Below are positions 1-64,000 of a stretch of DNA of 64,000 nucleotides, piece after piece; position 1 is the stretch's first letter; each line of letters begins with the position of its first letter. Source of the DNA: Oceaniferula flava (GTDB taxonomy: Bacteria; Verrucomicrobiota; Verrucomicrobiia; Verrucomicrobiales; Akkermansiaceae). Both the position numbers and the translations under genes were made by a program. A model generated the notes under the pieces. It had not been told where the DNA came from. It saw only the letters and a program-made list of their open reading frames with translations, and ran no database searches. The stretch covers positions 124,001-188,000 of the forward strand of contig NZ_JAFBGL010000006.1 of assembly GCF_016811075.1 (NCBI RefSeq). The letters are read 5' to 3'.

Positions 1-1578
1 CGAGTCGGGATTGATGGAAAGGATGTTGGCGGGATCATCGACATTGAAACAGCCGTAGCGCCCGACGAGATCCGGGGTTTCACGCGCGTTGCGTTCGTCG
101 TGGGGGTGGGAAAACCCGAGATACATCAGGAAGGGTTTGCCGTTCGCCCGGTGATTGTTCTGCCAATGGGAGATGTGTTCCAGGCCTCGATCGCCGTGCC
201 ACTCGCTGCCGGAGCCATCGGTGTTGCCGCGTTTGGTGGCATCGTTGACGATGGTGAATTCGGCATTGGCGGTGGGGTAGCTGTTGCCGTTTTTACAGGT
301 GCGGTAGGTGGCGTAGGGGAGATCGGTGTTGCCGCTGCGCACGCCTCGGTTGAACACACCCGGGAGCGTGTCAGCGGCGCTTCCCGCGCCGGCGCGATCG
401 GTCTCGGAGCTCCAGGTGTTTCGCCCGGTCATGATGCAGGTGCGCGAGCCGGTGCAGACGGCGGCGGTCCAGGAGCCCATGATGCGTGCCTGGTGGAACA
501 ACATGCCCTCGGTGGCGAGCCGGTCAATGTTCGGTGTGTCGGTGACATAGGGATTGCCATCCGCCTTCATCTCCACGGGTTCGAGATTGCGGTAGGCGTT
601 GATGACGTAGGTATCGAGGTCATCGGCGATGATGAACAGGAAGTTGGGCGGCGGGGTGATCGACGACAAGGGGGTGGCGCTGGCTTCATTGCTGTCGGCG
701 GATTCCACACTGGCTGAATTCACCTTCGAGACCACGTAGTAATAGGTGGTGTCGTTGACGGCGGTGCCATCGTAGTAGCTGTTGGTCGTGGCGGTGGCGA
801 TCTGGGTGTAAGGGCCGCCGGAGCTGGTCGAGCGTTTGATGCGGAAGTTGAGAAAGCCGAGCTGGGTGTTGGCGTCCCAGCTGAGCGAGTTGCTATTGTT
901 TCCTGGGCTGGCGATCAGATTGGTGGGGGTGTCCGGCGCCGGAGGAGGGCCGCTTTCCACCACCAGGATGGCATTGACGTGGATGTTGCTGAAGCCGCTG
1001 GCGGCATGGGTGAGTGCCTGAGTGGTGCCATCGGCGGTGAACGAACCAATCGCATACTGCCCCCAGCCGCTGCCCTGACCGGAAACGGTCACGCTGTTGG
1101 TGCCATCACCGAAGATCATGGAGCGGGTGTTGCGCTGGTCGTTGAAGAAAACTTGGATCTGGTAGTTTTCTCCGTCGGTCAGGCCGCCGATCGTTTGAGT
1201 GCCGCTGCTGACGCCATTGTTGGTGTAAGTCAAGGAGTCCAGCAAGTTGTCCATGTTGATGTCACCGGTGCTGGCTGCGCCGCTGGAGGCTCCGGTGAAG
1301 GTGGCGCCGGTGGCTGCCGGAGCGAAGGTGAAATCGGAGTAGGTCACACCACTGAACGTGTAATTCGCCGTGCCGCTGCTCCCTCCGCCGGTGATACTGG
1401 TCGCCGATCCACCACTCCAGGCATGGACGACGTTGCCCTCGATCAGGTTGGCTTTACCGGTGGTATTTTGGGCCGCACTCCAGGTGATGGCGGCCGCGTT
1501 CAGGCTGGATAGACAGCCGATGAGACAGGTCAGATGGGCCAGGGGGCGTAGTGGGAGAAGCTGCGTGAGAGTCATCAT
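1..1578 (-). CDS. Modular secreted sulfatase (FN3 + S1 sulfatase), 3' end outside window
   Basis: The reading frame is open from ATG at 1578 to the left edge (526 codons, no stop), so the C-terminus is missing. A signal peptide covers about residues 1-28. A beta-rich region of a kind common in verrucomicrobial secreted proteins follows (about 35-210), then a fibronectin type III-like domain (about 214-308), then an arylsulfatase-type domain from about 312 that starts with the metal-binding NFLFIIADD. The active-site motif is Cys375-Thr-Gly-Ser-Arg, so Gly replaces the usual Pro/Ala of C-x-P/A-S-R. Family S1 sulfatases hydrolyse sulfate esters, usually on glycans, after the Cys is converted to formylglycine. 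An adjacent ATG at 1575 is an equally possible start. The sulfatase family is sure; the substrate is unknown. Confidence 0.88.
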   Translation of the reverse strand, partial: MMTLTQLLPLRPLAHLTCLIGCLSSLNAAAITWSAAQNTTGKANLIEGNVVHAWSGGSATSITGGGSSGTANYTFSGVTYSDFTFAPAATGATFTGASSGAASTGDINMDNLLDSLTYTNNGVSSGTQTIGGLTDGENYQIQVFFNDQRNTRSMIFGDGTNSVTVSGQGSGWGQYAIGSFTADGTTQALTHAASGFSNIHVNAILVVESGPPPAPDTPTNLIASPGNNSNSLSWDANTQLGFLNFRIKRSTSSGGPYTQIATATTNSYYDGTAVNDTTYYYVVSKVNSASVESADSNEASATPLSSITPPPNFLFIIADDLDTYVINAYRNLEPVEMKADGNPYVTDTPNIDRLATEGMLFHQARIMGSWTAAVCTGSRTCIMTGRNTWSSETDRAGAGSAADTLPGVFNRGVRSGNTDLPYATYRTCKNGNSYPTANAEFTIVNDATKRGNTDGSGSEWHGDRGLEHISHWQNNHRANGKPFLMYLGFSHPHDERNARETPDLVGRYGCFNVDDPANILSINPDS

Positions 1579-1743
1579 TGGGAGGAGGCTGGGTGGATGG
1601 GGGGAAAGTGTGCAAACCTAAGACAGCGAGCGTTTCCACAGTATAGGGTATTTAACCCATGCATGCACGAGATGAATTCTGCGAGCGAGTCATTCATGCT
1701 CTGCCATTCGGCTGATGAACGGGTGGGGCGGCGATGTTTTCTG

Positions 1744-1779
1744 ACAAAAAATAGGCTCTCTCCTGGGACGGAAAGAGCC
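1744..1779 (-). terminator. Rho-independent terminator of the PEP-CTERM gene
   Basis: Read on the minus strand, a 10-bp stem (GGCTCTTTCC paired with GGAGAGAGCC, one G-U pair) with a 6-nt loop is followed by TATTTTTTG. It lies about 30 nt past the stop at 1811. Confidence 0.8.
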
Positions 1780-1810
1780 GGTGAATTGGGATAGAAATTC
1801 TTAGCTCAAT

Positions 1811-2521
1811 CTACTTCCGGCGACGGAGGATCAATGCCAGGCCACCTAGACCGAGCAGAGCGGCTGACGATGGTTCAGGGACTGCTGTTACAAGAATATC
1901 CACCCCCCCAATGGCCCAACCATCTCCGGCAGTGGCGTCGATGATCACGGAACTAGCAGCGGTGACGAGGTCATTGCGGCCGTCAGCGGTAAGATTACCA
2001 CCCGCCGATCCTGTTGTGATAGCAACCCCATTGAGCGTGCCGGCGTCATTGTCGGACGTCCTCCAGCTATTGATGTAAACGGCTGCGAACTCGATAGAGT
2101 AAATGTTCGAGAGGGCGTCCCCCGAGACATAAGTGAACTGGAGGTTTGATAGAGTGAGTGTGCCATCACCAGCAGAGATCGTAGCTGGGCCTCCTGTGCC
2201 TTCATTACCATCGACATTGATTCCAAAGGCTCCCTTGCTTCCTCGCCCAATTAGGTCGGTTGGTGCTCCTGAGACTGTAGCGACTAGGCTGATATCGACC
2301 ACTCCATTATACCCACCATCCGACCATGCGACATCGTTTAGACTGAGGTCAGACACTTCATTAAATGTCTTGGGTGAGGCGAAGTCGCCGCTCGACTCTC
2401 CGCTGCCCAAACCGTCCACGTCTTTGCCAGTCAGGTTAAGTGCGCCCACCAAAGTGGCAGCATTTGTTTGCGCGAGTGGAGCTAGGGCGAGCAGAGCAAT
2501 GAAAGAGAGTGGTTTGGACAT
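1811..2521 (-). CDS. PEP-CTERM sorting domain protein
   Basis: This is a 236-residue secreted protein with an N-terminal signal peptide (about 1-21, ending TNA). The body is a low-complexity, beta-rich region full of Gly, Ser, Thr and Asp. A C-terminal sorting tail at about 213-236 consists of VPEPSSAALLG, a hydrophobic helix and RRRK. In known systems this tail is recognised by an exosortase, which moves the protein to the outer surface or exopolysaccharide matrix. The body matches no enzyme I recognise, so its function is unknown. It is monocistronic, with its own terminator. Base composition is more A+T-rich than in neighbouring genes. The same tail occurs in the protein at 42576-43343. 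Confidence 0.85.
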   Translation of the reverse strand: MSKPLSFIALLALAPLAQTNAATLVGALNLTGKDVDGLGSGESSGDFASPKTFNEVSDLSLNDVAWSDGGYNGVVDISLVATVSGAPTDLIGRGSKGAFGINVDGNEGTGGPATISAGDGTLTLSNLQFTYVSGDALSNIYSIEFAAVYINSWRTSDNDAGTLNGVAITTGSAGGNLTADGRNDLVTAASSVIIDATAGDGWAIGGVDILVTAVPEPSSAALLGLGGLALILRRRK

Positions 2522-2712
2522 TGTGTAATTGACGAGTTCTAGTGAATTGCTTTCGCAAGCGTGAGCTATCTATCTGAGAGGTTGTATTGGATCAAGGGTG
2601 AATATCGAGATCTCTTGAAACCTTGGAGATGTTTATTAATATCTAAATACTGGCTTCGCTTCCAAATACAGGACGCCATTGCTGAGCGCACACCAATCTG
2701 TTAACGAGATTC

Positions 2713-3066
2713 ATGACCATCAACCAGCTTGCCGATCAGAACCCTTTCACCACTGCCGATGGCTCGACCATCCGCAGTATCCTTGATGCCACCAATGCTC
2801 CGGTGCAAAACCAGAGCCTGGCCGAGGCGAGCCTGCCGGCTGGCGGTCAGACCGATCGGCACTACCACAAGCTCAGCGAGGAAATTTACTTCATGCTCGA
2901 TGGCGAGGCCTCAATGGAGATCGACGGCGAGGTCAAAACGGTGGGGCCGAACGACGCCATCCTCATTCCACCGAATGCCTGGCACCAGATCACCGCCACC
3001 AGTGACATCCGTTTCCTCTGCTGCTGCGCCCCCGTGTATGCGCACGAGGACACTTATTTCAAGTGA
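2713..3066 (+). CDS. Small cupin-domain protein
   Basis: This is a 117-residue single-domain cupin of usual length. Cupin motif 1 is visible at about 44-68 (GG, then H-x-H in HYH, Glu in SEEIY, Gly in LDG). Motif 2 is at about 85-95 (PPNAWHQI). These supply the His/His/Glu/His ligands of the metal site. Such small cupins include sugar-binding, isomerase and dioxygenase-like proteins, and the sequence does not settle which. No signal peptide, so probably cytoplasmic. It converges with the GH88/105 gene, with only 7 bp between the stops. Confidence 0.85.
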   Translation: MTINQLADQNPFTTADGSTIRSILDATNAPVQNQSLAEASLPAGGQTDRHYHKLSEEIYFMLDGEASMEIDGEVKTVGPNDAILIPPNAWHQITATSDIRFLCCCAPVYAHEDTYFK

Positions 3067-3073
3067 TTGCCGC

Positions 3074-5299
3074 TTACTCGTCCACCTTGATGGGACGGTT
3101 TTGAGCGTGGCTGGTGCGGTAGAGCATGAGTGAGAGGTCGGTGCGTTGGTTCGCCTCGATCTTGCGCCAGATGGCCCCGGCGCCGAAGCTGACCGGCTGC
3201 GACAAGTCCTCGGCCATCTCCTTGAGGAAGTGCTTTTTCTCACGCACGGTTTTGCCATCGCTGATCAGGAAGGTGTTGATGAAGCCCTCGTCCTTCGACA
3301 TCACCGGATCGCGGTAGGAAACGATGTCTTTGTTCGAAAAGGAAGCCTTCGCCTTGGGGTCGCGGGTGGTGATGCCGGCCACCGGGCGGATGCCTGTGGC
3401 ATCACCTTCAACCTTGAACGCCGAGCTCACCGTGAAGTGGTGCTCGCCGGCGAGCATGGTGAAGGTGCGGGTCTCGGTGATTTTCGCTTGGCCAATTTCC
3501 ACTGGTGCGTAGCTGAGCACGAACTTCAATCGGAGTGGACCTTGTTCCACCACCTTGTGACTGCTGTAGACTGGGCTGGTGTAGAGCTTGTCATCGGCAT
3601 CGAGGTAGCCGACGCCACCGCAGCCGAGGGTATCGCCCACCTTGTAGCCATCGAGGCCGGTGCCATTGTCCTTGTGGTAATTATCGAGCTTATACCAGGC
3701 GTTGGCGATGGAATAACGCACCGACTTCGTCCAAACATCGATGCCGCCCCGGGCTTTTTCCACGGCCAGTTTGGGGCCGTAGGCGCGGAATGCGATGCGA
3801 TCGTTCTCCCAGACAAAGTCATCTTTTCGCTCAGGCACATAGCGCGCCATCAGCTGGGATTTTTCCGCCTGAGGCATGACCCCAGCACAGGCGAGGAGCT
3901 GGAAAGTGCGCTTCTCGGACGGGGTGAAGTCGGATTGGAAGAGCAAGCGGTCCGGGCTGCCATCAGCATTGTCATCGAGCACCTGCACGGGCAGGAAATA
4001 GCCGGTCACGGTGTCGCGCACGGCGGCATTCTCGGGAGTGATGCCGGACACCAGAGCGGTGGCCTTTTTCCAATCCATCGACACCACCTCATTAAGTCGG
4101 TTCTGGCGGCCGGGGTTGCTCGCGGTGAACGTGGCGAGTTTGGCGGAGGAAAGAATCAGGTGCTTGTGCAGCTCGTGCGCGGCGAGCAGGAAGCCACCCA
4201 CTCCGTAAACGGCGGTCTGATCATAGGTGACCTTTTTCGGGTTCTCCCCGATGGGTTGCACGTAGCCGAGCTTGCCATTGGCGTGCACATTATTGACCAG
4301 GCGCTGCCAGCCGCGGATGGCGGCCGGTTTGAAATCGGCCTCGGCCAGCACACCATTATTGATCCCCCAGAGGAATCCGTAGGTGAAAAAGGCAGTTCCG
4401 GAGGACTCAGGCACAGGGAAGCTTTCGGGATCCAGCAATGCTGCGTGCCACGAGCCGTCTTCTAACTGCAGACTCTTGAGCTTGGCCGCCATTTCTTTGA
4501 ATTGCTGCAGGTATTTGGGGCGGGTCGGGTGATCGGCAGGCATGTGCTGCAGCACGTGGCAGAGGCCGGCGAAGACCCAGCCATTACCACGCGACCAGAA
4601 AACCTTCTCGCCATTGGCTTCCTCGCGGGTGAAGTATTTCGAGTCGCGCCAGAAGAGATGGCTTTCTTTGTCGTAGAGGAAATCGGAGCTTTTCCACCAC
4701 AGCTCGTCGACGTTCTCGAGATACTTCGCTTCGCCTGTGGCGGCGTAAATCATGGCGAGCGTGGGGGGCGCCATGTAGAGAGAATCGCACCATGCCCACT
4801 CGCGCATGTGCACGTGGTTTTCCCATTGTAATTCTTCATCGTGCGGGCGATCGACCCAGAGGTCCATCAGCTTCTGGGTGGGCTCAATCTGCTTGGGCAG
4901 CTCGTCGCGGAGGTAGTGCCAGAGGTGCAGCTGACCGACGCAGTGGTCGTCGGCGAAATCGATGCGTGGCCCCAGTTGGTAATCGAGATCCTCGGAGACT
5001 TTGAGCAGGGCTCGGTGGTATTTTTCCTCCCCGGTGGTCTGCACATGCGCCATCATGCCGGTCCACAGCGCGCCTTCGGTCCAGTCCCAATCGGCGCGTT
5101 CATAGGGGTTGGCCAGTTGCCAATCGGCCACGGCATTGGCCACCTTGAGAATGGCGTCGGCCTTGACGGCGGAGGAGAAGGCTGGCGACACCGGAGCGGT
5201 GCTGGCTGCGCTGACCGCTGGCTTTTCCTGGGCAACAGCAGGCACAAGGGCTGCGGTGGAAACACTGAGGGTGAGTAGGATGTGAGAGATTGGCTTCAT
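3074..5299 (-). CDS. Secreted GH88/GH105-type unsaturated uronyl hydrolase with C-terminal DUF4861
   Basis: A signal peptide (MKPISHILLTL...AVAQ) is followed by an alpha/alpha-barrel domain at about 35-380 of the GH88/GH105 type, and then a second large domain (about 400-735) resembling DUF4861. The barrel carries the WCDSLYMAPP segment, whose Asp is expected to be catalytic. GH105 enzymes remove the unsaturated uronic acid left by pectate or rhamnogalacturonan lyases, so the likely role is trimming of pectin-like oligosaccharides in the periplasm. I place the start at 5299, just before the signal peptide; in-frame ATGs at 5308 and 5338 would add 3 or 13 residues. DUF4861 is of unknown function and is often found with such hydrolases. 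Confidence 0.82.
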   Translation of the reverse strand: MKPISHILLTLSVSTAALVPAVAQEKPAVSAASTAPVSPAFSSAVKADAILKVANAVADWQLANPYERADWDWTEGALWTGMMAHVQTTGEEKYHRALLKVSEDLDYQLGPRIDFADDHCVGQLHLWHYLRDELPKQIEPTQKLMDLWVDRPHDEELQWENHVHMREWAWCDSLYMAPPTLAMIYAATGEAKYLENVDELWWKSSDFLYDKESHLFWRDSKYFTREEANGEKVFWSRGNGWVFAGLCHVLQHMPADHPTRPKYLQQFKEMAAKLKSLQLEDGSWHAALLDPESFPVPESSGTAFFTYGFLWGINNGVLAEADFKPAAIRGWQRLVNNVHANGKLGYVQPIGENPKKVTYDQTAVYGVGGFLLAAHELHKHLILSSAKLATFTASNPGRQNRLNEVVSMDWKKATALVSGITPENAAVRDTVTGYFLPVQVLDDNADGSPDRLLFQSDFTPSEKRTFQLLACAGVMPQAEKSQLMARYVPERKDDFVWENDRIAFRAYGPKLAVEKARGGIDVWTKSVRYSIANAWYKLDNYHKDNGTGLDGYKVGDTLGCGGVGYLDADDKLYTSPVYSSHKVVEQGPLRLKFVLSYAPVEIGQAKITETRTFTMLAGEHHFTVSSAFKVEGDATGIRPVAGITTRDPKAKASFSNKDIVSYRDPVMSKDEGFINTFLISDGKTVREKKHFLKEMAEDLSQPVSFGAGAIWRKIEANQRTDLSLMLYRTSHAQNRPIKVDE

Positions 5300-5502
5300 A
5301 GGGCGCATCGTGATGGATGATGCTGCCAAGCCTCCCATGATCTAACCACGATTCAAGCGGTAAAGCGGACATAGGGTGGAAATCACAGGGAGCCATGATA
5401 CATGAGATGGATGAAAAAAATTCACAAAATCGTCAAAGCTTGAACAAAAGCCGATGACGAGAGCGTTTTTACCGATGTCAGCCCGTCAACGGCTATGCAA
5501 TC

Positions 5503-5540
5503 AACGGTAGGGTGTGTGTGTGTGTTCATGCCCTACCGTT
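5503..5540. repeat. 10-bp inverted repeat with GT-rich loop
   Basis: AACGGTAGGG (5503-5512) and CCCTACCGTT (5531-5540) are perfect inverted repeats around an 18-nt loop made mostly of GT dinucleotides. The GGTAGGG/CCCTACC ends equal the ends of the 143-bp elements at 23332-23973. It lies in the 5300-5653 divergent intergenic region, where I see nothing else. Confidence 0.7.
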
Positions 5541-5653
5541 CTTTGTTGGCAGGGGTCACTTATGGTGGATGGTGCGATTTCCATTGCGCTCCGGGCCGAA
5601 GTAGGCTCTAACTGATGATAAGCATTCCTCCTAACCCATTATCTACCAATCCC

Positions 5654-6355
5654 ATGACTCCCAAATTCGCTCACAAATTTCTTGCCGGTGCCGCGCTAGC
5701 TCTGGCCTGTGTCACCTCCGCTGTTGCGACGCCCAAGCACACGCTTTCCGAGTTCACACCCGGCGATCTGGTTTCCGGCCCTGAGGTGGATTTTTCAAAA
5801 GCGACAGGCAAGGTGGTGGTGATCGATTACTGGGGCACACGCTGCCCGCCCTGCCTGGCCCTGATGCCGCACATCTCCAAGTTGCACAAACGCTACAGCG
5901 CGAAGGGGCTGATGCTTGTGGCTGCTGAGTCGCAGGGATCAACCACTGAGGCGATCGATAAGGTGGTGAAGAAAAACCGTCTCGAGTGCAGCGTGACCAA
6001 GTTCGTCCGTGGTCCGAAGCTTTCCAGTGGACTCCCGCACATGGCGGTGTTCGACGTCGATGGCAACCTGGTCTTTTCTGGTCGTCCCGGCGATGAGGCC
6101 GACCGAGTGATCAAAAAAGAACTCAAACGAGCCAGCGGAGACGTGGCCGAGTCCGAAGACACTTCCGCATCCGGTCCGCTGGTGAAGAACCGGACCTGGA
6201 CCAATGCCAACGGTCGCACCATGTCCGCCATGCTCGTGAGCCTGGAGGGTAACACCGGCACCTTCCGTAAGGTCGGTGGCACGCCTTTCGACTACGATAT
6301 CACCAAGCTCTCCGAGGCTGATCAGGAGATGATCCGCGAGGCTGCTGCGAAGTAG
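5654..6355 (+). CDS. Secreted thioredoxin-fold protein with C-terminal SHD1-like domain
   Basis: This is a 233-residue protein. A signal peptide (about 1-25, ending AVA) precedes a TlpA/ResA-like thioredoxin domain with the active site WGTRCPPC at about 61-68 and the cis-Pro region LPHMAVFD near 129. The last 60 residues (RTWTNANGRTMSAMLVSLEG and on to KLSEADQEMIREA) resemble the SHD1 domain often attached to secreted proteins of Planctomycetes and Verrucomicrobia. Likely role: thiol-disulfide exchange in the periplasm. I chose the start at 5654 because the signal peptide begins there; an in-frame ATG at 5615 adds 13 residues that do not look like a signal sequence. Confidence 0.82.
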   Translation: MTPKFAHKFLAGAALALACVTSAVATPKHTLSEFTPGDLVSGPEVDFSKATGKVVVIDYWGTRCPPCLALMPHISKLHKRYSAKGLMLVAAESQGSTTEAIDKVVKKNRLECSVTKFVRGPKLSSGLPHMAVFDVDGNLVFSGRPGDEADRVIKKELKRASGDVAESEDTSASGPLVKNRTWTNANGRTMSAMLVSLEGNTGTFRKVGGTPFDYDITKLSEADQEMIREAAAK

Positions 6356-6379
6356 GCATTCAGGGTTGCGCCCACCGCC

Positions 6380-7003
6380 ATGGTGGAGCATCTATCTTCC
6401 ATGACGATAGGATCTGACACATGGAATGAACGTTATCAATCCGGGGACACCCCCTGGGATAAGGGCACCTACACGCCGGCGCTGCTAGAGGTGCTGGCCA
6501 AACAAGTCATCCCCGCCGAGGCCGAGGTGCTGGTGCCGGGCTGTGGTTACGGCCACGATGCCGCAGCAATCGCTCAAGCCGGCTACCCGACGACGGGCAT
6601 GGACATCGCGGAATCCGCGGTGAAGGGGGCTCGACTGGCGCATCAGGGCGTCGACGGGCTGGACTTTGTCCAGGAGGATTTGTTCGATCCCACACTCTCG
6701 GAGGAAAAGCGCTACGGCGCGATCTGGGAGCACACCTGCTACTGCGCGATCCTGCCTGAGCAGCGACCTGATTACGTGCGGGCGGTGGCTAACTTGTTAG
6801 AAAACGATGGCATCTTCGCCGGGATCTTTTTCATCAACACCGAGATGCCTGAAGGTGAGGGGCCTCCTTTTGAAACCAGCGTCGAGGAGGTGCACCAGCG
6901 CTTTAGCGATCGGTTTGAGTTGCTCTGGGAGAAATCACCAGATGCCACCTTCCCCACCCGTGAAGGCTGCGAATGGCTGATGGTTTGGCGGAAGAAATCC
7001 TGA
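6380..7003 (+). CDS. SAM-dependent methyltransferase, TPMT-like
   Basis: This 207-residue class I methyltransferase has the family signature WNERYQSGDTPWDKG near 15-29, motif I VPGCGYGHDA at about 52-61 and motif II GMDIAESAV at about 73-81. This signature is typical of the thiopurine/thiol (halide) methyltransferase-like group, which methylates small thiol, halide or metalloid substrates. The actual substrate cannot be read from sequence. No signal peptide. An ATG at 6401 is an alternative start that removes seven residues. It stands alone, 24 bp after the thioredoxin-like gene and convergent with the CAP-domain gene. Confidence 0.82.
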   Translation: MVEHLSSMTIGSDTWNERYQSGDTPWDKGTYTPALLEVLAKQVIPAEAEVLVPGCGYGHDAAAIAQAGYPTTGMDIAESAVKGARLAHQGVDGLDFVQEDLFDPTLSEEKRYGAIWEHTCYCAILPEQRPDYVRAVANLLENDGIFAGIFFINTEMPEGEGPPFETSVEEVHQRFSDRFELLWEKSPDATFPTREGCEWLMVWRKKS

Positions 7004-7100
7004 TGGAGATGCTCCGGGGTGATGATCGCTGTGGAGCTGCGTGTGAGGTTTGGAGGTGAAGGCTGCGGCCTGCGGGCTGCCGTCAGCTGGTGTGAGGTAG

Positions 7101-7120
7101 CGAAGGATTTGCATCCTTCG
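7101..7120. terminator. Hairpin between convergent genes
   Basis: CGAAGGAT and ATCCTTCG form a perfect 8-bp stem with a 4-nt loop between the stops at 7003 and 7178. No T-run follows on either strand, so termination is an inference from position. Confidence 0.4.
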
Positions 7121-7177
7121 TGGTCTAGCGCTTCGATGGACCTGACACCGACACAACGTGGCAACTCTTCGCTACGG

Positions 7178-7753
7178 CTAGAACCCAGCGGTGTAGGAGG
7201 TGGCGGGGGGCGGTAGGGGGCTGCTCTCGGTGGCGACCGGACCAGCGGCCTGCGCATAGTTGCCGGCCCAGAACTGGCCGGAGCGCCCGAAGCCGACGCG
7301 GGTGTATTTTTTCCCCATCATATTCTTCCGGTGGCCAGGGCTTTCCATCCAGAGACGGTGCACCAAGGGGGCATTGGGGGCTTGCGCAATGTTCTCCGCG
7401 CACCACACCTGAGGGTAGCCCTCGTTCATCAATCGCTGCTGGAAGCCGGCCTCACCCTGGGTTTGGTGGGTGAGCTGCTGCGCGCGGTTCATCGCCTCGG
7501 CGTGCTTTTGCGCGGCCCTTGCCAAGCGGGGATCGATGACTAATTCAGGTCGGCCTTTTTCCCGCCGCGATGCATTGGTCAGGCGTAAGAGGGCGGCGAG
7601 AGCTTCCTGCTGACTTTTTGGAGCGGTCATTTGCGATGCCGGCACCCGGATGGTGTAGAGGGTGCTGGATTCGCTCGTTTTGCTGCTTTTGCCACCACCG
7701 CATGCGGCCAAAAGAGCGCAGGAAATGGAGGCAAAAGTCAGTCGGCGCGTCAT
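7178..7753 (-). CDS. CAP-domain (SCP/PR-1-like) lipoprotein
   Basis: This is a 191-residue lipoprotein. The N-terminus MTRRLTFASISCALLAAC ends in a lipobox with Cys18 as lipidation site. The CAP domain covers about 50-165: LLRLTNASRREKGRPEL, then HAEAMNR, a SPGHRKNMM segment, and GFGRSGQFWAGNYAQ at the end. Bacterial CAP proteins are secreted, and their biochemical role is mostly unknown (some bind lipids or act as proteases). Its ATG at 7753 overlaps the stop of the TMEM43-like gene by 4 bp (ATGA), so the two are probably translationally coupled, with this gene second. Confidence 0.85.
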   Translation of the reverse strand: MTRRLTFASISCALLAACGGGKSSKTSESSTLYTIRVPASQMTAPKSQQEALAALLRLTNASRREKGRPELVIDPRLARAAQKHAEAMNRAQQLTHQTQGEAGFQQRLMNEGYPQVWCAENIAQAPNAPLVHRLWMESPGHRKNMMGKKYTRVGFGRSGQFWAGNYAQAAGPVATESSPLPPPATSYTAGF

Positions 7754-8907
7754 GCTTGCGCCTTCTTATACGCGATGACTTTCTTGACGAGGAAGAAAAT
7801 CCCGACCGCTGCGGCGAGCAGCAGGGGAATACCGATCAGTGGACGATAGAAAATCCATGCAATCGAGATGGTGGCCAGGCTCAATGGCGCGGCCAAGAGG
7901 AAGGCGACGATGCCGGTGCCTACTCCCACGATGGTGCCGGCGATTGGCAGGACATCGGCGACCACTGAGAGTGGCTTGAAGATCAGGCTGAAGCCCATGA
8001 ACATCAGCACAAAACCGACCAGACGTAGGATCCAGCTCATCATCTTATTGCTTTCCTGAGCGCGTTCAAACATCGCCTCGGCGCTGTGTTCGCCGGTTTG
8101 GATCATGTTGATGGTGGTGCCCTTGGAGCCGGTGAAGGGCTCGAAGCTGCTGCCTTTTTGCTTGGAAATCAGGCTGACTACGCTGGGTTCAACCTGCTGG
8201 TAGGAGATGCGCACATCGCCTACCACTGGATTGGCAGTGTCCTTGGCGAGATAGATTTGGCCTCCGGAGAGTTTCACTTCGCGCTCGGCAATTTTTTCCG
8301 GGAGCTCGGTCGTTTCTGCCACAGTCAGCGGTTGGTAGTCGTTCAACTTGCTGACGAGATCTTTGGAGAGAGTGAATGCGCCGACGGTGACTGGCGAGGC
8401 GGTCCAAGAGCTTGATGTCACAGGTAGTGACGGATTCTCATGCCCAGCTGGTTTTTTAAAGTTGGACGAATCAATGCGTCCCTCCGACCAGGTTTTGGTG
8501 TAGTTGTATGTGATGGTTTTTTCCTCGCTACCGCCGAGCTTTTTCTTGGTTTTGGTATCGGTGCTTTGTTTCCACTGATACATCTCGACCTTGCGCTTGA
8601 GCACCAGCGCTTTGGTTCGGATGCCGAGTGCTTCGTCGGCCAGCTCTACTGGAGTCTCGGCTGCGCCTGAGAGGTGCACGAGTTTGCCGTCGTTCGCCGG
8701 ATCAACTGTATCGGCCGAGACCTGGACGAAATCCTTCGCCCCTTCGTTCAGATCCTTGCGTGTCTTGACCGCTCGACCTTCGTTCCAGAACAGCACTGGA
8801 AAGGCGATCACGACCATGATCATTCCTACAAAAATCCCCTTAATGGCGCCGCCAATTCGGCTAAACCAACCTGTGCTTGTTGTTTCAGTAAAGCTATCTT
8901 CAGACAT
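7750..8907 (-). CDS. TMEM43-family membrane protein
   Basis: This is a 385-residue protein. One membrane segment lies near 20-40 and is followed by the family hallmark LFWNEGRAVKT. A large soluble region (about 55-290) comes next, then three or more hydrophobic segments in the last 100 residues. This is the layout of the TMEM43 (LUMA) family, known in eukaryotes as an inner nuclear or ER membrane protein; bacterial members are uncharacterised. It is the first gene of a two-gene unit with the CAP-domain lipoprotein. The fold assignment is good; no function can be claimed. Confidence 0.8.
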   Translation of the reverse strand: MSEDSFTETTSTGWFSRIGGAIKGIFVGMIMVVIAFPVLFWNEGRAVKTRKDLNEGAKDFVQVSADTVDPANDGKLVHLSGAAETPVELADEALGIRTKALVLKRKVEMYQWKQSTDTKTKKKLGGSEEKTITYNYTKTWSEGRIDSSNFKKPAGHENPSLPVTSSSWTASPVTVGAFTLSKDLVSKLNDYQPLTVAETTELPEKIAEREVKLSGGQIYLAKDTANPVVGDVRISYQQVEPSVVSLISKQKGSSFEPFTGSKGTTINMIQTGEHSAEAMFERAQESNKMMSWILRLVGFVLMFMGFSLIFKPLSVVADVLPIAGTIVGVGTGIVAFLLAAPLSLATISIAWIFYRPLIGIPLLLAAAVGIFFLVKKVIAYKKAQA

Positions 8908-9233
8908 AACGTCTGCATCTAACGAATAAAAGATGTAAATAACAATGAGAAAAGTAGAACTGAAGAGTCACCTAACAATTTTCATCAAGATCATGATGAA
9001 AATGGATGGAGTCCTGCACTGTGCGGACTGAGAGTGGAAAACCATCTTCTGTCTGAGATGGCATGCTTGCAGCCTAACAAGGTGGCTGACTAAATGATCT
9101 ACTTGTTAGCTTGGTAGCTTCCAAGTGAGACGCCTGCTGCTGGCCAAGTTGCAACAGCTAGGCGTGAGAATGAAGAAGTTCGCAGGGGGCTGATTGCCCC
9201 CTGCGTAAGATACTTGCTTAAACGCGAGGCAAT
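8908..9233. other. Intergenic region with CTAACA/TGTTAG words and a spaced inverted repeat
   Basis: This 326-bp gap holds three copies of the word TGTTAG/CTAACA (8972, 9074, 9104). Two of them face each other as AGCCTAACAAG (9072-9082) and CTTGTTAGCTT (9102-9112 region), an 11-bp inverted repeat with one mismatch around about 20 nt. A strong hairpin lies near the right end (listed separately). No gene is visible. Confidence 0.6.
9181..9205 (-). terminator. Strong hairpin after the GH128-like gene
   Basis: CGCAGGGGGC (9181-9190) and GCCCCCTGCG (9196-9205) pair perfectly around a 5-nt loop, 29 bp past the stop at 9234. On the minus strand GAACTTCTTC follows, which is only moderately T-rich. 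Confidence 0.65.
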
Positions 9234-12200
9234 CTACTCCTCGGTGGCCTCTGTCACCTTCAGTCGGGTGAAGAGCTGACCGTTGACCGCGTTGCTCAGC
9301 GGGATGCTGACAGTGACCTCGTCAGGGTCTCCGGCTGGGACGATGATGTCGTTCCAGGTGTTCATGTCGGTGGACCACTGGACCATCTGCACGGTGCTGG
9401 TCTTGGATTCAGCGGTGCGGGTGTAGCTCATCTTCATGTGGGTGGCGTCGGAAACCACCTGCGGCAGGGTGACGTTACCTTTCGCCATGGGGTCGCCGTT
9501 GAGGACGAATTCCAGACCGTTGGCGATTCCGTCCTGATCTTCATCGGCATCGAAAGCTCCGGCAACAGAGCGAGCCGCTGCCCAGATTTCGTAGGCACTG
9601 GTCATTTCTTCGATGCGGATATTGTCCAGGGCGGTGTCCGAGGAGTTCCAGGTCTTCTCTTTATTGGTGAAGCGGACAGTGACCTCCGGGTTGCCGACGT
9701 AGGGGGTGAGGTCGACACAGGCGGTCGACCAAGCATCCTCGCTGCTGCTGTGTTGGGCACTGGTTTTTTTCCAGACATCGTAGGTCCAGGTGCTGCCGTC
9801 GTAGACATCCACGGTGAGGTAGTCGATGTAGACGCCGAACATGTGGTAATCGAAGGTTAGTTTCGCGTGAGCCACGGTGCTGAGATCGACGGTGCTCTGC
9901 AGGGATGCGGTTTTGTTTTTCAACAACACACCGCCTGTTTTGTCGTGGCCTTCGAAGTAGACATAGGAGCTGCCTTCCGAAGCTGCGGCTGGGCCGGTGC
10001 CTGCGGTGGGTGTGCCACCGCTGATACGCGTCCAATCGGCCTCTTCATCGTTAGGCTGCGCCCACGATCCGAAACCTTGCTCGAAGGTTTCGATGTAGGG
10101 CAGTGATTTCACCCGCTCTCTGACGATGATGTTATCGATCGCCGGGTCGGCCGAGTTCCATGCTGTGCGTTTGGTGCGGAAGCGGATGGTGACGGAGGAG
10201 TTTCCATCATAGGCGCTGAGGTTCACCACGGCGCGCGACCATTCTTCGTCGCTGTCACTGTGCTGTTGGCCATTTTTCACCCAGACATCGTTGGTCCAGG
10301 AGTTGCCATCGTGAACATCCACGGCCACGTAGTCGATGTAAGAGCCATACATGTGGTAATCGAAGCTCAGCTCGACATCATCGACGCCGCTGAAATCGAA
10401 CTTGCACTCGGCCTGGGCGAGGTCAGCAGACGAGCTGGAATCGTGGCCTTCGGCAAAGAGGTAGTAGTTGCCGCTGGAGGCAACATTAGGTCCGGCAGCG
10501 CTTGATGGTGTGCCGCCGGTGCCGACTTCCCAGTAGTAGCCGCCGTCGGAGAACTGGTGCCATGCGCCGATTCCATTCTCGAAGTCCTCTTCGTAGGGAA
10601 GCGTCTGCACGCTGGTGATTTCCGATGGTTGCGCCGGGGCGATGAAGCGGAAGCGGGCGTTGTCGTTATTCACGGTGTTGTTCTCAACCACCACGTCGTG
10701 GCTGCTGTTGATGGAGAGGCGTTTGCCGCTGGACGGGTGGTTGACGTAGAACCAGCCATACTGGTATTCGTCGATTTCCCACTCGACGTTCGCTCCTGTG
10801 GTGCCTGCCGGGGAGAGACCGACGGAGCTGCCGTCGTAGTGCAAACGGCGACCGTCGCTCAGGCCGACGATGTATTTCTTATCGCCTCCGGCCGAGACCA
10901 GCATGAACTGCTCGGTGGCGGCGCGGTGGCTGACATCGGCGGTGGTCACCGAGGCTTCGTCCGGGTGATCGATCAGGCGCATCATTTGGCCTTTGTTGTG
11001 GATCAGGTAGGCTTTGTCATCGCGCACGGTGTCGTCACCGTCCCAACCGGCAAGCAGCAGCCCGCACTCACTGAGATCTTCCCAACCTGGATCACCCGAA
11101 TCGTTGGAGTTATGCAGGGCCAAACGGGGTGAGTTCATGTCGAAGACGCCGGTGCTGCTGGCATCCGAGCTGTCAGGATCTCCCCCATACAGGGACCACT
11201 CGAAGATCGAGTAGCGCTTGAGCCAGTCGAGACTCTCGGCACGCCACATGAATTCGGCGAGGAAGTTGTAGTTATGCGCACGACTCCAGGTGGTCTTGTC
11301 TCCGACGAAATCACGGGTGGAGAACTCGGTCAGCCAGATCGGTTTGCCGTAGAGATCGTAGAGGTATTTCATGTTGTTGATCAAGGTGCCGGGGCTGCCT
11401 GTGGAGGCACCGGAGATGGAATACCAGTGCACTGCCATGTATTCCGAGCGGTGGCCGAGTTCTTCGGCGGCGGCTTCGAAATCTTGGCGCCAGTATCCTT
11501 TGTAGGCAGCAGGCACAGGGCCACCCAGTGGCAGACGCATGCGCTCAAGGCGCGGCCATTGGTAGGAGGCGGTTTCGACTTCCATGTTCGCCTGGTCGTG
11601 TAGATCAGGCTCGTTGAATCCTAACACCGTGGTCTGATTGGCACGGCCATACCAGATCGGCTGATGGTTCAAAATCCCTGGTGAGGCGGAACCCATGCCA
11701 CCCCACTGCATGGGGATGTATTGGCCACTCTGCAGCAGGCTCTCGTCGTTGTAAGTCCAGCGGTATCCCCAGCTGGGTTTGAACATGTGGCTGAAGTGGA
11801 AATGGGATGCCTGTCCTTGTTTTGGGAAGTGCTTCTCGTAGTTGATTTTCCACTGCTGATTGGCACTGCCAGTGGCGACCTGCTGCACCACGGTGGTGCC
11901 ATCGAGACCCAGAGCCATGCCGGACCAGAGGTTGACGATCATGGAGTAGCCGTCTTCGACCGGGATGATCTGCCAGCGTTGATGCGGCATGTGTGAGTAG
12001 GTGCCCTCGACCACCGCAGCTCCTGCTGTGGTGGAGGCCATGGCGACTTCAAAACATTCTTCCGTGTCCTTGCTGCGGATGCGGTAATCATCGGTGCCGA
12101 TGTTCAGCAGGACCTGGAACCATGGCTCGTCATTGGTGAGTTCGGAACCACTTTCGGAGGTCGAGAGCTGGCCGCCGGCGCCTCGGTTCTCGAGGGTGTA

Positions 12201-13961
12201 GTAGGCGTCGTCGTAGTCGAGGAAGCTTTTGGACGATGGCGCTTCATCGCTGACATCGGTCCACAGCGGGAACCAGTCGCCGCCGAGTTCCGGCAGGGCA
12301 ACGAGCTCACGGATCACGGCCTGGGTGGAATCTAGCGAGCGGATGCGGATTTTTTTCGTCACCGCCGAGGTGGTAAATTGGACGCTGCGTTCGAGTTCGG
12401 TATTTCCCGTGATCGAGCCACCGTCGAAGACGACCCAGCTGCCATTGTCATCGTAGGAAACTTCAAAGTCGCTGATCTGCGTGCCGTTCTGGCCAGCGTA
12501 GCCGGAGTAGAGGTGGATGCCGGCGATCTTTTCCGCATGTGCCAAATGGATTTCCAGATCGTGGGGGCCAGCGGTGTCGGCGCTCGCCCAGGCGGAGTTG
12601 TCATGGGCAAAGCCATCGATGGCCAGCTTCGGGTAGCGGGTGCCATCGATGCTGGAGTAAGCATACTGGCGAAGTTTGGCCAGGTTCAGGTCGATGTCGG
12701 TTCCGAAGGGCACTGGTTCGCCATCGGCGGTGGGCGCATACATCGCCAGCTCCACCACGCGGGCGGTGCCGTCGGTGGTGGTGAGGCGGAACTTCTGCGC
12801 GGTGACCGGCTGGGTGAACTCCAGGTTGACAATTCTCGATGTGTTGCCAGTGAGGCTGGCACCATCGATACTCACCCAGTCATTGCCATCGTGATACTGC
12901 AGCTCGGCATTGGACATGGCGGCATCCCAAGTGCCTCCGGTGAAGAGGTGGGCACTGCCAATGGTCATTGGCGTGGCGAGCTCCACTTGCAGCCAGTGGG
13001 AATCGCCCGAGGTGGAGAGCCAACGACTGTCCTGTGTGGCAAAGCCGTCGGTGGCATACTGTGAGGGCCAGCTGCCGTTCTGAGAATCTGCGCTGGTGGT
13101 TTGGTAACGAGCCAGGTTGTGGATGGTGGTAGCGGCTGTGGCGTCCTCAGCAACCACGCTGATGTTATCAATCCAGGCGCCACCATTGAGTGTGCCATTG
13201 TTCGCGATGCGCAGGGCGCTGATCTCGCTGACGCTGCCGTCCTTGGGGCCGATGTTGACCTGAACCCACTCGCTGGCATCGTCGTAGTCGCCATCGGCAT
13301 TCCAATCGATACTGATCTCGGCCAAGGTCGAGGTGACTTCCAGTTTCACGTGCACTTGGCTGGCACCGGTCCAGGCGAGAAAGCCGTCCACGGCCGGGTT
13401 CTTAAAGCCGTTGTTAACGCCGGTGGTATTGCCGGTGCTGATGCTGGCCGACCCGTCTTCGCTGGTGGCGAGGAACTTCTTGGTGTTGTTCATCTGGAAG
13501 GTGAACTCGTAGGCCTGATTGCCACTGGCGTCATCCAGCGAGAACAGCACCGCCTGGTTGTTCGCCTGGCGCACCGCGTAGACGTCCATTTCCATGGTCA
13601 GCGACTTGGCACTGAGGTCGATGCTTTCGCTGAACTGGGCTGTCACCGCATTGTTCGTTTGGCCGGAGGTGGCACGATCGAAAACAAAGGCGTTATTTGT
13701 ATGGCCGCTTGTGGCGATGATGGCACCCGGAGCGGAGCTGACCTGCCAACTACCGATGGCCGTGCCAGCATCCAGGTTACTGGCTGTGGCGTTGGCGGAG
13801 ACCGATCCGCTGATGGCTGTGGCGGCATCAAAGTCGGCTTCGAAGACCGTGGTTTGAGCGTGTGTGAGAGAGCTTCCTAACAAAATAGGAAGCATAATGG
13901 ACGAGAGCGGAATAGGTTCGTTAATGAGACGAACTAATCGTGATTCTGAATTGGATTTCAT
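9234..13961 (-). CDS. Giant modular secreted glycoside hydrolase, GH128-like core
   Basis: This is a 1575-residue multidomain protein (numbering from ATG at 13961). The order is: signal peptide (about 1-36), a LamG-like sandwich (about 40-270), two F5/8 type C-like carbohydrate-binding domains (about 280-410 and 425-560), a ricin-like region (about 605-705), a catalytic region like Glyco_hydro_cc/GH128 (about 715-965), a second ricin-like region (about 985-1120), two MAM-like sandwiches that are clear duplicates (about 1135-1300 and 1305-1470), and a C-terminal domain. Acid residues in GFNEPD (about 784) and WLTEF (about 879) are the expected catalytic pair. GH128 enzymes act on beta-1,3-glucans; this substrate is inferred. 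An upstream ATG at 14024 adds 21 residues. Confidence 0.8.
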   Translation of the reverse strand: MKSNSESRLVRLINEPIPLSSIMLPILLGSSLTHAQTTVFEADFDAATAISGSVSANATASNLDAGTAIGSWQVSSAPGAIIATSGHTNNAFVFDRATSGQTNNAVTAQFSESIDLSAKSLTMEMDVYAVRQANNQAVLFSLDDASGNQAYEFTFQMNNTKKFLATSEDGSASISTGNTTGVNNGFKNPAVDGFLAWTGASQVHVKLEVTSTLAEISIDWNADGDYDDASEWVQVNIGPKDGSVSEISALRIANNGTLNGGAWIDNISVVAEDATAATTIHNLARYQTTSADSQNGSWPSQYATDGFATQDSRWLSTSGDSHWLQVELATPMTIGSAHLFTGGTWDAAMSNAELQYHDGNDWVSIDGASLTGNTSRIVNLEFTQPVTAQKFRLTTTDGTARVVELAMYAPTADGEPVPFGTDIDLNLAKLRQYAYSSIDGTRYPKLAIDGFAHDNSAWASADTAGPHDLEIHLAHAEKIAGIHLYSGYAGQNGTQISDFEVSYDDNGSWVVFDGGSITGNTELERSVQFTTSAVTKKIRIRSLDSTQAVIRELVALPELGGDWFPLWTDVSDEAPSSKSFLDYDDAYYTLENRGAGGQLSTSESGSELTNDEPWFQVLLNIGTDDYRIRSKDTEECFEVAMASTTAGAAVVEGTYSHMPHQRWQIIPVEDGYSMIVNLWSGMALGLDGTTVVQQVATGSANQQWKINYEKHFPKQGQASHFHFSHMFKPSWGYRWTYNDESLLQSGQYIPMQWGGMGSASPGILNHQPIWYGRANQTTVLGFNEPDLHDQANMEVETASYQWPRLERMRLPLGGPVPAAYKGYWRQDFEAAAEELGHRSEYMAVHWYSISGASTGSPGTLINNMKYLYDLYGKPIWLTEFSTRDFVGDKTTWSRAHNYNFLAEFMWRAESLDWLKRYSIFEWSLYGGDPDSSDASSTGVFDMNSPRLALHNSNDSGDPGWEDLSECGLLLAGWDGDDTVRDDKAYLIHNKGQMMRLIDHPDEASVTTADVSHRAATEQFMLVSAGGDKKYIVGLSDGRRLHYDGSSVGLSPAGTTGANVEWEIDEYQYGWFYVNHPSSGKRLSINSSHDVVVENNTVNNDNARFRFIAPAQPSEITSVQTLPYEEDFENGIGAWHQFSDGGYYWEVGTGGTPSSAAGPNVASSGNYYLFAEGHDSSSSADLAQAECKFDFSGVDDVELSFDYHMYGSYIDYVAVDVHDGNSWTNDVWVKNGQQHSDSDEEWSRAVVNLSAYDGNSSVTIRFRTKRTAWNSADPAIDNIIVRERVKSLPYIETFEQGFGSWAQPNDEEADWTRISGGTPTAGTGPAAASEGSSYVYFEGHDKTGGVLLKNKTASLQSTVDLSTVAHAKLTFDYHMFGVYIDYLTVDVYDGSTWTYDVWKKTSAQHSSSEDAWSTACVDLTPYVGNPEVTVRFTNKEKTWNSSDTALDNIRIEEMTSAYEIWAAARSVAGAFDADEDQDGIANGLEFVLNGDPMAKGNVTLPQVVSDATHMKMSYTRTAESKTSTVQMVQWSTDMNTWNDIIVPAGDPDEVTVSIPLSNAVNGQLFTRLKVTEATEE

Positions 13962-14135
13962 GAAATGGAATGGCGTTTGAACGCAGTGTTTTTGAGCGTT
14001 CGCAGGAAGCAGTTTCCATCCCAAGTGGGCATCGATTTTCTATTTTTTTAGGTCTTTTTTTTAAGGTGTAACTGACAAATTAGACAATAAATCTCCGTGC
14101 AGCGAGACTCATGATAACCATGTATCAGGCAATGG

Positions 14136-14162
14136 GGAAAAGTGCCCATCTTGGGCCTTTTG
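14136..14162 (-). terminator. Probable terminator of the methyltransferase gene
   Basis: On the minus strand GCCCA and TGGGC form a short stem, extended by AAAAG/CTTTT flanks, about 20 nt past the stop at 14181. The stem is short, so confidence is moderate. Confidence 0.4.
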
Positions 14163-14180
14163 AGAATCTTAACAGGGGGG

Positions 14181-14792
14181 CTACGATTTTTTGAAAATAG
14201 CCACGTGCCGGTCCACAGACTTCTCCACACCGGCAGGCACATCGTGCAGTTTTCGCGACTGCGTGTTCTGTTCGCTGAGCACGAGTTCGGCTCCCAAGTT
14301 CTGAATCGCGTCGAGCGCGAGTTGGTGTTCGCGGTCGGAGTAGGAGGTGATCACTAACAGGCCGTCCTCTTTCAGTCGATGCAGTGCCTGATCATAGATC
14401 TTGCTCCAGGTGGTATCACCATTCCAAAAGTTTTGGTGGCGCATGAAGGCGATGTTGAAGTCATCAGGAAGCACACCGAGGTCGTCGAGCTTGGCACAGT
14501 CCTGCACCAGGAACTCGGCTTCGGCGTGTTCGGGTAGGAACTTCTTCCAGCGCTCTTGGGCTTCGCCAATTTCGCGGTCGCGGATATCCAGACCGGTCAG
14601 GCTGATGCCCTGCTTGCCAAAAACATCCGCCAGCACGGCCGACTCATCGGCTCGGCCACAGGCGAGGTTGAGCAGCTGGGTGTGATCTCCCTGCGGTAGC
14701 TGCACGCCGGCCTTGCCCAAGCTCTCGTTGAGAAATTGCTTCAGGCGAACCAGGTCGCTGGTGGTGCTTTGGTTGGAAAAGAGAGCTGACAT
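14181..14792 (-). CDS. SAM-dependent class I methyltransferase
   Basis: This 203-residue protein has a Rossmann-like fold. Motif I is LLNLACGRADES (about 41-52), the acidic end of strand 2 is GLDIRD (about 66-71), a motif at about 112-119 reads FNIAFMRH, and post-I segments follow. The substrate is unknown. No signal peptide. It lies 30 bp after the DUF5685 gene on the same strand, so the two may be cotranscribed. Confidence 0.78.
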   Translation of the reverse strand: MSALFSNQSTTSDLVRLKQFLNESLGKAGVQLPQGDHTQLLNLACGRADESAVLADVFGKQGISLTGLDIRDREIGEAQERWKKFLPEHAEAEFLVQDCAKLDDLGVLPDDFNIAFMRHQNFWNGDTTWSKIYDQALHRLKEDGLLVITSYSDREHQLALDAIQNLGAELVLSEQNTQSRKLHDVPAGVEKSVDRHVAIFKKS

Positions 14793-14822
14793 CGGCTGGC
14801 GGGAGCATAGGGGCTACGGGAC

Positions 14823-15809
14823 TTAATCGCAAGAGCAGCAGCTGCAAGAATCCCCGCAGTCGCAGCCACATTTCCCTTTCGAGCCGCAGTCACAGCAGTC
14901 GCCACAGTCACAGCTGTAGCAATCGCACCAATCACACCAGCTGTCTTTTTCCTTCTTCTTCTTTTTACCTCCTGCTGCAGGCGGCTTAAGCATTTCCTGA
15001 TGATGGTGGATGGAGTGATCGATCACCGAGCTGATAAGCGCCGCGTGTTGGTTCCAAGGGATGGCTGCCGTGGCGGACTGAAGTTGATCGAACTCCGCGC
15101 GAACCAGTGCCGGCAGTCGGTCGGGCGATTCGTGGTTCAGCGGGTTGAACTGGCCACGGCGGATGTCGTCCTGCCAGTCGTCGATGGCGTCTTTCCAGTA
15201 GATCAGACGACCCAGCGAGCTGCCTAACATCCAAAGTGGTCGGCTGAGTTGTGATCGACCGTGTAAGCTGGCGAGGTGGGAAAAGATCTGCCCGTAGGAC
15301 TGCGCGGTGGGCTCACTGGCAGCGGTGAAGCCGGCGCCGGTGGCTTCAATGGTCGATTGCTGCTGGAGCTGATCGATGACCTTGGCGGTGGGAAAGCCGG
15401 AGGAGTTCAGCACGCCGGTGGCCTTGTCGCGTGCGGGAGAGATTAGGCTGCCGGCCCAGGCGGGCAGCTGCTTGCGCCAGCCACGTTCGTCATCGGCATT
15501 GTCGGCCAGTTTGGTGGCCAGTCCACTGATGGTCACGGCGGCGGCGTAGCTCAGCGACGGGGCATGGCAGGCCACCGGCTTTTCCTTGGCCAGCGGGTTG
15601 CAGCAGGTGCGCAGCTGCATCGGTGTATCTTCATGGGCGAGCGCGGCACCGGCGAGAGCGAGGAAGGTGGAGTCGCGGTTCACCAGGAAACGGGCGGCGG
15701 GAGAGTAATCGCTGCTGAGCCGACACGATAAGCCGCAGAAGATGCTTTGATACAGTGATTTTGCCGAGCTGCCACAGGTGGGGGCCGGAGCGTAAAGATA
15801 GCCGAACAT
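14823..15809 (-). CDS. DUF5685 family protein with cysteine-rich C-terminal tail
   Basis: This is a 328-residue protein. The N-terminus MFGYLYAPAPTCGSSAKSLY, followed by FCGLSCRLSSDYSPAARFLV and TFLALAGAA, matches the DUF5685 family as I know it. Paired cysteines in the first 80 residues (FCGLSC, RTCCNPL) are seen, and the middle is helical. After a Lys-rich linker (GGKKKKKEKDS) the last 38 residues contain 15 cysteines in CDC, CDCGDCC and CSCC patterns. DUF5685 has no proven function; the tail suggests metal binding or modification. An ATG at 15932 is open but would add 41 non-family residues and reach into the divergent gene, so I start at 15809. Confidence 0.82.
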   Translation of the reverse strand: MFGYLYAPAPTCGSSAKSLYQSIFCGLSCRLSSDYSPAARFLVNRDSTFLALAGAALAHEDTPMQLRTCCNPLAKEKPVACHAPSLSYAAAVTISGLATKLADNADDERGWRKQLPAWAGSLISPARDKATGVLNSSGFPTAKVIDQLQQQSTIEATGAGFTAASEPTAQSYGQIFSHLASLHGRSQLSRPLWMLGSSLGRLIYWKDAIDDWQDDIRRGQFNPLNHESPDRLPALVRAEFDQLQSATAAIPWNQHAALISSVIDHSIHHHQEMLKPPAAGGKKKKKEKDSWCDWCDCYSCDCGDCCDCGSKGKCGCDCGDSCSCCSCD

Positions 15810-15923
15810 TGTGGCTATTCTGAGGACGGGGCAGGATTTGGGAATGAAAAAACTGGGTAAAAAACACCCGGTGTGAAGGATTTTGACTGAATAATTGTCT
15901 GGATCGATCGCGTAATAAAAGCG

Positions 15924-16727
15924 ATGAATCATCCCATGAACCGAATTACCCGATTTTCAGTCAGCCTGCTCTCCGGAGCCATGATGCTCGCTTCCTGCCA
16001 TGCCAAGGAAGGTGACGCCGCAACGAAGGAGGACACCAAGAAGGCGGATGCCGGCGAGTGGATCCAGCTTTTCAACGGCAAGGACCTCACTGGCTGGACC
16101 CCCAAATTCCGTGGCCACGAGCTGGGAGTGAATTTCAAAGACACCTTCCGCGTGGAGGACGGCATCCTCAAGGTCTCCTACGATAACTACGAGAAGTGGA
16201 ACAGCGACTTCGGTCACCTCTTCTACAAGGATGAATTCTCCCACTACATCCTTCGCGCTGAGTATCGCTTTGTCGGCGACCAGGTGAAAGGCGGACCGAA
16301 ATGGGCGCTGCGCAACAACGGCTTCATGATCCACGGCCAGTCCGCGGCGAGCATGAAAAAGGGGCAGAATTTCCCGGACTCGATCGAAGTGCAGCTGCTC
16401 GGCGGCGCACCCGATAGCAAAGAGCCACGTCCCACCCTCAGCATCTGCACCCCCGGCACGCACATCGAGATGGACGGCAAGTTGATCAAGCCACACGTCA
16501 TCCGCGCCAAGGGACCGACCTTCCACGGTGACGAGTGGGTGACCATCGAAGTGGAAGTCCGCGGCAGCGAAGTGATTCGTCACAAAGTGGGCGATAAAGT
16601 GATCCTCGAGTATAACAAACCTCAGCTCGATAACGGCACGCTGCTGGAAAAAGGCACCATCTCCATCCAGGCAGAAAGCCACCCCACCGAGTTCCGCAAG
16701 ATCGAACTCAAGGTGCTGGAGAAGTAA
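15924..16727 (+). CDS. DUF1080 (3-keto-disaccharide hydrolase-type) lipoprotein
   Basis: This is a 267-residue secreted lipoprotein. The N-terminus ends in the lipobox MLASC (Cys25 region). The rest is one DUF1080/3-keto-glucoside hydrolase-like sandwich, starting WIQLFNGKDLTGWTPK and continuing with FRVEDGILKVSY, GHLFYK and FHGDEWVTIEVEV. The family includes hydrolases of 3-keto-disaccharides and is greatly expanded in Planctomycetes and Verrucomicrobia. ATG at 15936 is an alternative start four codons in. It is divergent from the DUF5685 gene and has its own terminator. Confidence 0.86.
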   Translation: MNHPMNRITRFSVSLLSGAMMLASCHAKEGDAATKEDTKKADAGEWIQLFNGKDLTGWTPKFRGHELGVNFKDTFRVEDGILKVSYDNYEKWNSDFGHLFYKDEFSHYILRAEYRFVGDQVKGGPKWALRNNGFMIHGQSAASMKKGQNFPDSIEVQLLGGAPDSKEPRPTLSICTPGTHIEMDGKLIKPHVIRAKGPTFHGDEWVTIEVEVRGSEVIRHKVGDKVILEYNKPQLDNGTLLEKGTISIQAESHPTEFRKIELKVLEK

Positions 16728-16764
16728 TTTCAAACTAGGCAAGGTTCCAACTTGCCGACCGATC

Positions 16765-16799
16765 AAGGCTCCATTCCCGTCAGGGGGTGGAGCCTTTTT
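16765..16799 (+). terminator. Rho-independent terminator
   Basis: AAGGCTCC and GGAGCCTT pair across a 16-nt loop and are followed by a T-run, 38 bp after the DUF1080 stop. Confidence 0.8.
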
Positions 16800-16878
16800 G
16801 GTTCGAGCCCAAGAGGGCGTCAGCAGCTCCACTCAGCATGATGATCGACAGCTGAGTTGGAATCGGCTAAACTCCAGT

Positions 16879-18135
16879 ATGCAAAAATGGTCATCCGTCC
16901 TCTGTTCCATCGCGCTCACACTCAGTGCAACGGCAGAGACACCGAAGCAACTCACCTGGCAGAATTTTGATCAGGTGGCGGACGATGTTCGCCTGAAGCC
17001 GAGCGATGAAACCTATCAGAAGGTCAGCTGGCTGGACACCGTGCTGCAGGGGCAACAGCAGGCGCAGCGGCAGGACAAACCTCTGCTGCTCTGGCTCTAC
17101 TTCGGCGATCCACGGGCGAACTGCTGACAGAATGGAGTCAAAACGAGACAGTTAGTCTTCAACAACACCGAGGTCGCCGAGTTTGCTCAAAAGCATTTCA
17201 TCAACGTCGCCGCCAGTGACGTGGCTTACAACAACGTGCCGGACGCCGCGAAGGCGAAGGGCGAGTATCAGTTTCTTCAGAAAGCGCTGACCGGTGCGCC
17301 GCACGGAATTCATCAGGGGATCTACATCGTGACTCCTTCCGGTCGCTACCTGAAACAATGCAACGTCGGCTGGCCGAAGCTCGATCCTCAGCAGTCGCTG
17401 CAGCGGATGAAGGAGGCGCTGGCCGAGTTCCGTGCGATGCCGAAGGGGCAGCGATTGGCCACGCGGGCATTGACCGAGAGTGATCGGTCGATGCCCGAGG
17501 ACCGCCATCTCAGTCCGGCCCCCGAGTGGTTGAAAATCCGCAGCACCACGCGCAGTTATGCCTTTCCAGACATGGAGTATTTCGACCAGCGCCACCCGGA
17601 CTACTACAAGATCGATCGCCTCTGGATGACGCCAGAGACCGCACGCAGTTTGTTGCCGGGCAAATTGGAAGTCGGTGAAGTGGGGGATATCCAAGGCCGC
17701 GCACTGAACCACTTGACCCATGACTGCCACCTGATGTTAGGCTGCCCGCCGTGGACTAAGGAGTCGGTCAAAACCGCCAAGATGCAGGTGAAAATTGTCG
17801 CCAAGAAAGGCCGCTATTTCGACCTCCGCTACAGCGGCGACTTCCACTTCGATTCCGACTCGCGCTGGAACAAGTCATCGTATCGCGGGAAGCTGTTAGG
17901 TAAGGCGGTGTGGGACGATGAGAAGAAGCAATTCACCCGGCTGCAGTGGGTCGCCTTGGGCGAGCGCAACCAGCGTGTGCTGCGATCGAACGAAGCACGC
18001 GGCAGCGTGCACGTCACCACCGTGGGCAGCGTGCTGGAGCTCGATCCGATGCGGCCGAACGATCGTCATATCCTACCGCACCGCTGGGAGCACGGCTACC
18101 CGAAGGAGATGAAGCAGCAGCTCGTCGCACCCTAG
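16879..18135 (+). CDS. Thioredoxin-like secreted protein with an in-frame TGA (putative selenoprotein)
   Basis: From ATG at 16879 the frame runs to TAG at 18133-18135 with one interruption, TGA at 17125-17127 (codon 83). It follows Cys82 in the context RANC-[TGA]-QNGVKTR. Read through, it gives 418 residues: signal peptide about 1-18, a thioredoxin-like domain (about 35-190, KPLLLWLYFGDP before the TGA, LVFNNTEVAEF after it), and an unknown C-terminal domain. Related planctomycetal/verrucomicrobial proteins, as I recall them, have Cys-x-Cys-x-Asn-Gly at this site, so the TGA stands where a redox Cys is expected. A hairpin at 17145-17159 fits a bacterial SECIS. The alternative is a nonsense pseudogene or a sequencing error. 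No selenocysteine machinery lies in this window. Confidence 0.65.
17145..17159 (+). promoter_or_regulatory. Candidate bacterial SECIS stem-loop
   Basis: GAGAC (17145-17149) pairs with GTCTT (17155-17159, one G-U pair) around the loop AGTTA. The loop starts 23 nt after the TGA and has G then T at its second and third positions, as expected for SelB recognition. The stem is short and the rest of the structure is unproven. It contains AGA and TTA, codons that look rare in this gene. Confidence 0.4.
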
Positions 18136-19511
18136 GAGAACTCGCTGGGGACGCCAAAGCCCTCGCGGTATTCCCGGCTGACTACCTTGGCATTGGCTTC
18201 ATCATGGTTGCTGAAGCGGCACTCGCTGCTGTTCCAATCGACCTCTGTGTTAGGGAAGGCGGTGAGCTTGGCAGGCAGCAGTGAGAGCTCGGTGATCAGG
18301 CAGCCTGTCTCGAAGGGCGACCACAGATGTTTCTTCGCGCCGAGGCAGTTGGCCACCCAGTCGTGCCAATGGTGGTGCACGGTGGTTTTTGGCATGGTCA
18401 GCGATTCCTTCACGCTCTTGCCATCCTTGTAAATGTTCCAGCCCTTGCCTGCGGCGGTGCTGATCAGGGTGCCGGCTTCGGTATCGATCATGGTTTGGTT
18501 GGCGCCGAATTTCAGGCCTTCTGGGAAGTGGTAGTCGGCCGCCTTGGGTTTTTCGCCATCGGTGACATGCACCACGAACTCCTTGCCACCACTGGCCTTG
18601 ACGCCGTCGAAGGTGAGCTTGCTGTGGAAATTTTGGCCGAAGGTCACCTTGTGCGGCTGGCTCTGGCTCAGGGTGATGGCCTTTTTCGGCCCCTGTTTCA
18701 GATCCATGCCATAGACCACGGCATCGACTAAGTGAGGTGTCCAGTCGCCCATCATGCCGCTGCCAAACTCCCAGCAGGCACGCCATTTTTTATCGAAGAG
18801 ACCGGGGTGGAAATCGAGATCTTCTTTCGAGCAGCCGAGCCATTTGTCCCAGGCGCCGTTGGCCGGTGCGGGGGCATCGGAAACCGGATAGGCATCGAGG
18901 TTGGGAGGGATGAAGTATTTGCTGGCAGACATCGGTTTCGACCACACCCAGGCGCCTTTGATCTCGCCCAGTGCGCCCGATCGGAGCAGCTCGACAAACT
19001 GCATTTTCAGCGGCGAGCACGACCGTTGGTTGCCCATTTGAGTGACCAGGTGAGGTTTGGCGGCGATGGCCTTGCGGACCATGCGCAGTTCGTCCAGCTG
19101 GTGCAGCAGAGGCTTCTCCGCGTAGACATGTTTATCCATCGCCATGGCCTTCAGCAGGATGGGGGCATGCATGTGATCGGGGGTGCTGATCACCACGGCG
19201 TCAAATTGATCGGCGTGCTCCTTGAAGAGCTTGCGGTAATCGAGCTCGTAGTGCGCCTTGGGATATTTCTTTTTCCAGCCGTCCATGGCCTTCACATTGA
19301 CATCGCAGAAGGCATAGGCCTCCACCGCCGGGTGCGACATCACGCTATTGACGTTCTTGGCGCCACGATTGCCAACGCCGATGAAGGCCACGCGGAGCTT
19401 CTTTTTTTCCTGCGCCTGCAGCGAGGTAGCTCCCATCGCGCCGAGGGCTGCGGCGGAGCTGACTTTGATAAATTGGCGGCGATCGTATCCAGCGTCGAGT
19501 GGTGATTTCAT
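18132..19511 (-). CDS. Gfo/Idh/MocA family oxidoreductase with Tat signal
   Basis: This is a 459-residue secreted oxidoreductase. The N-terminus DRRQFIKVSSAAALGA is a twin-arginine (Tat) signal. The Rossmann fold begins LRVAFIGVGNRG (about 41-52). VISTPDHMHAPI and YAEKPLLHQLDEL are the family motifs, and the Lys in EKP is the usual catalytic residue. Such Tat-exported members oxidise or reduce sugars or cyclitols outside the cytoplasm with a bound NAD(P). Start chosen at 19511 because the Tat signal begins there. Its stop overlaps the stop of the convergent gene: the palindrome CTAG at 18132-18135 gives TAG on both strands. Confidence 0.86.
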   Translation of the reverse strand: MKSPLDAGYDRRQFIKVSSAAALGAMGATSLQAQEKKKLRVAFIGVGNRGAKNVNSVMSHPAVEAYAFCDVNVKAMDGWKKKYPKAHYELDYRKLFKEHADQFDAVVISTPDHMHAPILLKAMAMDKHVYAEKPLLHQLDELRMVRKAIAAKPHLVTQMGNQRSCSPLKMQFVELLRSGALGEIKGAWVWSKPMSASKYFIPPNLDAYPVSDAPAPANGAWDKWLGCSKEDLDFHPGLFDKKWRACWEFGSGMMGDWTPHLVDAVVYGMDLKQGPKKAITLSQSQPHKVTFGQNFHSKLTFDGVKASGGKEFVVHVTDGEKPKAADYHFPEGLKFGANQTMIDTEAGTLISTAAGKGWNIYKDGKSVKESLTMPKTTVHHHWHDWVANCLGAKKHLWSPFETGCLITELSLLPAKLTAFPNTEVDWNSSECRFSNHDEANAKVVSREYREGFGVPSEFS

Positions 19512-19785
19512 CTTGCCGAAGCATACGCACGACGACTGCGGGTTTTTCCAGCGATTCCTGAAATCCGAGAAGCTCAAAAAAATTCCCATTAAATGAAAAA
19601 AATCGGGAATAGGGTGAATTCATCCAGCTCCTACGATTGATCAGCGGATGATAATCATTTCGGCTGGTCGTTCATGGCCCAGCCAAACAGATCTGCGCAA
19701 GCAATTGTGCGGTTGTTGTTCCCCCGGGCCCTCCTCTCGTTGTTGCTTACGAAGGAGGGTTCGGGGGTAGCTTTTTATAGGGGGG

Positions 19786-19849
19786 AGTCAGGAAGTCAGG
19801 AAGTCAGGAAGTCCGGAAGTCCGAGAGACCGAGAGACCGAGAGACCGAA
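19786..19849. repeat. 8-bp tandem repeat array, eight units
   Basis: Eight consecutive 8-bp units run AGTCAGGA (three times), AGTCCGGA, AGTCCGAG, AGACCGAG (twice), AGACCGAA. The units change stepwise along the array. An 8-bp period is not a codon multiple, so copy changes would alter frame; the array lies in noncoding sequence. Confidence 0.9.
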
Positions 19850-19901
19850 CCGATGCTTGTGGTTGGCATCAGGGCAAATGCCGATAGGCCAGCAATCCGT
19901 A

Positions 19902-19982
19902 GACCCGAAGGGTCGGCAGAAACTAGCGCAGGGTGAAACCCCGGGAAACCCAGGCACCCTAATGATCAAGTCCCGGAGGGAC
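19902..19982. repeat. Hairpin-rich intergenic element
   Basis: Three small inverted repeats sit close together: GACCCGAAGGGTC (19902-19914), AGGGTG...CACCCT (19930-19935 and 19955-19960), and GTCCCGGAGGGAC (19970-19982). I take it for a REP/MITE-like noncoding repeat, of a kind seen as interspersed copies in related genomes. Copy number outside the window is unknown. Confidence 0.55.
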
Positions 19983-20013
19983 GATACAAGGCAGGCCAAG
20001 CGTGCAGAGCCCC

Positions 20014-21210
20014 CTAGCCCCGGCGGATTTCAGACCCCTTAAAGCGCACCATAATGCGGAATACGCGCTTCTCGCGACAGGTGATCTGGCCGGTTTTGAG
20101 ATCAAATTGATCAGGGATTTCCACTCTGTGGAGATCAACGGAGGCAAAATACCCTCGCTCGGAGAACACATCGATCAACATGGCCAGGGCCTTGGGGTCC
20201 TCCAGCAAGGGATCTTCCGAGTTGATCAGCGCCCGACCGGAAATCGCGTGCGGCTTGACGATGGGGATCACCTTATTCTCGATGAATTTTACCACATCAT
20301 CGAACAAGTTCGGGTGCTCGAGACGGTAGCGATCGATCCGATACACCAGGTCGCGGCGTGCGTGTTTGACGATTTGCGCTGCCTCCGGGAGATTGCGCAG
20401 GACGTCGTAGGTGCGGGGGTCCAGCTCCAGCGAGCTCTGATACTCCAGCTCCTTGAGAATTTTCTGCTGCACCTCATCGAGTGGCAACTGGGCGTTGATG
20501 AAGTGGTAGTGGAAGATTTGTTTCAGCGACAGCAGCGCATCGTAGGTCTTCTCCTTGAACGTGCGGTAGCGGCCACGGGCGAGATCGATATTGGTATCGG
20601 TGGGGCGCTCTTCCAGCAGCTCTCCACTGCCGGTTCGCTTGACCTCTTCATTGTGCGCGATGATTTCACGACCGCGCTTGAGCTGGCGGGCGATGCTTTC
20701 CGCCTCGTCGACGAAGAGCACCATGATGTGGTAAATCGGTTGCTTGAAATGCACTTTCAGCGGCGAGTCCTGGTAGGCGCGGCGCAGGCTGACCATTTTA
20801 TCGTAGAGCATTTTGATGCATTCCACCTGCACGGTGGTGCGCGGGAAGCCATCGAGCACAACACCCTCGCGGTAAATGGGGTCGAGCATCTTGCGGAAAA
20901 GGATATCCACCACCTCGCGGTCGCCCACCATGTTACCGCCGGCCTTGAGGGCCTCCATTTCCGGAGTGTCCAGTAGTGAGCTGACCACGATCGGTGGGGC
21001 GATGATGTCGCGCACCTTGCAAATGTAGGCGGTGTTCGTGCCCTTACCGGATCCGGGTGCACCACCCAGCAGGATGATCTCCTTGGGGAAGCGCATGTTG
21101 TCACGGCCACGCTCGGTCTCCAGCTCGTCCCAGACGGAGTTGAAGATCAGTTGCGCGTCCTTGACTTCAAGGTCGGGCGTTTTTTTCGGGTCAGAATCAC
21201 GAGTGCTCAC
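20014..21210 (-). CDS. Adenylate kinase-like nucleotide kinase
   Basis: This is a 398-residue protein. A P-loop GGAPGSGKGT at about 49-58 and DGFPRTTVQVE near 120-130 are adenylate kinase signatures, which suggests reversible phosphate transfer between ATP and AMP or another NMP. The usual bacterial length is about 215, so this one has about 40 extra residues in front and about 150 behind. The N-terminal portion carries no signal peptide. The C-terminal extension is unassigned. A housekeeping adk elsewhere in the genome is likely, so this may be a divergent paralogue. The DUF4202 gene follows 64 bp upstream on the same strand. Confidence 0.78.
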   Translation of the reverse strand: MSTRDSDPKKTPDLEVKDAQLIFNSVWDELETERGRDNMRFPKEIILLGGAPGSGKGTNTAYICKVRDIIAPPIVVSSLLDTPEMEALKAGGNMVGDREVVDILFRKMLDPIYREGVVLDGFPRTTVQVECIKMLYDKMVSLRRAYQDSPLKVHFKQPIYHIMVLFVDEAESIARQLKRGREIIAHNEEVKRTGSGELLEERPTDTNIDLARGRYRTFKEKTYDALLSLKQIFHYHFINAQLPLDEVQQKILKELEYQSSLELDPRTYDVLRNLPEAAQIVKHARRDLVYRIDRYRLEHPNLFDDVVKFIENKVIPIVKPHAISGRALINSEDPLLEDPKALAMLIDVFSERGYFASVDLHRVEIPDQFDLKTGQITCREKRVFRIMVRFKGSEIRRG

Positions 21211-21274
21211 GGACTTGTGGGTATAGAAGGATGGTTAGGGAGTCGAGTATTTAGGCGGGGAATCGTGCAGCAGC

Positions 21275-21856
21275 TCAGGCGAGCGCCTTGGTCAGCAGCT
21301 CGGCCGCCTCTGGCGAGTAATCAAGTTCCTGCGCCGCCTCGTGACCGCGCGGGCTCATCTTCGCCCAGGTTTTCTGCACGATGCGGATCATTTTTTCTTC
21401 CTCGGTGTCGGCGATGAGGTCGTCGAACTGGTGCTCGAGAAAGACCAGGCAGAGTGCGTCCTCGAGCGTTTGACAATCGGCATCCGTTTTCAGGTTTTTC
21501 TTCTGATTGAGCGATTGCACCCGCTCAATGACCTCTTCCGGGTAACCGACCTCACGGAGAATGGCCGCGGACGTTTCCGCGTGGAATTTCTGCAAGCCCT
21601 TCCGCCACTTGAGGTAGCCGGTGCGCCCCATCGGCTGGGTGTCGCGCGGCACTTCCCAGCGGCGGATGTGCTGGCAGCGGGACGCCAGCTGCAGTGCTTC
21701 GCTGGCGTCTGGATCGAGATCCATGACCGCCTCGGTCAGGCGCTCGGCAAAAACAAGCTCCTTCGGTCGCTGTTCGCCATCGACGATGATGGAGTTGGGG
21801 TCTTGGGCGTTAGCTCGATCAAATAATTCAAAAGCGCGGGCTAGCTGGTCGTTCAT
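21275..21856 (-). CDS. DUF4202 domain protein
   Basis: This 193-residue protein matches DUF4202: ARAFELFDRANAQDPN at the start, LASRCQHIRRWEVPRD near 58-73, and GYLKWRKGLQKFHA following. The conserved His/Arg/Asp pattern suggests a helical, possibly HD-like metal-binding fold, but no activity is established. The start at 21856 fits the family; 21910 would add 18 residues. It lies between the coiled-coil gene and the adenylate kinase-like gene, all on the minus strand. Confidence 0.8.
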   Translation of the reverse strand: MNDQLARAFELFDRANAQDPNSIIVDGEQRPKELVFAERLTEAVMDLDPDASEALQLASRCQHIRRWEVPRDTQPMGRTGYLKWRKGLQKFHAETSAAILREVGYPEEVIERVQSLNQKKNLKTDADCQTLEDALCLVFLEHQFDDLIADTEEEKMIRIVQKTWAKMSPRGHEAAQELDYSPEAAELLTKALA

Positions 21857-21919
21857 GACGCCAAGCTGAGGCCTGGGACACGATCGGGCAATGCTGATCT
21901 TTGCCAGCATGTGGAGCGA

Positions 21920-22375
21920 TTACAATCGGTCGGAGCTTTTCTTGGCCAGGTGTTCTTCGGGTGTCTCGCGCCACATCAGCAGGCCACGGAAGAAATCGCC
22001 GAGTTTTTTCGACCCGGTGTGTGACTCCCTCTGGATTTCCAGCACCGCCTGCTCGTAGGTGTCGCTGTCTTCGATGCTTTTACGAATCCCCGGCATCCGC
22101 TCTTTGAGCTCGGAGTTGAGTTCATTCACGAGGTCGTCGCTGTCGTGGCGAATGGCTTCGAGCTTGCCGCGCAGCAGTCGGCGCGTGCGACGCAGGCCAA
22201 TGGTTAGCTGGGACAGCTCGACGACATCATCGTCGTTGGGGTATTTTCCGCTGAGGTTTTCAATGCGATCGGAAATCTCTTTTTCCAGACGTTCCAGGCG
22301 TTCGTCGTAGTTCACGAGTTTCTGGTCGAAGTTGTTTTCCAGATCTTCGCAGAGGTGAATGAGGTCTTCTTTCAT
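21920..22375 (-). CDS. Hypothetical charged coiled-coil protein
   Basis: This 151-residue soluble protein is highly charged, with heptad-like runs at about 15-45 (DQKLVNYDERLERLEKEISD) and 60-100. It has no signal peptide, membrane segment or recognised domain. It is upstream of the DUF4202 gene (63 bp apart), likely in the same minus-strand unit. Function unknown. Confidence 0.65.
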   Translation of the reverse strand: MKEDLIHLCEDLENNFDQKLVNYDERLERLEKEISDRIENLSGKYPNDDDVVELSQLTIGLRRTRRLLRGKLEAIRHDSDDLVNELNSELKERMPGIRKSIEDSDTYEQAVLEIQRESHTGSKKLGDFFRGLLMWRETPEEHLAKKSSDRL

Positions 22376-22479
22376 AGTAGGGTAATCTCACACAGATATG
22401 GGACTCCAGCAAGTGACGAGTTGTTGAAATCCTGAGCATGCTTGACAGCGTCAGTAATTCAACTTCCAGTGAGGCCGCC

Positions 22480-23124
22480 ATGACCGATGCCCCATTGCTT
22501 GAAATCCTCCACACCGACGATGCCTTTGTGGTGGTGAACAAAGTCAGTGGCATGCTCTCCGTGCCGGGCAGGGGGCCGGATAAGATCGACAGTGTGACCC
22601 ACCGAGTGAAGCAGATGTTTCCCGGCTGCATCGAACAACCGGCGGCGCACCGACTGGACATGGACACCTCCGGGCTGATGGTGGTGTCACGGACCGCCGA
22701 GGCGCACCGGGAGCTTTCGCGCCAGTTCCAGCAGCGCGAGACCGAGAAACTCTATCATGCGTTGTTAGAAGGAGTCTTGGAGAAGGAATGCGGCACCATC
22801 GAGCTTCCCTTCCGGCTGGATGTGGAGAATCGGCCGTTTCAAATTTACGATGAAGTGCACGGCAAAATGGGCACGACCCACTGGCGGAAAATCGCTGTCG
22901 AAGGCGGCTTCACACGGGTGGCCTTCAGCCCGGTGACCGGTAGGACCCACCAACTGCGCCTGCACGCCGCGCATGAAAAAGGCCTGGGGATCCCGATCGT
23001 GGGCGATCCTTTTTACGGCAGCGGCACAGGGCCGGGGCAGATGAAGCTCCACGCCTGTGAGCTCAGCTTCACTCATCCGGTGAGTGGCGAGCGGGTGACA
23101 TTTTTTTCCCAGCCTGATTTTTGA
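22480..23124 (+). CDS. RluA-family pseudouridine synthase
   Basis: This 214-residue protein has the RluA catalytic motif HRLDMDTSG at 57-65 (Asp60 expected to be the nucleophile), the following VVSRT, and the C-terminal GRTHQLRLHAAH and GDPFYG. These enzymes isomerise uridine to pseudouridine in rRNA or tRNA. It has no S4 domain, as in short members such as RluA. An in-frame ATG at 22438 would add 14 residues, and the RNA target cannot be told from sequence. A tRNA-Gly gene starts 65 bp after the stop. Confidence 0.88.
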   Translation: MTDAPLLEILHTDDAFVVVNKVSGMLSVPGRGPDKIDSVTHRVKQMFPGCIEQPAAHRLDMDTSGLMVVSRTAEAHRELSRQFQQRETEKLYHALLEGVLEKECGTIELPFRLDVENRPFQIYDEVHGKMGTTHWRKIAVEGGFTRVAFSPVTGRTHQLRLHAAHEKGLGIPIVGDPFYGSGTGPGQMKLHACELSFTHPVSGERVTFFSQPDF

Positions 23125-23126
23125 TG

Positions 23127-23155
23127 TTGCCAAGTGCGGATCACTTTACTAATTA
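23127..23155 (+). promoter_or_regulatory. Likely promoter of tRNA-Gly
   Basis: TTGCCA (23127-23132), a 17-nt spacer, and TAATTA (23150-23155) resemble a sigma-70 promoter. It overlaps the stop of the pseudouridine synthase gene and predicts a leader of about 27 nt before the tRNA. Confidence 0.4.
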
Positions 23156-23188
23156 ACGCCCGTGCCGCACGACGTGAGGCCACAACAA

Positions 23189-23262
23189 GCGGGTATAGCT
23201 TAATGGTAAAGCTCCAGCCTTCCAAGCTGATCATGCGAGTTCGATTCTCGCTACCCGCTCCA
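23189..23262 (+). tRNA. tRNA-Gly (anticodon TCC), CCA encoded
   Basis: The cloverleaf is clear. Acceptor GCGGGTA pairs with TACCCGC (23252-23258), the D arm is GCTTAATGGTAAAGC, and the T arm GCGAG-TTCGATT-CTCGC is perfect. The anticodon loop CTTCCAA gives TCC, decoding GGA. The CCA end is encoded at 23260-23262. One C-A mismatch at the anticodon stem is the only imperfection. Confidence 0.95.
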
Positions 23263-23265
23263 TTT

Positions 23266-23289
23266 AACACCCTTCGCGGGTGTTTTTTT
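23266..23289 (+). terminator. Terminator of tRNA-Gly
   Basis: AACACCC (23266-23272) and GGGTGTT (23278-23284) form a 7-bp stem with a 5-nt loop, followed by a T-run, immediately after the tRNA CCA end. Confidence 0.85.
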
Positions 23290-23331
23290 GTGCCTGGTGA
23301 CTGGGGTTGCCAGTGACGCTGTTCGTCATCC

Positions 23332-23973
23332 GGTAGGGCGGCATGGCCTCATGCCGCCGGACGGCGCCGTTGATGTCTCGGTCTGGAAAAATCGACCCCG
23401 AAGCCACTGACCCCTTTATCGTGAAACCAAGGTGGATGGCTTCGATCCGATTGCTTTGGCAAAGCAACCCTACCGACTGCGCTGGTGAGACATGCGTTAT
23501 TGGTTCGGAATCGTCTGCGTTCCTTCAGGGTGACCAGAGAGAAGCTATGAAGAAGTGTGGCGGTGAGGCTGATTGTTAGTTGGTAGGGCGGCATGGCCTC
23601 ATGCCGCCGGACGGCACCGTTGATGTCTAGGTCTGGAAAATCGACCCCGAAGCCACTGCTCCCTTCATCGTGAGGCCAAGGTGGATGGCTTCGATCCGGT
23701 TGCTTTGGCAAAGCAACCCTACCGACTGCGCTGGTGAGACATGCGTTATTGGTTCGGAATTGTCTGCGACCCATCAGGGTGATCAGGGAGAAGCGATGAA
23801 CAAGTGTGGCGGTGAGGCTGATTGTTAGTTGGTAGGGCGGCATGGCCTCATGCCGCCGGACGGTGCCATTGGCGTCTGGGTCTGGAAAAATCGACCCCGA
23901 AGCCACTGCTCCCTTCATCGTGAGGCCGAGGTGGATGGCTTCGATCCGGTTACTTTGGCAAAGCAACCCTACC
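23332..23973. repeat. Direct repeat array of about 250 bp, 2.6 copies of a MITE-like element
   Basis: Three 142-143 bp elements lie at 23332-23474, 23582-23723 and 23831-23973, spaced by two near-identical 107-bp spacers, so the period is 249-250 bp. Each element starts GGTAGGG and ends CCCTACC (7-bp terminal inverted repeats). Each also holds a perfect hairpin GGCGGCATG/CATGCCGCC and near its end the palindromic TTGCTTTGGCAAAGCAA, whose TTGCTTTG half is changed to TTACTTTG in the third copy. Only the last spacer is absent. No transposase is visible. The array fills the space between tRNA-Gly and arsJ. Confidence 0.9.
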
Positions 23974-23987
23974 GGCCGGCATGACTG

Positions 23988-25175
23988 TCATGCCGACTTT
24001 TGCCGCAAGGGGATCGAGCAGACGAGGGCGATGACAATTAGGGCGGCGCTGGTCCAGAGACAGGCAGAGAGGCCTCCAACGAGAAACATCACCCCGGAAA
24101 GCAAGGTGCCGAGCAGCCTGCCCCAAGCATTTCCCATGTAGTAAAAGCCCACATTGAGCGCGACCTGATCGTCGTCGGTGAAGTTGAGGATTAGGTAGGA
24201 ATGCACCGCCGAGTTAACCGCGAAGACGATGCCAAACAAGCCCAGCCCGGTGAGCAGGGATGCGACCGGGTGGAACTCGAACACCATCGCCACTGCCAGT
24301 GCCGCCGTGGTAGCGGCTAGAATGCCGGCCCAGGTGATGGCGGCTTGGTTAGGATCGGATTTCCTCACCAACTTGGGCGCTGCCGCCTGAACAAAACCGT
24401 AGCCGATGACCCAGGCGGCCATGAAGGAGCCGACCTGATTAAAACTCCAGCCCAGACTCTCTTTGAGAAAAACCGGCAGGGCAACGACGAACCAAACGTC
24501 ACGCGAGGCAAAGAGAAACAGTCGCGCCGCCGAGAGCCAGTTGATCTCGCGGCTCTTGGAAAACAGCTGATTGAACTTCACCTTCTGCTTGGTTTTCCCC
24601 ATGTCTTCTTTGAGTGTCAGCAACGCGGCGATGAGCACGATGGCCAAACCTCCAGCCATCGCCCACAGCGCGCCGTCGAAACCAAGCCAGGTCAGCAGCA
24701 CGCCACCTAACAGGAAGCCAACCCCCTTCAGGGCATTTTTTGAACCGGTAAGAATCGAGACCCACTTGAACAAGGCGCCCGATTGATCGGCCACCAGCAG
24801 TTTCACCGCACTTTTCGAGCTCATCTTGGTGAGGTCCTTGGCGATGCCTGAGAGTGCCTGGGAGGCCATCACGTAGCTCACCGAGACCGCGGTGGCCCAG
24901 CCGGGGTTCATCAGCGAGAGCATGACCAGCGCGATGACTTGTAGCGTCAGCCCTGCATAAAGGGTGAACTTCAGCCCGGTGCGTGAGCCCAGCCAACCTC
25001 CTAACAAGTTTGTTAAAACTCCGCAAAATTCGTAGAGCAAAAACAGGAAGGCAAGACTGACCGGCGAGTAGCCGAGCGCATGGAAGTGCAGCAGCACTAG
25101 CATGCGCAGCGCGCCGTCCGTGAGGGTGAATCCCCAGTAGGAGGCGGTGACGATGGCGTAGCTTTTTTTGTTCAT
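23988..25175 (-). CDS. arsJ: ArsJ-type organoarsenical (1-arseno-3-phosphoglycerate) efflux MFS transporter
   Basis: This 395-residue protein is a 12-helix MFS-like carrier starting MNKKSYAIVTASYWGFTLTDG, with the sequence AKDLTKMSSKSAVK near 110-125 and FTDDDQVALNVGFYYMGNAWGR near 330-350, as in ArsJ. ArsJ exports 1-arseno-3-phosphoglycerate, made when GAPDH uses arsenate in place of phosphate; the product then breaks down outside to release arsenate. The gene follows a GAPDH and an ArsR on the same strand, which is the standard ars context and greatly strengthens the call. No arsC or acr3 lies nearby. Confidence 0.85.
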   Translation of the reverse strand: MNKKSYAIVTASYWGFTLTDGALRMLVLLHFHALGYSPVSLAFLFLLYEFCGVLTNLLGGWLGSRTGLKFTLYAGLTLQVIALVMLSLMNPGWATAVSVSYVMASQALSGIAKDLTKMSSKSAVKLLVADQSGALFKWVSILTGSKNALKGVGFLLGGVLLTWLGFDGALWAMAGGLAIVLIAALLTLKEDMGKTKQKVKFNQLFSKSREINWLSAARLFLFASRDVWFVVALPVFLKESLGWSFNQVGSFMAAWVIGYGFVQAAAPKLVRKSDPNQAAITWAGILAATTAALAVAMVFEFHPVASLLTGLGLFGIVFAVNSAVHSYLILNFTDDDQVALNVGFYYMGNAWGRLLGTLLSGVMFLVGGLSACLWTSAALIVIALVCSIPLRQKSA

Positions 25176-25237
25176 TATTTTGGACCGCGAATCTGACGAA
25201 TCACGCGAATTTACGAAGGTTGATTATTCAGTTGAGA

Positions 25238-25305
25238 ACCACAGAATGAACGGAATAAACGGAAGCTGTTATAGCGTGTTCCGATGATTCAGTGTGTTCC
25301 GTGGT
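25238..25305. repeat. Imperfect palindromic intergenic element
   Basis: ACCACAGAATGAACGGAA at 25238-25255 and the reverse complement of the segment ending at 25305 match at about 13 of 18 positions. It looks like one of the degenerate intergenic repeats built from ACGGAA-type words. It separates GAPDH and arsJ, together with the GCGAAT-rich words at 25188-25215. Confidence 0.45.
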
Positions 25306-25360
25306 GGGTATCTGTTTCATTGTGCTCAGGAAAAATTCGCACCATTCGCTAGATACGCGC

Positions 25361-26356
25361 TTAGATCGAACGAGCCACCATGGCGGTCAGTTCCATCATG
25401 CGGTTGGCGTAGCCGACTTCGTTGTCATACCAGACGAGGATTTTCACCTGGGTGCCGTTGGTGACCATGGTGCTGGGGGCATCGACGATGCCGGAGCGGA
25501 CGTCGTTGGTGTAATCGGCGGAGACCAGTGGCTTTTCCTCGTAGCCGAGGATGCCTTGCAGTTCGTTCTCGGACGCGGCCTTGAGCAAGGCGTTGACTTC
25601 CTCGACGCTGGTGGCTTTTTCCATCTCGAAAACACAGTCGGTGAGCGAGGCGTTCAGCAGTGGCACGCGCACGGCAACTCCATCCAGCTTTCCTTTCAGC
25701 TCCGGATAGATCATGGTAATCGCGGTCGCCGAGCCGGTGGTGGTGGGGATCAGCGAGTTGACGCAGGAACGGGCGCGGCGCAGATCCTTGTGGGGGGCGT
25801 CGACAATGGTCTGCGTGTTAGTCAAATCGTGCATGGTGGTGATCATGCCGTGTTTGATGCCAATTTTTTCCTGCATCACTTTCACCACCGGAGCTAGGCA
25901 GTTGGTGGTGCAGGAGGCGGCGGTGAGGATGTTGTGCACGGCCGGGTTGTAGAGATGGTCATTGCAGCCCATGACGACGTTCAGCGCGCCCTGTTTCACC
26001 GGGGCGGCGACGATGACTTTCTTGACTCCGGCGTCAAAGTAAGGTTGCAGCGTTTCGGGGGATTTATGCACTCCGGTGCTGTCGATGACGATGTCCACGC
26101 CCTCGAGGTCCATCTCGGCGGGCGTCTTGGCATTGCCGTAGCGAACCTCTCGGCCGTCGATGCTGATGCTGTCCTCGCCAAAACCGATCTCGCGGTCCCA
26201 GCGACCGTGCACCGTGTCGTATTCTAACAAATGGGCGGCGGTTTCTGGTCCGCCATGAAGTTCGTTGATGTGGCTGATGGTGTAGGCGTCGTTGTCCCAG
26301 CCGGCACGAAAGCCGAGCCGACCCATGCGGCCGAATCCGTTGATTGCGATGTTCAT
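25361..26356 (-). CDS. gapA: GAPDH of the arsenate detoxification cluster
   Basis: This 331-residue type I glyceraldehyde-3-phosphate dehydrogenase has the NAD-binding [10 protein letters not shown] at 5-14, the catalytic Cys149 in [11 protein letters not shown] and WYDNEVGYA near the C-terminus. With arsenate in place of phosphate it forms 1-arseno-3-phosphoglycerate, the ArsJ substrate. It lies between arsR (40 bp) and arsJ (185 bp), on the same strand. That the gene serves the ars system is inferred from this context and may coexist with a glycolytic role; the central glycolytic copy may lie elsewhere. Confidence 0.88.
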
Positions 26357-26396
26357 TGTTTCAGTGGTTGTTGGATGAAGGTGAAAATTTCGGAGG

Positions 26397-26717
26397 CTAA
26401 CAGCATCCTTGATTGGGTGAGCAGAGTTCGGGTTTTCCCTGGCAGCAGTCTTCGGTGAGGAAGCTCATCAGCGAGCTCATTCCGGTGACATTCAGGCTAT
26501 AAATGATCGAGCGGCCCTGGCGTTCGGAGTTGATCAGTCCGGCGTGGCTGAGTTCCTTGAGGTGAAACGAGAGGGTGGGCTTGGGGATGCCGAGCTGCTT
26601 GGAAAGGTCGCCGGCACAGAGGCCGTCGTCGCCACGAGTGACCAGTAGCCGGAAGACTTCCAGACGAGATGGCTGGGCGAGGGCTGACAATGCGACCGCG
26701 GCTTCTTTAAGTTCCAT
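26397..26717 (-). CDS. arsR: ArsR-family metalloregulator
   Basis: This 106-residue winged-helix repressor has [13 protein letters not shown] near 14-25, helix-turn-helix residues [19 protein letters not shown] near 43-61, and the wing [10 protein letters not shown] near 67-74. It ends in a cysteine cluster: Cys91, 92, 99, 105 and 106, plus Cys34. A C-terminal CC-x6-C arrangement resembles the As(III) site of the Acidithiobacillus ArsR. It should repress itself and the GAPDH and arsJ genes until As(III) or Sb(III) binds. I chose 26717; a longer frame starts at 26837 but is outside the family. Confidence 0.88.
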
Positions 26718-26724
26718 GGTTATG

Positions 26725-26753
26725 GAAATATCAAACAATAAGCCGACGGTCAA
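26725..26753 (-). promoter_or_regulatory. Likely arsR promoter, leaderless
   Basis: On the minus strand TTGACC, a 17-nt spacer and TATTTC fit a sigma-70 promoter. The -10 ends only 7 nt before the ATG at 26717, so the transcript would start at or very close to the A of the start codon. No palindromic ArsR operator is evident to me. Confidence 0.4.
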
Positions 26754-26830
26754 CCGAAGATCATGTGAATCAATCGTCACAAAAGGAGTCGGTGAGCTTG
26801 TGATCGAGGCTTTCTCCTGGCGATCGACGC

Positions 26831-26864
26831 AAAACACCCCGTCACCTGAGGAGAGGTGACGGGG
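26831..26864 (-). terminator. Strong terminator of msrB
   Basis: CCCCGTCACCT (26837-26847) and AGGTGACGGGG (26854-26864) form an 11-bp stem with a 6-nt loop. On the minus strand it is followed by TGTTTTG. It lies 36 bp past the msrB stop. Confidence 0.8.
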
Positions 26865-26899
26865 TGGTAAAGAAGGGTCAGGAGTTCGTCGGCAATCGA

Positions 26900-27466
26900 C
26901 TATTTCTTAGTCTTGCTGTCTGGTTTTTCGTCCGTAGCACGGTCGGGCACGAATTTCAGCACGATGCCGTTGATGCAGTAACGTTTGTCGGTGGGGGTGT
27001 TGAATCCCTCTCCGCTGAAGACGTGGCCGAGGTGGGCGTCGCAGACATTGCAGCGAACTTCCAGACGCATGCCGTCGGGATCCATCAGGGTTTTGACGTT
27101 CTTGGCATTGGCCGGATCATAGAATGATGGCCAGCCGCAGCGGGCGTCGAATTTCTCCTTGGAGGAAAACAGCTTGGCGTTGCAAGCGACGCAGTAGTAG
27201 GTGCCGCTGCCTTGTTTTTTGAATTGCTGATAAACCTCGCCATTGGGCATCTCGGTGCCTGATTGACGGGCGACGCGGTATTGCTCCGGTGTCAGTTCCT
27301 TTTTCCAATCGGCATCGGACTTAGTGACTTTTTTCTCAGGCTGGGCGGGTGGTTCTTCGGATGTGGACATGGGTTTCTTGGGGTCGGCTGCCAGGCTGTG
27401 GAAGGCGATTCCCGCACTGAATATCAGTAGGAAAAGGCGGCGGATGAGTGGAGCGGTCGATTTCAT
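26900..27466 (-). CDS. msrB: Secreted peptide-methionine (R)-S-oxide reductase
   Basis: This 188-residue MsrB has a signal peptide (about 1-26, ending LAA), so it acts in the periplasm or outside. The domain starts DWKKELTPEQYRVARQ near 53-68. Two CxxC zinc sites are visible (Cys92/Cys95 and Cys139/Cys142), with CGWPSF near 110-115 and the catalytic Cys164 in RYCIN. It reduces methionine-R-sulfoxide in proteins. ATG 27466 is chosen because it starts the signal peptide. Confidence 0.92.
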   Translation of the reverse strand: MKSTAPLIRRLFLLIFSAGIAFHSLAADPKKPMSTSEEPPAQPEKKVTKSDADWKKELTPEQYRVARQSGTEMPNGEVYQQFKKQGSGTYYCVACNAKLFSSKEKFDARCGWPSFYDPANAKNVKTLMDPDGMRLEVRCNVCDAHLGHVFSGEGFNTPTDKRYCINGIVLKFVPDRATDEKPDSKTKK

Positions 27467-27643
27467 AATGTGGCTTGTTGGATTTGAAACGTAAGAGCCG
27501 CAGGTGTGGCAAATTATTCCATCGCAGTGCTGGGATGTCAACCGAGGTGGATGTCGGACGATGCCAAAGGGGTGAGGTTTTGTCCAAATGTGGTGTTAGA
27601 AAAATGTTGTCGTGGGTGGCTTTGTTTGATCATGCTGTGTTGC

Positions 27644-29104
27644 ATGAAATGGCTCGTAATATGGTGTCTTTTAATCGCTCCGCTGAGTGCGGCAAACATC
27701 CCCGATGGCGCCTGGAATGGCAAACTGTGGGATCGGAACGAGTTGTTAGCCGGGGTGCAAAAACAAGATCCTGATGCCTTGGCCGAGTGGGCCTACTGCG
27801 CGCGCAGGAGCTTGCTACAGCTACCCTACGACGCCAAGTTGATCTATCAACGGGCGAAACAGGCGGCACAGGCGGGCTCGCTGGTGGGCATGCGTTTGGA
27901 GGCAAAATGTCAGTATTTGGGCACTGGCATCAAGCAGGACGAGGCGGCGGCGATGAAGAAGTGGGAGCGATTGGTTGAGCTTGGGATGGCGGACGCCATG
28001 GTTGATGTGGCAACGTACAGTCCCACTGAGGATGCTACAAAATGTGCAGAGATCGAAAAGCTTCTCGATCAAGCGGATGCTAAAGGTGCCATCAGGGCAT
28101 TGGGAGCCAGGGCAAATTTGTTGTTGGAGGACGATTATGCGAAAATGGATCGGCGTGAGAGCTACCGTTACCGTGTCAAGGCCTTCAGGGCGTCGAGAGA
28201 TGTCTTCAGTGCAATGTCAATTTCCTACCTCCATCACTCGGGAGAAAGCCGCGGCTATGAAGCAATCTTGACTCCCAAGCTCATTGCCGAGGCTAGAGCG
28301 ATGCTGCAAGAGGGAGTTGAGCTAAATCATCCTAACGCGATGTTTCGCCGCAGTTGGGAAGAGCTAGAGCTTCCCGGAGGAGACAAGCATAAGGGCGTGA
28401 TGTTACAAGTTCGTGCCGCCAATCTAGGAAACCTTGATGCAGTGAGGGTTCTGACTAAATGGATGGGTTATGGGTATAGGGATTATCATGAGGGGAAGAG
28501 GCGAACATTAGTTAAAAGCAATGTGCCAACGGCACGCCGAGCTGCGAGGTATGCCTACGATGCCGGCATCCGTGAAAATCGGGTTGTATACACCTATGCG
28601 ACCCAGATGGCTCGTGGGGGTAAGAAAAACCACCCCTTGGCGGAGAAATTGTTAAAGGGGCTGATAGCAAATGGTTTCTACGTCGCTCATGACGAACTTG
28701 GCCTCTTGCGAGTGGACAGATACATCCACAAAAGAGCACCCAAGGCGGAAGCTGATCTCGGTTTTGCCAACCTTTACTATCTCTCCAATCGTTCGAGTGA
28801 TGCGCTCTATTATGTGTTTTGGCTTTGTGCGGAGGATGAAAAATACCCTTGTTATGATCTCGTGCGTGGGGCGGCCGCGGCGCAGTGCTATTTGAAAAAT
28901 TATCGGAAGAGCGAGAACCAATGGGTGATCGATTACGCTGAAAAGCTCGTTAAGAAGGCCGAGCAATTCTCTGAAAAGGAGAGCAAGGAATACCGACGAT
29001 TGGTCGAGCTGGGATATCCCATGTCTGAAAAATACCGCCGCGAGGCCTTTGAGATGCTCAAAAAAGCAGGGGACATTCCAGCCGATGCCCGTTTTGCCGA
29101 ATAA
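27644..29104 (+). CDS. Secreted Sel1/TPR-like repeat protein
   Basis: This 486-residue protein begins with a signal peptide (MKWLVIWCLLIAPLSA). The rest is helical with Sel1-like repeat character: AKQAAQAGSLVGMRLEAKCQYLG, then MLQEGVELNHPNAMFRRSWEE, AANLGNLDAVRVL. Sel1 repeats usually mediate protein contacts. Its base composition is more A+T-rich than most neighbours. The start at 27644 is chosen for the signal sequence; 27632 and 27506 are open alternatives. It is followed 11 bp later by the PDZ gene. Confidence 0.7.
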   Translation: MKWLVIWCLLIAPLSAANIPDGAWNGKLWDRNELLAGVQKQDPDALAEWAYCARRSLLQLPYDAKLIYQRAKQAAQAGSLVGMRLEAKCQYLGTGIKQDEAAAMKKWERLVELGMADAMVDVATYSPTEDATKCAEIEKLLDQADAKGAIRALGARANLLLEDDYAKMDRRESYRYRVKAFRASRDVFSAMSISYLHHSGESRGYEAILTPKLIAEARAMLQEGVELNHPNAMFRRSWEELELPGGDKHKGVMLQVRAANLGNLDAVRVLTKWMGYGYRDYHEGKRRTLVKSNVPTARRAARYAYDAGIRENRVVYTYATQMARGGKKNHPLAEKLLKGLIANGFYVAHDELGLLRVDRYIHKRAPKAEADLGFANLYYLSNRSSDALYYVFWLCAEDEKYPCYDLVRGAAAAQCYLKNYRKSENQWVIDYAEKLVKKAEQFSEKESKEYRRLVELGYPMSEKYRREAFEMLKKAGDIPADARFAE

Positions 29105-29115
29105 ACACATAGTAT

Positions 29116-29739
29116 TTGATGATGAAAAATTTATCCTTCCAGATTGTTGCCTGCGTGATGGTATTGAGCACTCAGTTGCTAGCGAATCCGAAATCGGCCC
29201 CCAAACAGATTCCTAATGTGGCCAAGGTGGCGTCCCTACTCCTGGCTGGCAAAGAGTTCAGTGCGAGTGAGCAAAAGTTGTTTGCACTGACTTCTCTCAA
29301 ACATGCAAAGGAACTGAAAGAGGCGCTGGTGCTGGCCAAGTTCTCTGGTGACGATAATCAGTATGCCAGTGCCAAGAGGGCGCTTGAAAAGGTCAAGGAG
29401 ATCGGAGAGTCGCAGTCGGCATCTGCAGTTCACGGTGCCACGATTACCTGGTATCTTTTTTTCCAAAAAGACAAGATCAGCTCCATTCCGATGATCGATC
29501 GTGTGCAAAAAGGCAGTCCGGCGGATCGTGCCGGCCTACTTCCGGGTGATGTCGTTGACGTCTGTGCCGGTATTCGGCTAGCCTCGGAGAACTCACGGAA
29601 CCGGTTCGCTCAGTTGCTGGCGCAGTGGCCAGAGTCGATCCCTCTTGAGCTGAAAGTGCGACGATCCGAGCAAGCCGCCAGCTGGAGCTCGATGATGAAA
29701 CGCACCCGGAAAACCCTGGTCATGTTTGCCAAGCCGTAG
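29116..29739 (+). CDS. Secreted PDZ-domain protein
   Basis: This 207-residue protein has a signal peptide (about 1-23). The middle is helical and Lys/Ala-rich, and a PDZ-like segment at about 130-180 reads VQKGSPADRAGLLPGDVVDVCAG. PDZ domains bind C-terminal peptide tails, often in proteases or scaffolds, but no protease domain is present here. The spacing of 11 bp from the Sel1-like gene suggests one transcript and a joint role in the envelope. ATGs at 29116, 29119 and 29122 are all in frame. Confidence 0.7.
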   Translation: MMMKNLSFQIVACVMVLSTQLLANPKSAPKQIPNVAKVASLLLAGKEFSASEQKLFALTSLKHAKELKEALVLAKFSGDDNQYASAKRALEKVKEIGESQSASAVHGATITWYLFFQKDKISSIPMIDRVQKGSPADRAGLLPGDVVDVCAGIRLASENSRNRFAQLLAQWPESIPLELKVRRSEQAASWSSMMKRTRKTLVMFAKP

Positions 29740-29745
29740 CCGGCA

Positions 29746-30534
29746 TCACCCCGCCAGGCCGATGGGGAAGAAGATGTTCATCAGCATGGTCAGGAAGAAG
29801 TTGAAAATCAGAATGGCCAGCGAGGAAAAGACCATTGCCCGTGTGGTGCCCTGGCCGACGCCTACGGCACCGTGCGAGGCCTTGAGTCCCTGATGACAGG
29901 AGATCAGCACGATCAGCACGCCGAAGACGGAGCCCTTGATCAGTGCGATGTAAATGTCGGCCAGATCGGTGTGCTCCCGCGTGTGCAGCGACCACCATGC
30001 CTCGGACACACCGAAGGTTTGGGTGCCCACCACCCAGCTGGCAGCAATGCCGAAAGCGGCGGCCTCGGTGATCAGAAGGGGCACCGAAACGATCATGGCA
30101 ATCAGGCGCGGGGTGACCAGGTAATCGATCGGGTGCACGCTCATCGAGCGCAGGGCGTCAATCTGCTCGGTGACTTTCATGGTGCCGATCTCTGCTGACA
30201 TCGATGCTCCGACCCGCCCGGCGAGCATGATGCCGGTCAGGGTGGGGCCGAGCTCGCGCAACATGCCCACACTGACCAGGGCGCCGCCCATAGACTCCAT
30301 TTTTAATCCGCTAAGCTGAAACAGCCCCTGCGCCGCCAGCACGGCACCCACAAATGCTCCGGTGATGATGACCACCGGCTGCGATCTGAATCCGATCTCC
30401 ACCAGCTGATCGATCATCAGGCGCCAACGTTGTTTTCCTAACAGCAAGGATTCGATGATCTGCCGAGTCAACTCGGCAAGCTCGCCCAGGTAATTGATAA
30501 AACCTAACAGTGGTCGGCCAATGGCAGCAAGCAT
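29746..30534 (-). CDS. mlaE: MlaE-family ABC permease
   Basis: This 262-residue membrane protein has five to six hydrophobic segments. Family features are GAFVGAVLAAQG near 60-71, SVGMLRELGPTLTGIMLAGRVGASMSAEIGTMKVTEQIDAL near 88-128, and the hydrophobic C-terminus. MlaE permeases form the membrane part of the phospholipid transport system MlaFEDB, which keeps the outer membrane asymmetric. No mlaF ATPase or mlaD MCE gene flanks it, so partners would be elsewhere. It converges with the PDZ gene, 6 bp between the stops. Confidence 0.87.
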   Translation of the reverse strand: MLAAIGRPLLGFINYLGELAELTRQIIESLLLGKQRWRLMIDQLVEIGFRSQPVVIITGAFVGAVLAAQGLFQLSGLKMESMGGALVSVGMLRELGPTLTGIMLAGRVGASMSAEIGTMKVTEQIDALRSMSVHPIDYLVTPRLIAMIVSVPLLITEAAAFGIAASWVVGTQTFGVSEAWWSLHTREHTDLADIYIALIKGSVFGVLIVLISCHQGLKASHGAVGVGQGTTRAMVFSSLAILIFNFFLTMLMNIFFPIGLAG

Positions 30535-30804
30535 GCCTGCAAACTAGTGCCAAGCTAGGCACAAGCCAACATGAAAAATACCGAGCCGTTGATCAGTCGG
30601 ATCTCGCCGCTGGCATGCACGACATGGTGGTAAAATGCAACCTCCAGAAAAGTGATGACCGTGCATTTTGCATCATTTGAGCACGTAGGCGACCAGTGAT
30701 CACTCGGGGGTGGAAGATCGAAACTCTTTGATTTTACAGGACATTCAAGAGTTGTTCTGGATCTCAACACTGCCTTGGTATGTCGCCTGCAAAGAGGGTG
30801 GGGT

Positions 30805-31326
30805 ATGACGACCATGACCCAAGAACTGAGAGAAAAGCTAATCGATCTGCTGCAGACGGCCTATTCAGCCGAGCTGGAAACGGCGGAAAATTACCTCAGC
30901 TGGTCGGTCAATCTTGATGGGCTGCATGCCCAGACAATCAAGGAGATGCTGGCGAAAGATGTGCAGGTTGAACTCGCTCATGCCCGCCTGCTCGCCGAAC
31001 GCATTTACGTCCTCGGCGGTGTGGTTCCCGGCAGCATGCAGCTGAACAAGAACCAACGCTACTTGCAGCCGTCGCAGGAGCAATCCGGCATCGATTATGT
31101 GGTGCGCGGCGTGGTGACCGCCGAAGAGTCTGCCATTCAACACTACCGTCTGCTCGCGGAAATGGCCGAAGGTGCTGACCCGGCGACCCAGGACCTGGCG
31201 GTGAGATTGTTAGCTGATGAAGAAATGCACCGCCGCGAATTCACCGGCATCCTGCGTGAGATCGAAGACCGCGAGGTGGCTGCCGGAAGAATGTCTGAGG
31301 AGGAGAAGCATTGCCTCACCTATTAA
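30805..31326 (+). CDS. Ferritin-like / bacterioferritin-type protein
   Basis: This 173-residue four-helix-bundle protein has the expected iron ligands: E in AELETAENYL, ExxH in VQVELAHARLL, E in TAEESAIQHYRL, and ExxH in DEEMHRREF. No signal peptide. Likely role: iron or oxidative-stress handling in the cytoplasm. ATG 30805 follows an AAAGAGGGTGGGG segment that is a fair ribosome-binding site. An in-frame ATG at 30775 is an alternative that would add 10 residues. DUF1328 follows 58 bp later and may be cotranscribed. Confidence 0.82.
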   Translation: MTTMTQELREKLIDLLQTAYSAELETAENYLSWSVNLDGLHAQTIKEMLAKDVQVELAHARLLAERIYVLGGVVPGSMQLNKNQRYLQPSQEQSGIDYVVRGVVTAEESAIQHYRLLAEMAEGADPATQDLAVRLLADEEMHRREFTGILREIEDREVAAGRMSEEEKHCLTY

Positions 31327-31384
31327 CTCAATTTGTATAACTCACCGTCCTTTCGAGTATCTAACGATTACGCCTAACTCATTC

Positions 31385-31552
31385 ATGTTTCACTTTGCTG
31401 TGACTAGTCTCGTGTTCGCCTACATCGCCGCCGTCCTTGGGTTTGGGGGCTTGGCCGGGTCGGCTATGGGGACAGCTCAAATCAGCTTCTTTGTCTTTCT
31501 CGCTCTCTTTCTCCTGTCAGCTCTCGGTCATGTCGCCAGAGGCTCCCGCTAG
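31385..31552 (+). CDS. DUF1328-family small membrane protein
   Basis: This 55-residue protein has two hydrophobic segments (VTSLVFAYIAAVLGFGGLAG and ISFFVFLALFLLSALG) with the conserved LGFGGLAGSA loop, as in DUF1328. Family members are small stress-related inner membrane proteins of unknown function. The start at 31385 is the first in frame with the domain. It is short but well supported by family likeness. Confidence 0.8.
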   Translation: MFHFAVTSLVFAYIAAVLGFGGLAGSAMGTAQISFFVFLALFLLSALGHVARGSR

Positions 31553-31610
31553 AAAGTCTCCCAACCACTTTTCGTTACACAACACACACACACCACACAC
31601 AAAACGAACA

Positions 31611-31652
31611 CGCGGCTGGCACATAGATTGCCGTGCCAGCCGCGACCCTTTT
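31611..31652 (+). terminator. Strong terminator after DUF1328
   Basis: CGCGGCTGGCAC (31611-31622) and GTGCCAGCCGCG (31633-31644) form a perfect 12-bp stem with a 10-nt loop, followed by ACCCTTTTCC. Confidence 0.75.
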
Positions 31653-31675
31653 CCTAACAATTAGCCCCCGCTACC

Positions 31676-32584
31676 ATGTCCGAAGCCCAAGAAGTTATCA
31701 TGAAGTCCCTGACCAGTATTTGGCAGGGAACCTTGGAGCGTGTCCCGTTTCTGGTGGGTGCGGTCTTCGTGCTTATCCTCACCTGGTTTGTCGCCTCAAT
31801 GGTGAGCAAGGTGATGAACTCGACACTGGGGAAGTTTTCTTTTCGCGACTCCTTGGTGCAATTGCTGGCACGTTTGGCTAAAACGGGAGTCTGGATCATC
31901 GGTATCGTTGCTGCGGCGATGGTGGTTTTCCCCGGCTTAACTCCCTCGAAGGCTCTCGGCGCTGCCGGTTTGGTTTCAGTGGCGGTGGGTCTGGCCTTCA
32001 AAGATATCTTCCAGAACTTCTTCGCCGGCGTGATGCTGCTGTGGAAGTTCCCTTTCGAGGAAGGCGATATGATCGAGTGTGGTGACATTGCAGGTCGGGT
32101 AAAAAGCATCGAACTGCGCCATACCCAAATCCGCGACACTTCAGGCGAACTGATCATCGTGCCCAATTCAAAGCTGGTGACTGAACCAGTCGAGGTGCTG
32201 ACTTACGACAAGCTGCGCCGGGTGGAAATGACGGTGGGCGTTTCCTACGATACCGACGTTGCTGAGGCTCAGTCGGTGATTTTGAAAACGGTGGAGGGCC
32301 TAGAACAGCTCGACCATAACCAGCCGGTCAAGGTGTTACCGACGGAATTTGGCAGCAGCAGCATCGATTTCGAGGTGCTCTTCTGGGCTGGTTCCTCGCC
32401 CATGCAGCAGCGCGAAGCGAAGGCAGAAGCGGTGTTGAAGATCAAAAAAGCGCTCGATGACGCCGGTATTGAAATCCCGTTCCCATACAGAACGCTAACC
32501 TTTAAGGAGCCGCTCACCACGCAGCCTTACCAGTCGTGCAACTCCGACGAAGAAACGGAAGAATTATGCGATGACGTGGCCTAA
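31676..32584 (+). CDS. mscS: MscS-type mechanosensitive channel
   Basis: This 302-residue protein is about the size of E. coli MscS (286 residues). Three membrane segments cover about 25-115; TM3 is Gly/Ala-rich (ALGAAGLVSVAVGLAFKDIFQNFFAG). The beta domain follows (PFEEGDMIECGDIAGRVKSIELRHTQIRD, VPNSKLV). It should open under membrane tension and release small solutes. The last 14 bp overlap the mgtC-like gene, so both are probably translated from one transcript. Confidence 0.9.
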   Translation: MSEAQEVIMKSLTSIWQGTLERVPFLVGAVFVLILTWFVASMVSKVMNSTLGKFSFRDSLVQLLARLAKTGVWIIGIVAAAMVVFPGLTPSKALGAAGLVSVAVGLAFKDIFQNFFAGVMLLWKFPFEEGDMIECGDIAGRVKSIELRHTQIRDTSGELIIVPNSKLVTEPVEVLTYDKLRRVEMTVGVSYDTDVAEAQSVILKTVEGLEQLDHNQPVKVLPTEFGSSSIDFEVLFWAGSSPMQQREAKAEAVLKIKKALDDAGIEIPFPYRTLTFKEPLTTQPYQSCNSDEETEELCDDVA

Positions 32585-33125
32585 TCCATCTCTCGAGCAG
32601 GCTACTTTAACTGCCATGGACTTGGCATGGATGCCGGACTTTGATCCATCCAGCGTAGTGCGGAATCTAAGCATCATGGGCATCGCCTACCTACTCTCTC
32701 TACCGATTGGCTGGGACCGGGAAAAGGCAGCACGTTCAGCCGGTGTGCGCACCTTCCCCTTGGTGGCCGTCTCCTCATGCGCCTTTGTGCTGATGGCTGT
32801 GGGGGTGGATTCCTCGGGGAGTAATGAAGTTTTTTCGCGTGCCTACAATGGGGTTATCACAGGTCTCGGATTCCTCGGGGGCGGGGTGATTTTGAAACAA
32901 TCGAAAAAAGTCCACGGCATGACCACGGCGGCGGCTATCTGGCTGACTGGGGCACTCGGTATGGCCTGCGCTCTTGAGCGCTACGAAAATGCCGTCGCTC
33001 TCGCAGCTGTCTGTTTCTTCTCGCTGCGCTACGGCAAGGTTGTGAAGCCGGAGAGCGACTGGGATGAGGGCTCGAATGAGAAATCTGACCAGGATGCGGA
33101 TAAAGATGAGGGCTCCGATCGCTAA
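32571..33125 (+). CDS. MgtC/SapB-family membrane protein
   Basis: This 184-residue protein has the MgtC features: LPIGWDREKAARSAGVRTFPLVAVSSCAFVLM near 45-75, GVITGLGFLGGGVILK near 95-110, and TTAAAIWLTGALGMACAL near 118-135. The MgtC N-terminal domain of about 140 residues is membrane-embedded. A charged C-terminal tail (Asp/Glu/Lys) replaces the ACT-like domain of pathogen MgtC. Function is uncertain (Mg2+ or phosphate stress, ATP synthase regulation in some species). ATG 32616 is an alternative. Confidence 0.82.
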   Translation: MTWPNPSLEQATLTAMDLAWMPDFDPSSVVRNLSIMGIAYLLSLPIGWDREKAARSAGVRTFPLVAVSSCAFVLMAVGVDSSGSNEVFSRAYNGVITGLGFLGGGVILKQSKKVHGMTTAAAIWLTGALGMACALERYENAVALAAVCFFSLRYGKVVKPESDWDEGSNEKSDQDADKDEGSDR

Positions 33126-33152
33126 GTCGATCTGGATCAAGCGTCAGGGCAC

Positions 33153-33190
33153 AAAAAACCCACGGCACTTTGCAGTGACGTGGGTTGATG
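33153..33190 (-). terminator. Terminator of HU gene, perhaps bidirectional
   Basis: AACCCACG (33157-33164) and CGTGGGTT (33179-33186) pair around CACT-TTGC-AGTG. Six A residues at 33153-33158 give a U-run on the minus strand, so it fits the HU gene best. Confidence 0.75.
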
Positions 33191-33212
33191 TTAACTGATT
33201 CAGTAGGAAACC

Positions 33213-33488
33213 TTAGAGGGAACCTTTGAGGCTGGAAGAAGCCTTGAAACCAACGGTCTTGGAGGCCTTGATTTTCATGGCTTCGCCAGTTTTAGGGTTG
33301 CGGCCCATGCGAGCTGCACGCTTCTTGACTTCAAAAGTGCCAAAGCCAATGAGTTGGACTTTGCCGTCTTTCTTCACACCCTTGGCGATGCAGTCGAGAA
33401 CGGCTGCAAGTGATTCTTCTGCACAACGTTTGGTTGCGTCTTTACCAAGGGATTTCTGAATTGCTTCGACGAGTTCGGATTTGTTCAT
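33213..33488 (-). CDS. HU-family DNA-binding protein
   Basis: This 91-residue protein starts MNKSELVEAIQ, carries VQLIGFGTFEVKKRAARMGRNP and ends KASKTVGFKASSSLKGSL, as in HU. It is the standard length. HU bends and compacts DNA. ATG 33488 is chosen; an upstream ATG at 33518 would add 10 residues. It is monocistronic, with its own terminator. In the upstream region 33489-33718 two TGTTAG words lie at 33638 and 33648. Confidence 0.94.
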   Translation of the reverse strand: MNKSELVEAIQKSLGKDATKRCAEESLAAVLDCIAKGVKKDGKVQLIGFGTFEVKKRAARMGRNPKTGEAMKIKASKTVGFKASSSLKGSL

Positions 33489-33718
33489 AACGATGTTTTT
33501 TTCGCACTGGGCATTCATTCTGTAAAGTTAAATAATCGTCTATTTTCCTTCGCTGGGGCTTGACTTGCGGCGTTTTTTTGCTTCGCGAAGAAGGGATATG
33601 ATGACGCGCAAATGCCCATGGTTACGATATATATAATTGTTAGATTCTGTTAGGTGTGAAGAGTTGCCTCTACTTTGGCGGGTTGACGCTGGTGAAGATA
33701 TGTGAGCAAAATGCAGAA

Positions 33719-35092
33719 ATGAGTGAGGATACCCTGTCCGATGTCTCGCGGATGATACAAACAGCGGCCAGGTCTGTTAGGTCGATCGCGCCGGCGATGC
33801 CGCAGCGCGATGAGATGGCTAGCGAGCTCGCTGATGCCGCCGCGGCGGAGGCTCGTGGCTACTTTCTCCCGGACGAAGACGAGCGGATCCGCGCTGTGTT
33901 CTCACGCTATCTAACAGTGCGCGCCGCATTGTTGGAAACGGTGGATTCGATCCAGCCGATCTTCGATCGTTTGGGAGAGTTGTCGGACGATGCGGAGCTG
34001 GTCTGGGAAAAGCGACTGCAGGCATTTGTGGTGGGGTTCGCGGCGGCCACGATGCTGGTGCGCTCGGCAAAGTTCATTGTCGATCTGGCAGCGGAGCGTC
34101 CGGTGGTGTGGAAGAAGCTCGATGAGCCGGAACCACGCTTCGGCATACCGGTGAAGAGCTACACGCGGATTTACAAGAACCTGGTGGCGTCCAGAAGGAT
34201 GTGGCGTTTTCACGAGGCGCTGATGTTTTACGAAGTGCACCGCGAGGATATTGCCGTCCATGAGGCCGACCCGGTGATCGGGGAGCTGGTGGCTGTGCTT
34301 AAAATTGAGGAGCCATTTTTACAATACCGCAAGCGCGACTACTTGAAGCGGAAGTGGGATTACCGACTGCACTCGTTCAAACGCCGTCACGTGTCCGGAT
34401 ACAAGAAAGTGATGTTCCACCTGCTCAAGCTCAGTGGCAGTGCGGTGGCCGAGCTGCGGCAGCCCTTTGGTGTCTTGGCGGCCGATGCGCCTCAGCGGTC
34501 GCCGGGTCAGCTGAAACGGGTGACCGCCGAGGTAATGGCAACCATTTCCGCGCTGTTGCGTCCCGGCGATGTCTTTGTCACCCGTCACGACGATGCTCTC
34601 AGCAACCTCTTCCTGCCGGGATTTTGGCCCCATGCGGCACTTTATATAGGCAGTGCCGAGGAGCGGGGCTTACTCGGAGTGCCGACCCCTGCGGACGATT
34701 CCCGCTGTCTGGAGCTGGTCCGCTTTTTAGAGGCTAAAAAAGACGGAGTGCTCTTTCGTGCCTTCGAGGATACACTGCAGGTGGACGCCTTCATGGTGCT
34801 CAGGCCGAAGCTGGCGCAGGCAGAATGTGCCGAGGCGCTGACCAGGGCGATGAGTCATGAGGGGAAGCTGTATGACTTTGTCTTCGATTTTCGCAAGGCG
34901 GATCGACTGGCCTGCACGGAGGTGGTTTATCGGGGCTATCACGGCATCGGTCCGGTCCGTTTCGAGCTACGCCAACACAGCGGTCGATCCTGTCTCTCGG
35001 CGGAAGATTTGATCGAGCAGGCGCTGGGGTCTGGGTGTTTCGAAAAAATCGCCGATTACGGGGTGGAGGAGAATATCGTGCGGATATATTAA
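33719..35092 (+). CDS. YiiX/YebB-like NlpC/P60 cysteine hydrolase
   Basis: This is a 457-residue protein. The first 270 residues are helical and unassigned. The catalytic part, about 275-450, starts LLRPGDVFVTRHDDALSNLF. It shows FWPHAALYIG (His) and RLACTEVVYRG (Cys), the permuted papain-like amidase pattern of YiiX/YebB. Such enzymes hydrolyse peptides, amides or lipids; the substrate here is unknown. ATG at 33719 preferred; a GTG at 33656 is open but less likely. Transcript begins after a noncoding 150-bp stretch downstream of HU. Confidence 0.75.
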   Translation: MSEDTLSDVSRMIQTAARSVRSIAPAMPQRDEMASELADAAAAEARGYFLPDEDERIRAVFSRYLTVRAALLETVDSIQPIFDRLGELSDDAELVWEKRLQAFVVGFAAATMLVRSAKFIVDLAAERPVVWKKLDEPEPRFGIPVKSYTRIYKNLVASRRMWRFHEALMFYEVHREDIAVHEADPVIGELVAVLKIEEPFLQYRKRDYLKRKWDYRLHSFKRRHVSGYKKVMFHLLKLSGSAVAELRQPFGVLAADAPQRSPGQLKRVTAEVMATISALLRPGDVFVTRHDDALSNLFLPGFWPHAALYIGSAEERGLLGVPTPADDSRCLELVRFLEAKKDGVLFRAFEDTLQVDAFMVLRPKLAQAECAEALTRAMSHEGKLYDFVFDFRKADRLACTEVVYRGYHGIGPVRFELRQHSGRSCLSAEDLIEQALGSGCFEKIADYGVEENIVRIY

Positions 35093-35223
35093 AACATGGT
35101 TTATTTTGTGAAAATCCATGATGAAAAGTGAGCGAATGCGGGCTCTTACTGGGCTTGCGCAGTGACATGCCCGTCACAAAGTATCTGCTTTTTTTCCAAT
35201 GACTTACCTCAGGCACGCAATAG

Positions 35224-35243
35224 TTTGTGAAATATTTCACAAA
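35224..35243. promoter_or_regulatory. Perfect 20-bp palindrome of CRP/FNR type upstream of atpB
   Basis: TTTGTGAAATATTTCACAAA is a perfect palindrome and contains the CRP consensus TGTGA-N6-TCACA exactly. It lies 68 bp before the atpB ATG. A second, weaker inverted repeat GTGAC-N6-GTCAC is at 35162-35177. A weak TTGCGC-N17-TAAAGA promoter lies at 35248-35276. A regulator for the operon is inferred. Confidence 0.55.
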
Positions 35244-35310
35244 TAGTCTTGCGCGGCATTCGCTGGCACGATAAAGACCGCGCGCCGGTTAATGAATTGG
35301 CACCGATTCC

Positions 35311-36201
35311 ATGGCTAGATTTCTCTCAGCGCGCGTTTTCTTACCCGCAATCTTCTTGTTCCTCTTCTCAGGGGCTGCTTCTGCGGCGGCTGGTCACCAG
35401 CTCCCGCTTTATCCTCACTCTCCATTTGAAGGGACTCCGTTTTTCTGGGTCACCAACTCCATGATTATGGTCTGGATGGGTGCGGCTCTTATTTTCCTGT
35501 TCTGCAAAGCAGCAACCGGCAAGATGGATATCGTTCCCACAGGCTTCCAGAACTTCGCTGAGTGGCTGATTGAGAGCCTTTACAATTTCTTCGGCAGCAT
35601 CCTCGGTGATCACCTGGTGAAACGCACTTTCTGGTTCTTCGGCGGCACCTTCCTGCTGATTTTGATCGTCAACTACCTTGCACTCCTTCCCGGCGTCGGC
35701 ACCATCACCTACGTTGATGCCGCTGGTCACGTGCAGGGTCTTCTCCGCGGTGGTAATGCCGACCTTAATATGACCGGTGCCATGTCCTTCACCTTCGCGC
35801 TGCTCTGGTTCTACTGGGCCTTCACTGAGAATGGTGCCAAGAACTTCTTGGCTCACATCTTCGCCCCCAAAGGCGACTTCAAAGGTGCCATGCTCGTCGG
35901 TATGGTGGTGATCTTCTTCATGGTCGGTATCCTTGAGGTGATCTCCATCGCCATTCGCCCAGTGGCCCTCAGTTTCCGTCTCTTCGGTAACATCTACGGT
36001 GGTGAGCAGACGCTCGGCGGCCTCATGGCCCTCGTGCCTGAATACCTCGCTTTCCTTCCTGCGCTGCCCTTCTACTTCATGGAGCTGCTGGTCGGCCTCA
36101 TTCAGGCCCTGGTGTTCACTCTGCTGAGTGCCGTCTTCCTGAAGTTGATCTGCGATCACGGTGACCACGATGATCACCACGACGAAGAGCACGCACACTA
36201 A
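35311..36201 (+). CDS. atpB: F0 subunit a
   Basis: This is a 296-residue protein with an N-terminal signal-like segment (AGAASAAAGH) before the first structural helix. The conserved stretch AIRPVALSFRLFGNIYGGE (about 213-231) contains the essential Arg, and ALVFTLLSAVFLKLICDH is the last helix. The C-terminus is His/Asp-rich (HDDHHDEEHAH). Subunit a forms the proton half-channels next to the c-ring. It is the first gene of atpBEFHAGDC. Confidence 0.97.
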   Translation: MARFLSARVFLPAIFLFLFSGAASAAAGHQLPLYPHSPFEGTPFFWVTNSMIMVWMGAALIFLFCKAATGKMDIVPTGFQNFAEWLIESLYNFFGSILGDHLVKRTFWFFGGTFLLILIVNYLALLPGVGTITYVDAAGHVQGLLRGGNADLNMTGAMSFTFALLWFYWAFTENGAKNFLAHIFAPKGDFKGAMLVGMVVIFFMVGILEVISIAIRPVALSFRLFGNIYGGEQTLGGLMALVPEYLAFLPALPFYFMELLVGLIQALVFTLLSAVFLKLICDHGDHDDHHDEEHAH

Positions 36202-36296
36202 ACAATTTTCCAACTTTTGGCAGTCAGACCATAGGCAAACAGTGGGGGCTACCGAAAACACCAAACCAAATAACCAACACCAAACCAACTAATATC

Positions 36297-36497
36297 ATGG
36301 TATTTACTAAAGCATTCGCAGTCGCGCTCGCAGCACTCGCTGGCGGAATCGGAATCGGAATCCTCGGATCCAAAGCAGCTGAAGCAACTGGCCGTAACCC
36401 CGGTGCAGCGACTCCAGTTCTGACCATCTCCATCATTCTTGCCGCGCTTATCGAGGGTATCTTCATCCTCTCCGCATTCGCTGTTAACTACGGTTAA
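36297..36497 (+). CDS. atpE: F0 subunit c
   Basis: This 66-residue two-helix hairpin has the Gly-rich helix 1 (GGIGIGILG), the loop ATGRNPGA, and Glu in AALIEGIFIL as the ion-binding carboxylate. It lacks the Gln and Ser of Na+-binding c subunits, so it is likely H+-type. It is at the short end of the usual 70-90 range. A hairpin follows. Confidence 0.96.
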   Translation: MVFTKAFAVALAALAGGIGIGILGSKAAEATGRNPGAATPVLTISIILAALIEGIFILSAFAVNYG

Positions 36498-36523
36498 TCC
36501 GCCGAGCGCAACCCAATTACCGG

Positions 36524-36554
36524 GTGCTGCGGAGATCATCGGTTTCCGCAGCAC
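36524..36554 (+). other. Hairpin after atpE
   Basis: GTGCTGCGGA (36524-36533) and TCCGCAGCAC (36545-36554) form a perfect 10-bp stem in the atpE-atpF gap. No T-run directly follows. It could stabilise or attenuate the message so that c subunits outnumber the others. Confidence 0.55.
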
Positions 36555-36630
36555 TCACCTTTCACTTTCTCAGGCCCTCACTCTTCCGTCCACGTAGGAC
36601 GTTCTTTTTTCAAACATACATCACAATATC

Positions 36631-37167
36631 ATGTCTCCCTTGTATTTAGCAGCAGCCGAAACAGGCAAGTCCGGACTCCTCGAGACTTTCGGAGTGGCTT
36701 GGCCGTATCTCATCGCTCAGCTCGTTAACTTCATTATTGTGATCCTGGTGCTCAAGAAGTTCGCCTTCGGTCCCATCCAGGCCATGCTTGAGCAGCGTAA
36801 AAACCGCATCGCCGAGGGCGAAGAGAAGCTCAAACGCATCGAGCAGCAACTCGCCGATAGCGAGAAGCAAACTCAGGAAGCCATCGATGCCGCCAATGCC
36901 GATGCCCAACGCCTGATCACCGAGGCCAAGGAAAGCGCCGCCGCCATCTCCGAGAAGAAGGCTCAGGAAGCCATCGCCTCCGCTCAAACCATTCTCGCGA
37001 AAGCCGAAGAAGCCGCCAAAGCTGAGCGCAGCGCCATGCAGGCCGAGCTCAAGCAGGAATTCGGTCGCCTGGTCACCGCCACCACCGCCACCGTCACCGG
37101 CAAGGTTCTTACCGACGACGACCAGAAGCGCATCAACGAAGAAGCGCTCGCCACGGTGGAAGGCTAA
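36631..37167 (+). CDS. atpF: F0 subunit b
   Basis: This 178-residue protein has one membrane helix (about 22-42, IAQLVNFIIVILVLKKF) and then a long charged coiled coil (KNRIAEGEEKLKRIEQQLADSEK and onward), the stator stalk that links subunit a to delta. Size is normal. Confidence 0.95.
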   Translation: MSPLYLAAAETGKSGLLETFGVAWPYLIAQLVNFIIVILVLKKFAFGPIQAMLEQRKNRIAEGEEKLKRIEQQLADSEKQTQEAIDAANADAQRLITEAKESAAAISEKKAQEAIASAQTILAKAEEAAKAERSAMQAELKQEFGRLVTATTATVTGKVLTDDDQKRINEEALATVEG

Positions 37168-37206
37168 TCCCTGCTGACTACCCACTTTCTACCGACCACT
37201 GAATTC

Positions 37207-37599
37207 ATGAAAGTTTCCAAGGACGCCGCCCGCACCGCCAGCCGGATTTTCCGCCTCTGCTCTCCCGATGGACGAGTGGATGAGGCCAAGATGCGCTCCG
37301 CCATCGCTCTGATCGTGGAAAGAAAGCCACGTGACTACCGCGCGATCCTTCACTCACTGCACCGTCTGATCCGGATCGATGCAGAAAGCCGCCAAGCGCT
37401 CGTCGAGAGCGCCGCGGATCTCGACACCGCCAGCCGCGTGCGCGTCGAGAAAAGCCTCGCCGATCGTTACGGCGAAGGTCTGACTTACTCCTACAAAACC
37501 ACCCCCGAGCTTCTCGGTGGGGTTCGCATCCGCATCGGTGATGATGTTCTCGACGGCTCCGTCAAGTCACGTCTCGACCGCCTCGTGAACACCTTCTAA
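37207..37599 (+). CDS. atpH: F1 subunit delta, short form
   Basis: This 130-residue protein is shorter than the usual 175-185. It shows the C-terminal delta signature SYKTTPELLGGVRIRIGDDVLDGSVKSRLDRL at about 97-128. The N-terminal helical domain is reduced to about 90 residues. Position between atpF and atpA confirms the call. It joins the F1 head to the b stalk. Confidence 0.9.
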   Translation: MKVSKDAARTASRIFRLCSPDGRVDEAKMRSAIALIVERKPRDYRAILHSLHRLIRIDAESRQALVESAADLDTASRVRVEKSLADRYGEGLTYSYKTTPELLGGVRIRIGDDVLDGSVKSRLDRLVNTF

Positions 37600-37644
37600 G
37601 CAACTTCAAAAACTTCAATCTGATAACTTCAAACTAACAAAGCC

Positions 37645-39177
<1,533 letters not shown>

Positions 39178-39232
39178 GTCAGCCCAGCTGACATCACCGC
39201 CCACCGTCCACTGACTACCGCCCACAGAACAC

Positions 39233-40129
39233 ATGGCTAACCTACGTGACATCCGCCGCCGCATTAAGTCGGTCAAGAACACCTCGCAGATCACCAAGGC
39301 GATGGAGCTTGTCGCTGCGGCGAAGATGAAAAAAGCCCAGGACCAGGCAGTGGCCGGGCGTGAATATGCGGACTCCCTCAATCAGGTGTTGACCAACCTC
39401 AAGGACAACACCGACGAGGAATCCCACCCGCTGCTCGAAAAGCGCGAAGGCGGTAAGGAGCTGATGCTCGTCATCTCCACCGATAAGGGACTCTGCGGAG
39501 GCCTGAACACCAACCTTCTCAAGAAGGTCCGTTCATCCGCTGGGGAAGACACCGATTACATCACCGTCGGCCGCAAGCTGCGCATGCAGATTGCCAAAGC
39601 CGATGGGAACCTCATCGCCGATTGGCATGTGGGTGATCCGGTTCCGTTCAACGATGCCAAACCGATCGCCAAGTTCGTCACCGAGAAATTCCTCGCCGGC
39701 GACTACGATCGCATCAGCGTGGCCTTCAACAACTTCGTCTCCACCCTGCGCCAAGAGCCATGGGTAAGCCAGCTGCTGCCGATCGAGGCAGACACTCTGG
39801 CTGAAAAACGCGCCTACGAAGGTGTCGGAACCGGTGACGCCAAGGAAACTGACAAGGAAACAGCCCTCGGCAAAGACTACCTCTTCGAGCCTAACGCCGA
39901 AGGCGTGCTCGATAAGCTGTTGCCGCTTTACATCAACTTCCAGGTCTACCAGATGCTGGTAGAAGCCCGCGCCTCCGAGCACTCCGCTCGTATGGTAGCA
40001 ATGAAGTCCGCCACGGACAACGCGAAGAACATGATCAAGGACCTCACCCTTGAGTATAACAAACTCCGTCAGGCTGCGATTACTGCCGAGCTTCTGGAGA
40101 TCACCACCGCCATGAAAGCCATGGAGTAA
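39233..40129 (+). CDS. atpG: F1 subunit gamma
   Basis: This 298-residue protein starts NLRDIRRRIKSVKNTSQITKAM, has STDKGLCGGLNT near 85, and ends in the conserved NKLRQAAITAELLEI region. It is the central rotor shaft. The length is typical. Confidence 0.97.
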   Translation: MANLRDIRRRIKSVKNTSQITKAMELVAAAKMKKAQDQAVAGREYADSLNQVLTNLKDNTDEESHPLLEKREGGKELMLVISTDKGLCGGLNTNLLKKVRSSAGEDTDYITVGRKLRMQIAKADGNLIADWHVGDPVPFNDAKPIAKFVTEKFLAGDYDRISVAFNNFVSTLRQEPWVSQLLPIEADTLAEKRAYEGVGTGDAKETDKETALGKDYLFEPNAEGVLDKLLPLYINFQVYQMLVEARASEHSARMVAMKSATDNAKNMIKDLTLEYNKLRQAAITAELLEITTAMKAME

Positions 40130-41698
<1,569 letters not shown>

Positions 41699-41800
41699 GT
41701 TGCTCAGTGTGCAGTTTGCTAGTGAGCAGTCATGCCACCGAGCAGAGCTCGCACACTGAAACTGACATCCGACACACCAAAATACTAACAGACTTCAATC

Positions 41801-42208
41801 ATGCTTCATCTCGATATCGTCACCCCGGAGAAAAAAATCTTCTCTGATACCGTGCAAAACGTCTACCTGCCTTCTTCCGAGGGTGAGATGGGCGTTCTGG
41901 AACTGCACGCTGCCCTGGTGACTCCTTTGGAGCCCGGCGAACTGCGTTACCTCAAAGACGGCAAGGAGGAAGTCCTCGCTGTCGGTGAAGGATTCGTTGA
42001 GGTGACTCAGGAAAAAGTCATTGTCCTCTGTGACCTCGCCCTTGCCGGTGAGGACATCGACGAGGCCGCCGTGGAAAAAGCCATGGAGCGTGCCAAGGAA
42101 GCTCTTGAAAATGCCGAGCACGAAGCTGACGTCGATATCGCCGCATTGCAGGCCATGATCGCCAAGTCCACAGCTCAGCTTAAGGTCAAGCGTCGTAACC
42201 GACACTAA
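41801..42208 (+). CDS. atpC: F1 subunit epsilon
   Basis: This 135-residue protein starts MLHLDIVTPEKKIFSDTVQNVYLPSSEGEMGVLELHAAL, the N-terminal beta sandwich, then has a helical hairpin at the C-terminus. It is the last gene of the operon and is followed by a strong terminator. Confidence 0.96.
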   Translation: MLHLDIVTPEKKIFSDTVQNVYLPSSEGEMGVLELHAALVTPLEPGELRYLKDGKEEVLAVGEGFVEVTQEKVIVLCDLALAGEDIDEAAVEKAMERAKEALENAEHEADVDIAALQAMIAKSTAQLKVKRRNRH

Positions 42209-42234
42209 AAACCTTCGAGTATCCCTACTTTATC

Positions 42235-42269
42235 AGCCCCTATGCGCACATCGCATAGGGGCTTTTTTA
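42235..42269 (+). terminator. Terminator of the atp operon
   Basis: AGCCCCTATGCG (42235-42246) and CGCATAGGGGCT (42252-42263) form a perfect 12-bp stem with a 5-nt loop and a T-run, 27 bp after the atpC stop. Confidence 0.9.
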
Positions 42270-42575
42270 TGTTTTGTGAGAAAGGTAAGTGGACTTGGCA
42301 CAAGCTATACGATCGATGGCCACTAACGAACTTTGTGTTTACGGTGGGAAGTTAGGCGGTGGGTGAGCAGAACAATGAACAATCTGAATCATGGAAAAAA
42401 TGAGGCTTTGTGAGATGGGCAGATTTTTTAACATCAAGTTGATTTGCCGCACATAAATAGTCCTCTGCTGAATTTTCACGGTCTAACCGTCTGGTTATGT
42501 TGGTGTTAACTATGATCGATTGTTGTTTCGTCTTTTCATTGGAGAAGACGCAGTCGTCATACGAATAAAAAAACA
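42270..42575. other. A+T-rich intergenic stretch
   Basis: No gene, clear promoter or repeat is visible here. It must hold the promoter for the PEP-CTERM gene at 42576. The region is more A+T-rich than the atp operon. Confidence 0.5.
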
Positions 42576-43343
42576 ATGATAACACACACGCAAATATTAC
42601 CATTCATGATGGCGACACTTGCTCTATCAGGAGCTCAAGTATCCGCTGCCATTTCGTTGTCAACGACTGAGCCTACGGATGATGTTTTGCTCGACTACAT
42701 GGTCGGTAGCAAGGTGTCCACCAAGATTAATTCCACTGCGGCACAAGGATCCCGAGGCAGTGGTTTTAGCCTGGAATCCTCTCTGGGAGGAAGTCAGTTT
42801 GATATCTCGAGTATCACTCTGGATACCAATGCCAACACCCTGGCAGAAGGTTTCGAGTTCACAGTCAGCATCATTCAGGCCGGGGATGCACCGCCCTATT
42901 ACCAAGGGGTTTACAGTGTGGATTACACCGCTGTCGGATCGGGCAACGTCACCGCCGCCAACTTTGCCAGCGCTGTTGGAGGATCGATTCTCGGCGAAGA
43001 AACGTTTACCATTGGCACCGGAGGACTGACGACCTTGGCTAGTGAGTATATTACCTTCGAGTTCAGTAGTGCCATCCGTGTGGATGCGGATACCCAGCTC
43101 GCTGTGTTGGTAAGCACCAACGGGGAATTCAACCAATATGAGGGAACCAACAACGCCAATCTGGCGACTCCGACTGCGTTGAATAGAATCCTGTTCTCAG
43201 ACACGTCGACATCCACACCTGACATGACAGGTAGTTCACGAGACTTCCGCTTCCTGGTCTCGGGCACAGTGGTTCCTGAGCCATCCTCTGCGGCTCTGCT
43301 GGGTCTTGGGGGGCTGGCTTTGATGCTTCGCCGTCGTAAATAA
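42576..43343 (+). CDS. PEP-CTERM sorting domain protein
   Basis: This 255-residue secreted protein has an N-terminal signal peptide (about 1-24, ending SA). The body is a Gly/Ser/Thr/Asp-rich beta domain with no recognised family. The tail VVPEPSSAALLG, a hydrophobic helix and RRRK at about 230-255 is nearly identical to the tail of the protein at 1811-2521, so both should pass through the same exosortase. Base composition is A+T-richer than neighbours. It has its own terminator. Confidence 0.85.
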   Translation: MITHTQILPFMMATLALSGAQVSAAISLSTTEPTDDVLLDYMVGSKVSTKINSTAAQGSRGSGFSLESSLGGSQFDISSITLDTNANTLAEGFEFTVSIIQAGDAPPYYQGVYSVDYTAVGSGNVTAANFASAVGGSILGEETFTIGTGGLTTLASEYITFEFSSAIRVDADTQLAVLVSTNGEFNQYEGTNNANLATPTALNRILFSDTSTSTPDMTGSSRDFRFLVSGTVVPEPSSAALLGLGGLALMLRRRK

Positions 43344-43372
43344 TTGGGCATTAGCGAATCCAATTACACAAG

Positions 43373-43406
43373 CCACACTTTGCTGGATGCGAAGTGTGGT
43401 TTTTTT
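43373..43406 (+). terminator. Terminator of the PEP-CTERM gene
   Basis: CCACACTT (43373-43380) and AAGTGTGG (43392-43399) form an 8-bp stem followed by a seven-T run. Confidence 0.85.
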
Positions 43407-43682
43407 GCAAATTCATGAACGGAGAGAGACTTGTAAGCTGATATCGAGAGCGTGCAGGATGGCATTTCTAACATCGCATTATGCCATCTCCAGTAGGGGG
43501 GATAACTCGATGCCTACCTGACACGTTAGGAAAATTGAAATGCCTCAATGCCGCAACTACGGTCTTTAGCGACGATTGTGCATCTGCCATGCGACGCGTG
43601 GAAGGATCTGGCCACCGATATGCTTGAGTAAGGATGAAGTGCTGAAAGTCAGCATTTCATTCAACAACCCAATCCAACCAAC
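43407..43682. other. Noncoding region with two small hairpins
   Basis: GATGGCAT and ATGCCATC (about 43459-43489) form one inverted repeat, and TGCTGA-AAG-TCAGCA (about 43640-43654) forms another, ahead of the DJ-1/PfpI gene. No gene is visible. Confidence 0.5.
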
Positions 43683-44252
43683 ATGTCGAACCAACTCAAC
43701 AACAAGAAAATAGCCTTCCTCGCCACCGATGGTGTGGAACAAGTAGAACTCACTCAACCGTGGGAAGCGGTGAAAAACGCAGGTGCCACGGTGGAATTGA
43801 TCTCTCTGGAAGAGGGAGAAATCCAAGGGGTGAACCACGATGAAAAGAAAGACCGCTTCAGCGTCGACCGAACCATCGACCAAGTCAGCGCCGATGATTA
43901 CGACGGCCTGGTGCTGCCCGGTGGCGTGTTTAACCCGGACGCCCTGCGGGTCAACGATGATGCCGTGAGCTTTGTTCGCCAGTTTTTCAAACAACACAAA
44001 CCAGTCGCCGCCATCTGTCATGGCCCTTGGCTCTTGGTCGAAGCAGATGTGGTCCGCGACCGCAAAGTCACTTCATGGCCGAGTGTGAAAACCGACCTGA
44101 TCAACGCCGGAGCCAACTGGGTGGACGAAGAGTGTGTGGTCGATGAAGGTCTGGTCACCAGCCGGAACCCCGACGACCTCCCTGCCTTCTGCGACAAAGC
44201 CGTCGAGGAATTCTGCGAGGGCAAACACAGTGGTCAACTGGCAGAAGTCTAA
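43683..44252 (+). CDS. DJ-1/PfpI-family protein (YhbO-like)
   Basis: This 189-residue protein has KIAFLATDGVEQVELTQP at the start, GLVLPGG near 75-81, and the nucleophile elbow AICHGPWLL with Cys112. Members act as glyoxalase/deglycase-like stress proteins or peptidases; the exact activity is not predictable. No signal peptide. It is followed 8 bp later by a lipocalin gene, so likely a stress-related pair. Confidence 0.87.
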   Translation: MSNQLNNKKIAFLATDGVEQVELTQPWEAVKNAGATVELISLEEGEIQGVNHDEKKDRFSVDRTIDQVSADDYDGLVLPGGVFNPDALRVNDDAVSFVRQFFKQHKPVAAICHGPWLLVEADVVRDRKVTSWPSVKTDLINAGANWVDEECVVDEGLVTSRNPDDLPAFCDKAVEEFCEGKHSGQLAEV

Positions 44253-44260
44253 CCATTACC

Positions 44261-44824
44261 ATGAAAAAAATTTCCAAATACGCCTGCCTAATCGCTCTGG
44301 CCACCACTTCATCGTTGATCATTTCCTGCGCGGGTAACAAACGCGCGGGTGACAGCCTGGCGACCGTAAGCAACTTCCATGCGAAGCAATACGCCGGTGA
44401 GTGGCACGAGGTGGCACGCCTGCCGAACTTTTTCGAACGGGATGTGGTCGCGGCCAAAGCCACTTACCGAGTTGAACCGGACGGTAAGATCTCGGTGCTT
44501 AACGAAGGTCTGAAGGCTGACGGTGAGATGACCTCGATTCAGGGCACGGCCAAGCCAGTGGGTAACACCCCCGAGGGTGAAGCCAAGCTCGAGGTCCGCT
44601 TTGATCCTTTCCCAGCCTCGCTCTTTGCGGGCGACTACTGGGTGCTCGATCTCAACGATGCGCATACGATGGCGATTGTGGGCAGTCCGAACCGCAAGTT
44701 CCTCTGGCTGCTAGCCAAGGATCCCTCCGCACAGACCGATGACTTTTCCGCAGGCCTCAAGCGGATGCAAACACAAGGCTTTGACGTCAGTCAGCTGATC
44801 GTCAACCCGAAGCGACTGAAATAA
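44261..44824 (+). CDS. blc: Bacterial lipocalin (Blc-like) lipoprotein
   Basis: This 187-residue lipoprotein has a lipobox IISC near 20-23. The lipocalin domain starts FHAKQYAGEWHEVARLPNFFERD (about 40-62) and shows GDYWVLDL near 126-133. Blc proteins bind lipids, such as lysophospholipids, at the outer membrane and are stress-linked. It shares a transcript with the DJ-1/PfpI gene. The following hairpin ends the unit. Confidence 0.9.
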   Translation: MKKISKYACLIALATTSSLIISCAGNKRAGDSLATVSNFHAKQYAGEWHEVARLPNFFERDVVAAKATYRVEPDGKISVLNEGLKADGEMTSIQGTAKPVGNTPEGEAKLEVRFDPFPASLFAGDYWVLDLNDAHTMAIVGSPNRKFLWLLAKDPSAQTDDFSAGLKRMQTQGFDVSQLIVNPKRLK

Positions 44825-44842
44825 ATCAGTCTGCCAAATACC

Positions 44843-44884
44843 CAAAAAATGCTCGGTCGGGTCACTGCCTGATCGAGCGTTTTG
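44843..44884. terminator. Bidirectional terminator
   Basis: GCTCGGTCGGG (44851-44861) pairs with CCTGATCGAGC (44868-44878) with two G-U pairs. A T-run follows on the plus strand (44880-44883) and an A-run precedes at 44843-44849, serving the convergent genes on both sides. Confidence 0.8.
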
Positions 44885-45226
44885 TTATTTTAGAAACTGC
44901 ACGGTGCCGATCAAGTTGTCGCGCAGGCGATAGCGGACCAGCACAGTGCCGCGGCTTTCCTCGCCTTTGACGAAACGGTGCCAGTGCTCGAGATCGACGC
45001 AGTGCTCGCCATGGACAAGTCGCTGCTCCACCGTGGCGCCGAAGTTGCCACGGGCAAACATGGCTTCGTAGTTTTTTCGGAAGGCGTCCCGGCCACGGGT
45101 GGTGACTTTGCCGTCGGCATTGAGCACCTCGATTTCCTCGTGGTAGCATTTTACAAAGGCATCGAGGTTGTGATCGTTGTAGGCGCTGAGTTGTTGTTGC
45201 GCGAGTTCGGCGATTTTACTGTCCAT
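44885..45226 (-). CDS. NTF2/SnoaL-like protein
   Basis: This 113-residue cone-shaped alpha+beta barrel protein has LSAYNDHNLDAFVKCYHEEIEVLNADG near 13-39 and GRDAFRKNYEAMF near 45-57. Such proteins act as small isomerases, cyclases or binding proteins, and no function can be inferred here. It has no signal peptide. The next gene lies 21 bp upstream on the same strand; both may share a transcript. Confidence 0.75.
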   Translation of the reverse strand: MDSKIAELAQQQLSAYNDHNLDAFVKCYHEEIEVLNADGKVTTRGRDAFRKNYEAMFARGNFGATVEQRLVHGEHCVDLEHWHRFVKGEESRGTVLVRYRLRDNLIGTVQFLK

Positions 45227-45247
45227 GGTGGTAATGTTAGGGTTGCC

Positions 45248-45883
45248 TTATTTGAAATCCGGTTGAACGAGCTCGATCACCGCCTGGCGTGTTGCTCCTT
45301 CAGTGAGGCCTTGCAGCATGTAAATAAGGTAACTGTGGGTGGTCTCAAGTTCCTTTTTCAGGGCTGCTGCTTCCTGCTGCTGGTATTCACCGGCATCCCA
45401 CTCTTTCAGGCCGGCGTCGATGAGCTGGATGAGTGGCTTGAGGTAGTTGATTTTAGGCACCCCGCGTTTTCCTGTGGGTGGCGCGCTGAGTGCGGCTTGA
45501 TACTTGGCGAGAAAGGACTCGATGGGTGCGTCGTTTCGCGCACTGAGGTGCGACCACATCGTGCCACCGCCACTGTGCACGGCGCGGACGCGGAGTTTGA
45601 GGTCGGACCAGTCGTTGAGAACTTGCCGCCACTGATTCAGTTCACGCACTGCTTGCACCGAGGTTTTTCCCAGCTCGGCGTCGGTCTGGATCCGTTGAGC
45701 GGTCGCCCATATTTGCGCCGCTTCGTTATGCCCCACCTCGCTCTGATCGCCCAGTTTTTCAGCCAACTGCTCGAGTGTTAGCTGAAGAACCTCGCTGGTG
45801 TTCAGAGGACCGGGCTGGGCGTGAAGGGACGGTGTGCAGAGTGCTATAGCGGTGAGAAGTCCTGCGATAGAGGTGTGGTTCAT
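45248..45883 (-). CDS. Secreted helical protein of unknown function
   Basis: This 211-residue protein has a signal peptide (about 1-22, ending LHA). The remainder is alpha-helical with Gln, Glu and Lys-rich segments. It has no heme CxxCH, membrane segment or recognised motif. It is probably cotranscribed with the NTF2-like gene. A TGTTAG word lies near each end of it. Confidence 0.6.
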   Translation of the reverse strand: MNHTSIAGLLTAIALCTPSLHAQPGPLNTSEVLQLTLEQLAEKLGDQSEVGHNEAAQIWATAQRIQTDAELGKTSVQAVRELNQWRQVLNDWSDLKLRVRAVHSGGGTMWSHLSARNDAPIESFLAKYQAALSAPPTGKRGVPKINYLKPLIQLIDAGLKEWDAGEYQQQEAAALKKELETTHSYLIYMLQGLTEGATRQAVIELVQPDFK

Positions 45884-46031
45884 TCTCTAACATATGATCG
45901 AGCCACCTCCGGCTGACAAGGAGAAAGCCCTAGTTGTCGGTGGTCGCATGGATGCGTAGGATAGGTCGAAAGCGCCAGTGGGCTTAAATTTTCCCCATTG
46001 CCAAGATGGTGGCGGTAGCTAGGGTTTCGCT

Positions 46032-46832
46032 ATGAAAAATCGCGGTCTCGCTCGTCACTCGCTGGTCACCCTGTTGCTTCTTTTTGTATTCACCGCGGGA
46101 AATATCTCTGCCAAAGCGCGGGTGTTTTTGCTCGGTGGCCAATCGAATATGGCGGGTGCCGGACTTTTTGCGGAATTGAAGAAATCCGAGCAGGTTCCAC
46201 CCGAGGGCGTGCTGATCTGGCACAAGAACCAGTGGCAGAAGCTGGGCCCGGGGATCTCGGCGAACACGGGGCGCTTTGGGCCGGAGCTGGCCTTTGGTCG
46301 GGCGATGCGTAAGGCTTTTCCTGACGACGACATCTACCTGATCAAGCGGGCCTCTGGCGGCACCTCGATGCACAAGCACTGGACCTTCGGCAATGGTGGC
46401 GGCCCCTTGCTGAAGCGCTTTCTGGCCGATGCCCGGGCAGCCCTGAAAGACTTGGATCGCAAGAAGGTCGATTACCAAGTCGATGCCATGCTCTGGATGC
46501 AAGGCGAGAGCGATGCCGACCAAGGGAAGGGGGCCGAGTATGAAGCGAGCCTGAAGGAGTTCATCAAAGAGATCCGCCGTGAGTTCAAGCGCAGAGACCT
46601 GCCGTTCATCATGGGAAGAATCATCACGACCTTTGACAAACCAAAAGGCAATGGTCCGCTGGTGCGGGCGGCTCAGGAGAGCTTGGCGAAGAAGTTAAAA
46701 AACGTCGCCTGTTTTGACACCGATGATTTTCCTCGCATCAACAAGGGGCACTACAATCACGAGGGCCAGCTGATACTCGGCAAGACCTTTGCCAAGCATT
46801 TCCTGAAAATGGTGGCAGATGAGAAAAAGTAG
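46032..46832 (+). CDS. SASA/DUF303-family carbohydrate esterase
   Basis: This 266-residue secreted SGNH-type esterase has signal peptide about 1-28, Ser38 in GGQSNMAG, WMQGESDA near 155-162 and the C-terminal HYNHEGQL His. These are the catalytic features of sialate O-acetylesterase-like proteins that deacetylate sialic acid or plant polysaccharides. It fits a glycan-degrading lifestyle. It is monocistronic and convergent with the following gene. Confidence 0.88.
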   Translation: MKNRGLARHSLVTLLLLFVFTAGNISAKARVFLLGGQSNMAGAGLFAELKKSEQVPPEGVLIWHKNQWQKLGPGISANTGRFGPELAFGRAMRKAFPDDDIYLIKRASGGTSMHKHWTFGNGGGPLLKRFLADARAALKDLDRKKVDYQVDAMLWMQGESDADQGKGAEYEASLKEFIKEIRREFKRRDLPFIMGRIITTFDKPKGNGPLVRAAQESLAKKLKNVACFDTDDFPRINKGHYNHEGQLILGKTFAKHFLKMVADEKK

Positions 46833-46874
46833 CGTGTCGAGCCTGGGCGAGCAGGTAACGAGCGCTCCCGGACA

Positions 46875-48023
46875 TTAATACTTCGTCTCTCCGTCGCTGC
46901 CGTCGAGGATGAGGAACATGCCAATGGTCTCCCTGGCGTGGGCCTTGGCTTTGGCGAGATCGATGGGATCGTCCGCCTTCTCTAACTGCGCGGCGTATTC
47001 GAAGTGAACCTGGTAGAGTTTTTTGCCATCCACCTTTGCCTTCAGTGAGAACTTCGGGTGTTTGGCGTAGACATCAGCCCAAGCATTCCGAACTTCCTGC
47101 CAATACGCACCGGTCTTCGCCCAGCTGCTTTCCGCGGGCGTGAGAGACGGGCTGCTGATGCGCTCGTAGCGGTTCACCCCGAGCTCTTGGGCGATGACTT
47201 TGGGGGCCTTGTCTTTTTCCAAGACGACTTTCTGATTGTGCTGGAGGTGGACCCATCCGGTCGGGGTGATGGTGATCTCATGGCTGCCTTGCAGGACCTG
47301 GTAATCGTCGCGCACCGAGAACTCACGCCGTGGCAGCGGTCGCCAGCAGGAGGCGCTGTGCCAGCTCGACATGCCACCCTGGTGCGTCCATTTCCCCTGC
47401 ACCTCATAGCGTGGGGAGTCGTCCACCTGATAGACTGCTTGAGTCCACTGGCCACGGGCGGTCTTCTCCGTCAGCATCTGCTGGCTCCAGGTCGATCGAC
47501 CACGATAGACGTGCAGGTTCCTGTCCTCATAAGTCCAGTCCTGACGCCAATGCTTCATCACCATCGGTCCGTGCTCCTTGCCGTCTTTGTCCTTAAAATA
47601 CATCACCAAAGTGTGCTGCAGGCTGATGAAGCGATCTTCAGCCTTGAGAACCTGCACGTGCTCGGTGCCCCAGGAGAAGTAGGGTTTGGCCGGTTGGTAA
47701 TCCGCGGTTAATCCCATGGTCTCGATGAAGTCGAAGCTCACTCGGTAGCTTCCCGCCATGGCGAGAATGGCACGACGATCTTTTTCCAGGTCGGCGAGCG
47801 AGTCTTTCTGCAAAGCTTGCCATTGAGGGGACGGTTGAGGATCGAGCTCGACCTCGGCCCCCTTGGTGGTGCCGCCGCGTGGCTGCATGGTTCCAGTTTC
47901 CAAAAACGGCCAGGCAAAAACGTGGCCACGGACGACTTCAGCAGCGCCTTCAGCCTTTGCTTCGGCAGAGGCAATTGGGCTCACAAACGTCAAGAGACAC
48001 AAGGCGGCTAGGCAGAGTTTCAT
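46875..48023 (-). CDS. DUF6607-like secreted protein
   Basis: This 382-residue protein has a signal peptide (MKLCLAALCLLTFVSPIASA). The body has AILAMAGSYRVSFDFIET near 80-97, YFSWGTEHVQVLKAEDRFISLQHTLVMYF near 115-143, and GPMVMKHWRQDWTYEDRNLHVYRG near 152-175, which fit DUF6607 as I know it. The family function is unknown. Alternative ATG 48041 would add six residues. Confidence 0.72.
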   Translation of the reverse strand: MKLCLAALCLLTFVSPIASAEAKAEGAAEVVRGHVFAWPFLETGTMQPRGGTTKGAEVELDPQPSPQWQALQKDSLADLEKDRRAILAMAGSYRVSFDFIETMGLTADYQPAKPYFSWGTEHVQVLKAEDRFISLQHTLVMYFKDKDGKEHGPMVMKHWRQDWTYEDRNLHVYRGRSTWSQQMLTEKTARGQWTQAVYQVDDSPRYEVQGKWTHQGGMSSWHSASCWRPLPRREFSVRDDYQVLQGSHEITITPTGWVHLQHNQKVVLEKDKAPKVIAQELGVNRYERISSPSLTPAESSWAKTGAYWQEVRNAWADVYAKHPKFSLKAKVDGKKLYQVHFEYAAQLEKADDPIDLAKAKAHARETIGMFLILDGSDGETKY

Positions 48024-48172
48024 GGCTTCACTCTTGCTCATACAGGGTATTTTTCAAATGCAATTTCTCCAGTCCCAGACGCTGACGAAGTGGACTTTTC
48101 TCGTCATTGGGGGTGAAAACTCATCTGCAGGTTAGATTGTTAGCTGACCCTCGTATTTGTCTAACTCAGATT

Positions 48173-49075
48173 ATGACTACTATCAGCTACCTCCTCGCCA
48201 GCGTCTTTTTGCTCAGCACAGCGTTGTCTGCTAATCCGCAGCGTGAGCAACGACACCGCAAAATCCATGAAAGCATGGAGAAACACAAGGGCCTCAAGTT
48301 TCCTTACTTCGCCCCGTCGGTGCACATCGGCTACCAACATCCGGACAAGAACCAGAAGTGTCTGGCCTACTACAATGAGATCAAGGTGGCCAAGACGACC
48401 AAGCACACCTACTTCGCGACCATTGGCTTTGATGTTGGCTACCTCGGTATCCAGGACCACGGATCCGGCCCCTTGGCGATCTTTTCCGTCTGGGACAAAG
48501 GCGGCGGCGACAACAATCAAGCGAGCGTGCCGGAGGAGGATAAGACTCGAGTTCTTTATACGAACAGTAAGGCGAAAAGCAGTCGTTTCGGCGGCGAAGG
48601 ATCGGGTGCGAAAACCATGATGCCCTACGCCTGGGAAGTGGGGAAAACCTACGCCTTTTTACTGCGGCTCACCCCCTTGGAAAAGGGCACCATTTACACC
48701 GCATGGATCGCGGAAAAAGGGCAGCCGTGGCAGAAGATTGCCTCGTATCGCACCGTGGTCACCAAGGATCGGCTCAGCGGTTTTTATTCCTTCGTCGAGG
48801 ACTACCGACGGGACGGTCATACCGGGCAGAAGGCGCGCCTGGCCTACTACCCCTATCAGGCGGTGATGACCGCCGACGGTCAATGGACCGCAGTCACCGA
48901 GGGCCGTGGCACCATCGCGGATGATGTGCTGCAGAACGGCCACTCTGGAGTGAAAAATGGCGTCTTTTTCAGTCAGAGCGGTGCCGGAACCGCCGACTAC
49001 AACACCATGCCCAAACGCTTTTCGGTGGAACATGATGATAAGATGTTAGGCTCCTCGACCCTGCCGAAAAACTAA
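48173..49075 (+). CDS. DUF3472-like secreted protein
   Basis: This 300-residue protein has a signal peptide (about 1-19, ending SA). The body resembles DUF3472: LAIFSVWDKGGGDNN, KTYAFLLRLTPLEKGTIYTAWI, and SGFYSFVEDYRRDGHTGQKARLAYYPYQ. DUF3472 is a beta-sandwich found in secreted proteins, likely glycan-related; its role is unproven. Start 48173 is chosen because it opens the signal peptide. It is preceded by TGTTAG at 48138. Confidence 0.76.
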   Translation: MTTISYLLASVFLLSTALSANPQREQRHRKIHESMEKHKGLKFPYFAPSVHIGYQHPDKNQKCLAYYNEIKVAKTTKHTYFATIGFDVGYLGIQDHGSGPLAIFSVWDKGGGDNNQASVPEEDKTRVLYTNSKAKSSRFGGEGSGAKTMMPYAWEVGKTYAFLLRLTPLEKGTIYTAWIAEKGQPWQKIASYRTVVTKDRLSGFYSFVEDYRRDGHTGQKARLAYYPYQAVMTADGQWTAVTEGRGTIADDVLQNGHSGVKNGVFFSQSGAGTADYNTMPKRFSVEHDDKMLGSSTLPKN

Positions 49076-49084
49076 GTAGATGAT

Positions 49085-49121
49085 ATAAAAAAAGCCCGGC
49101 CGCATCGAGGCAGCCGGGCTT
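49085..49121 (-). terminator. Terminator of alpha/beta hydrolase gene
   Basis: AAGCCCGGC (49092-49100) and GCCGGGCTT (49113-49121) pair perfectly. An A-run at 49087-49093 gives a U-run on the minus strand. It is 32 bp past the stop at 49153. Confidence 0.85.
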
Positions 49122-49152
49122 GATCGTGTGACAGTGAGGCTGAGGGCGCCGC

Positions 49153-50148
49153 TTAGTCGGCGAGCACCTCTTCAAAGACTTTGTTGAAGCGGGCGTAGTC
49201 CTCATACTGGGGCATGTGGCCGAGGCCTTCGAGCTCATAGAGCTTGGATCCCTTGATCAGCTTTTGGGTGTGTTTGCCGAGCTTTTGGTAGTCGCCCAAG
49301 GTGCGGGTTACCCCTTCTTTTTTCCAGCCACGGCCCGGGCCGGTGGTGTCGCGGGTGCCGTTGATGATGTAGGTCTTGCTGGTGACTTGCGGGAACTTCT
49401 CGACGATGTTTTCAGAGAAAATCGGGCCGTAAGTCAGAGCGTTGTTCCAAGCGACGATTTCCCAGTCGTCGCCGGCGATCTGGCCTTTGGTTGGAATGAG
49501 CAGTTTTTCATACTCTTCGGACCATTTGCCATCGTAGTAGTTCTTCTGCTGATAGGCGCGGGCTTTTTCCAGCGTTTTGCCGAGTTCATTCTGATAGAAA
49601 AAGTCGATGTCCTTGAACTGCACGTATTTGGCATAGGACTCCAAGCCGATGGGGTTGATCAGGATGAATTTGTTTACCGCCTGGGGGTAATCGACCACGA
49701 AGGTGGTGGCGACCATGCCGCCCATCGAGTGGCCGACGACGTCGTATTTCTCAAGTTTTAGGCTATCGAGCAGCTTTTTCGTATTCAGTGCGAGCTGGCG
49801 CAGGCTGAACTGATAAGTCCGGGGTTTGGACGATTTACCGAAGCCAATTTGGTCGGGGATAATCACGCGGTAGTCTTTTTTCACCAAGTCCTTGGCGATG
49901 CGTTCCCAGTAGTAGCCGGAGAAGTTCTTGCCGTGCAGCAGGACGATGACTTTGTCCGCCGACTTGTCACCGACATCCATGTAGCGCATGTCGAGGTCTT
50001 GGTTCTGTGATTTCAGTTTGAAGGTGCTGACCTCGAAGGGGTATTGGAAACTTGTGAGTTCTTTGTCGAATTTCACCTCTGTTTCGGCGAGGGCCGGCTG
50101 GGCCAATGTCACGGCCATGGTCATTGCGATAAGCGATTTCATCATCAT
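49153..50148 (-). CDS. Secreted alpha/beta hydrolase
   Basis: This is a 331-residue enzyme. A signal peptide is at about 1-22. The fold is shown by VLLHGKNFSG (oxyanion hole), the nucleophile elbow VVGHSMGGMV, DTTGPG-type acid region, and the C-terminal GLGHMPQYED His. It likely hydrolyses esters or similar substrates outside the cytoplasm; the substrate is unknown. Three consecutive ATG codons (50148, 50145, 50142) can start it; 50163 is a further possibility. Confidence 0.84.
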   Translation of the reverse strand: MMMKSLIAMTMAVTLAQPALAETEVKFDKELTSFQYPFEVSTFKLKSQNQDLDMRYMDVGDKSADKVIVLLHGKNFSGYYWERIAKDLVKKDYRVIIPDQIGFGKSSKPRTYQFSLRQLALNTKKLLDSLKLEKYDVVGHSMGGMVATTFVVDYPQAVNKFILINPIGLESYAKYVQFKDIDFFYQNELGKTLEKARAYQQKNYYDGKWSEEYEKLLIPTKGQIAGDDWEIVAWNNALTYGPIFSENIVEKFPQVTSKTYIINGTRDTTGPGRGWKKEGVTRTLGDYQKLGKHTQKLIKGSKLYELEGLGHMPQYEDYARFNKVFEEVLAD

Positions 50149-50352
50149 GAGCCGACCATCCAACAGAACGGCAAGATTGCCAGAGGTTTTTTAGGCTAAA
50201 TGAGGTTAGAAATGAGAGGGGATGTTGTTGCCTGTAACACGCCTCCATCAAGCAGATAGGCTGAGCTGTTGTTCACGCATGAGCCACTGCGATGGCGTGT
50301 CTGTCTGGTGAAAATGGTTCGCGTCCTTTCCAAGCTGTGTTAAAGGAAAGTT

Positions 50353-51210
50353 ATGAACCTTCATGCTAACATGAAACGATGTGCGCTGGCCCAGTTGCTA
50401 CTGGCGGCAGTGGCCTGTGCGCTTGTTCAGGCGGATCCAGTGAAATCAGGTAAGGCGAGCGCAGAGATCCTAGTCCAGCACAAGGCGGTGCCGGTGGACG
50501 GGGAGACATTGGTCGCGTTGAAAATCACTCCTGATGCAGGCTGGCACACCTATTGGAAAAACCCAGGCGAGTCCGGCATGCCCACCTCGATCCAGTGGAA
50601 GCTGCCCGAAGGGGTGAGTCTGTCTTCATTGAACTTTCCAACTCCCGTGGTCTTCGAGGCCAGTGGAATGAAGAGCCTGGGCTATGAAGGGGAAGTGATT
50701 TTGACGGCTTACCTGAAGCTGGCCATTCAGGTGCAACCCGGACCATTGGTGCTCGAGGGAAAAGCCAGCTGGCTGGCGTGCACCGACGAGCAATGTATCG
50801 CAGGTGACGCCAATCTGAAAGCCACGATCGAGGTGCTAGCTGCCGGGCAGCCGGCGCAGGAAAGTGCTGTGGCCAAGCAGGTGCTAGACGCGCATTCGGC
50901 ATTACCTGAAGCGGCCACAAATTGGCAGGCCAGCTACCAGCGCCAAGGCGATCAGTTTCAGATCACCATCGTGCCTCCAAAAGGGACCGAGCTATTGAGT
51001 GAGAAACTTGCTGCCTACGTGGCCGCCAAAGACACCGTGGCAGACGGCCATCACGGAGCGTGGAAACATCAAGACGGCACGTTGGTGGGCACACTTCCGG
51101 TCAGTGAGTATCTGGAAGAGCTCCCGGAGAGCTTTCCTCTGCTGCTGGTGGAAGCCGGTGACAAGGATGGCCGGGCGCTGGAGTTCAAGTGCGTGAAAAG
51201 CGACCAGTAA
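50353..51210 (+). CDS. Stand-alone DsbD-alpha/ScsB-like domain protein
   Basis: This 285-residue secreted protein has a signal peptide (about 1-28, ending QA). GWHTYWKNPGESGMPTSIQW near 64-83 and SWLACTDEQCIAGDANL near 138-154 are features of the DsbD N-terminal domain, where the Cys pair carries electrons. The membrane DsbD-beta part and thioredoxin part are missing, so this is a lone domain. It may receive or deliver electrons for a partner elsewhere. AAGGAAAG lies 5 nt before ATG and supports this start. Confidence 0.8.
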   Translation: MNLHANMKRCALAQLLLAAVACALVQADPVKSGKASAEILVQHKAVPVDGETLVALKITPDAGWHTYWKNPGESGMPTSIQWKLPEGVSLSSLNFPTPVVFEASGMKSLGYEGEVILTAYLKLAIQVQPGPLVLEGKASWLACTDEQCIAGDANLKATIEVLAAGQPAQESAVAKQVLDAHSALPEAATNWQASYQRQGDQFQITIVPPKGTELLSEKLAAYVAAKDTVADGHHGAWKHQDGTLVGTLPVSEYLEELPESFPLLLVEAGDKDGRALEFKCVKSDQ

Positions 51211-51233
51211 GTGCCATCCACATCATGTCTATC

Positions 51234-51266
51234 ATGGCTCCGGAATGATCCGGGGCCATTTTTTTG
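51234..51266 (+). terminator. Terminator
   Basis: ATGGCTCCGG (51234-51243) pairs with CCGGGGCCAT (51250-51259, one G-U) and is followed by a T-run. Confidence 0.85.
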
Positions 51267-51324
51267 CGCACGGACGCGGATACCATTTCCTTTTTCAGAA
51301 GCAAGGGGCTAAGAAGAGTGGTGG

Positions 51325-53163
51325 ATGGCATTTGAACACGCATTTGAGGAAGCCTTCCTGTATCTCTCCGCCACCATTGTTGCGGTTCTGATTGGGAAAC
51401 GGTTGGGGATCGGGGCAGTGCTCGGGTATCTCACCGTGGGGGCACTGGTCGGACCTTGGGGGATCGGCTTGATCGGGCGTGAAGGCGAACAAATCGCGCA
51501 CTTTGCCGAGTTTGGTGTGGTGGTGATGCTGTTTCTCATTGGCCTGGAATTACGACCGGCGATGCTCTGGAAAATGCGGCATCAGCTGATTGGTCTGGGC
51601 TCTCTGCAGGTGACTATCAGTGCGGCTGCCATCACTGGGCTGGCGATATGGTTTGGGCTAACGTGGCAGGTTTCCTTGGCCGTGGGATTGACGCTGGCAT
51701 TATCCAGCACGGCTATTGTTTTGCAGACCCTGACGGAGAAAAAGCTGCTACGCACGGTGGCGGGGCAGAACTCCTTCGCGGTGCTGCTTTTCCAAGATAT
51801 CGCGGTGATCCCCATGATTGCGATGATCCCTTTGTTAGGCGTGGGAATGACGACTGAGCTGGAGGGGGCTGAAGCGAGTGATTGGATCGCTCACCTGCCA
51901 CTTTTTGCACGGGCGCTGATGACTTTTGCTGCCATTGGATTAGTGATTGTGGTGGGGCAACTGGGCATGCGTCATGTGTTCCGCGCCATCTCACGCACCC
52001 ACCAGCGCGAGGCATTTACCGGTGTGGCTTTGCTGCTGGTGATAGCAGTGGCCTTGCTGATGACGAAAGTGGGACTGTCTCCTGCCTTGGGTGCCTTTGT
52101 GGCGGGAGTGGTGCTGGCCACCAGTGAATACCGGCACGAGCTGGAGAGTGATTTGGAACCATTTAAAGGTATTTTGTTAGGTCTGTTTTTCTTGGGTGTC
52201 GGTGCAGGGATCGACTTCGGCTACATCGGAGATCATTGGCTGTTAGTGGTCAGTTGTGCGGTGGGCTTGATCCTGGTGAAGGGGCTGATCTTATTTCTAT
52301 TTTCGATGGTTAAAGATCACCGGACGGATACATCTCTGCTCTTTGCGGCCTCACTCGCTGCTGGTGGCGAGTTTGCTTTTGTGCTGATTGAGCTGTCGTC
52401 AGATGTGGGTATATTCGGCACCGAGCTGAGTCGCTCACTGACTGCGATCGTGGCCCTTTCCATGGCCACCACCCCCTTGTTGATCCTTGCGGCACAACGG
52501 CGCATGATAAGACGTAGCATTCAGCATGGTGAGCTGCGGGCTGAGGATGTGGAGGACGAGGGGAGCCCGGTGATCATCTGTGGTTTTGGCCGCTTTGGCC
52601 ATGCGGTCGGCCGTTTGCTTCGCTCCCGTGGGCACGACTGCACGGTGCTCGATCACGACCCGGATCAAGTGGATCTTCTGCGCCAGATGGGCATCCCCAT
52701 TTTCTACGGCGATGCGAGTCGGCCAGAGATGTTAGGCATCGCCGGTGCCGCTCATGCCAAGGTGCTGGTGATTGCCTTGAAGGATGTGAGCGCCACCTTG
52801 AAAATCATCGAGACGGCACGCCGAAATTTTCCGCATCTGCGGATTTACGTGCGTGCTTGGAGTAGGGTGGAGGCCTACGATCTGATCAATGCGGGAGTGG
52901 AGCAGATCTATCGTGAGACGCTGGACAGCTCGATCCGTCTCGGCGGAGATGTGCTGCTGGAGCTCGGTGAATCCGAGGGCTCGGCCGAACGAGCCACGCA
53001 GCTCTATCGCGAGCGTGACGAGGAGACCGTGCGGGAGATGGCGAAGCATCGGCACGACAAAAAACGCATGATCAGTGCCGCCCTGGAGGCGCACCGGAGT
53101 TTGCGTGAAATCATGCGAAAGGACCGTGAGGAAAGTGAAGAGGTCGGGGAGCGATCTGAGTAA
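51325..53163 (+). CDS. CPA2 cation:proton antiporter with TrkA-N domain (KefB/KefC-like)
   Basis: This 612-residue protein has about 12 membrane segments in residues 10-400 (GYLTVGALVGPWGIGL, FLIGLELRP, GLSPALGAFVAGV, LFFLGVGAGI). A cytosolic TrkA-N/RCK NAD-binding domain starts at about 413 (IICGFGRFGHAVG, GxGxxG), and a charged coiled tail ends the protein. KefB/C carry K+/H+ exchange controlled by the nucleotide-binding domain. The domain order is exactly that of the family. It is monocistronic. Confidence 0.9.
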   Translation: MAFEHAFEEAFLYLSATIVAVLIGKRLGIGAVLGYLTVGALVGPWGIGLIGREGEQIAHFAEFGVVVMLFLIGLELRPAMLWKMRHQLIGLGSLQVTISAAAITGLAIWFGLTWQVSLAVGLTLALSSTAIVLQTLTEKKLLRTVAGQNSFAVLLFQDIAVIPMIAMIPLLGVGMTTELEGAEASDWIAHLPLFARALMTFAAIGLVIVVGQLGMRHVFRAISRTHQREAFTGVALLLVIAVALLMTKVGLSPALGAFVAGVVLATSEYRHELESDLEPFKGILLGLFFLGVGAGIDFGYIGDHWLLVVSCAVGLILVKGLILFLFSMVKDHRTDTSLLFAASLAAGGEFAFVLIELSSDVGIFGTELSRSLTAIVALSMATTPLLILAAQRRMIRRSIQHGELRAEDVEDEGSPVIICGFGRFGHAVGRLLRSRGHDCTVLDHDPDQVDLLRQMGIPIFYGDASRPEMLGIAGAAHAKVLVIALKDVSATLKIIETARRNFPHLRIYVRAWSRVEAYDLINAGVEQIYRETLDSSIRLGGDVLLELGESEGSAERATQLYRERDEETVREMAKHRHDKKRMISAALEAHRSLREIMRKDREESEEVGERSE

Positions 53164-53184
53164 TGGGCGCTCCGCCCCGTGGCA

Positions 53185-53643
53185 CTATCGGCAGAAATTT
53201 TTCACCTCGATAGTGACTGGTTTTCCTCCGGCAAATTGCGCCGTTTGCAGTGTGATTTGGCGGCCATCGTCTGACCAAGTGGTTTTCACCACGTAGCGCC
53301 CACCGATCACCCAGCTGGCACGTTTTTCCGGATTCTTGGAGTATTCCTTTTTCCCAAGGTTGAGAAGAAAGTGGCGGCTGTCGTCATCCGCTCCGGTTTC
53401 GCGCAGGAGAAGGATATCGCCCTTTGGCTGAAACGACACCGCAGCGGCGTTGTGGATGGTGGCCACGAGTTTGTCGTGCTGGAAGATTTGCGTGTCGGTG
53501 GCCCCCTCGCTGGCATCGCTGGGCACGGTTTTAGCGACAATTCCGGTGGCCGATTGGATTTCCTTCGGCTTCGGCGGATCGGCATGAACGGGGAGAGCTG
53601 CAGCCAGAAAGAGCGTGATGACGGAGAGAAAAGACGCATTCAT
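53185..53643 (-). CDS. Small secreted protein of unknown function
   Basis: This 152-residue protein has a signal peptide (about 1-22, ending HA). The body is beta-rich with Thr, Asp and Lys and ends in a lone Cys (NFCR). I recognise no family. It is convergent with the antiporter gene, 21 bp between stops. Confidence 0.6.
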   Translation of the reverse strand: MNASFLSVITLFLAAALPVHADPPKPKEIQSATGIVAKTVPSDASEGATDTQIFQHDKLVATIHNAAAVSFQPKGDILLLRETGADDDSRHFLLNLGKKEYSKNPEKRASWVIGGRYVVKTTWSDDGRQITLQTAQFAGGKPVTIEVKNFCR

Positions 53644-53775
53644 AGAGCCCTATGACGGATGACTCAGGGTGCGCATTCATCAAAAATGGGAGCGGTGTCG
53701 CGGCCCTGCCGAACGTGTGTTCCGAAATAAGGCTTCCTCTTTGTCTCAAATCCACCGATTCTAGCGGCCGCAACG

Positions 53776-54237
53776 ATGAGTGAAATCAACTTGAAAGAGG
53801 TTCTCGATTACGTGCAGGAGCACATTCCGATCACGGTGCATTTGGGGGCTGCCATCCCTCGTTATGACGGGAGCTCGCTGACTGTGACCGCACCGTTGGC
53901 GGAGAATCTGAATCACCGGCAGTCGGCCTTTGGTGGCAGTCTCTCGGCCATTGCCATCCTGTCCGGCTGGGCCTTGTTGTTTGTCAAACTGCGCGAGCTC
54001 GGCATCCGCAGTCGATTGGTGATTCAGAAGACGGAATTTGATTTCCTCGCGCCGGTGACGGATGATTTTGAATCGCTGAGCCGACTGCCCACGGAGCAGA
54101 AATATGATCGTTTCATCAAGATGCTCACCACCAAAGGTCGGGCGCGCTTGGTGGTGGAGTCCGAGGTGACTTGCGACGGCCAGCTCTGTGGCACTCACAA
54201 GGGGACCTTTGTCGCGGTGCTACTCACCGACCACTAA
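53776..54237 (+). CDS. Hot-dog fold thioesterase (YiiD C-terminal type)
   Basis: This 153-residue protein has the hot-dog signature ENLNHRQSAFGGSLSAIAILSGWALLF at about 41-67 with the Asn-His and Gly-Gly-Ser motif, fitting the YiiD C-terminal thioesterase-like domain. It should hydrolyse acyl-CoA or acyl-ACP thioesters in the cytoplasm. Substrate is unknown. Its stop lies 11 bp before the sulfatase stop. Confidence 0.82.
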   Translation: MSEINLKEVLDYVQEHIPITVHLGAAIPRYDGSSLTVTAPLAENLNHRQSAFGGSLSAIAILSGWALLFVKLRELGIRSRLVIQKTEFDFLAPVTDDFESLSRLPTEQKYDRFIKMLTTKGRARLVVESEVTCDGQLCGTHKGTFVAVLLTDH

Positions 54238-54247
54238 AGCCGCCTGT

Positions 54248-55666
54248 CTAACCCTTCGGTTTGTTAGCTTTTTTCTTCCCAGGTTTACCAAAATCAGGAT
54301 TCGGTTCGGTGGGGATATCCGCGTCGGTTTCGGTCTGCCAGCTGCTGAGTTTTTTCAACAGAGCTGCGGCTTTTTCCGGCTGGCTCTTGGCGAGGTTGTT
54401 GCGCTCGCTGGGGTCCGCCTTCAGGTTGAATAGCTCGACCGAGTTGTCTTCGAAATACTGGATCAATTTCCAATCGCCGTGGCGGATCACGCTGCAGGGG
54501 GTGGCTCGCCACTTGGGCAGACGGGCGTCCTCCATGCCCTTCTTGCCGTAGGATTGGAGGTAGCAGGGGAAATGCCAGTAAAGCGAGCGGGACGCGAGGT
54601 CTTCGCCGCCCAGCACTCCGCGAAGATCAACGCCGTCGTAGGTCTCCGGGAGCTCGGCTCCGGCGGCCTTGGCGAGGGTGGGAAAGAGGTCGAGCTGATG
54701 CACGGGCACATCCGACTGGCTACCGGCGGTGGTTTTCCCCGGCCAGCGGACAAAGAAGGGCACGCGGATGCCGCCCTCGTAGAACATCCCTTTGACTCCG
54801 CGGAGTGGTCGGGCATTGGACGCAGGGCCGTAGGGGCCGTTGTCGCTGGAGAAGATCACGATGGTGTCATCGGCGAGTCCTTGCTGCTCGAGGTTCTTGA
54901 GAATCTTGCCGATGGCGAGGTCCATGGCTTCTACCATGGCGGCATACTTGACGTGCTGGTGGTTTTTTCCAGGGGTTTTCTTGGCATATTTGGCGGCGAG
55001 ATCGTCGCGGGCCTGGATCGGTGTGTGGACCGAGTAAAATGACATGTAGGCGAAGAAGGGACGTTTCTCTTCATGCTGCCGGTTGATCCATCGGTTCAGA
55101 TCGGTGGCGAGTCGGTCCGGCAGGTGCTCGCCCTCCGGGCCGTCCGGAAGTTGCGGGTTATTGTAGGGGGAAAAGTAGCCACCGCGAGGTCCTCCTGTGT
55201 GGTTGCCGCCGATGTTGTGATCGAAGCCTTTCTGAGTGGGGTCACTGGATACGTGCCACTTGCCGGCGTGGCAGGTGGCGTAGCCGGCCGCTTTGAGTAT
55301 CTGTGGCAGGGTGGTGAACTTGTCCGCAAGTGACTCGGTGTTCTTCACGGGGATGAGCTTGCGTTGATGGGATTTGCCGCGATCGGAATTGCCCACCGTG
55401 TAGACTTTGTGCCGTGAGGTGTAGAGCCCGGACATCAGCGAGGCGCGTGAAGGTGCGCAGTTGGCACAGGCGGAGTAACCCTGGGTAAAACGCATGGCAC
55501 TCGCCTGCAGCTGGTCGAGGTTGGGGGTTTCATAGAAATCCGATCCCTGGGCAGCGATGTCGGTGTAGCCGAAATCGTCTGCGTAAATCAGTAGGATGTT
55601 GGGCTGCTTGGCAAAAAGGGTGGCGGGGAGAAGCACGAGGCTCAGGGCTGCGACGAGGAGTTTCAT
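54248..55666 (-). CDS. Secreted S1 sulfatase
   Basis: This 472-residue protein has signal peptide about 1-19, the metal-binding YADDFGYTD (Asp30, Asp31), and the canonical formylglycine motif C-A-P-S-R at Cys70 followed by ASLMSG. FSSDNGPYGP near 290 and GKWHVS are further family features. A Lys/Gly-rich tail ends the protein. It needs maturation by a formylglycine-generating or anSME enzyme (not in this window). Substrate is unknown, likely a sulfated glycan. ATG 55726 would add 20 residues and is less likely. Confidence 0.92.
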   Translation of the reverse strand: MKLLVAALSLVLLPATLFAKQPNILLIYADDFGYTDIAAQGSDFYETPNLDQLQASAMRFTQGYSACANCAPSRASLMSGLYTSRHKVYTVGNSDRGKSHQRKLIPVKNTESLADKFTTLPQILKAAGYATCHAGKWHVSSDPTQKGFDHNIGGNHTGGPRGGYFSPYNNPQLPDGPEGEHLPDRLATDLNRWINRQHEEKRPFFAYMSFYSVHTPIQARDDLAAKYAKKTPGKNHQHVKYAAMVEAMDLAIGKILKNLEQQGLADDTIVIFSSDNGPYGPASNARPLRGVKGMFYEGGIRVPFFVRWPGKTTAGSQSDVPVHQLDLFPTLAKAAGAELPETYDGVDLRGVLGGEDLASRSLYWHFPCYLQSYGKKGMEDARLPKWRATPCSVIRHGDWKLIQYFEDNSVELFNLKADPSERNNLAKSQPEKAAALLKKLSSWQTETDADIPTEPNPDFGKPGKKKANKPKG

Positions 55667-55792
55667 GAAGTGGGTGGTTAGCTGGGAGTGGAAAGGATAC
55701 GTTGTGGGTTCTGGTTTTTTTGTCAACGAAATGAGGTCCGCCCATTTGCCTCCAGCTTGTGGAATATGGCAGGCGTGTTAGCTTGGCTGTGC

Positions 55793-56161
55793 ATGAAAAC
55801 TTCCACCCTGATCATCGGCGCCAGTGCGAAGCCCGACCGTTATGCTAACAAAGCCCAGCGCGCCCTCAGCGAAGGAGGTCGCAGCGTGATCCCCTACAAC
55901 CCACGCGGCGGGGAAATCGACGGCCTGCAGGTGGTCACCGACCTGGCTGACATCGAGCAGGTAATCGACACCATCACGCTCTACGTCCGCCCCTCCATCC
56001 TAGAGCCCCTGGTGCCCGATCTGATTGCGCTGAAGCCACGCCGAGTGATCTTCAACCCAGGCACCGAAGATGCCGCCAGCGAGCTAGCCTTTTCTGCGGT
56101 TGGCGTGGAGGTCGTCAGGGGCTGCACCTTGGTGATGTTGGGCACAGGGCAGTATGGGTAA
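55793..56161 (+). CDS. CoA-binding protein (YccU-like)
   Basis: This 122-residue Rossmann-like protein starts LIIGASAKPDRYANKAQRAL and contains IPYNPRGGEIDGL and RRVIFNPGTEDAAS, the single-domain CoA-binding family. It may act in CoA-dependent regulation or as an odd stand-alone; no activity is known. The start at 55793 was chosen to match the family; an upstream ATG at 55688 adds 35 unrelated residues. A TGTTAG word lies at 55776. Confidence 0.82.
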   Translation: MKTSTLIIGASAKPDRYANKAQRALSEGGRSVIPYNPRGGEIDGLQVVTDLADIEQVIDTITLYVRPSILEPLVPDLIALKPRRVIFNPGTEDAASELAFSAVGVEVVRGCTLVMLGTGQYG

Positions 56162-56175
56162 AGCCTCCTTTTAAG

Positions 56176-56201
56176 CCCCTAACACCGAGAGGGGTTAGGG
56201 G
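56176..56201 (+). terminator. Hairpin after the CoA-binding gene
   Basis: CCCCTAAC (56176-56183) and GTTAGGGG (56194-56201) pair, extended by two inner pairs. No T-run follows. It contains the CTAACA word. Confidence 0.45.
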
Positions 56202-56260
56202 GCGAAAGTAAGACAAAAAAATCGTTGGACAGGGGCAGAACTGCGTCTAGCTTCCGTACT

Positions 56261-56857
56261 ATGTTCAAATCAATCAAACATGCCATGATGGGGCTGGGCC
56301 TTGCTGTAGGCCTTTCAGCCGTCGCCACCGCCGGAGAAGCACCTGATTTCGCCCTCACGGATGTTCAGGGCAAGGAAGTGAAGCTTGCGGACTACAAAGA
56401 CAAGGTCGTGGTCCTCGAGTGGATCAACTTCAATTGCCCGTTTGTGAAGAAGCACTACAGTAAGAACAGCATGCCCGCGCTGCAGGAAAAATACACGGCC
56501 AAGGATGTGGTCTGGCTGTGCATCAACTCCGGCCCGGAAAAACCCAAGGCCGGTAGCTTCGGTCCTGAGGAAATGGCAAAAATGGCTGAGAAGAACGGCA
56601 GCAAAGCCGCACACATCCTTCTCGATCGCGACGGCAGCGTTGGCAAAGCCTACGGCGCCAAAACCACACCGCACATGGTGGTGATCAACAAAGGCGACAT
56701 CGTTTACGAAGGTGCCATCGATAGCATCGCCAGCGCCGACACCGCGGATCTGGAAAAAGCCGACAACTATGTGGTCGCCGCCCTCGATGCCGTTCTGGCT
56801 GGTGAGAAAGTCAGCAAAACCAAGACCAAAGGTTACGGCTGCAGCGTTAAATACTAG
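56261..56857 (+). CDS. Redoxin/AhpC-TSA-like secreted protein
   Basis: This 198-residue protein has a signal peptide (about 1-23). FALTDVQGKEVKLADYKDKVVVLEWINFNCPFVKKHY gives the thioredoxin/peroxiredoxin-type fold with a CPF motif, so only one Cys sits at the active site. A cis-Pro TTPHMVV follows near 142. The tail GYGCSVKY carries another Cys. It resembles TlpA/ResA-like redoxins in the periplasm; the single Cys suggests a peroxiredoxin-like or other redox role. An upstream ATG at 56225 is less likely. Confidence 0.84.
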   Translation: MFKSIKHAMMGLGLAVGLSAVATAGEAPDFALTDVQGKEVKLADYKDKVVVLEWINFNCPFVKKHYSKNSMPALQEKYTAKDVVWLCINSGPEKPKAGSFGPEEMAKMAEKNGSKAAHILLDRDGSVGKAYGAKTTPHMVVINKGDIVYEGAIDSIASADTADLEKADNYVVAALDAVLAGEKVSKTKTKGYGCSVKY

Positions 56858-56901
56858 ACGCTAAGAAGCAGTTTTTCTGCTCAAGTCATTTACTTGTTTT
56901 G

Positions 56902-56937
56902 CATGGCTCCGGTTCGCCCCCGGAGCCATGTTTTTTT
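56902..56937 (+). terminator. Terminator of the redoxin gene
   Basis: CATGGCTCCGG (56902-56912) and CCGGAGCCATG (56920-56930) form a perfect 11-bp stem followed by seven T residues. Confidence 0.9.
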
Positions 56938-57005
56938 GTGCCCGGAGTGTGATGATGGCGGGGAATAGGATTGCGGTCGGATGGGAGGCATGTGAATGTT
57001 AGAAC

Positions 57006-58433
57006 ATGCAATTGGCACAGAATAATTGGCGGACATGGCTCGGCGGAGCTCTGGTGGGATGTTTTATGATGACCGGACTCAGCGCCGCTGATGGACCGTA
57101 TCTCGCCGGGGGTGTGAAGATTGGCGAAGTGGACCAGACCTCAGCGATCGTTTGGACACGGCTGACCGAGGACCAAGAGGCAGATTTCTCCAAACTCCCG
57201 ATACTTACCGAGGGTCTGGGTCTCAGGCAGAAAAGCAAAGTCCGCATGCCCACCGATGTGCTTCCGGGGGCTGCCGGTGAGGTGCGGGTGCGTTATTGGA
57301 TCCAGGGAGCGAAGGATAAAGCGACCGAGACCGAGTGGTCGGCCGTCAGTGCCGATCGCGATTTCACCCATCAGTTTCAGCTCAAGGGACTGCAGCCGAA
57401 CAGCAGCTACGAATGTCTCGTGCAGGCGCGGCCGAGCGGTAGCGAGTCGCCAAGCGCGGAAATGTCCGGGTCCTTTCAAACCGCCCCCGGCAAGGATCAG
57501 ACGGTGCCGGTGCAATTCATCGTCACCACCTGTCAGGCGGTGCGCAGCATTGATTCAGGGAAGGATGGCCACGTGGCCTACCGGCGGATGCTCGAGTTCC
57601 AGCCGGACTTCTTTGTGCACACGGGGGACATCCTTTACTACGACAAGGTGCCGTTGAGCCAGACTCCCGCCGAGGCGCGGGCCAAGTGGGGCTTGATCTT
57701 TGCCTACGGTCACAATCAGAAATTCCACCGTCACGTGAGTTCGTATTTCATGAAAGACGATCACGACACGCTCAAGAACGACAGCTGGCCGGGCCAGACA
57801 TACGGCGAACTCACCTTCGACCAGGGACTCGAGATTTTCCGTGAGCAGGTGCCGATGGGTGAGAAGACATACCGCACCGTCCGCTGGGGGCGTGATGTGC
57901 AAATTTGGATGACCGAGCACCGCGACTTCCGCTCTGCAAACAACGCCAAAGACGGTCCGAAAAAAACCATCCTCGGCAAGGAGCAGAAAGCCTGGCTGAT
58001 GAAAACGATGCAGGAGTCAGATGCCACCCACAAGTTCCTCATCGTGCCGGGGCCAATTGTTGGGCCCGATAAAAAGGGCAAGTCCGATAACCACGCGAAC
58101 CGCGCGTTCGCGCACGAGGGGCAGGAGCTGCGTGACTTCCTGGCGAAACAGAAAAACACCTACGTCATCTGCGGCGATCGCCACTGGCAGTATTGTTCCG
58201 AGGACCCCGAGACCGGTGTGCTGGAAATGGGCTGCGGACCGATCAACGACCAGCACATGTTCGGTGGCGCTCCCGCCAAGGACAAAACCTACCACCGCTA
58301 CTTCGGCAAAAAAGGAGGCTTCCTCTGGATCACCGTGGAAAACGGCAAGGCCAAGGCCGAGTGGATGTCCGCAGCGGCTGTGGATGCCAAAGGTAAGGCG
58401 CTGGTGCACCACACCGAGCAGCTGGGCGAGTAG
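57006..58433 (+). CDS. PhoD-like secreted phosphatase
   Basis: This 475-residue protein has a signal peptide (about 1-28), an N-terminal Ig-like domain (about 30-160, GVKIGEVDQTSAIVWTRL) and a metallophosphoesterase core with FIVTTCQAV, FFVHTGDILYYD, KDDHDTLKND and VICGDRHWQY. This is the alkaline phosphatase D layout and should release phosphate from esters or teichoic acid-like polymers. A second PhoD-like gene lies at 63213-64000. Confidence 0.88.
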   Translation: MQLAQNNWRTWLGGALVGCFMMTGLSAADGPYLAGGVKIGEVDQTSAIVWTRLTEDQEADFSKLPILTEGLGLRQKSKVRMPTDVLPGAAGEVRVRYWIQGAKDKATETEWSAVSADRDFTHQFQLKGLQPNSSYECLVQARPSGSESPSAEMSGSFQTAPGKDQTVPVQFIVTTCQAVRSIDSGKDGHVAYRRMLEFQPDFFVHTGDILYYDKVPLSQTPAEARAKWGLIFAYGHNQKFHRHVSSYFMKDDHDTLKNDSWPGQTYGELTFDQGLEIFREQVPMGEKTYRTVRWGRDVQIWMTEHRDFRSANNAKDGPKKTILGKEQKAWLMKTMQESDATHKFLIVPGPIVGPDKKGKSDNHANRAFAHEGQELRDFLAKQKNTYVICGDRHWQYCSEDPETGVLEMGCGPINDQHMFGGAPAKDKTYHRYFGKKGGFLWITVENGKAKAEWMSAAAVDAKGKALVHHTEQLGE

Positions 58434-58531
58434 CACGGCGAGCCGTTGTTGGATGGGGCAGTCAGCTGTGACACGCTCAGGAGAACTCTTGAGTTGTTAC
58501 CCGGCCGGATCGTATTTATGAATGGATTAAC

Positions 58532-59551
58532 ATGAAACATTACTTTGCTGGGTTAGACATCGGAGGGACGACGATCAAATGCATGCTGGTGGATGCCCAA
58601 GGGGAACTGGCGGGTGATCTGATCGAAGTCAGAAGTTATGTGAAAGAAGGCTACCTGCGCACCTTCGACCAGCTGCGCGAGGCGATGTCCGCCCTCGCCA
58701 AGCAGGCGGAGATTACCTTCGATGAGATTGCTGCGGTCGGCCTGGATGTGCCGGCCCCCTGCTCGGATGGGGTCGTCTGGGGGAAAGCCAACCTCGGCGA
58801 CGACTGGGTAGGCACCAAGATCCGCGATGAATTTTCCAAACTGATCGGCAAGCCGGTGTTCATGACCAACGACTGCAATGCCGCTGCCTTTGGCGAGTGG
58901 ATGTATCGTCCCGAACACCACGGCGGCCTGCTCTACGTGGCGCCCGGCACCGGTCTCGGCGGTGGCCTGGTGATGCCTGGAGGATTGCTTTACGAGGGAA
59001 ATACCGGCCTCGCTCTGGAAGTGGGAGATCTCTCGGTGCCTCGATTTGAAAAGGGAGAACTCCCGGTGGACGGTCGAGGTCGCCGCGGCTGCATGGAAGG
59101 TTGGGTCTCTCTGGTCGCTCTACGCCGCCAGCTGGCCAATGCCTTGGAGCAAGCTCAATACAGTGACCATCCGCTGGCCAAGTCGGACGCACCGATCGAG
59201 GAAAAAGCCTTTCAAGTGCGCGACTACGCCGAAGAGGGCGATCCCTTGGCCAAAGAAATTTTCGCCCTGCAGGCCAATGTGTTAGGTCAGGGGCTGGGAG
59301 ACCTTGCCAGCATTCTGGACCCCGGCCTGATCACCATCGGTGGCGGCCTGGCGGAAACCGGTTTCCGCGATTGGTTCCTGGAGGAGGTGCGGAAGGGATT
59401 TGCCGAGCGCGCCATGCTGCCCTATCAGCGCAGCCCCTTGGCGCCACATGATCCCACCACGGTGATCGAGTGGGCGATTGGTGGCGATGCCGCGGCCGCT
59501 TACGGCAGTGCTCGCAAAGCCGTGGAGCTGGTGCCGTATCAGAGTGAGTGA
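58532..59551 (+). CDS. ROK-family sugar kinase
   Basis: This 339-residue cytosolic kinase has the ATP-phosphate motif LDIGGTTIK at 8-16 and the region GTGLGGGLVMPGGLLYEGNTGLALEVGDL near 140-168 with Glu as base. The usual zinc motif CxCGxxGC is not intact (GRRGCMEG only). It probably phosphorylates glucose or another hexose. It fits sugar uptake after glycan breakdown. No regulatory helix-turn-helix is present, so it is a kinase and not a repressor. Confidence 0.88.
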   Translation: MKHYFAGLDIGGTTIKCMLVDAQGELAGDLIEVRSYVKEGYLRTFDQLREAMSALAKQAEITFDEIAAVGLDVPAPCSDGVVWGKANLGDDWVGTKIRDEFSKLIGKPVFMTNDCNAAAFGEWMYRPEHHGGLLYVAPGTGLGGGLVMPGGLLYEGNTGLALEVGDLSVPRFEKGELPVDGRGRRGCMEGWVSLVALRRQLANALEQAQYSDHPLAKSDAPIEEKAFQVRDYAEEGDPLAKEIFALQANVLGQGLGDLASILDPGLITIGGGLAETGFRDWFLEEVRKGFAERAMLPYQRSPLAPHDPTTVIEWAIGGDAAAAYGSARKAVELVPYQSE

Positions 59552-59561
59552 GGTATCTCCG

Positions 59562-61166
59562 TTAGAGGAATTTTTTAAATCCCTCGGGCACCCAGACAGG
59601 CAGTGCTTTTACCTGCGCGACTGCTTCCGGGCTGAAGTGAATTCCCCAGATTTCCTGCATGAAGGGAGTGAGGTTCTTCCCTGTGGCCTTGGACATTTTG
59701 ACGAGGAAGAGATCGCGCTTGGCTTGGTTTTCCTTGGGTAAGCTGCCGGGGCGCTGGTCCTGGTCGGCGCTGTAGCTGGTGAGGACTTTTTGGATGGCTG
59801 ACCAGCCGAATTGATCACGCAGCTGGAGATACATGGCCAGCTTCTCTGCGGCGCCCATTTCCGGGTAGGACTTCTTGCTGGAAAGCGCTTGCTGCGCCCG
59901 GGCGGTGACTTTTTCCGGCGAGGCCGTCCAGCTCCAACCGCCGCGATCCATCATCTTCATCCGGTCCATCGCGTGGGCGGAGAAAAGGTTCACGGTGACT
60001 TCAATGGAGCTATCGAATGTGTAAGGGTTATTCCACGACCACGCTTTGTCGGGCCGGCGTTGGGATTCGTGCCCCATCTCGTGGAACCATCCCCAATTTC
60101 CTTGGGTCTTGAGTTTTTTTAGATCGACCACACCACGGCATTGTTTCTGCGGTCCCTGGGCAGGGTAGCCGGCGTGGAAAAGTCCGACGGAGATTTGCAC
60201 ATCCACATTGACGCGCTCGGGACCGAAGCGGGTGTGTGCCATGCCACCGAGTTCATCGTGCAGGGCGACCACGTGGTCCCAGTATTCTAACAAGGCTGTG
60301 GGGTCTTCGATATCGCGAATCCACTCGGATGGAAATGACAGCGCGATGCGATCGCTGACCAGCTCGGCGTAGGGAGCGGGGGCGTGGCGCAGGGAGCTTT
60401 TCCAGTCGGAGACCTTGCTTTTTCCTAACACAAAATACGGTGCCACCAGAGCGTTGGAAACCTTGACGTGAAAGGCATCGCCCTTGCGTTGTTGATTGCC
60501 GAGATCGATGTAAATGGCGCCGCCGAATGCCGCAGCGACCTGCAGCGTTTTTTGATTCACCGGAAAGCTGCGCGCTGGTGAGCTGGGGAGGCGCAGCAGG
60601 GCTTTCTTGAGCGGTATCCGATCGCGGTGGCCGGAGATTTGCACTTTCAGCCCCTGATTCACCCAAGCCTGTGGGAACTCGAGCTGCACTACTTCACCGG
60701 GTGCGGCGTAGAGGCCGGTAGCCTGCCAGCGAACCACTGATGGAGAGACCGGAACACTGCGCGTAACGCGGGGGGCGTCATTGGGGATCGGGCCGTAAAG
60801 ATCGGCCGCGCGGGGGTGGGCGGGCGTTTTGTCGGCAGGGAGGGTGCTGAGATAGTCGCCAGCGATTTTGAGGATGTTTTTAGCTCCGGTTGATTTGACG
60901 GATTTCAGCTGCCCCTTGGCATTTTTCCCAATGAGCTGCTGCGATTGCTGATAGCAGGCTTCACTGATGGCCGTCCGCTGATCTTGGCTGAGCTTTCGCC
61001 ATTCGCGGCGCGAGAACTCGGTGAGCAGCGTTTCTTGGCGGTCCTTGTCGAGCTGGGAAAATTGTTGGATGTCCACGATGATGGCATCGACATCAGGCTT
61101 GGCGACCAAGGGGAGGATGCCCAAGGCCGAAATGCAGGCGATTTTTCCGAGTGATAGAGACAGCAT
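59562..61166 (-). CDS. M60-like metallopeptidase
   Basis: This 534-residue secreted protein has a signal peptide (about 1-22), a helical N-terminal part, and a beta-rich part before the catalytic domain. The zinc motif is H362-E363-M-G-H366, and Glu389 in SSIEVTVN serves as the third ligand or catalytic residue, which fits the HExGH-(8-24)-E pattern of peptidase M60 (enhancin-like, some mucin-degrading). The substrate is inferred from family knowledge: glycoproteins such as mucin. It converges with the ROK gene, 10 bp apart. Confidence 0.87.
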   Translation of the reverse strand: MLSLSLGKIACISALGILPLVAKPDVDAIIVDIQQFSQLDKDRQETLLTEFSRREWRKLSQDQRTAISEACYQQSQQLIGKNAKGQLKSVKSTGAKNILKIAGDYLSTLPADKTPAHPRAADLYGPIPNDAPRVTRSVPVSPSVVRWQATGLYAAPGEVVQLEFPQAWVNQGLKVQISGHRDRIPLKKALLRLPSSPARSFPVNQKTLQVAAAFGGAIYIDLGNQQRKGDAFHVKVSNALVAPYFVLGKSKVSDWKSSLRHAPAPYAELVSDRIALSFPSEWIRDIEDPTALLEYWDHVVALHDELGGMAHTRFGPERVNVDVQISVGLFHAGYPAQGPQKQCRGVVDLKKLKTQGNWGWFHEMGHESQRRPDKAWSWNNPYTFDSSIEVTVNLFSAHAMDRMKMMDRGGWSWTASPEKVTARAQQALSSKKSYPEMGAAEKLAMYLQLRDQFGWSAIQKVLTSYSADQDQRPGSLPKENQAKRDLFLVKMSKATGKNLTPFMQEIWGIHFSPEAVAQVKALPVWVPEGFKKFL

Positions 61167-61336
61167 ATCTCCGATACCTATGAGCTATCGCAGGTATTTC
61201 AATCTAACTAAAAAAGACACCCTTGCGCGAATAGAACACAGAGGGGATGCTATATGTCTTTATTGTTGGGCAGAGGCTTCTATGCTGCGGCTTGGCAAAT
61301 CGAGCCGCATCCATTTTCTCCCACTCACAACGCTTC

Positions 61337-62533
61337 ATGAACCAACCTGCATCCAAATGGCACCACGTCATCCTCATTGCGGGCATCTTGTTGATTGGTA
61401 TGAACCTTCGGCCGTCGATCACGGCGGTCTCGGCGCTCGCGGAACGCATGTATCAGGACGGACTGAGCCGGGAAACCATCGGCAGTCTGACGGCGATTCC
61501 GCTGGTGCTCTTTGGCGTCGTCGGTCTCTGGGCCGGGTGGATGGGCAAGCTGATGGGCTTCGCACGCGCACTGGGCTTAGGCTTATTGCTGATTGCTCTG
61601 GGCTGCTGGCTGCGATCGGCACCGGGGCCGATGGAGCTGGTCTGGCGGATGGCGGGGACGATTTTACTAGGCGGCGGCATCGCCCTGGGCAATGTGCTGC
61701 TGCCCGGCCTGGTGAAGAGCCGCTACCCGAAGCACGTCGGCGTGCTCACCAGCCTCTATGCCACGGCGATGAACCTTGGCGCGGCCAGTGGTATCGCATT
61801 TTCCGTGCCCTTGGCGAATGTCTTGCCGGGCGACTGGCGCGCGGCGATGGCGGCTTGGGGTGTCTTTGCCGCCATGGTGCTGCTGCTGTGGTCGCCGCAA
61901 ATGCTGGCCCCACCGGCGGCGAGAAAACGTGAGCATCCTCTGGCGGGGGTGTATCGTCTGGCGCGGCAGAAACGTGCCTGGCAGGTGGCAATTTACATGG
62001 GGCTGCAATCGTGGGTGTTCTTCTCCGCCGTGGCCTGGCTGCCGACCCTGCTGCAATCGCGCGGGATGGAGGAAATCACCGCGGCGAACTGGGTGGTGAC
62101 GATGCAGCTGCTAGGCTGTGCCGCCAGCCTGGTGGTGCCCACCTTGGCGGGTCGGTCCGCCTCCCAAACGGTTTGGACTTCCGTCTGCGCGATCACCGCG
62201 ATCCTCGGCTTGATCGGTGTCGTGTTTCTCCCGGGGATAGGCCAGATTTTGTCGTTACTGCTGCTGGGGCTGGGTTTGAATGCCGGTTTTGGCATGGTGC
62301 TTCTGGTCATCGCCCTGCGCAGTGAAAGCCCGGAAGTGGCGGCGAGTTTGTCGTCGATGGCTCAGGCGACAGGTTACCTGCTGTCATCGCCTGGGCCGTG
62401 GTTGGTGGGTTTGCTGAGCACCACCTCCGGCGGCTGGACGCTGGCATTTGGCGTGGTGATTTTGATGGCCTGCATCGGAGGCGTCGCCGGGTATTTGTCG
62501 GGTCGTCCCGGTGAGCTGTCGTTTAACGAATAA
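61337..62533 (+). CDS. CynX/NimT-family MFS transporter
   Basis: This 398-residue carrier has 12 hydrophobic segments and the CynX-type signature GMNLRPSITAVSALAE near 20-35. Members move cyanate, nitroimidazoles or other small solutes. The substrate is not predictable. The start at 61337 begins just before the first helix; an upstream ATG at 61247 adds 30 residues that do not fit. Confidence 0.85.
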   Translation: MNQPASKWHHVILIAGILLIGMNLRPSITAVSALAERMYQDGLSRETIGSLTAIPLVLFGVVGLWAGWMGKLMGFARALGLGLLLIALGCWLRSAPGPMELVWRMAGTILLGGGIALGNVLLPGLVKSRYPKHVGVLTSLYATAMNLGAASGIAFSVPLANVLPGDWRAAMAAWGVFAAMVLLLWSPQMLAPPAARKREHPLAGVYRLARQKRAWQVAIYMGLQSWVFFSAVAWLPTLLQSRGMEEITAANWVVTMQLLGCAASLVVPTLAGRSASQTVWTSVCAITAILGLIGVVFLPGIGQILSLLLLGLGLNAGFGMVLLVIALRSESPEVAASLSSMAQATGYLLSSPGPWLVGLLSTTSGGWTLAFGVVILMACIGGVAGYLSGRPGELSFNE

Positions 62534-62599
62534 ATTTTGCTGCGAGCGGGCTAGATCCCCGCTAACCTTGCCACTCACACAGCCTCAATCCATTTTTCC

Positions 62600-63190
62600 A
62601 TGCCAGCCGCCAGCCATTCCATTTACGAAGTTTTCGATCACCAAAAACTGGACCTATTCCTCCACTTGTTAGGAGGTCTCGATGCGTCCGAGTCCGTGCT
62701 GGTGCTGGTCCATACCCGCGATGTCCTGCACGAGCTGACCTCCGAGTTAGCGCGCGCCGAGGTTTCGGTGGAGTCGGTGCATGGCAATAAGAAGGCGGAG
62801 CTGCGCGATCGGGCGCTGAAGGCCTTTGCCGATGGCTCACTGCGCGTGCTGATCACCACGGATGCCGTCGGGCGGAACCTGGATCTGACGGGCGTGCAGC
62901 ACGTGATTCGCTACGATTTTCCTGAAAATTCCGAGAGCTACGGCTACTACGCCGAGCTCGCCGCCGGCCAGGTGATCAGCCTGATGCTACCGAAACAGGC
63001 GACCCAGCTGGCGAAATTGGAAAGTGCCCACGGCGCGGCAATTCCGCTGCTCATGGCCGAGGGATTCCCCTACGCCAGCCAGCCGGACCACAGCAAGTCG
63101 CCACGGAAAAAGGGAGGCAAGGCGAAGGGCATCCGATCGAAGCCGCTGCAGAATAAAAAACCCAAGCTCAAGAACAAGCGGGGCCGCTAG
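62600..63190 (+). CDS. Isolated helicase C-terminal (RecA2-like) domain protein
   Basis: This 196-residue protein has only the second RecA-like half of a DEAD-box helicase: LVLVHTRDVLHEL near 33-45, VESVHGNKKAELRDRALKAF near 56-75, VLITTDAVGRNLDLTGVQHVIRYDFPE near 82-108. Motif VI (HRIGRxGR in helicases) is replaced by YGYYAELAAGQV, so arginine fingers are missing and ATP hydrolysis is unlikely. The last 45 residues are Lys/Arg-rich and should bind RNA. No first domain lies upstream, where the MFS gene is. It may be a decay product or a dedicated RNA-binding accessory. Confidence 0.78.
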   Translation: MPAASHSIYEVFDHQKLDLFLHLLGGLDASESVLVLVHTRDVLHELTSELARAEVSVESVHGNKKAELRDRALKAFADGSLRVLITTDAVGRNLDLTGVQHVIRYDFPENSESYGYYAELAAGQVISLMLPKQATQLAKLESAHGAAIPLLMAEGFPYASQPDHSKSPRKKGGKAKGIRSKPLQNKKPKLKNKRGR

Positions 63191-63212
63191 TGGCGCGGTC
63201 GTTTAAGCCGGT

Positions 63213-64000
63213 TTAGATCTCCACTTTTTCAAGGATCTTACCCTCTGGATCGATCAGGCGGAAGGTGACCTTGTGCTGTCCATTTTCGACCCTAAACTCC
63301 AGTTCACCGAGGGCCCAGAAGCCAACGCCGCGGTAGGCAAAGAGCTGCGTCGAGCGATCTTTGGCTACGCCGCCGCCGGGAACGCCACCTAGAGCGCCAA
63401 CGCCGAACTCGATGAGGTCCTTGCCATTGGGACGTTTGATTCGGAAGGCATGGGCACCGTGGCGATCGCCGGAGAAGAGCAGCACTTTTTTGTCCTCCAA
63501 GCCGTCGATCAGCTGGTAGATTTCCTCCCGACCTTCACGATCCCAGGTGCCCCAGCTGTCTTTGCCCTGAGAGATGTAATCGCTCCACATAGTGCCACTG
63601 CTGATGAGAATGACGGGGGATTGGGACTCCTTGAGAGTTTTTTTGAGCCAGTCGGTTTGGTCTTTTCCGAGGAAGGAATACAGCTGCCCTTGTTTCTCGT
63701 GACTGCGGCACGAGCGGGTATCGAGCATGATCAGTTGGGTATCGCCGATGACGGTTTGAAAATAGATGCCCTCGCGTGGGATGTCGCTTTCAGGGTTGTT
63801 CCACATGCGTTTCCAGTTCTTCCGCATGGCCTTCACGGGGATGGGGGTGGAGCTTTTCGCGTGATAGTCGCCCGAGGTGTCGTTGCCGAAGTAATCGTGA
63901 TCGTCCCAGGAGGTATAGGTCGGCACGTTGGCGGCGAGTCGCTGCCAGACCGGGGAGACATCGCGCAGTAGGTAGTCGATGTTGCGCGTGGGGATCGTCT
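63213..64000 (-). CDS. PhoD-like phosphatase, 5' end outside window
   Basis: The frame is open from the right edge and ends at 63213, covering the last 262 codons. It has SWDDHDYFGND, MLDTRSCRS, ILISSGTMWSD and LLFSGDRHGAHAF, the PhoD metallophosphatase motifs. It resembles the gene at 57006 in family only. The N-terminus, including any signal peptide, is missing, so location is unknown. No terminator is obvious between it and the helicase-C gene. Confidence 0.85.
   Translation of the reverse strand, partial: TIPTRNIDYLLRDVSPVWQRLAANVPTYTSWDDHDYFGNDTSGDYHAKSSTPIPVKAMRKNWKRMWNNPESDIPREGIYFQTVIGDTQLIMLDTRSCRSHEKQGQLYSFLGKDQTDWLKKTLKESQSPVILISSGTMWSDYISQGKDSWGTWDREGREEIYQLIDGLEDKKVLLFSGDRHGAHAFRIKRPNGKDLIEFGVGALGGVPGGGVAKDRSTQLFAYRGVGFWALGELEFRVENGQHKVTFRLIDPEGKILEKVEI

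Follow-up and report, generated by a model that had tools for sequence, protein, structure and literature searches.

The analysed window, a 64,000-nucleotide stretch of an Oceaniferula flava contig, contains on its forward strand a frame that opens with an ATG at position 16,879, closes with a TAG at 18133–18135 and would encode 418 residues, counting a selenocysteine (Sec) at position 83 (Table 1). The sole in-frame interruption in the window sequence is a TGA at codon 83, located directly after Cys82 in the context RANC-U-QNGVK. An earlier note on this DNA, made from the letters alone, had described a 419-codon frame broken only by this TGA and open for 335 codons past it; both counts are correct, the 419 codons being the 418 residues plus the stop, and a random frame at the GC content of the gene would stay open to this extent with a probability of about 1e-5. 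The N-termini of homologues are similar to the putative signal peptide of the window protein.

The convergent oxidoreductase gene overlaps the stop of the selenoprotein gene by 4 nt. The DUF1080 gene upstream is followed by a terminator-like hairpin and a T run (16763–16800), recognized by eye, and the selenoprotein gene is therefore probably transcribed separately from it. Beyond close relatives, no conserved gene neighbourhood of the family was found, the largest cluster consisting of antisense open reading frames (ORFs). Further upstream, the reverse strand (14823–15932) encodes a DUF5685 protein whose C-terminus is very rich in Cys (CDWCDCYSCDCGDCCDCGSKGKCGCDCGDSCSCCSCD).

Table 1. Predicted features of the selenoprotein locus and its neighbours, in window coordinates.
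Feature	Position	Strand	Basis or remark
Predicted selenoprotein coding sequence	16879..18135	+	Full-length homologue (62% identity) in a congeneric species, sharing the TGA; >230 homologues
Probable Sec-type signal peptide (MQKWSSVLCSIALTLSATA, cut before E)	16879..16935	+	By eye: hydrophobic core, A-T-A before the cut
Thioredoxin-like domain, residues ~51–186, Sec83 just before helix 84–94	17029..17436	+	AlphaFold, Foldseek, weak HMM match
UGA codon, predicted selenocysteine 83	17125..17127	+	TGA in 233/256 aligned homologues and 80/80 named loci
Predicted bacterial SECIS hairpin, GAGAC-AGUUA-GUCUU	17145..17159	+	Covariation in 12 sequences; C-AGU tip invariant within the clade
C-terminal beta-rich domain, residues ~218–388	17530..18042	+	Models; no confident structural match (Foldseek)
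Upstream neighbour: 3-keto-disaccharide hydrolase (DUF1080, PF06439)	15924..16727	+	No shown link to the selenoprotein system
Convergent neighbour: GFO/IDH/MocA oxidoreductase	18132..19589	-	No shown link to the selenoprotein system

Conservation of the TGA codon and the downstream hairpin

Homology searches covered approximately 1,600 genomes. In addition, 84,980 species genomes were scanned with a pattern that was placed upstream of the Sec codon and allowed any residue at the codon itself. The 62% identical protein from the same genus shares the TGA codon and its context, RANC-U-QNGVK, without a change, and TGA also occupies this position in three full-length homologues with 23–27% identity. 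When 387 genomes from the order Verrucomicrobiales were searched with a profile, the family was detected in 75 (83 including weak matches), nearly all matches containing exactly one TGA. Up to 126 of the 392 sampled Planctomycetota genomes matched the family. The scan of species genomes yielded 304 relatives; in the best 80 of these, nearly all titled Verrucomicrobiota or Planctomycetota, TGA occupies the column without exception. Across all fetched members, TGA is found at the column in 233 of the 256 that could be aligned, and in about 9 further aligned members (the DDKRCUVFAGAAR group) it lies one column off. Thus, the conservation of an in-frame UGA at the aligned position, a criterion for bacterial selenoproteins, is met.

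The TGA is followed by the hairpin GAGAC-AGUUA-GUCUU. The earlier note had placed this hairpin and its AGTTA loop correctly; the stem starts 17 nt and the loop 22 nt after the TGA. With a 5-bp stem and 22 nt to the loop, the hairpin fits the geometry of the published bSECIS model, which allows a stem of 4–16 bp, a loop of 3–9 nt and 16–37 nt from UGA to loop (PMC13188914). In the loops AGUUA, AGGUU and CGUGA found in the family, base 1 or 2 is a G and the next base a G or U, as the published rule requires (PMC13188914). Against a free energy bound of −7.5 kcal/mol or lower (PMC13188914), the window hairpin reaches −8.2 when 61 nt including the UGA are folded and −5.3 for the 45 nt after the UGA, so that it falls short of the bound or only just reaches it; many homologue hairpins reach −10 to −17 kcal/mol. 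The local fold at the window hairpin is not more stable than that of shuffled sequence (z = +0.98), so that stability alone gives no signal and the hairpin was assessed by covariation across homologues.

In the clade of the window protein (12 sequences), pairing in the proposed 6-pair stem is preserved in 88.9% of cells, compared with 28–43% when its 3′ side is slid by 1–3 bases, and both sides have changed in 14 cells, a number reached in none of 500 shuffles. The stems of this clade, among them GAGAC/GUCUU, CCGAC/GUCGG, AAGGC/GCCUU and CAGAC/GUCUG, all carry C-AGU at their tip. The sister clade GHPLGC (61 sequences) has its loop at a fixed position of its own, 4 bases nearer to the UGA, with 88.1% of the stem paired versus 34–46% after sliding and 79 double-change cells (again 0/500 shuffles); one stem pair is G-C in 29 sequences and C-G in 27. 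For all 233 genes together, the best hairpin score is 13.7, as opposed to 8.9 (sd 0.2) after codon shuffling. The codons that the earlier note had pointed out are indeed rare: in 40 long window ORFs, AGA makes up 2.4% of Arg codons and TTA 4.2% of Leu codons, with AGA being used once in the selenoprotein gene, inside the hairpin, and TTA 3 times, once in the loop. Folding of the region after the TGA, the check put forward for a SECIS, gives a geometry that fits, with the support coming from covariation rather than stability. As judged from these alignments, the hairpin is a covarying bacterial SECIS.

The earlier note regarded a nonsense mutation as the main alternative. That the TGA marks a pseudogene, or a sequencing error, might be entertained given that most family sequences come from metagenome assemblies. 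Yet the same TGA recurs in more than 230 homologues from two phyla, including members with 20–30% identity, the frame is kept on both sides, and the codon is also present in assemblies of 1–4 contigs (genomes G019 and G334). Furthermore, a single stop codon accompanied by a covarying hairpin would not stay conserved in a pseudogene. Conservation of the TGA, together with the covarying SECIS hairpin in two clades, rules this explanation out for practical purposes.

Selenocysteine machinery and predicted decoding of UGA83

The host genome (3.95 Mb, 98% complete) encodes SelA (499 bits with TIGR00474), SelB (311 bits, cut-off 242) and SelD (372 bits), as well as a tRNA-Sec with anticodon TCA (UCA) that scores 57.6 bits and is also found by ARAGORN; hence, all four genes, selA, selB, selC and selD, whose absence would have spoken against the initial proposal, are present. 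The selD gene contains one in-frame TGA (L056, G000:C3:6010-6936), and the selenophosphate synthetase of the host is, going by its gene, probably itself a selenoprotein. Within Verrucomicrobiales (n = 387), selA is present in 72 of the 75 genomes with the family versus 48 of the 312 without it (Fisher p = 1e-41; the p value is inflated by the relatedness of the genomes, with the direction being clear). The 3 family-positive genomes lacking selA (G018, G383 and G228) are 83%, 72% and 59% complete, respectively.

A frame that is open on both sides of a TGA could also result from an alternative code, with UGA read as an ordinary amino acid, or from plain readthrough. However, of the 30 open stretches in the window that reach 300 codons or more, 6 end in TGA, indicating that this codon works as a stop in the host genome, and the tRNA-Sec(UCA) with the full Sec gene set, the co-occurrence of the family with selA and the SECIS-type hairpin after the codon all point away from this reading, which we reject as highly improbable. 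In the mechanism we propose, SelB and Sec-tRNA-Sec, guided by the SECIS 17 nt downstream, would read UGA83 as selenocysteine. This decoding is strongly supported at the level of sequence, in the absence of biochemical evidence and mass spectrometry. Collectively, we estimate at roughly 95% the probability that the window gene encodes a selenoprotein from a large family of Verrucomicrobiota and Planctomycetota that is apparently uncatalogued, an estimate grounded in comparative genomics without protein evidence. The Sec genes, the conserved TGA, the covarying hairpin and the fold described below uphold the original suggestion of an undescribed, Sec-containing thioredoxin-like protein.

Fold, active site and possible activity

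AlphaFold models of the window protein (pLDDT 83 overall, mostly 83–98 around Sec83) and of a homologue (pLDDT 91.8) both consist of a thioredoxin-like domain followed by a beta-rich C-terminal domain, with Sec located immediately before a helix (residues 84–94 and 76–84, respectively). In Foldseek searches, the N-terminal domain of the window model matched AGR3 (3ph9) and the homologue model matched Thioredox_DsbH (7tkv), each with a probability of 1.00 and with modest E-values (5e-3 to 8e-3), supporting the thioredoxin-like fold that had been inferred from the letters. Both models thus combine a thioredoxin-like fold with a redox residue placed at the head of the active-site helix. The C-terminal domain gave only low-probability Foldseek matches to beta-barrel or C2-like structures. 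Neither the window protein nor any of ten diverse relatives passed the cut-off of a Pfam or NCBIfam model, and there is a weak HMM match of the window protein to the DUF255 structure 3ira.

The fold, over residues ~50–186, is shared with Thioredox_DsbH/DUF255 (PF03190; 3ira, 7tkv) and Thioredoxin_7 (PF13899), where Sec takes the position of the first Cys of CxxC; the Pfam scores for Thioredoxin_7 and Thioredox_DsbH are 15.2 and 16.8 bits, below the gathering cut-off of 27. Unlike these proteins, the window protein has UxNG in place of CxxC and an additional C-terminal beta-domain of ~170 residues. AGR3, a human member of the PDI family, is the thioredoxin-fold structure that best matches the window model; it differs in being eukaryotic and devoid of Sec, with 21% identity and a match confined to the N-terminal domain. 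Across 40 members, the invariant residues include W51, P68, W72, G76, P78, Sec83, N85, V87, R90 and F94, as well as Q146, G147 and Y149. A gap-free reading sets U-Q-N-G-V-K-T-R-Q-L-V-F against C-G-W-C-I-K-L-K-K-E-V-F of thioredoxin_7, and Sec also falls on the first CxxC cysteine in the alignment to 3ira, with the automatic profile alignment to CxxC thioredoxins being ambiguous at the active site. We infer from these alignments that Sec may replace the attacking Cys of CxxC and Gly the second one.

Of 171 Sec contexts, 162 have a Cys at most 6 residues ahead of Sec, mostly at −1, −2 or −4; the 8 full-length non-Sec members all lack such a Cys. The position of Cys82 is not fixed, the partner Cys lying at −1, −2 or −4 depending on the subfamily. 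The joint occurrence of Sec and the preceding Cys suggests that the two form a selenenyl-sulfide pair, a suggestion that draws on the motif and the model only. Under the proposed mechanism, the signal peptide would export the protein, the thioredoxin-fold domain would hold the selenol where the active-site helix begins, in the position of the attacking Cys of thioredoxin, the second Cys of CxxC would be replaced (U-x-N-G), and the upstream Cys (Cys82 of CU in the window protein, CxU or CxxxU in relatives) would probably pair with Sec as a selenenyl-sulfide. We infer that the protein most likely acts outside the cytoplasm as a Sec-dependent oxidoreductase of thiols or peroxides, for which no substrate has been identified or is suggested by a conserved neighbouring gene; we consider this role quite probable, again from motif and model.

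As a special case of this role, the protein could be a Sec-dependent peroxidase with a Sec/Asn/Gln/Trp site as in glutathione peroxidases (GPX). Sec83, N85, Q146 and W72 are all invariant in the family and correspond chemically to the GPX tetrad, and UxxG without a second Cys is reminiscent of one-Cys peroxidases. No sequence or fold match to glutathione peroxidases or peroxiredoxins emerged from Pfam, NCBIfam, HMM or Foldseek searches, however, leaving this special case possible but doubtful. Some selenoproteins with CU motifs have been suggested to bind metals or metalloids, and a selenoprotein that is not an oxidoreductase, with Sec binding an extracellular metal or metalloid ion such as mercury or copper, would accord with the Cys close to Sec (CU, CxU) in 162/171 contexts, with the missing second Cys of CxxC and with the lack of a detected conserved redox partner gene. 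We hold this to be unlikely: Sec lies at the start of the catalytic helix of a thioredoxin fold, and the invariant N85, Q146, W72 and R90 resemble an active site more than a bare binding pair.

Apparent lack of Cys forms and relation to known selenoproteins

It is unresolved why some proteins retain selenocysteine, in part because nearly all known selenoproteins have working Cys forms. In a tree of 187 distinct full-length members of the window family, the column is occupied by Sec in 180, Ser in 5, Asp in 2 and Cys in none; the Ser/Asp assignments of L293, L294 and L295 depend on the alignment, their loops being remodelled. Only the best-scoring part of the collections was read for this absence of Cys among full-length members, and rare Cys members remain possible. 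The expectation that homologues would have either UGA or Cys at this codon was therefore fulfilled for UGA but not for Cys, the alternative state at the codon being Ser or Asp, and the usual criterion of Cys homologues for bacterial selenoproteins, which is not strictly defining, is not met. Cys near the Sec site was found only in distant shorter proteins (257–272 aa; L134, L136 and L137) and in CxxC thioredoxins. The non-Sec members require three changes on the tree and are nested inside Sec clades, and thus look like losses. Three Planctomycetota genomes without selA (G834, G911 and G1033) are among those that hold remodelled, TGA-free members, and the Ser-bearing genomes G907, G1046 and G1112 still have selA. 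At L293 (G847:C37) and L292 (G898:C321), paralogues stand side by side, one with Sec and the other with Ser/Asp in a remodelled site; their sequences suggest duplication followed by loss of Sec.

Two catalogued families come closest to the window family. The VPGUxxT family (NF041382/NF041383; OS_HP5) is also thioredoxin-like and places Sec close to where the active-site helix begins, and distant members show weak profile similarity to it, confined to the thioredoxin part (best E 0.0013, 18.4 bits), far below the cut-offs of 350 and 275 bits. Its motif differs from the CxU-N-N-G of the window family, and the NCBI naming of its proteins as “(seleno)” implies that Cys forms exist. The Trx7/PDZ (seleno)protein NF041199, which has a Thioredoxin_7-type domain, is the best NCBIfam match of the window protein, with 12.7 bits versus a cut-off of 300; neither its CxxU motif nor its PDZ domain is present in the window protein. 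The family behaves like thioredoxin-fold selenoproteins and, with the cut-offs failed, is not a member of Trx7/PDZ or VPGUxxT.

GrdA, the selenoprotein A of glycine reductase and a protein unrelated to the window family, was to our knowledge long thought to be the sole selenoprotein without Cys homologues. The authors of deep-Sep have reported Cys homologues of GrdA; according to their 2025 study, no known selenoprotein seems to lack such homologues, and the deep-Sep homology filter needs Cys or already known Sec homologues (PMC12013277). Among the 119 selenoprotein families and subfamilies of a 2026 review, none matches the window family by motif or model. Such a filter, together with the absence from the review, would explain why the family is missing from catalogues: methods built on Cys/Sec pairs share with the deep-Sep filter a blind spot in which Sec-only families are dropped. 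The standard code cuts all genes of the family at the UGA. Verrucomicrobiales and Planctomycetota are richer in selenoproteins than the catalogues show (75/387 and up to 126/392 genomes, respectively).

On balance, we lean towards a broader interpretation, held with less assurance than the oxidoreductase role: the family would be widespread and made up of exported enzymes whose Sec is not replaceable by Cys, lineages that lose Sec would acquire Ser or Asp and lose the partner Cys too, with activity lost or changed, and distant paralogous groups (CU-VFAGAAR, CU-ANG and CU-TFAR) would extend the family to a Sec-only superfamily of both phyla, missed as finders require Cys homologues. As hundreds of its members carry Sec and none was found with Cys, the family is a direct test case for selenium-only chemistry.

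Several distant groups of Sec proteins were encountered along with the family. The paralogous DDKRC-U-VFAGAAR group (L118, L119, L122–L126, L128 and L311) has a hairpin of its own, and L122, the sole group member tested, has no NCBIfam or Pfam match; this group is a candidate second new selenoprotein family. The FCUANGxLAR group of Verrucomicrobiales (L129–L132 and L242), with one in-frame TGA in each gene, is a candidate for a further one. Finally, divergent Sec proteins with the motifs GVCUASAR, AGCUTAGR, GRTUGACT, ADCUTFAR and GRCUGGAF (L115, L120, L302, L303, L112, L121 and L127) have a similar length and layout and perhaps represent one Sec-rich superfamily.
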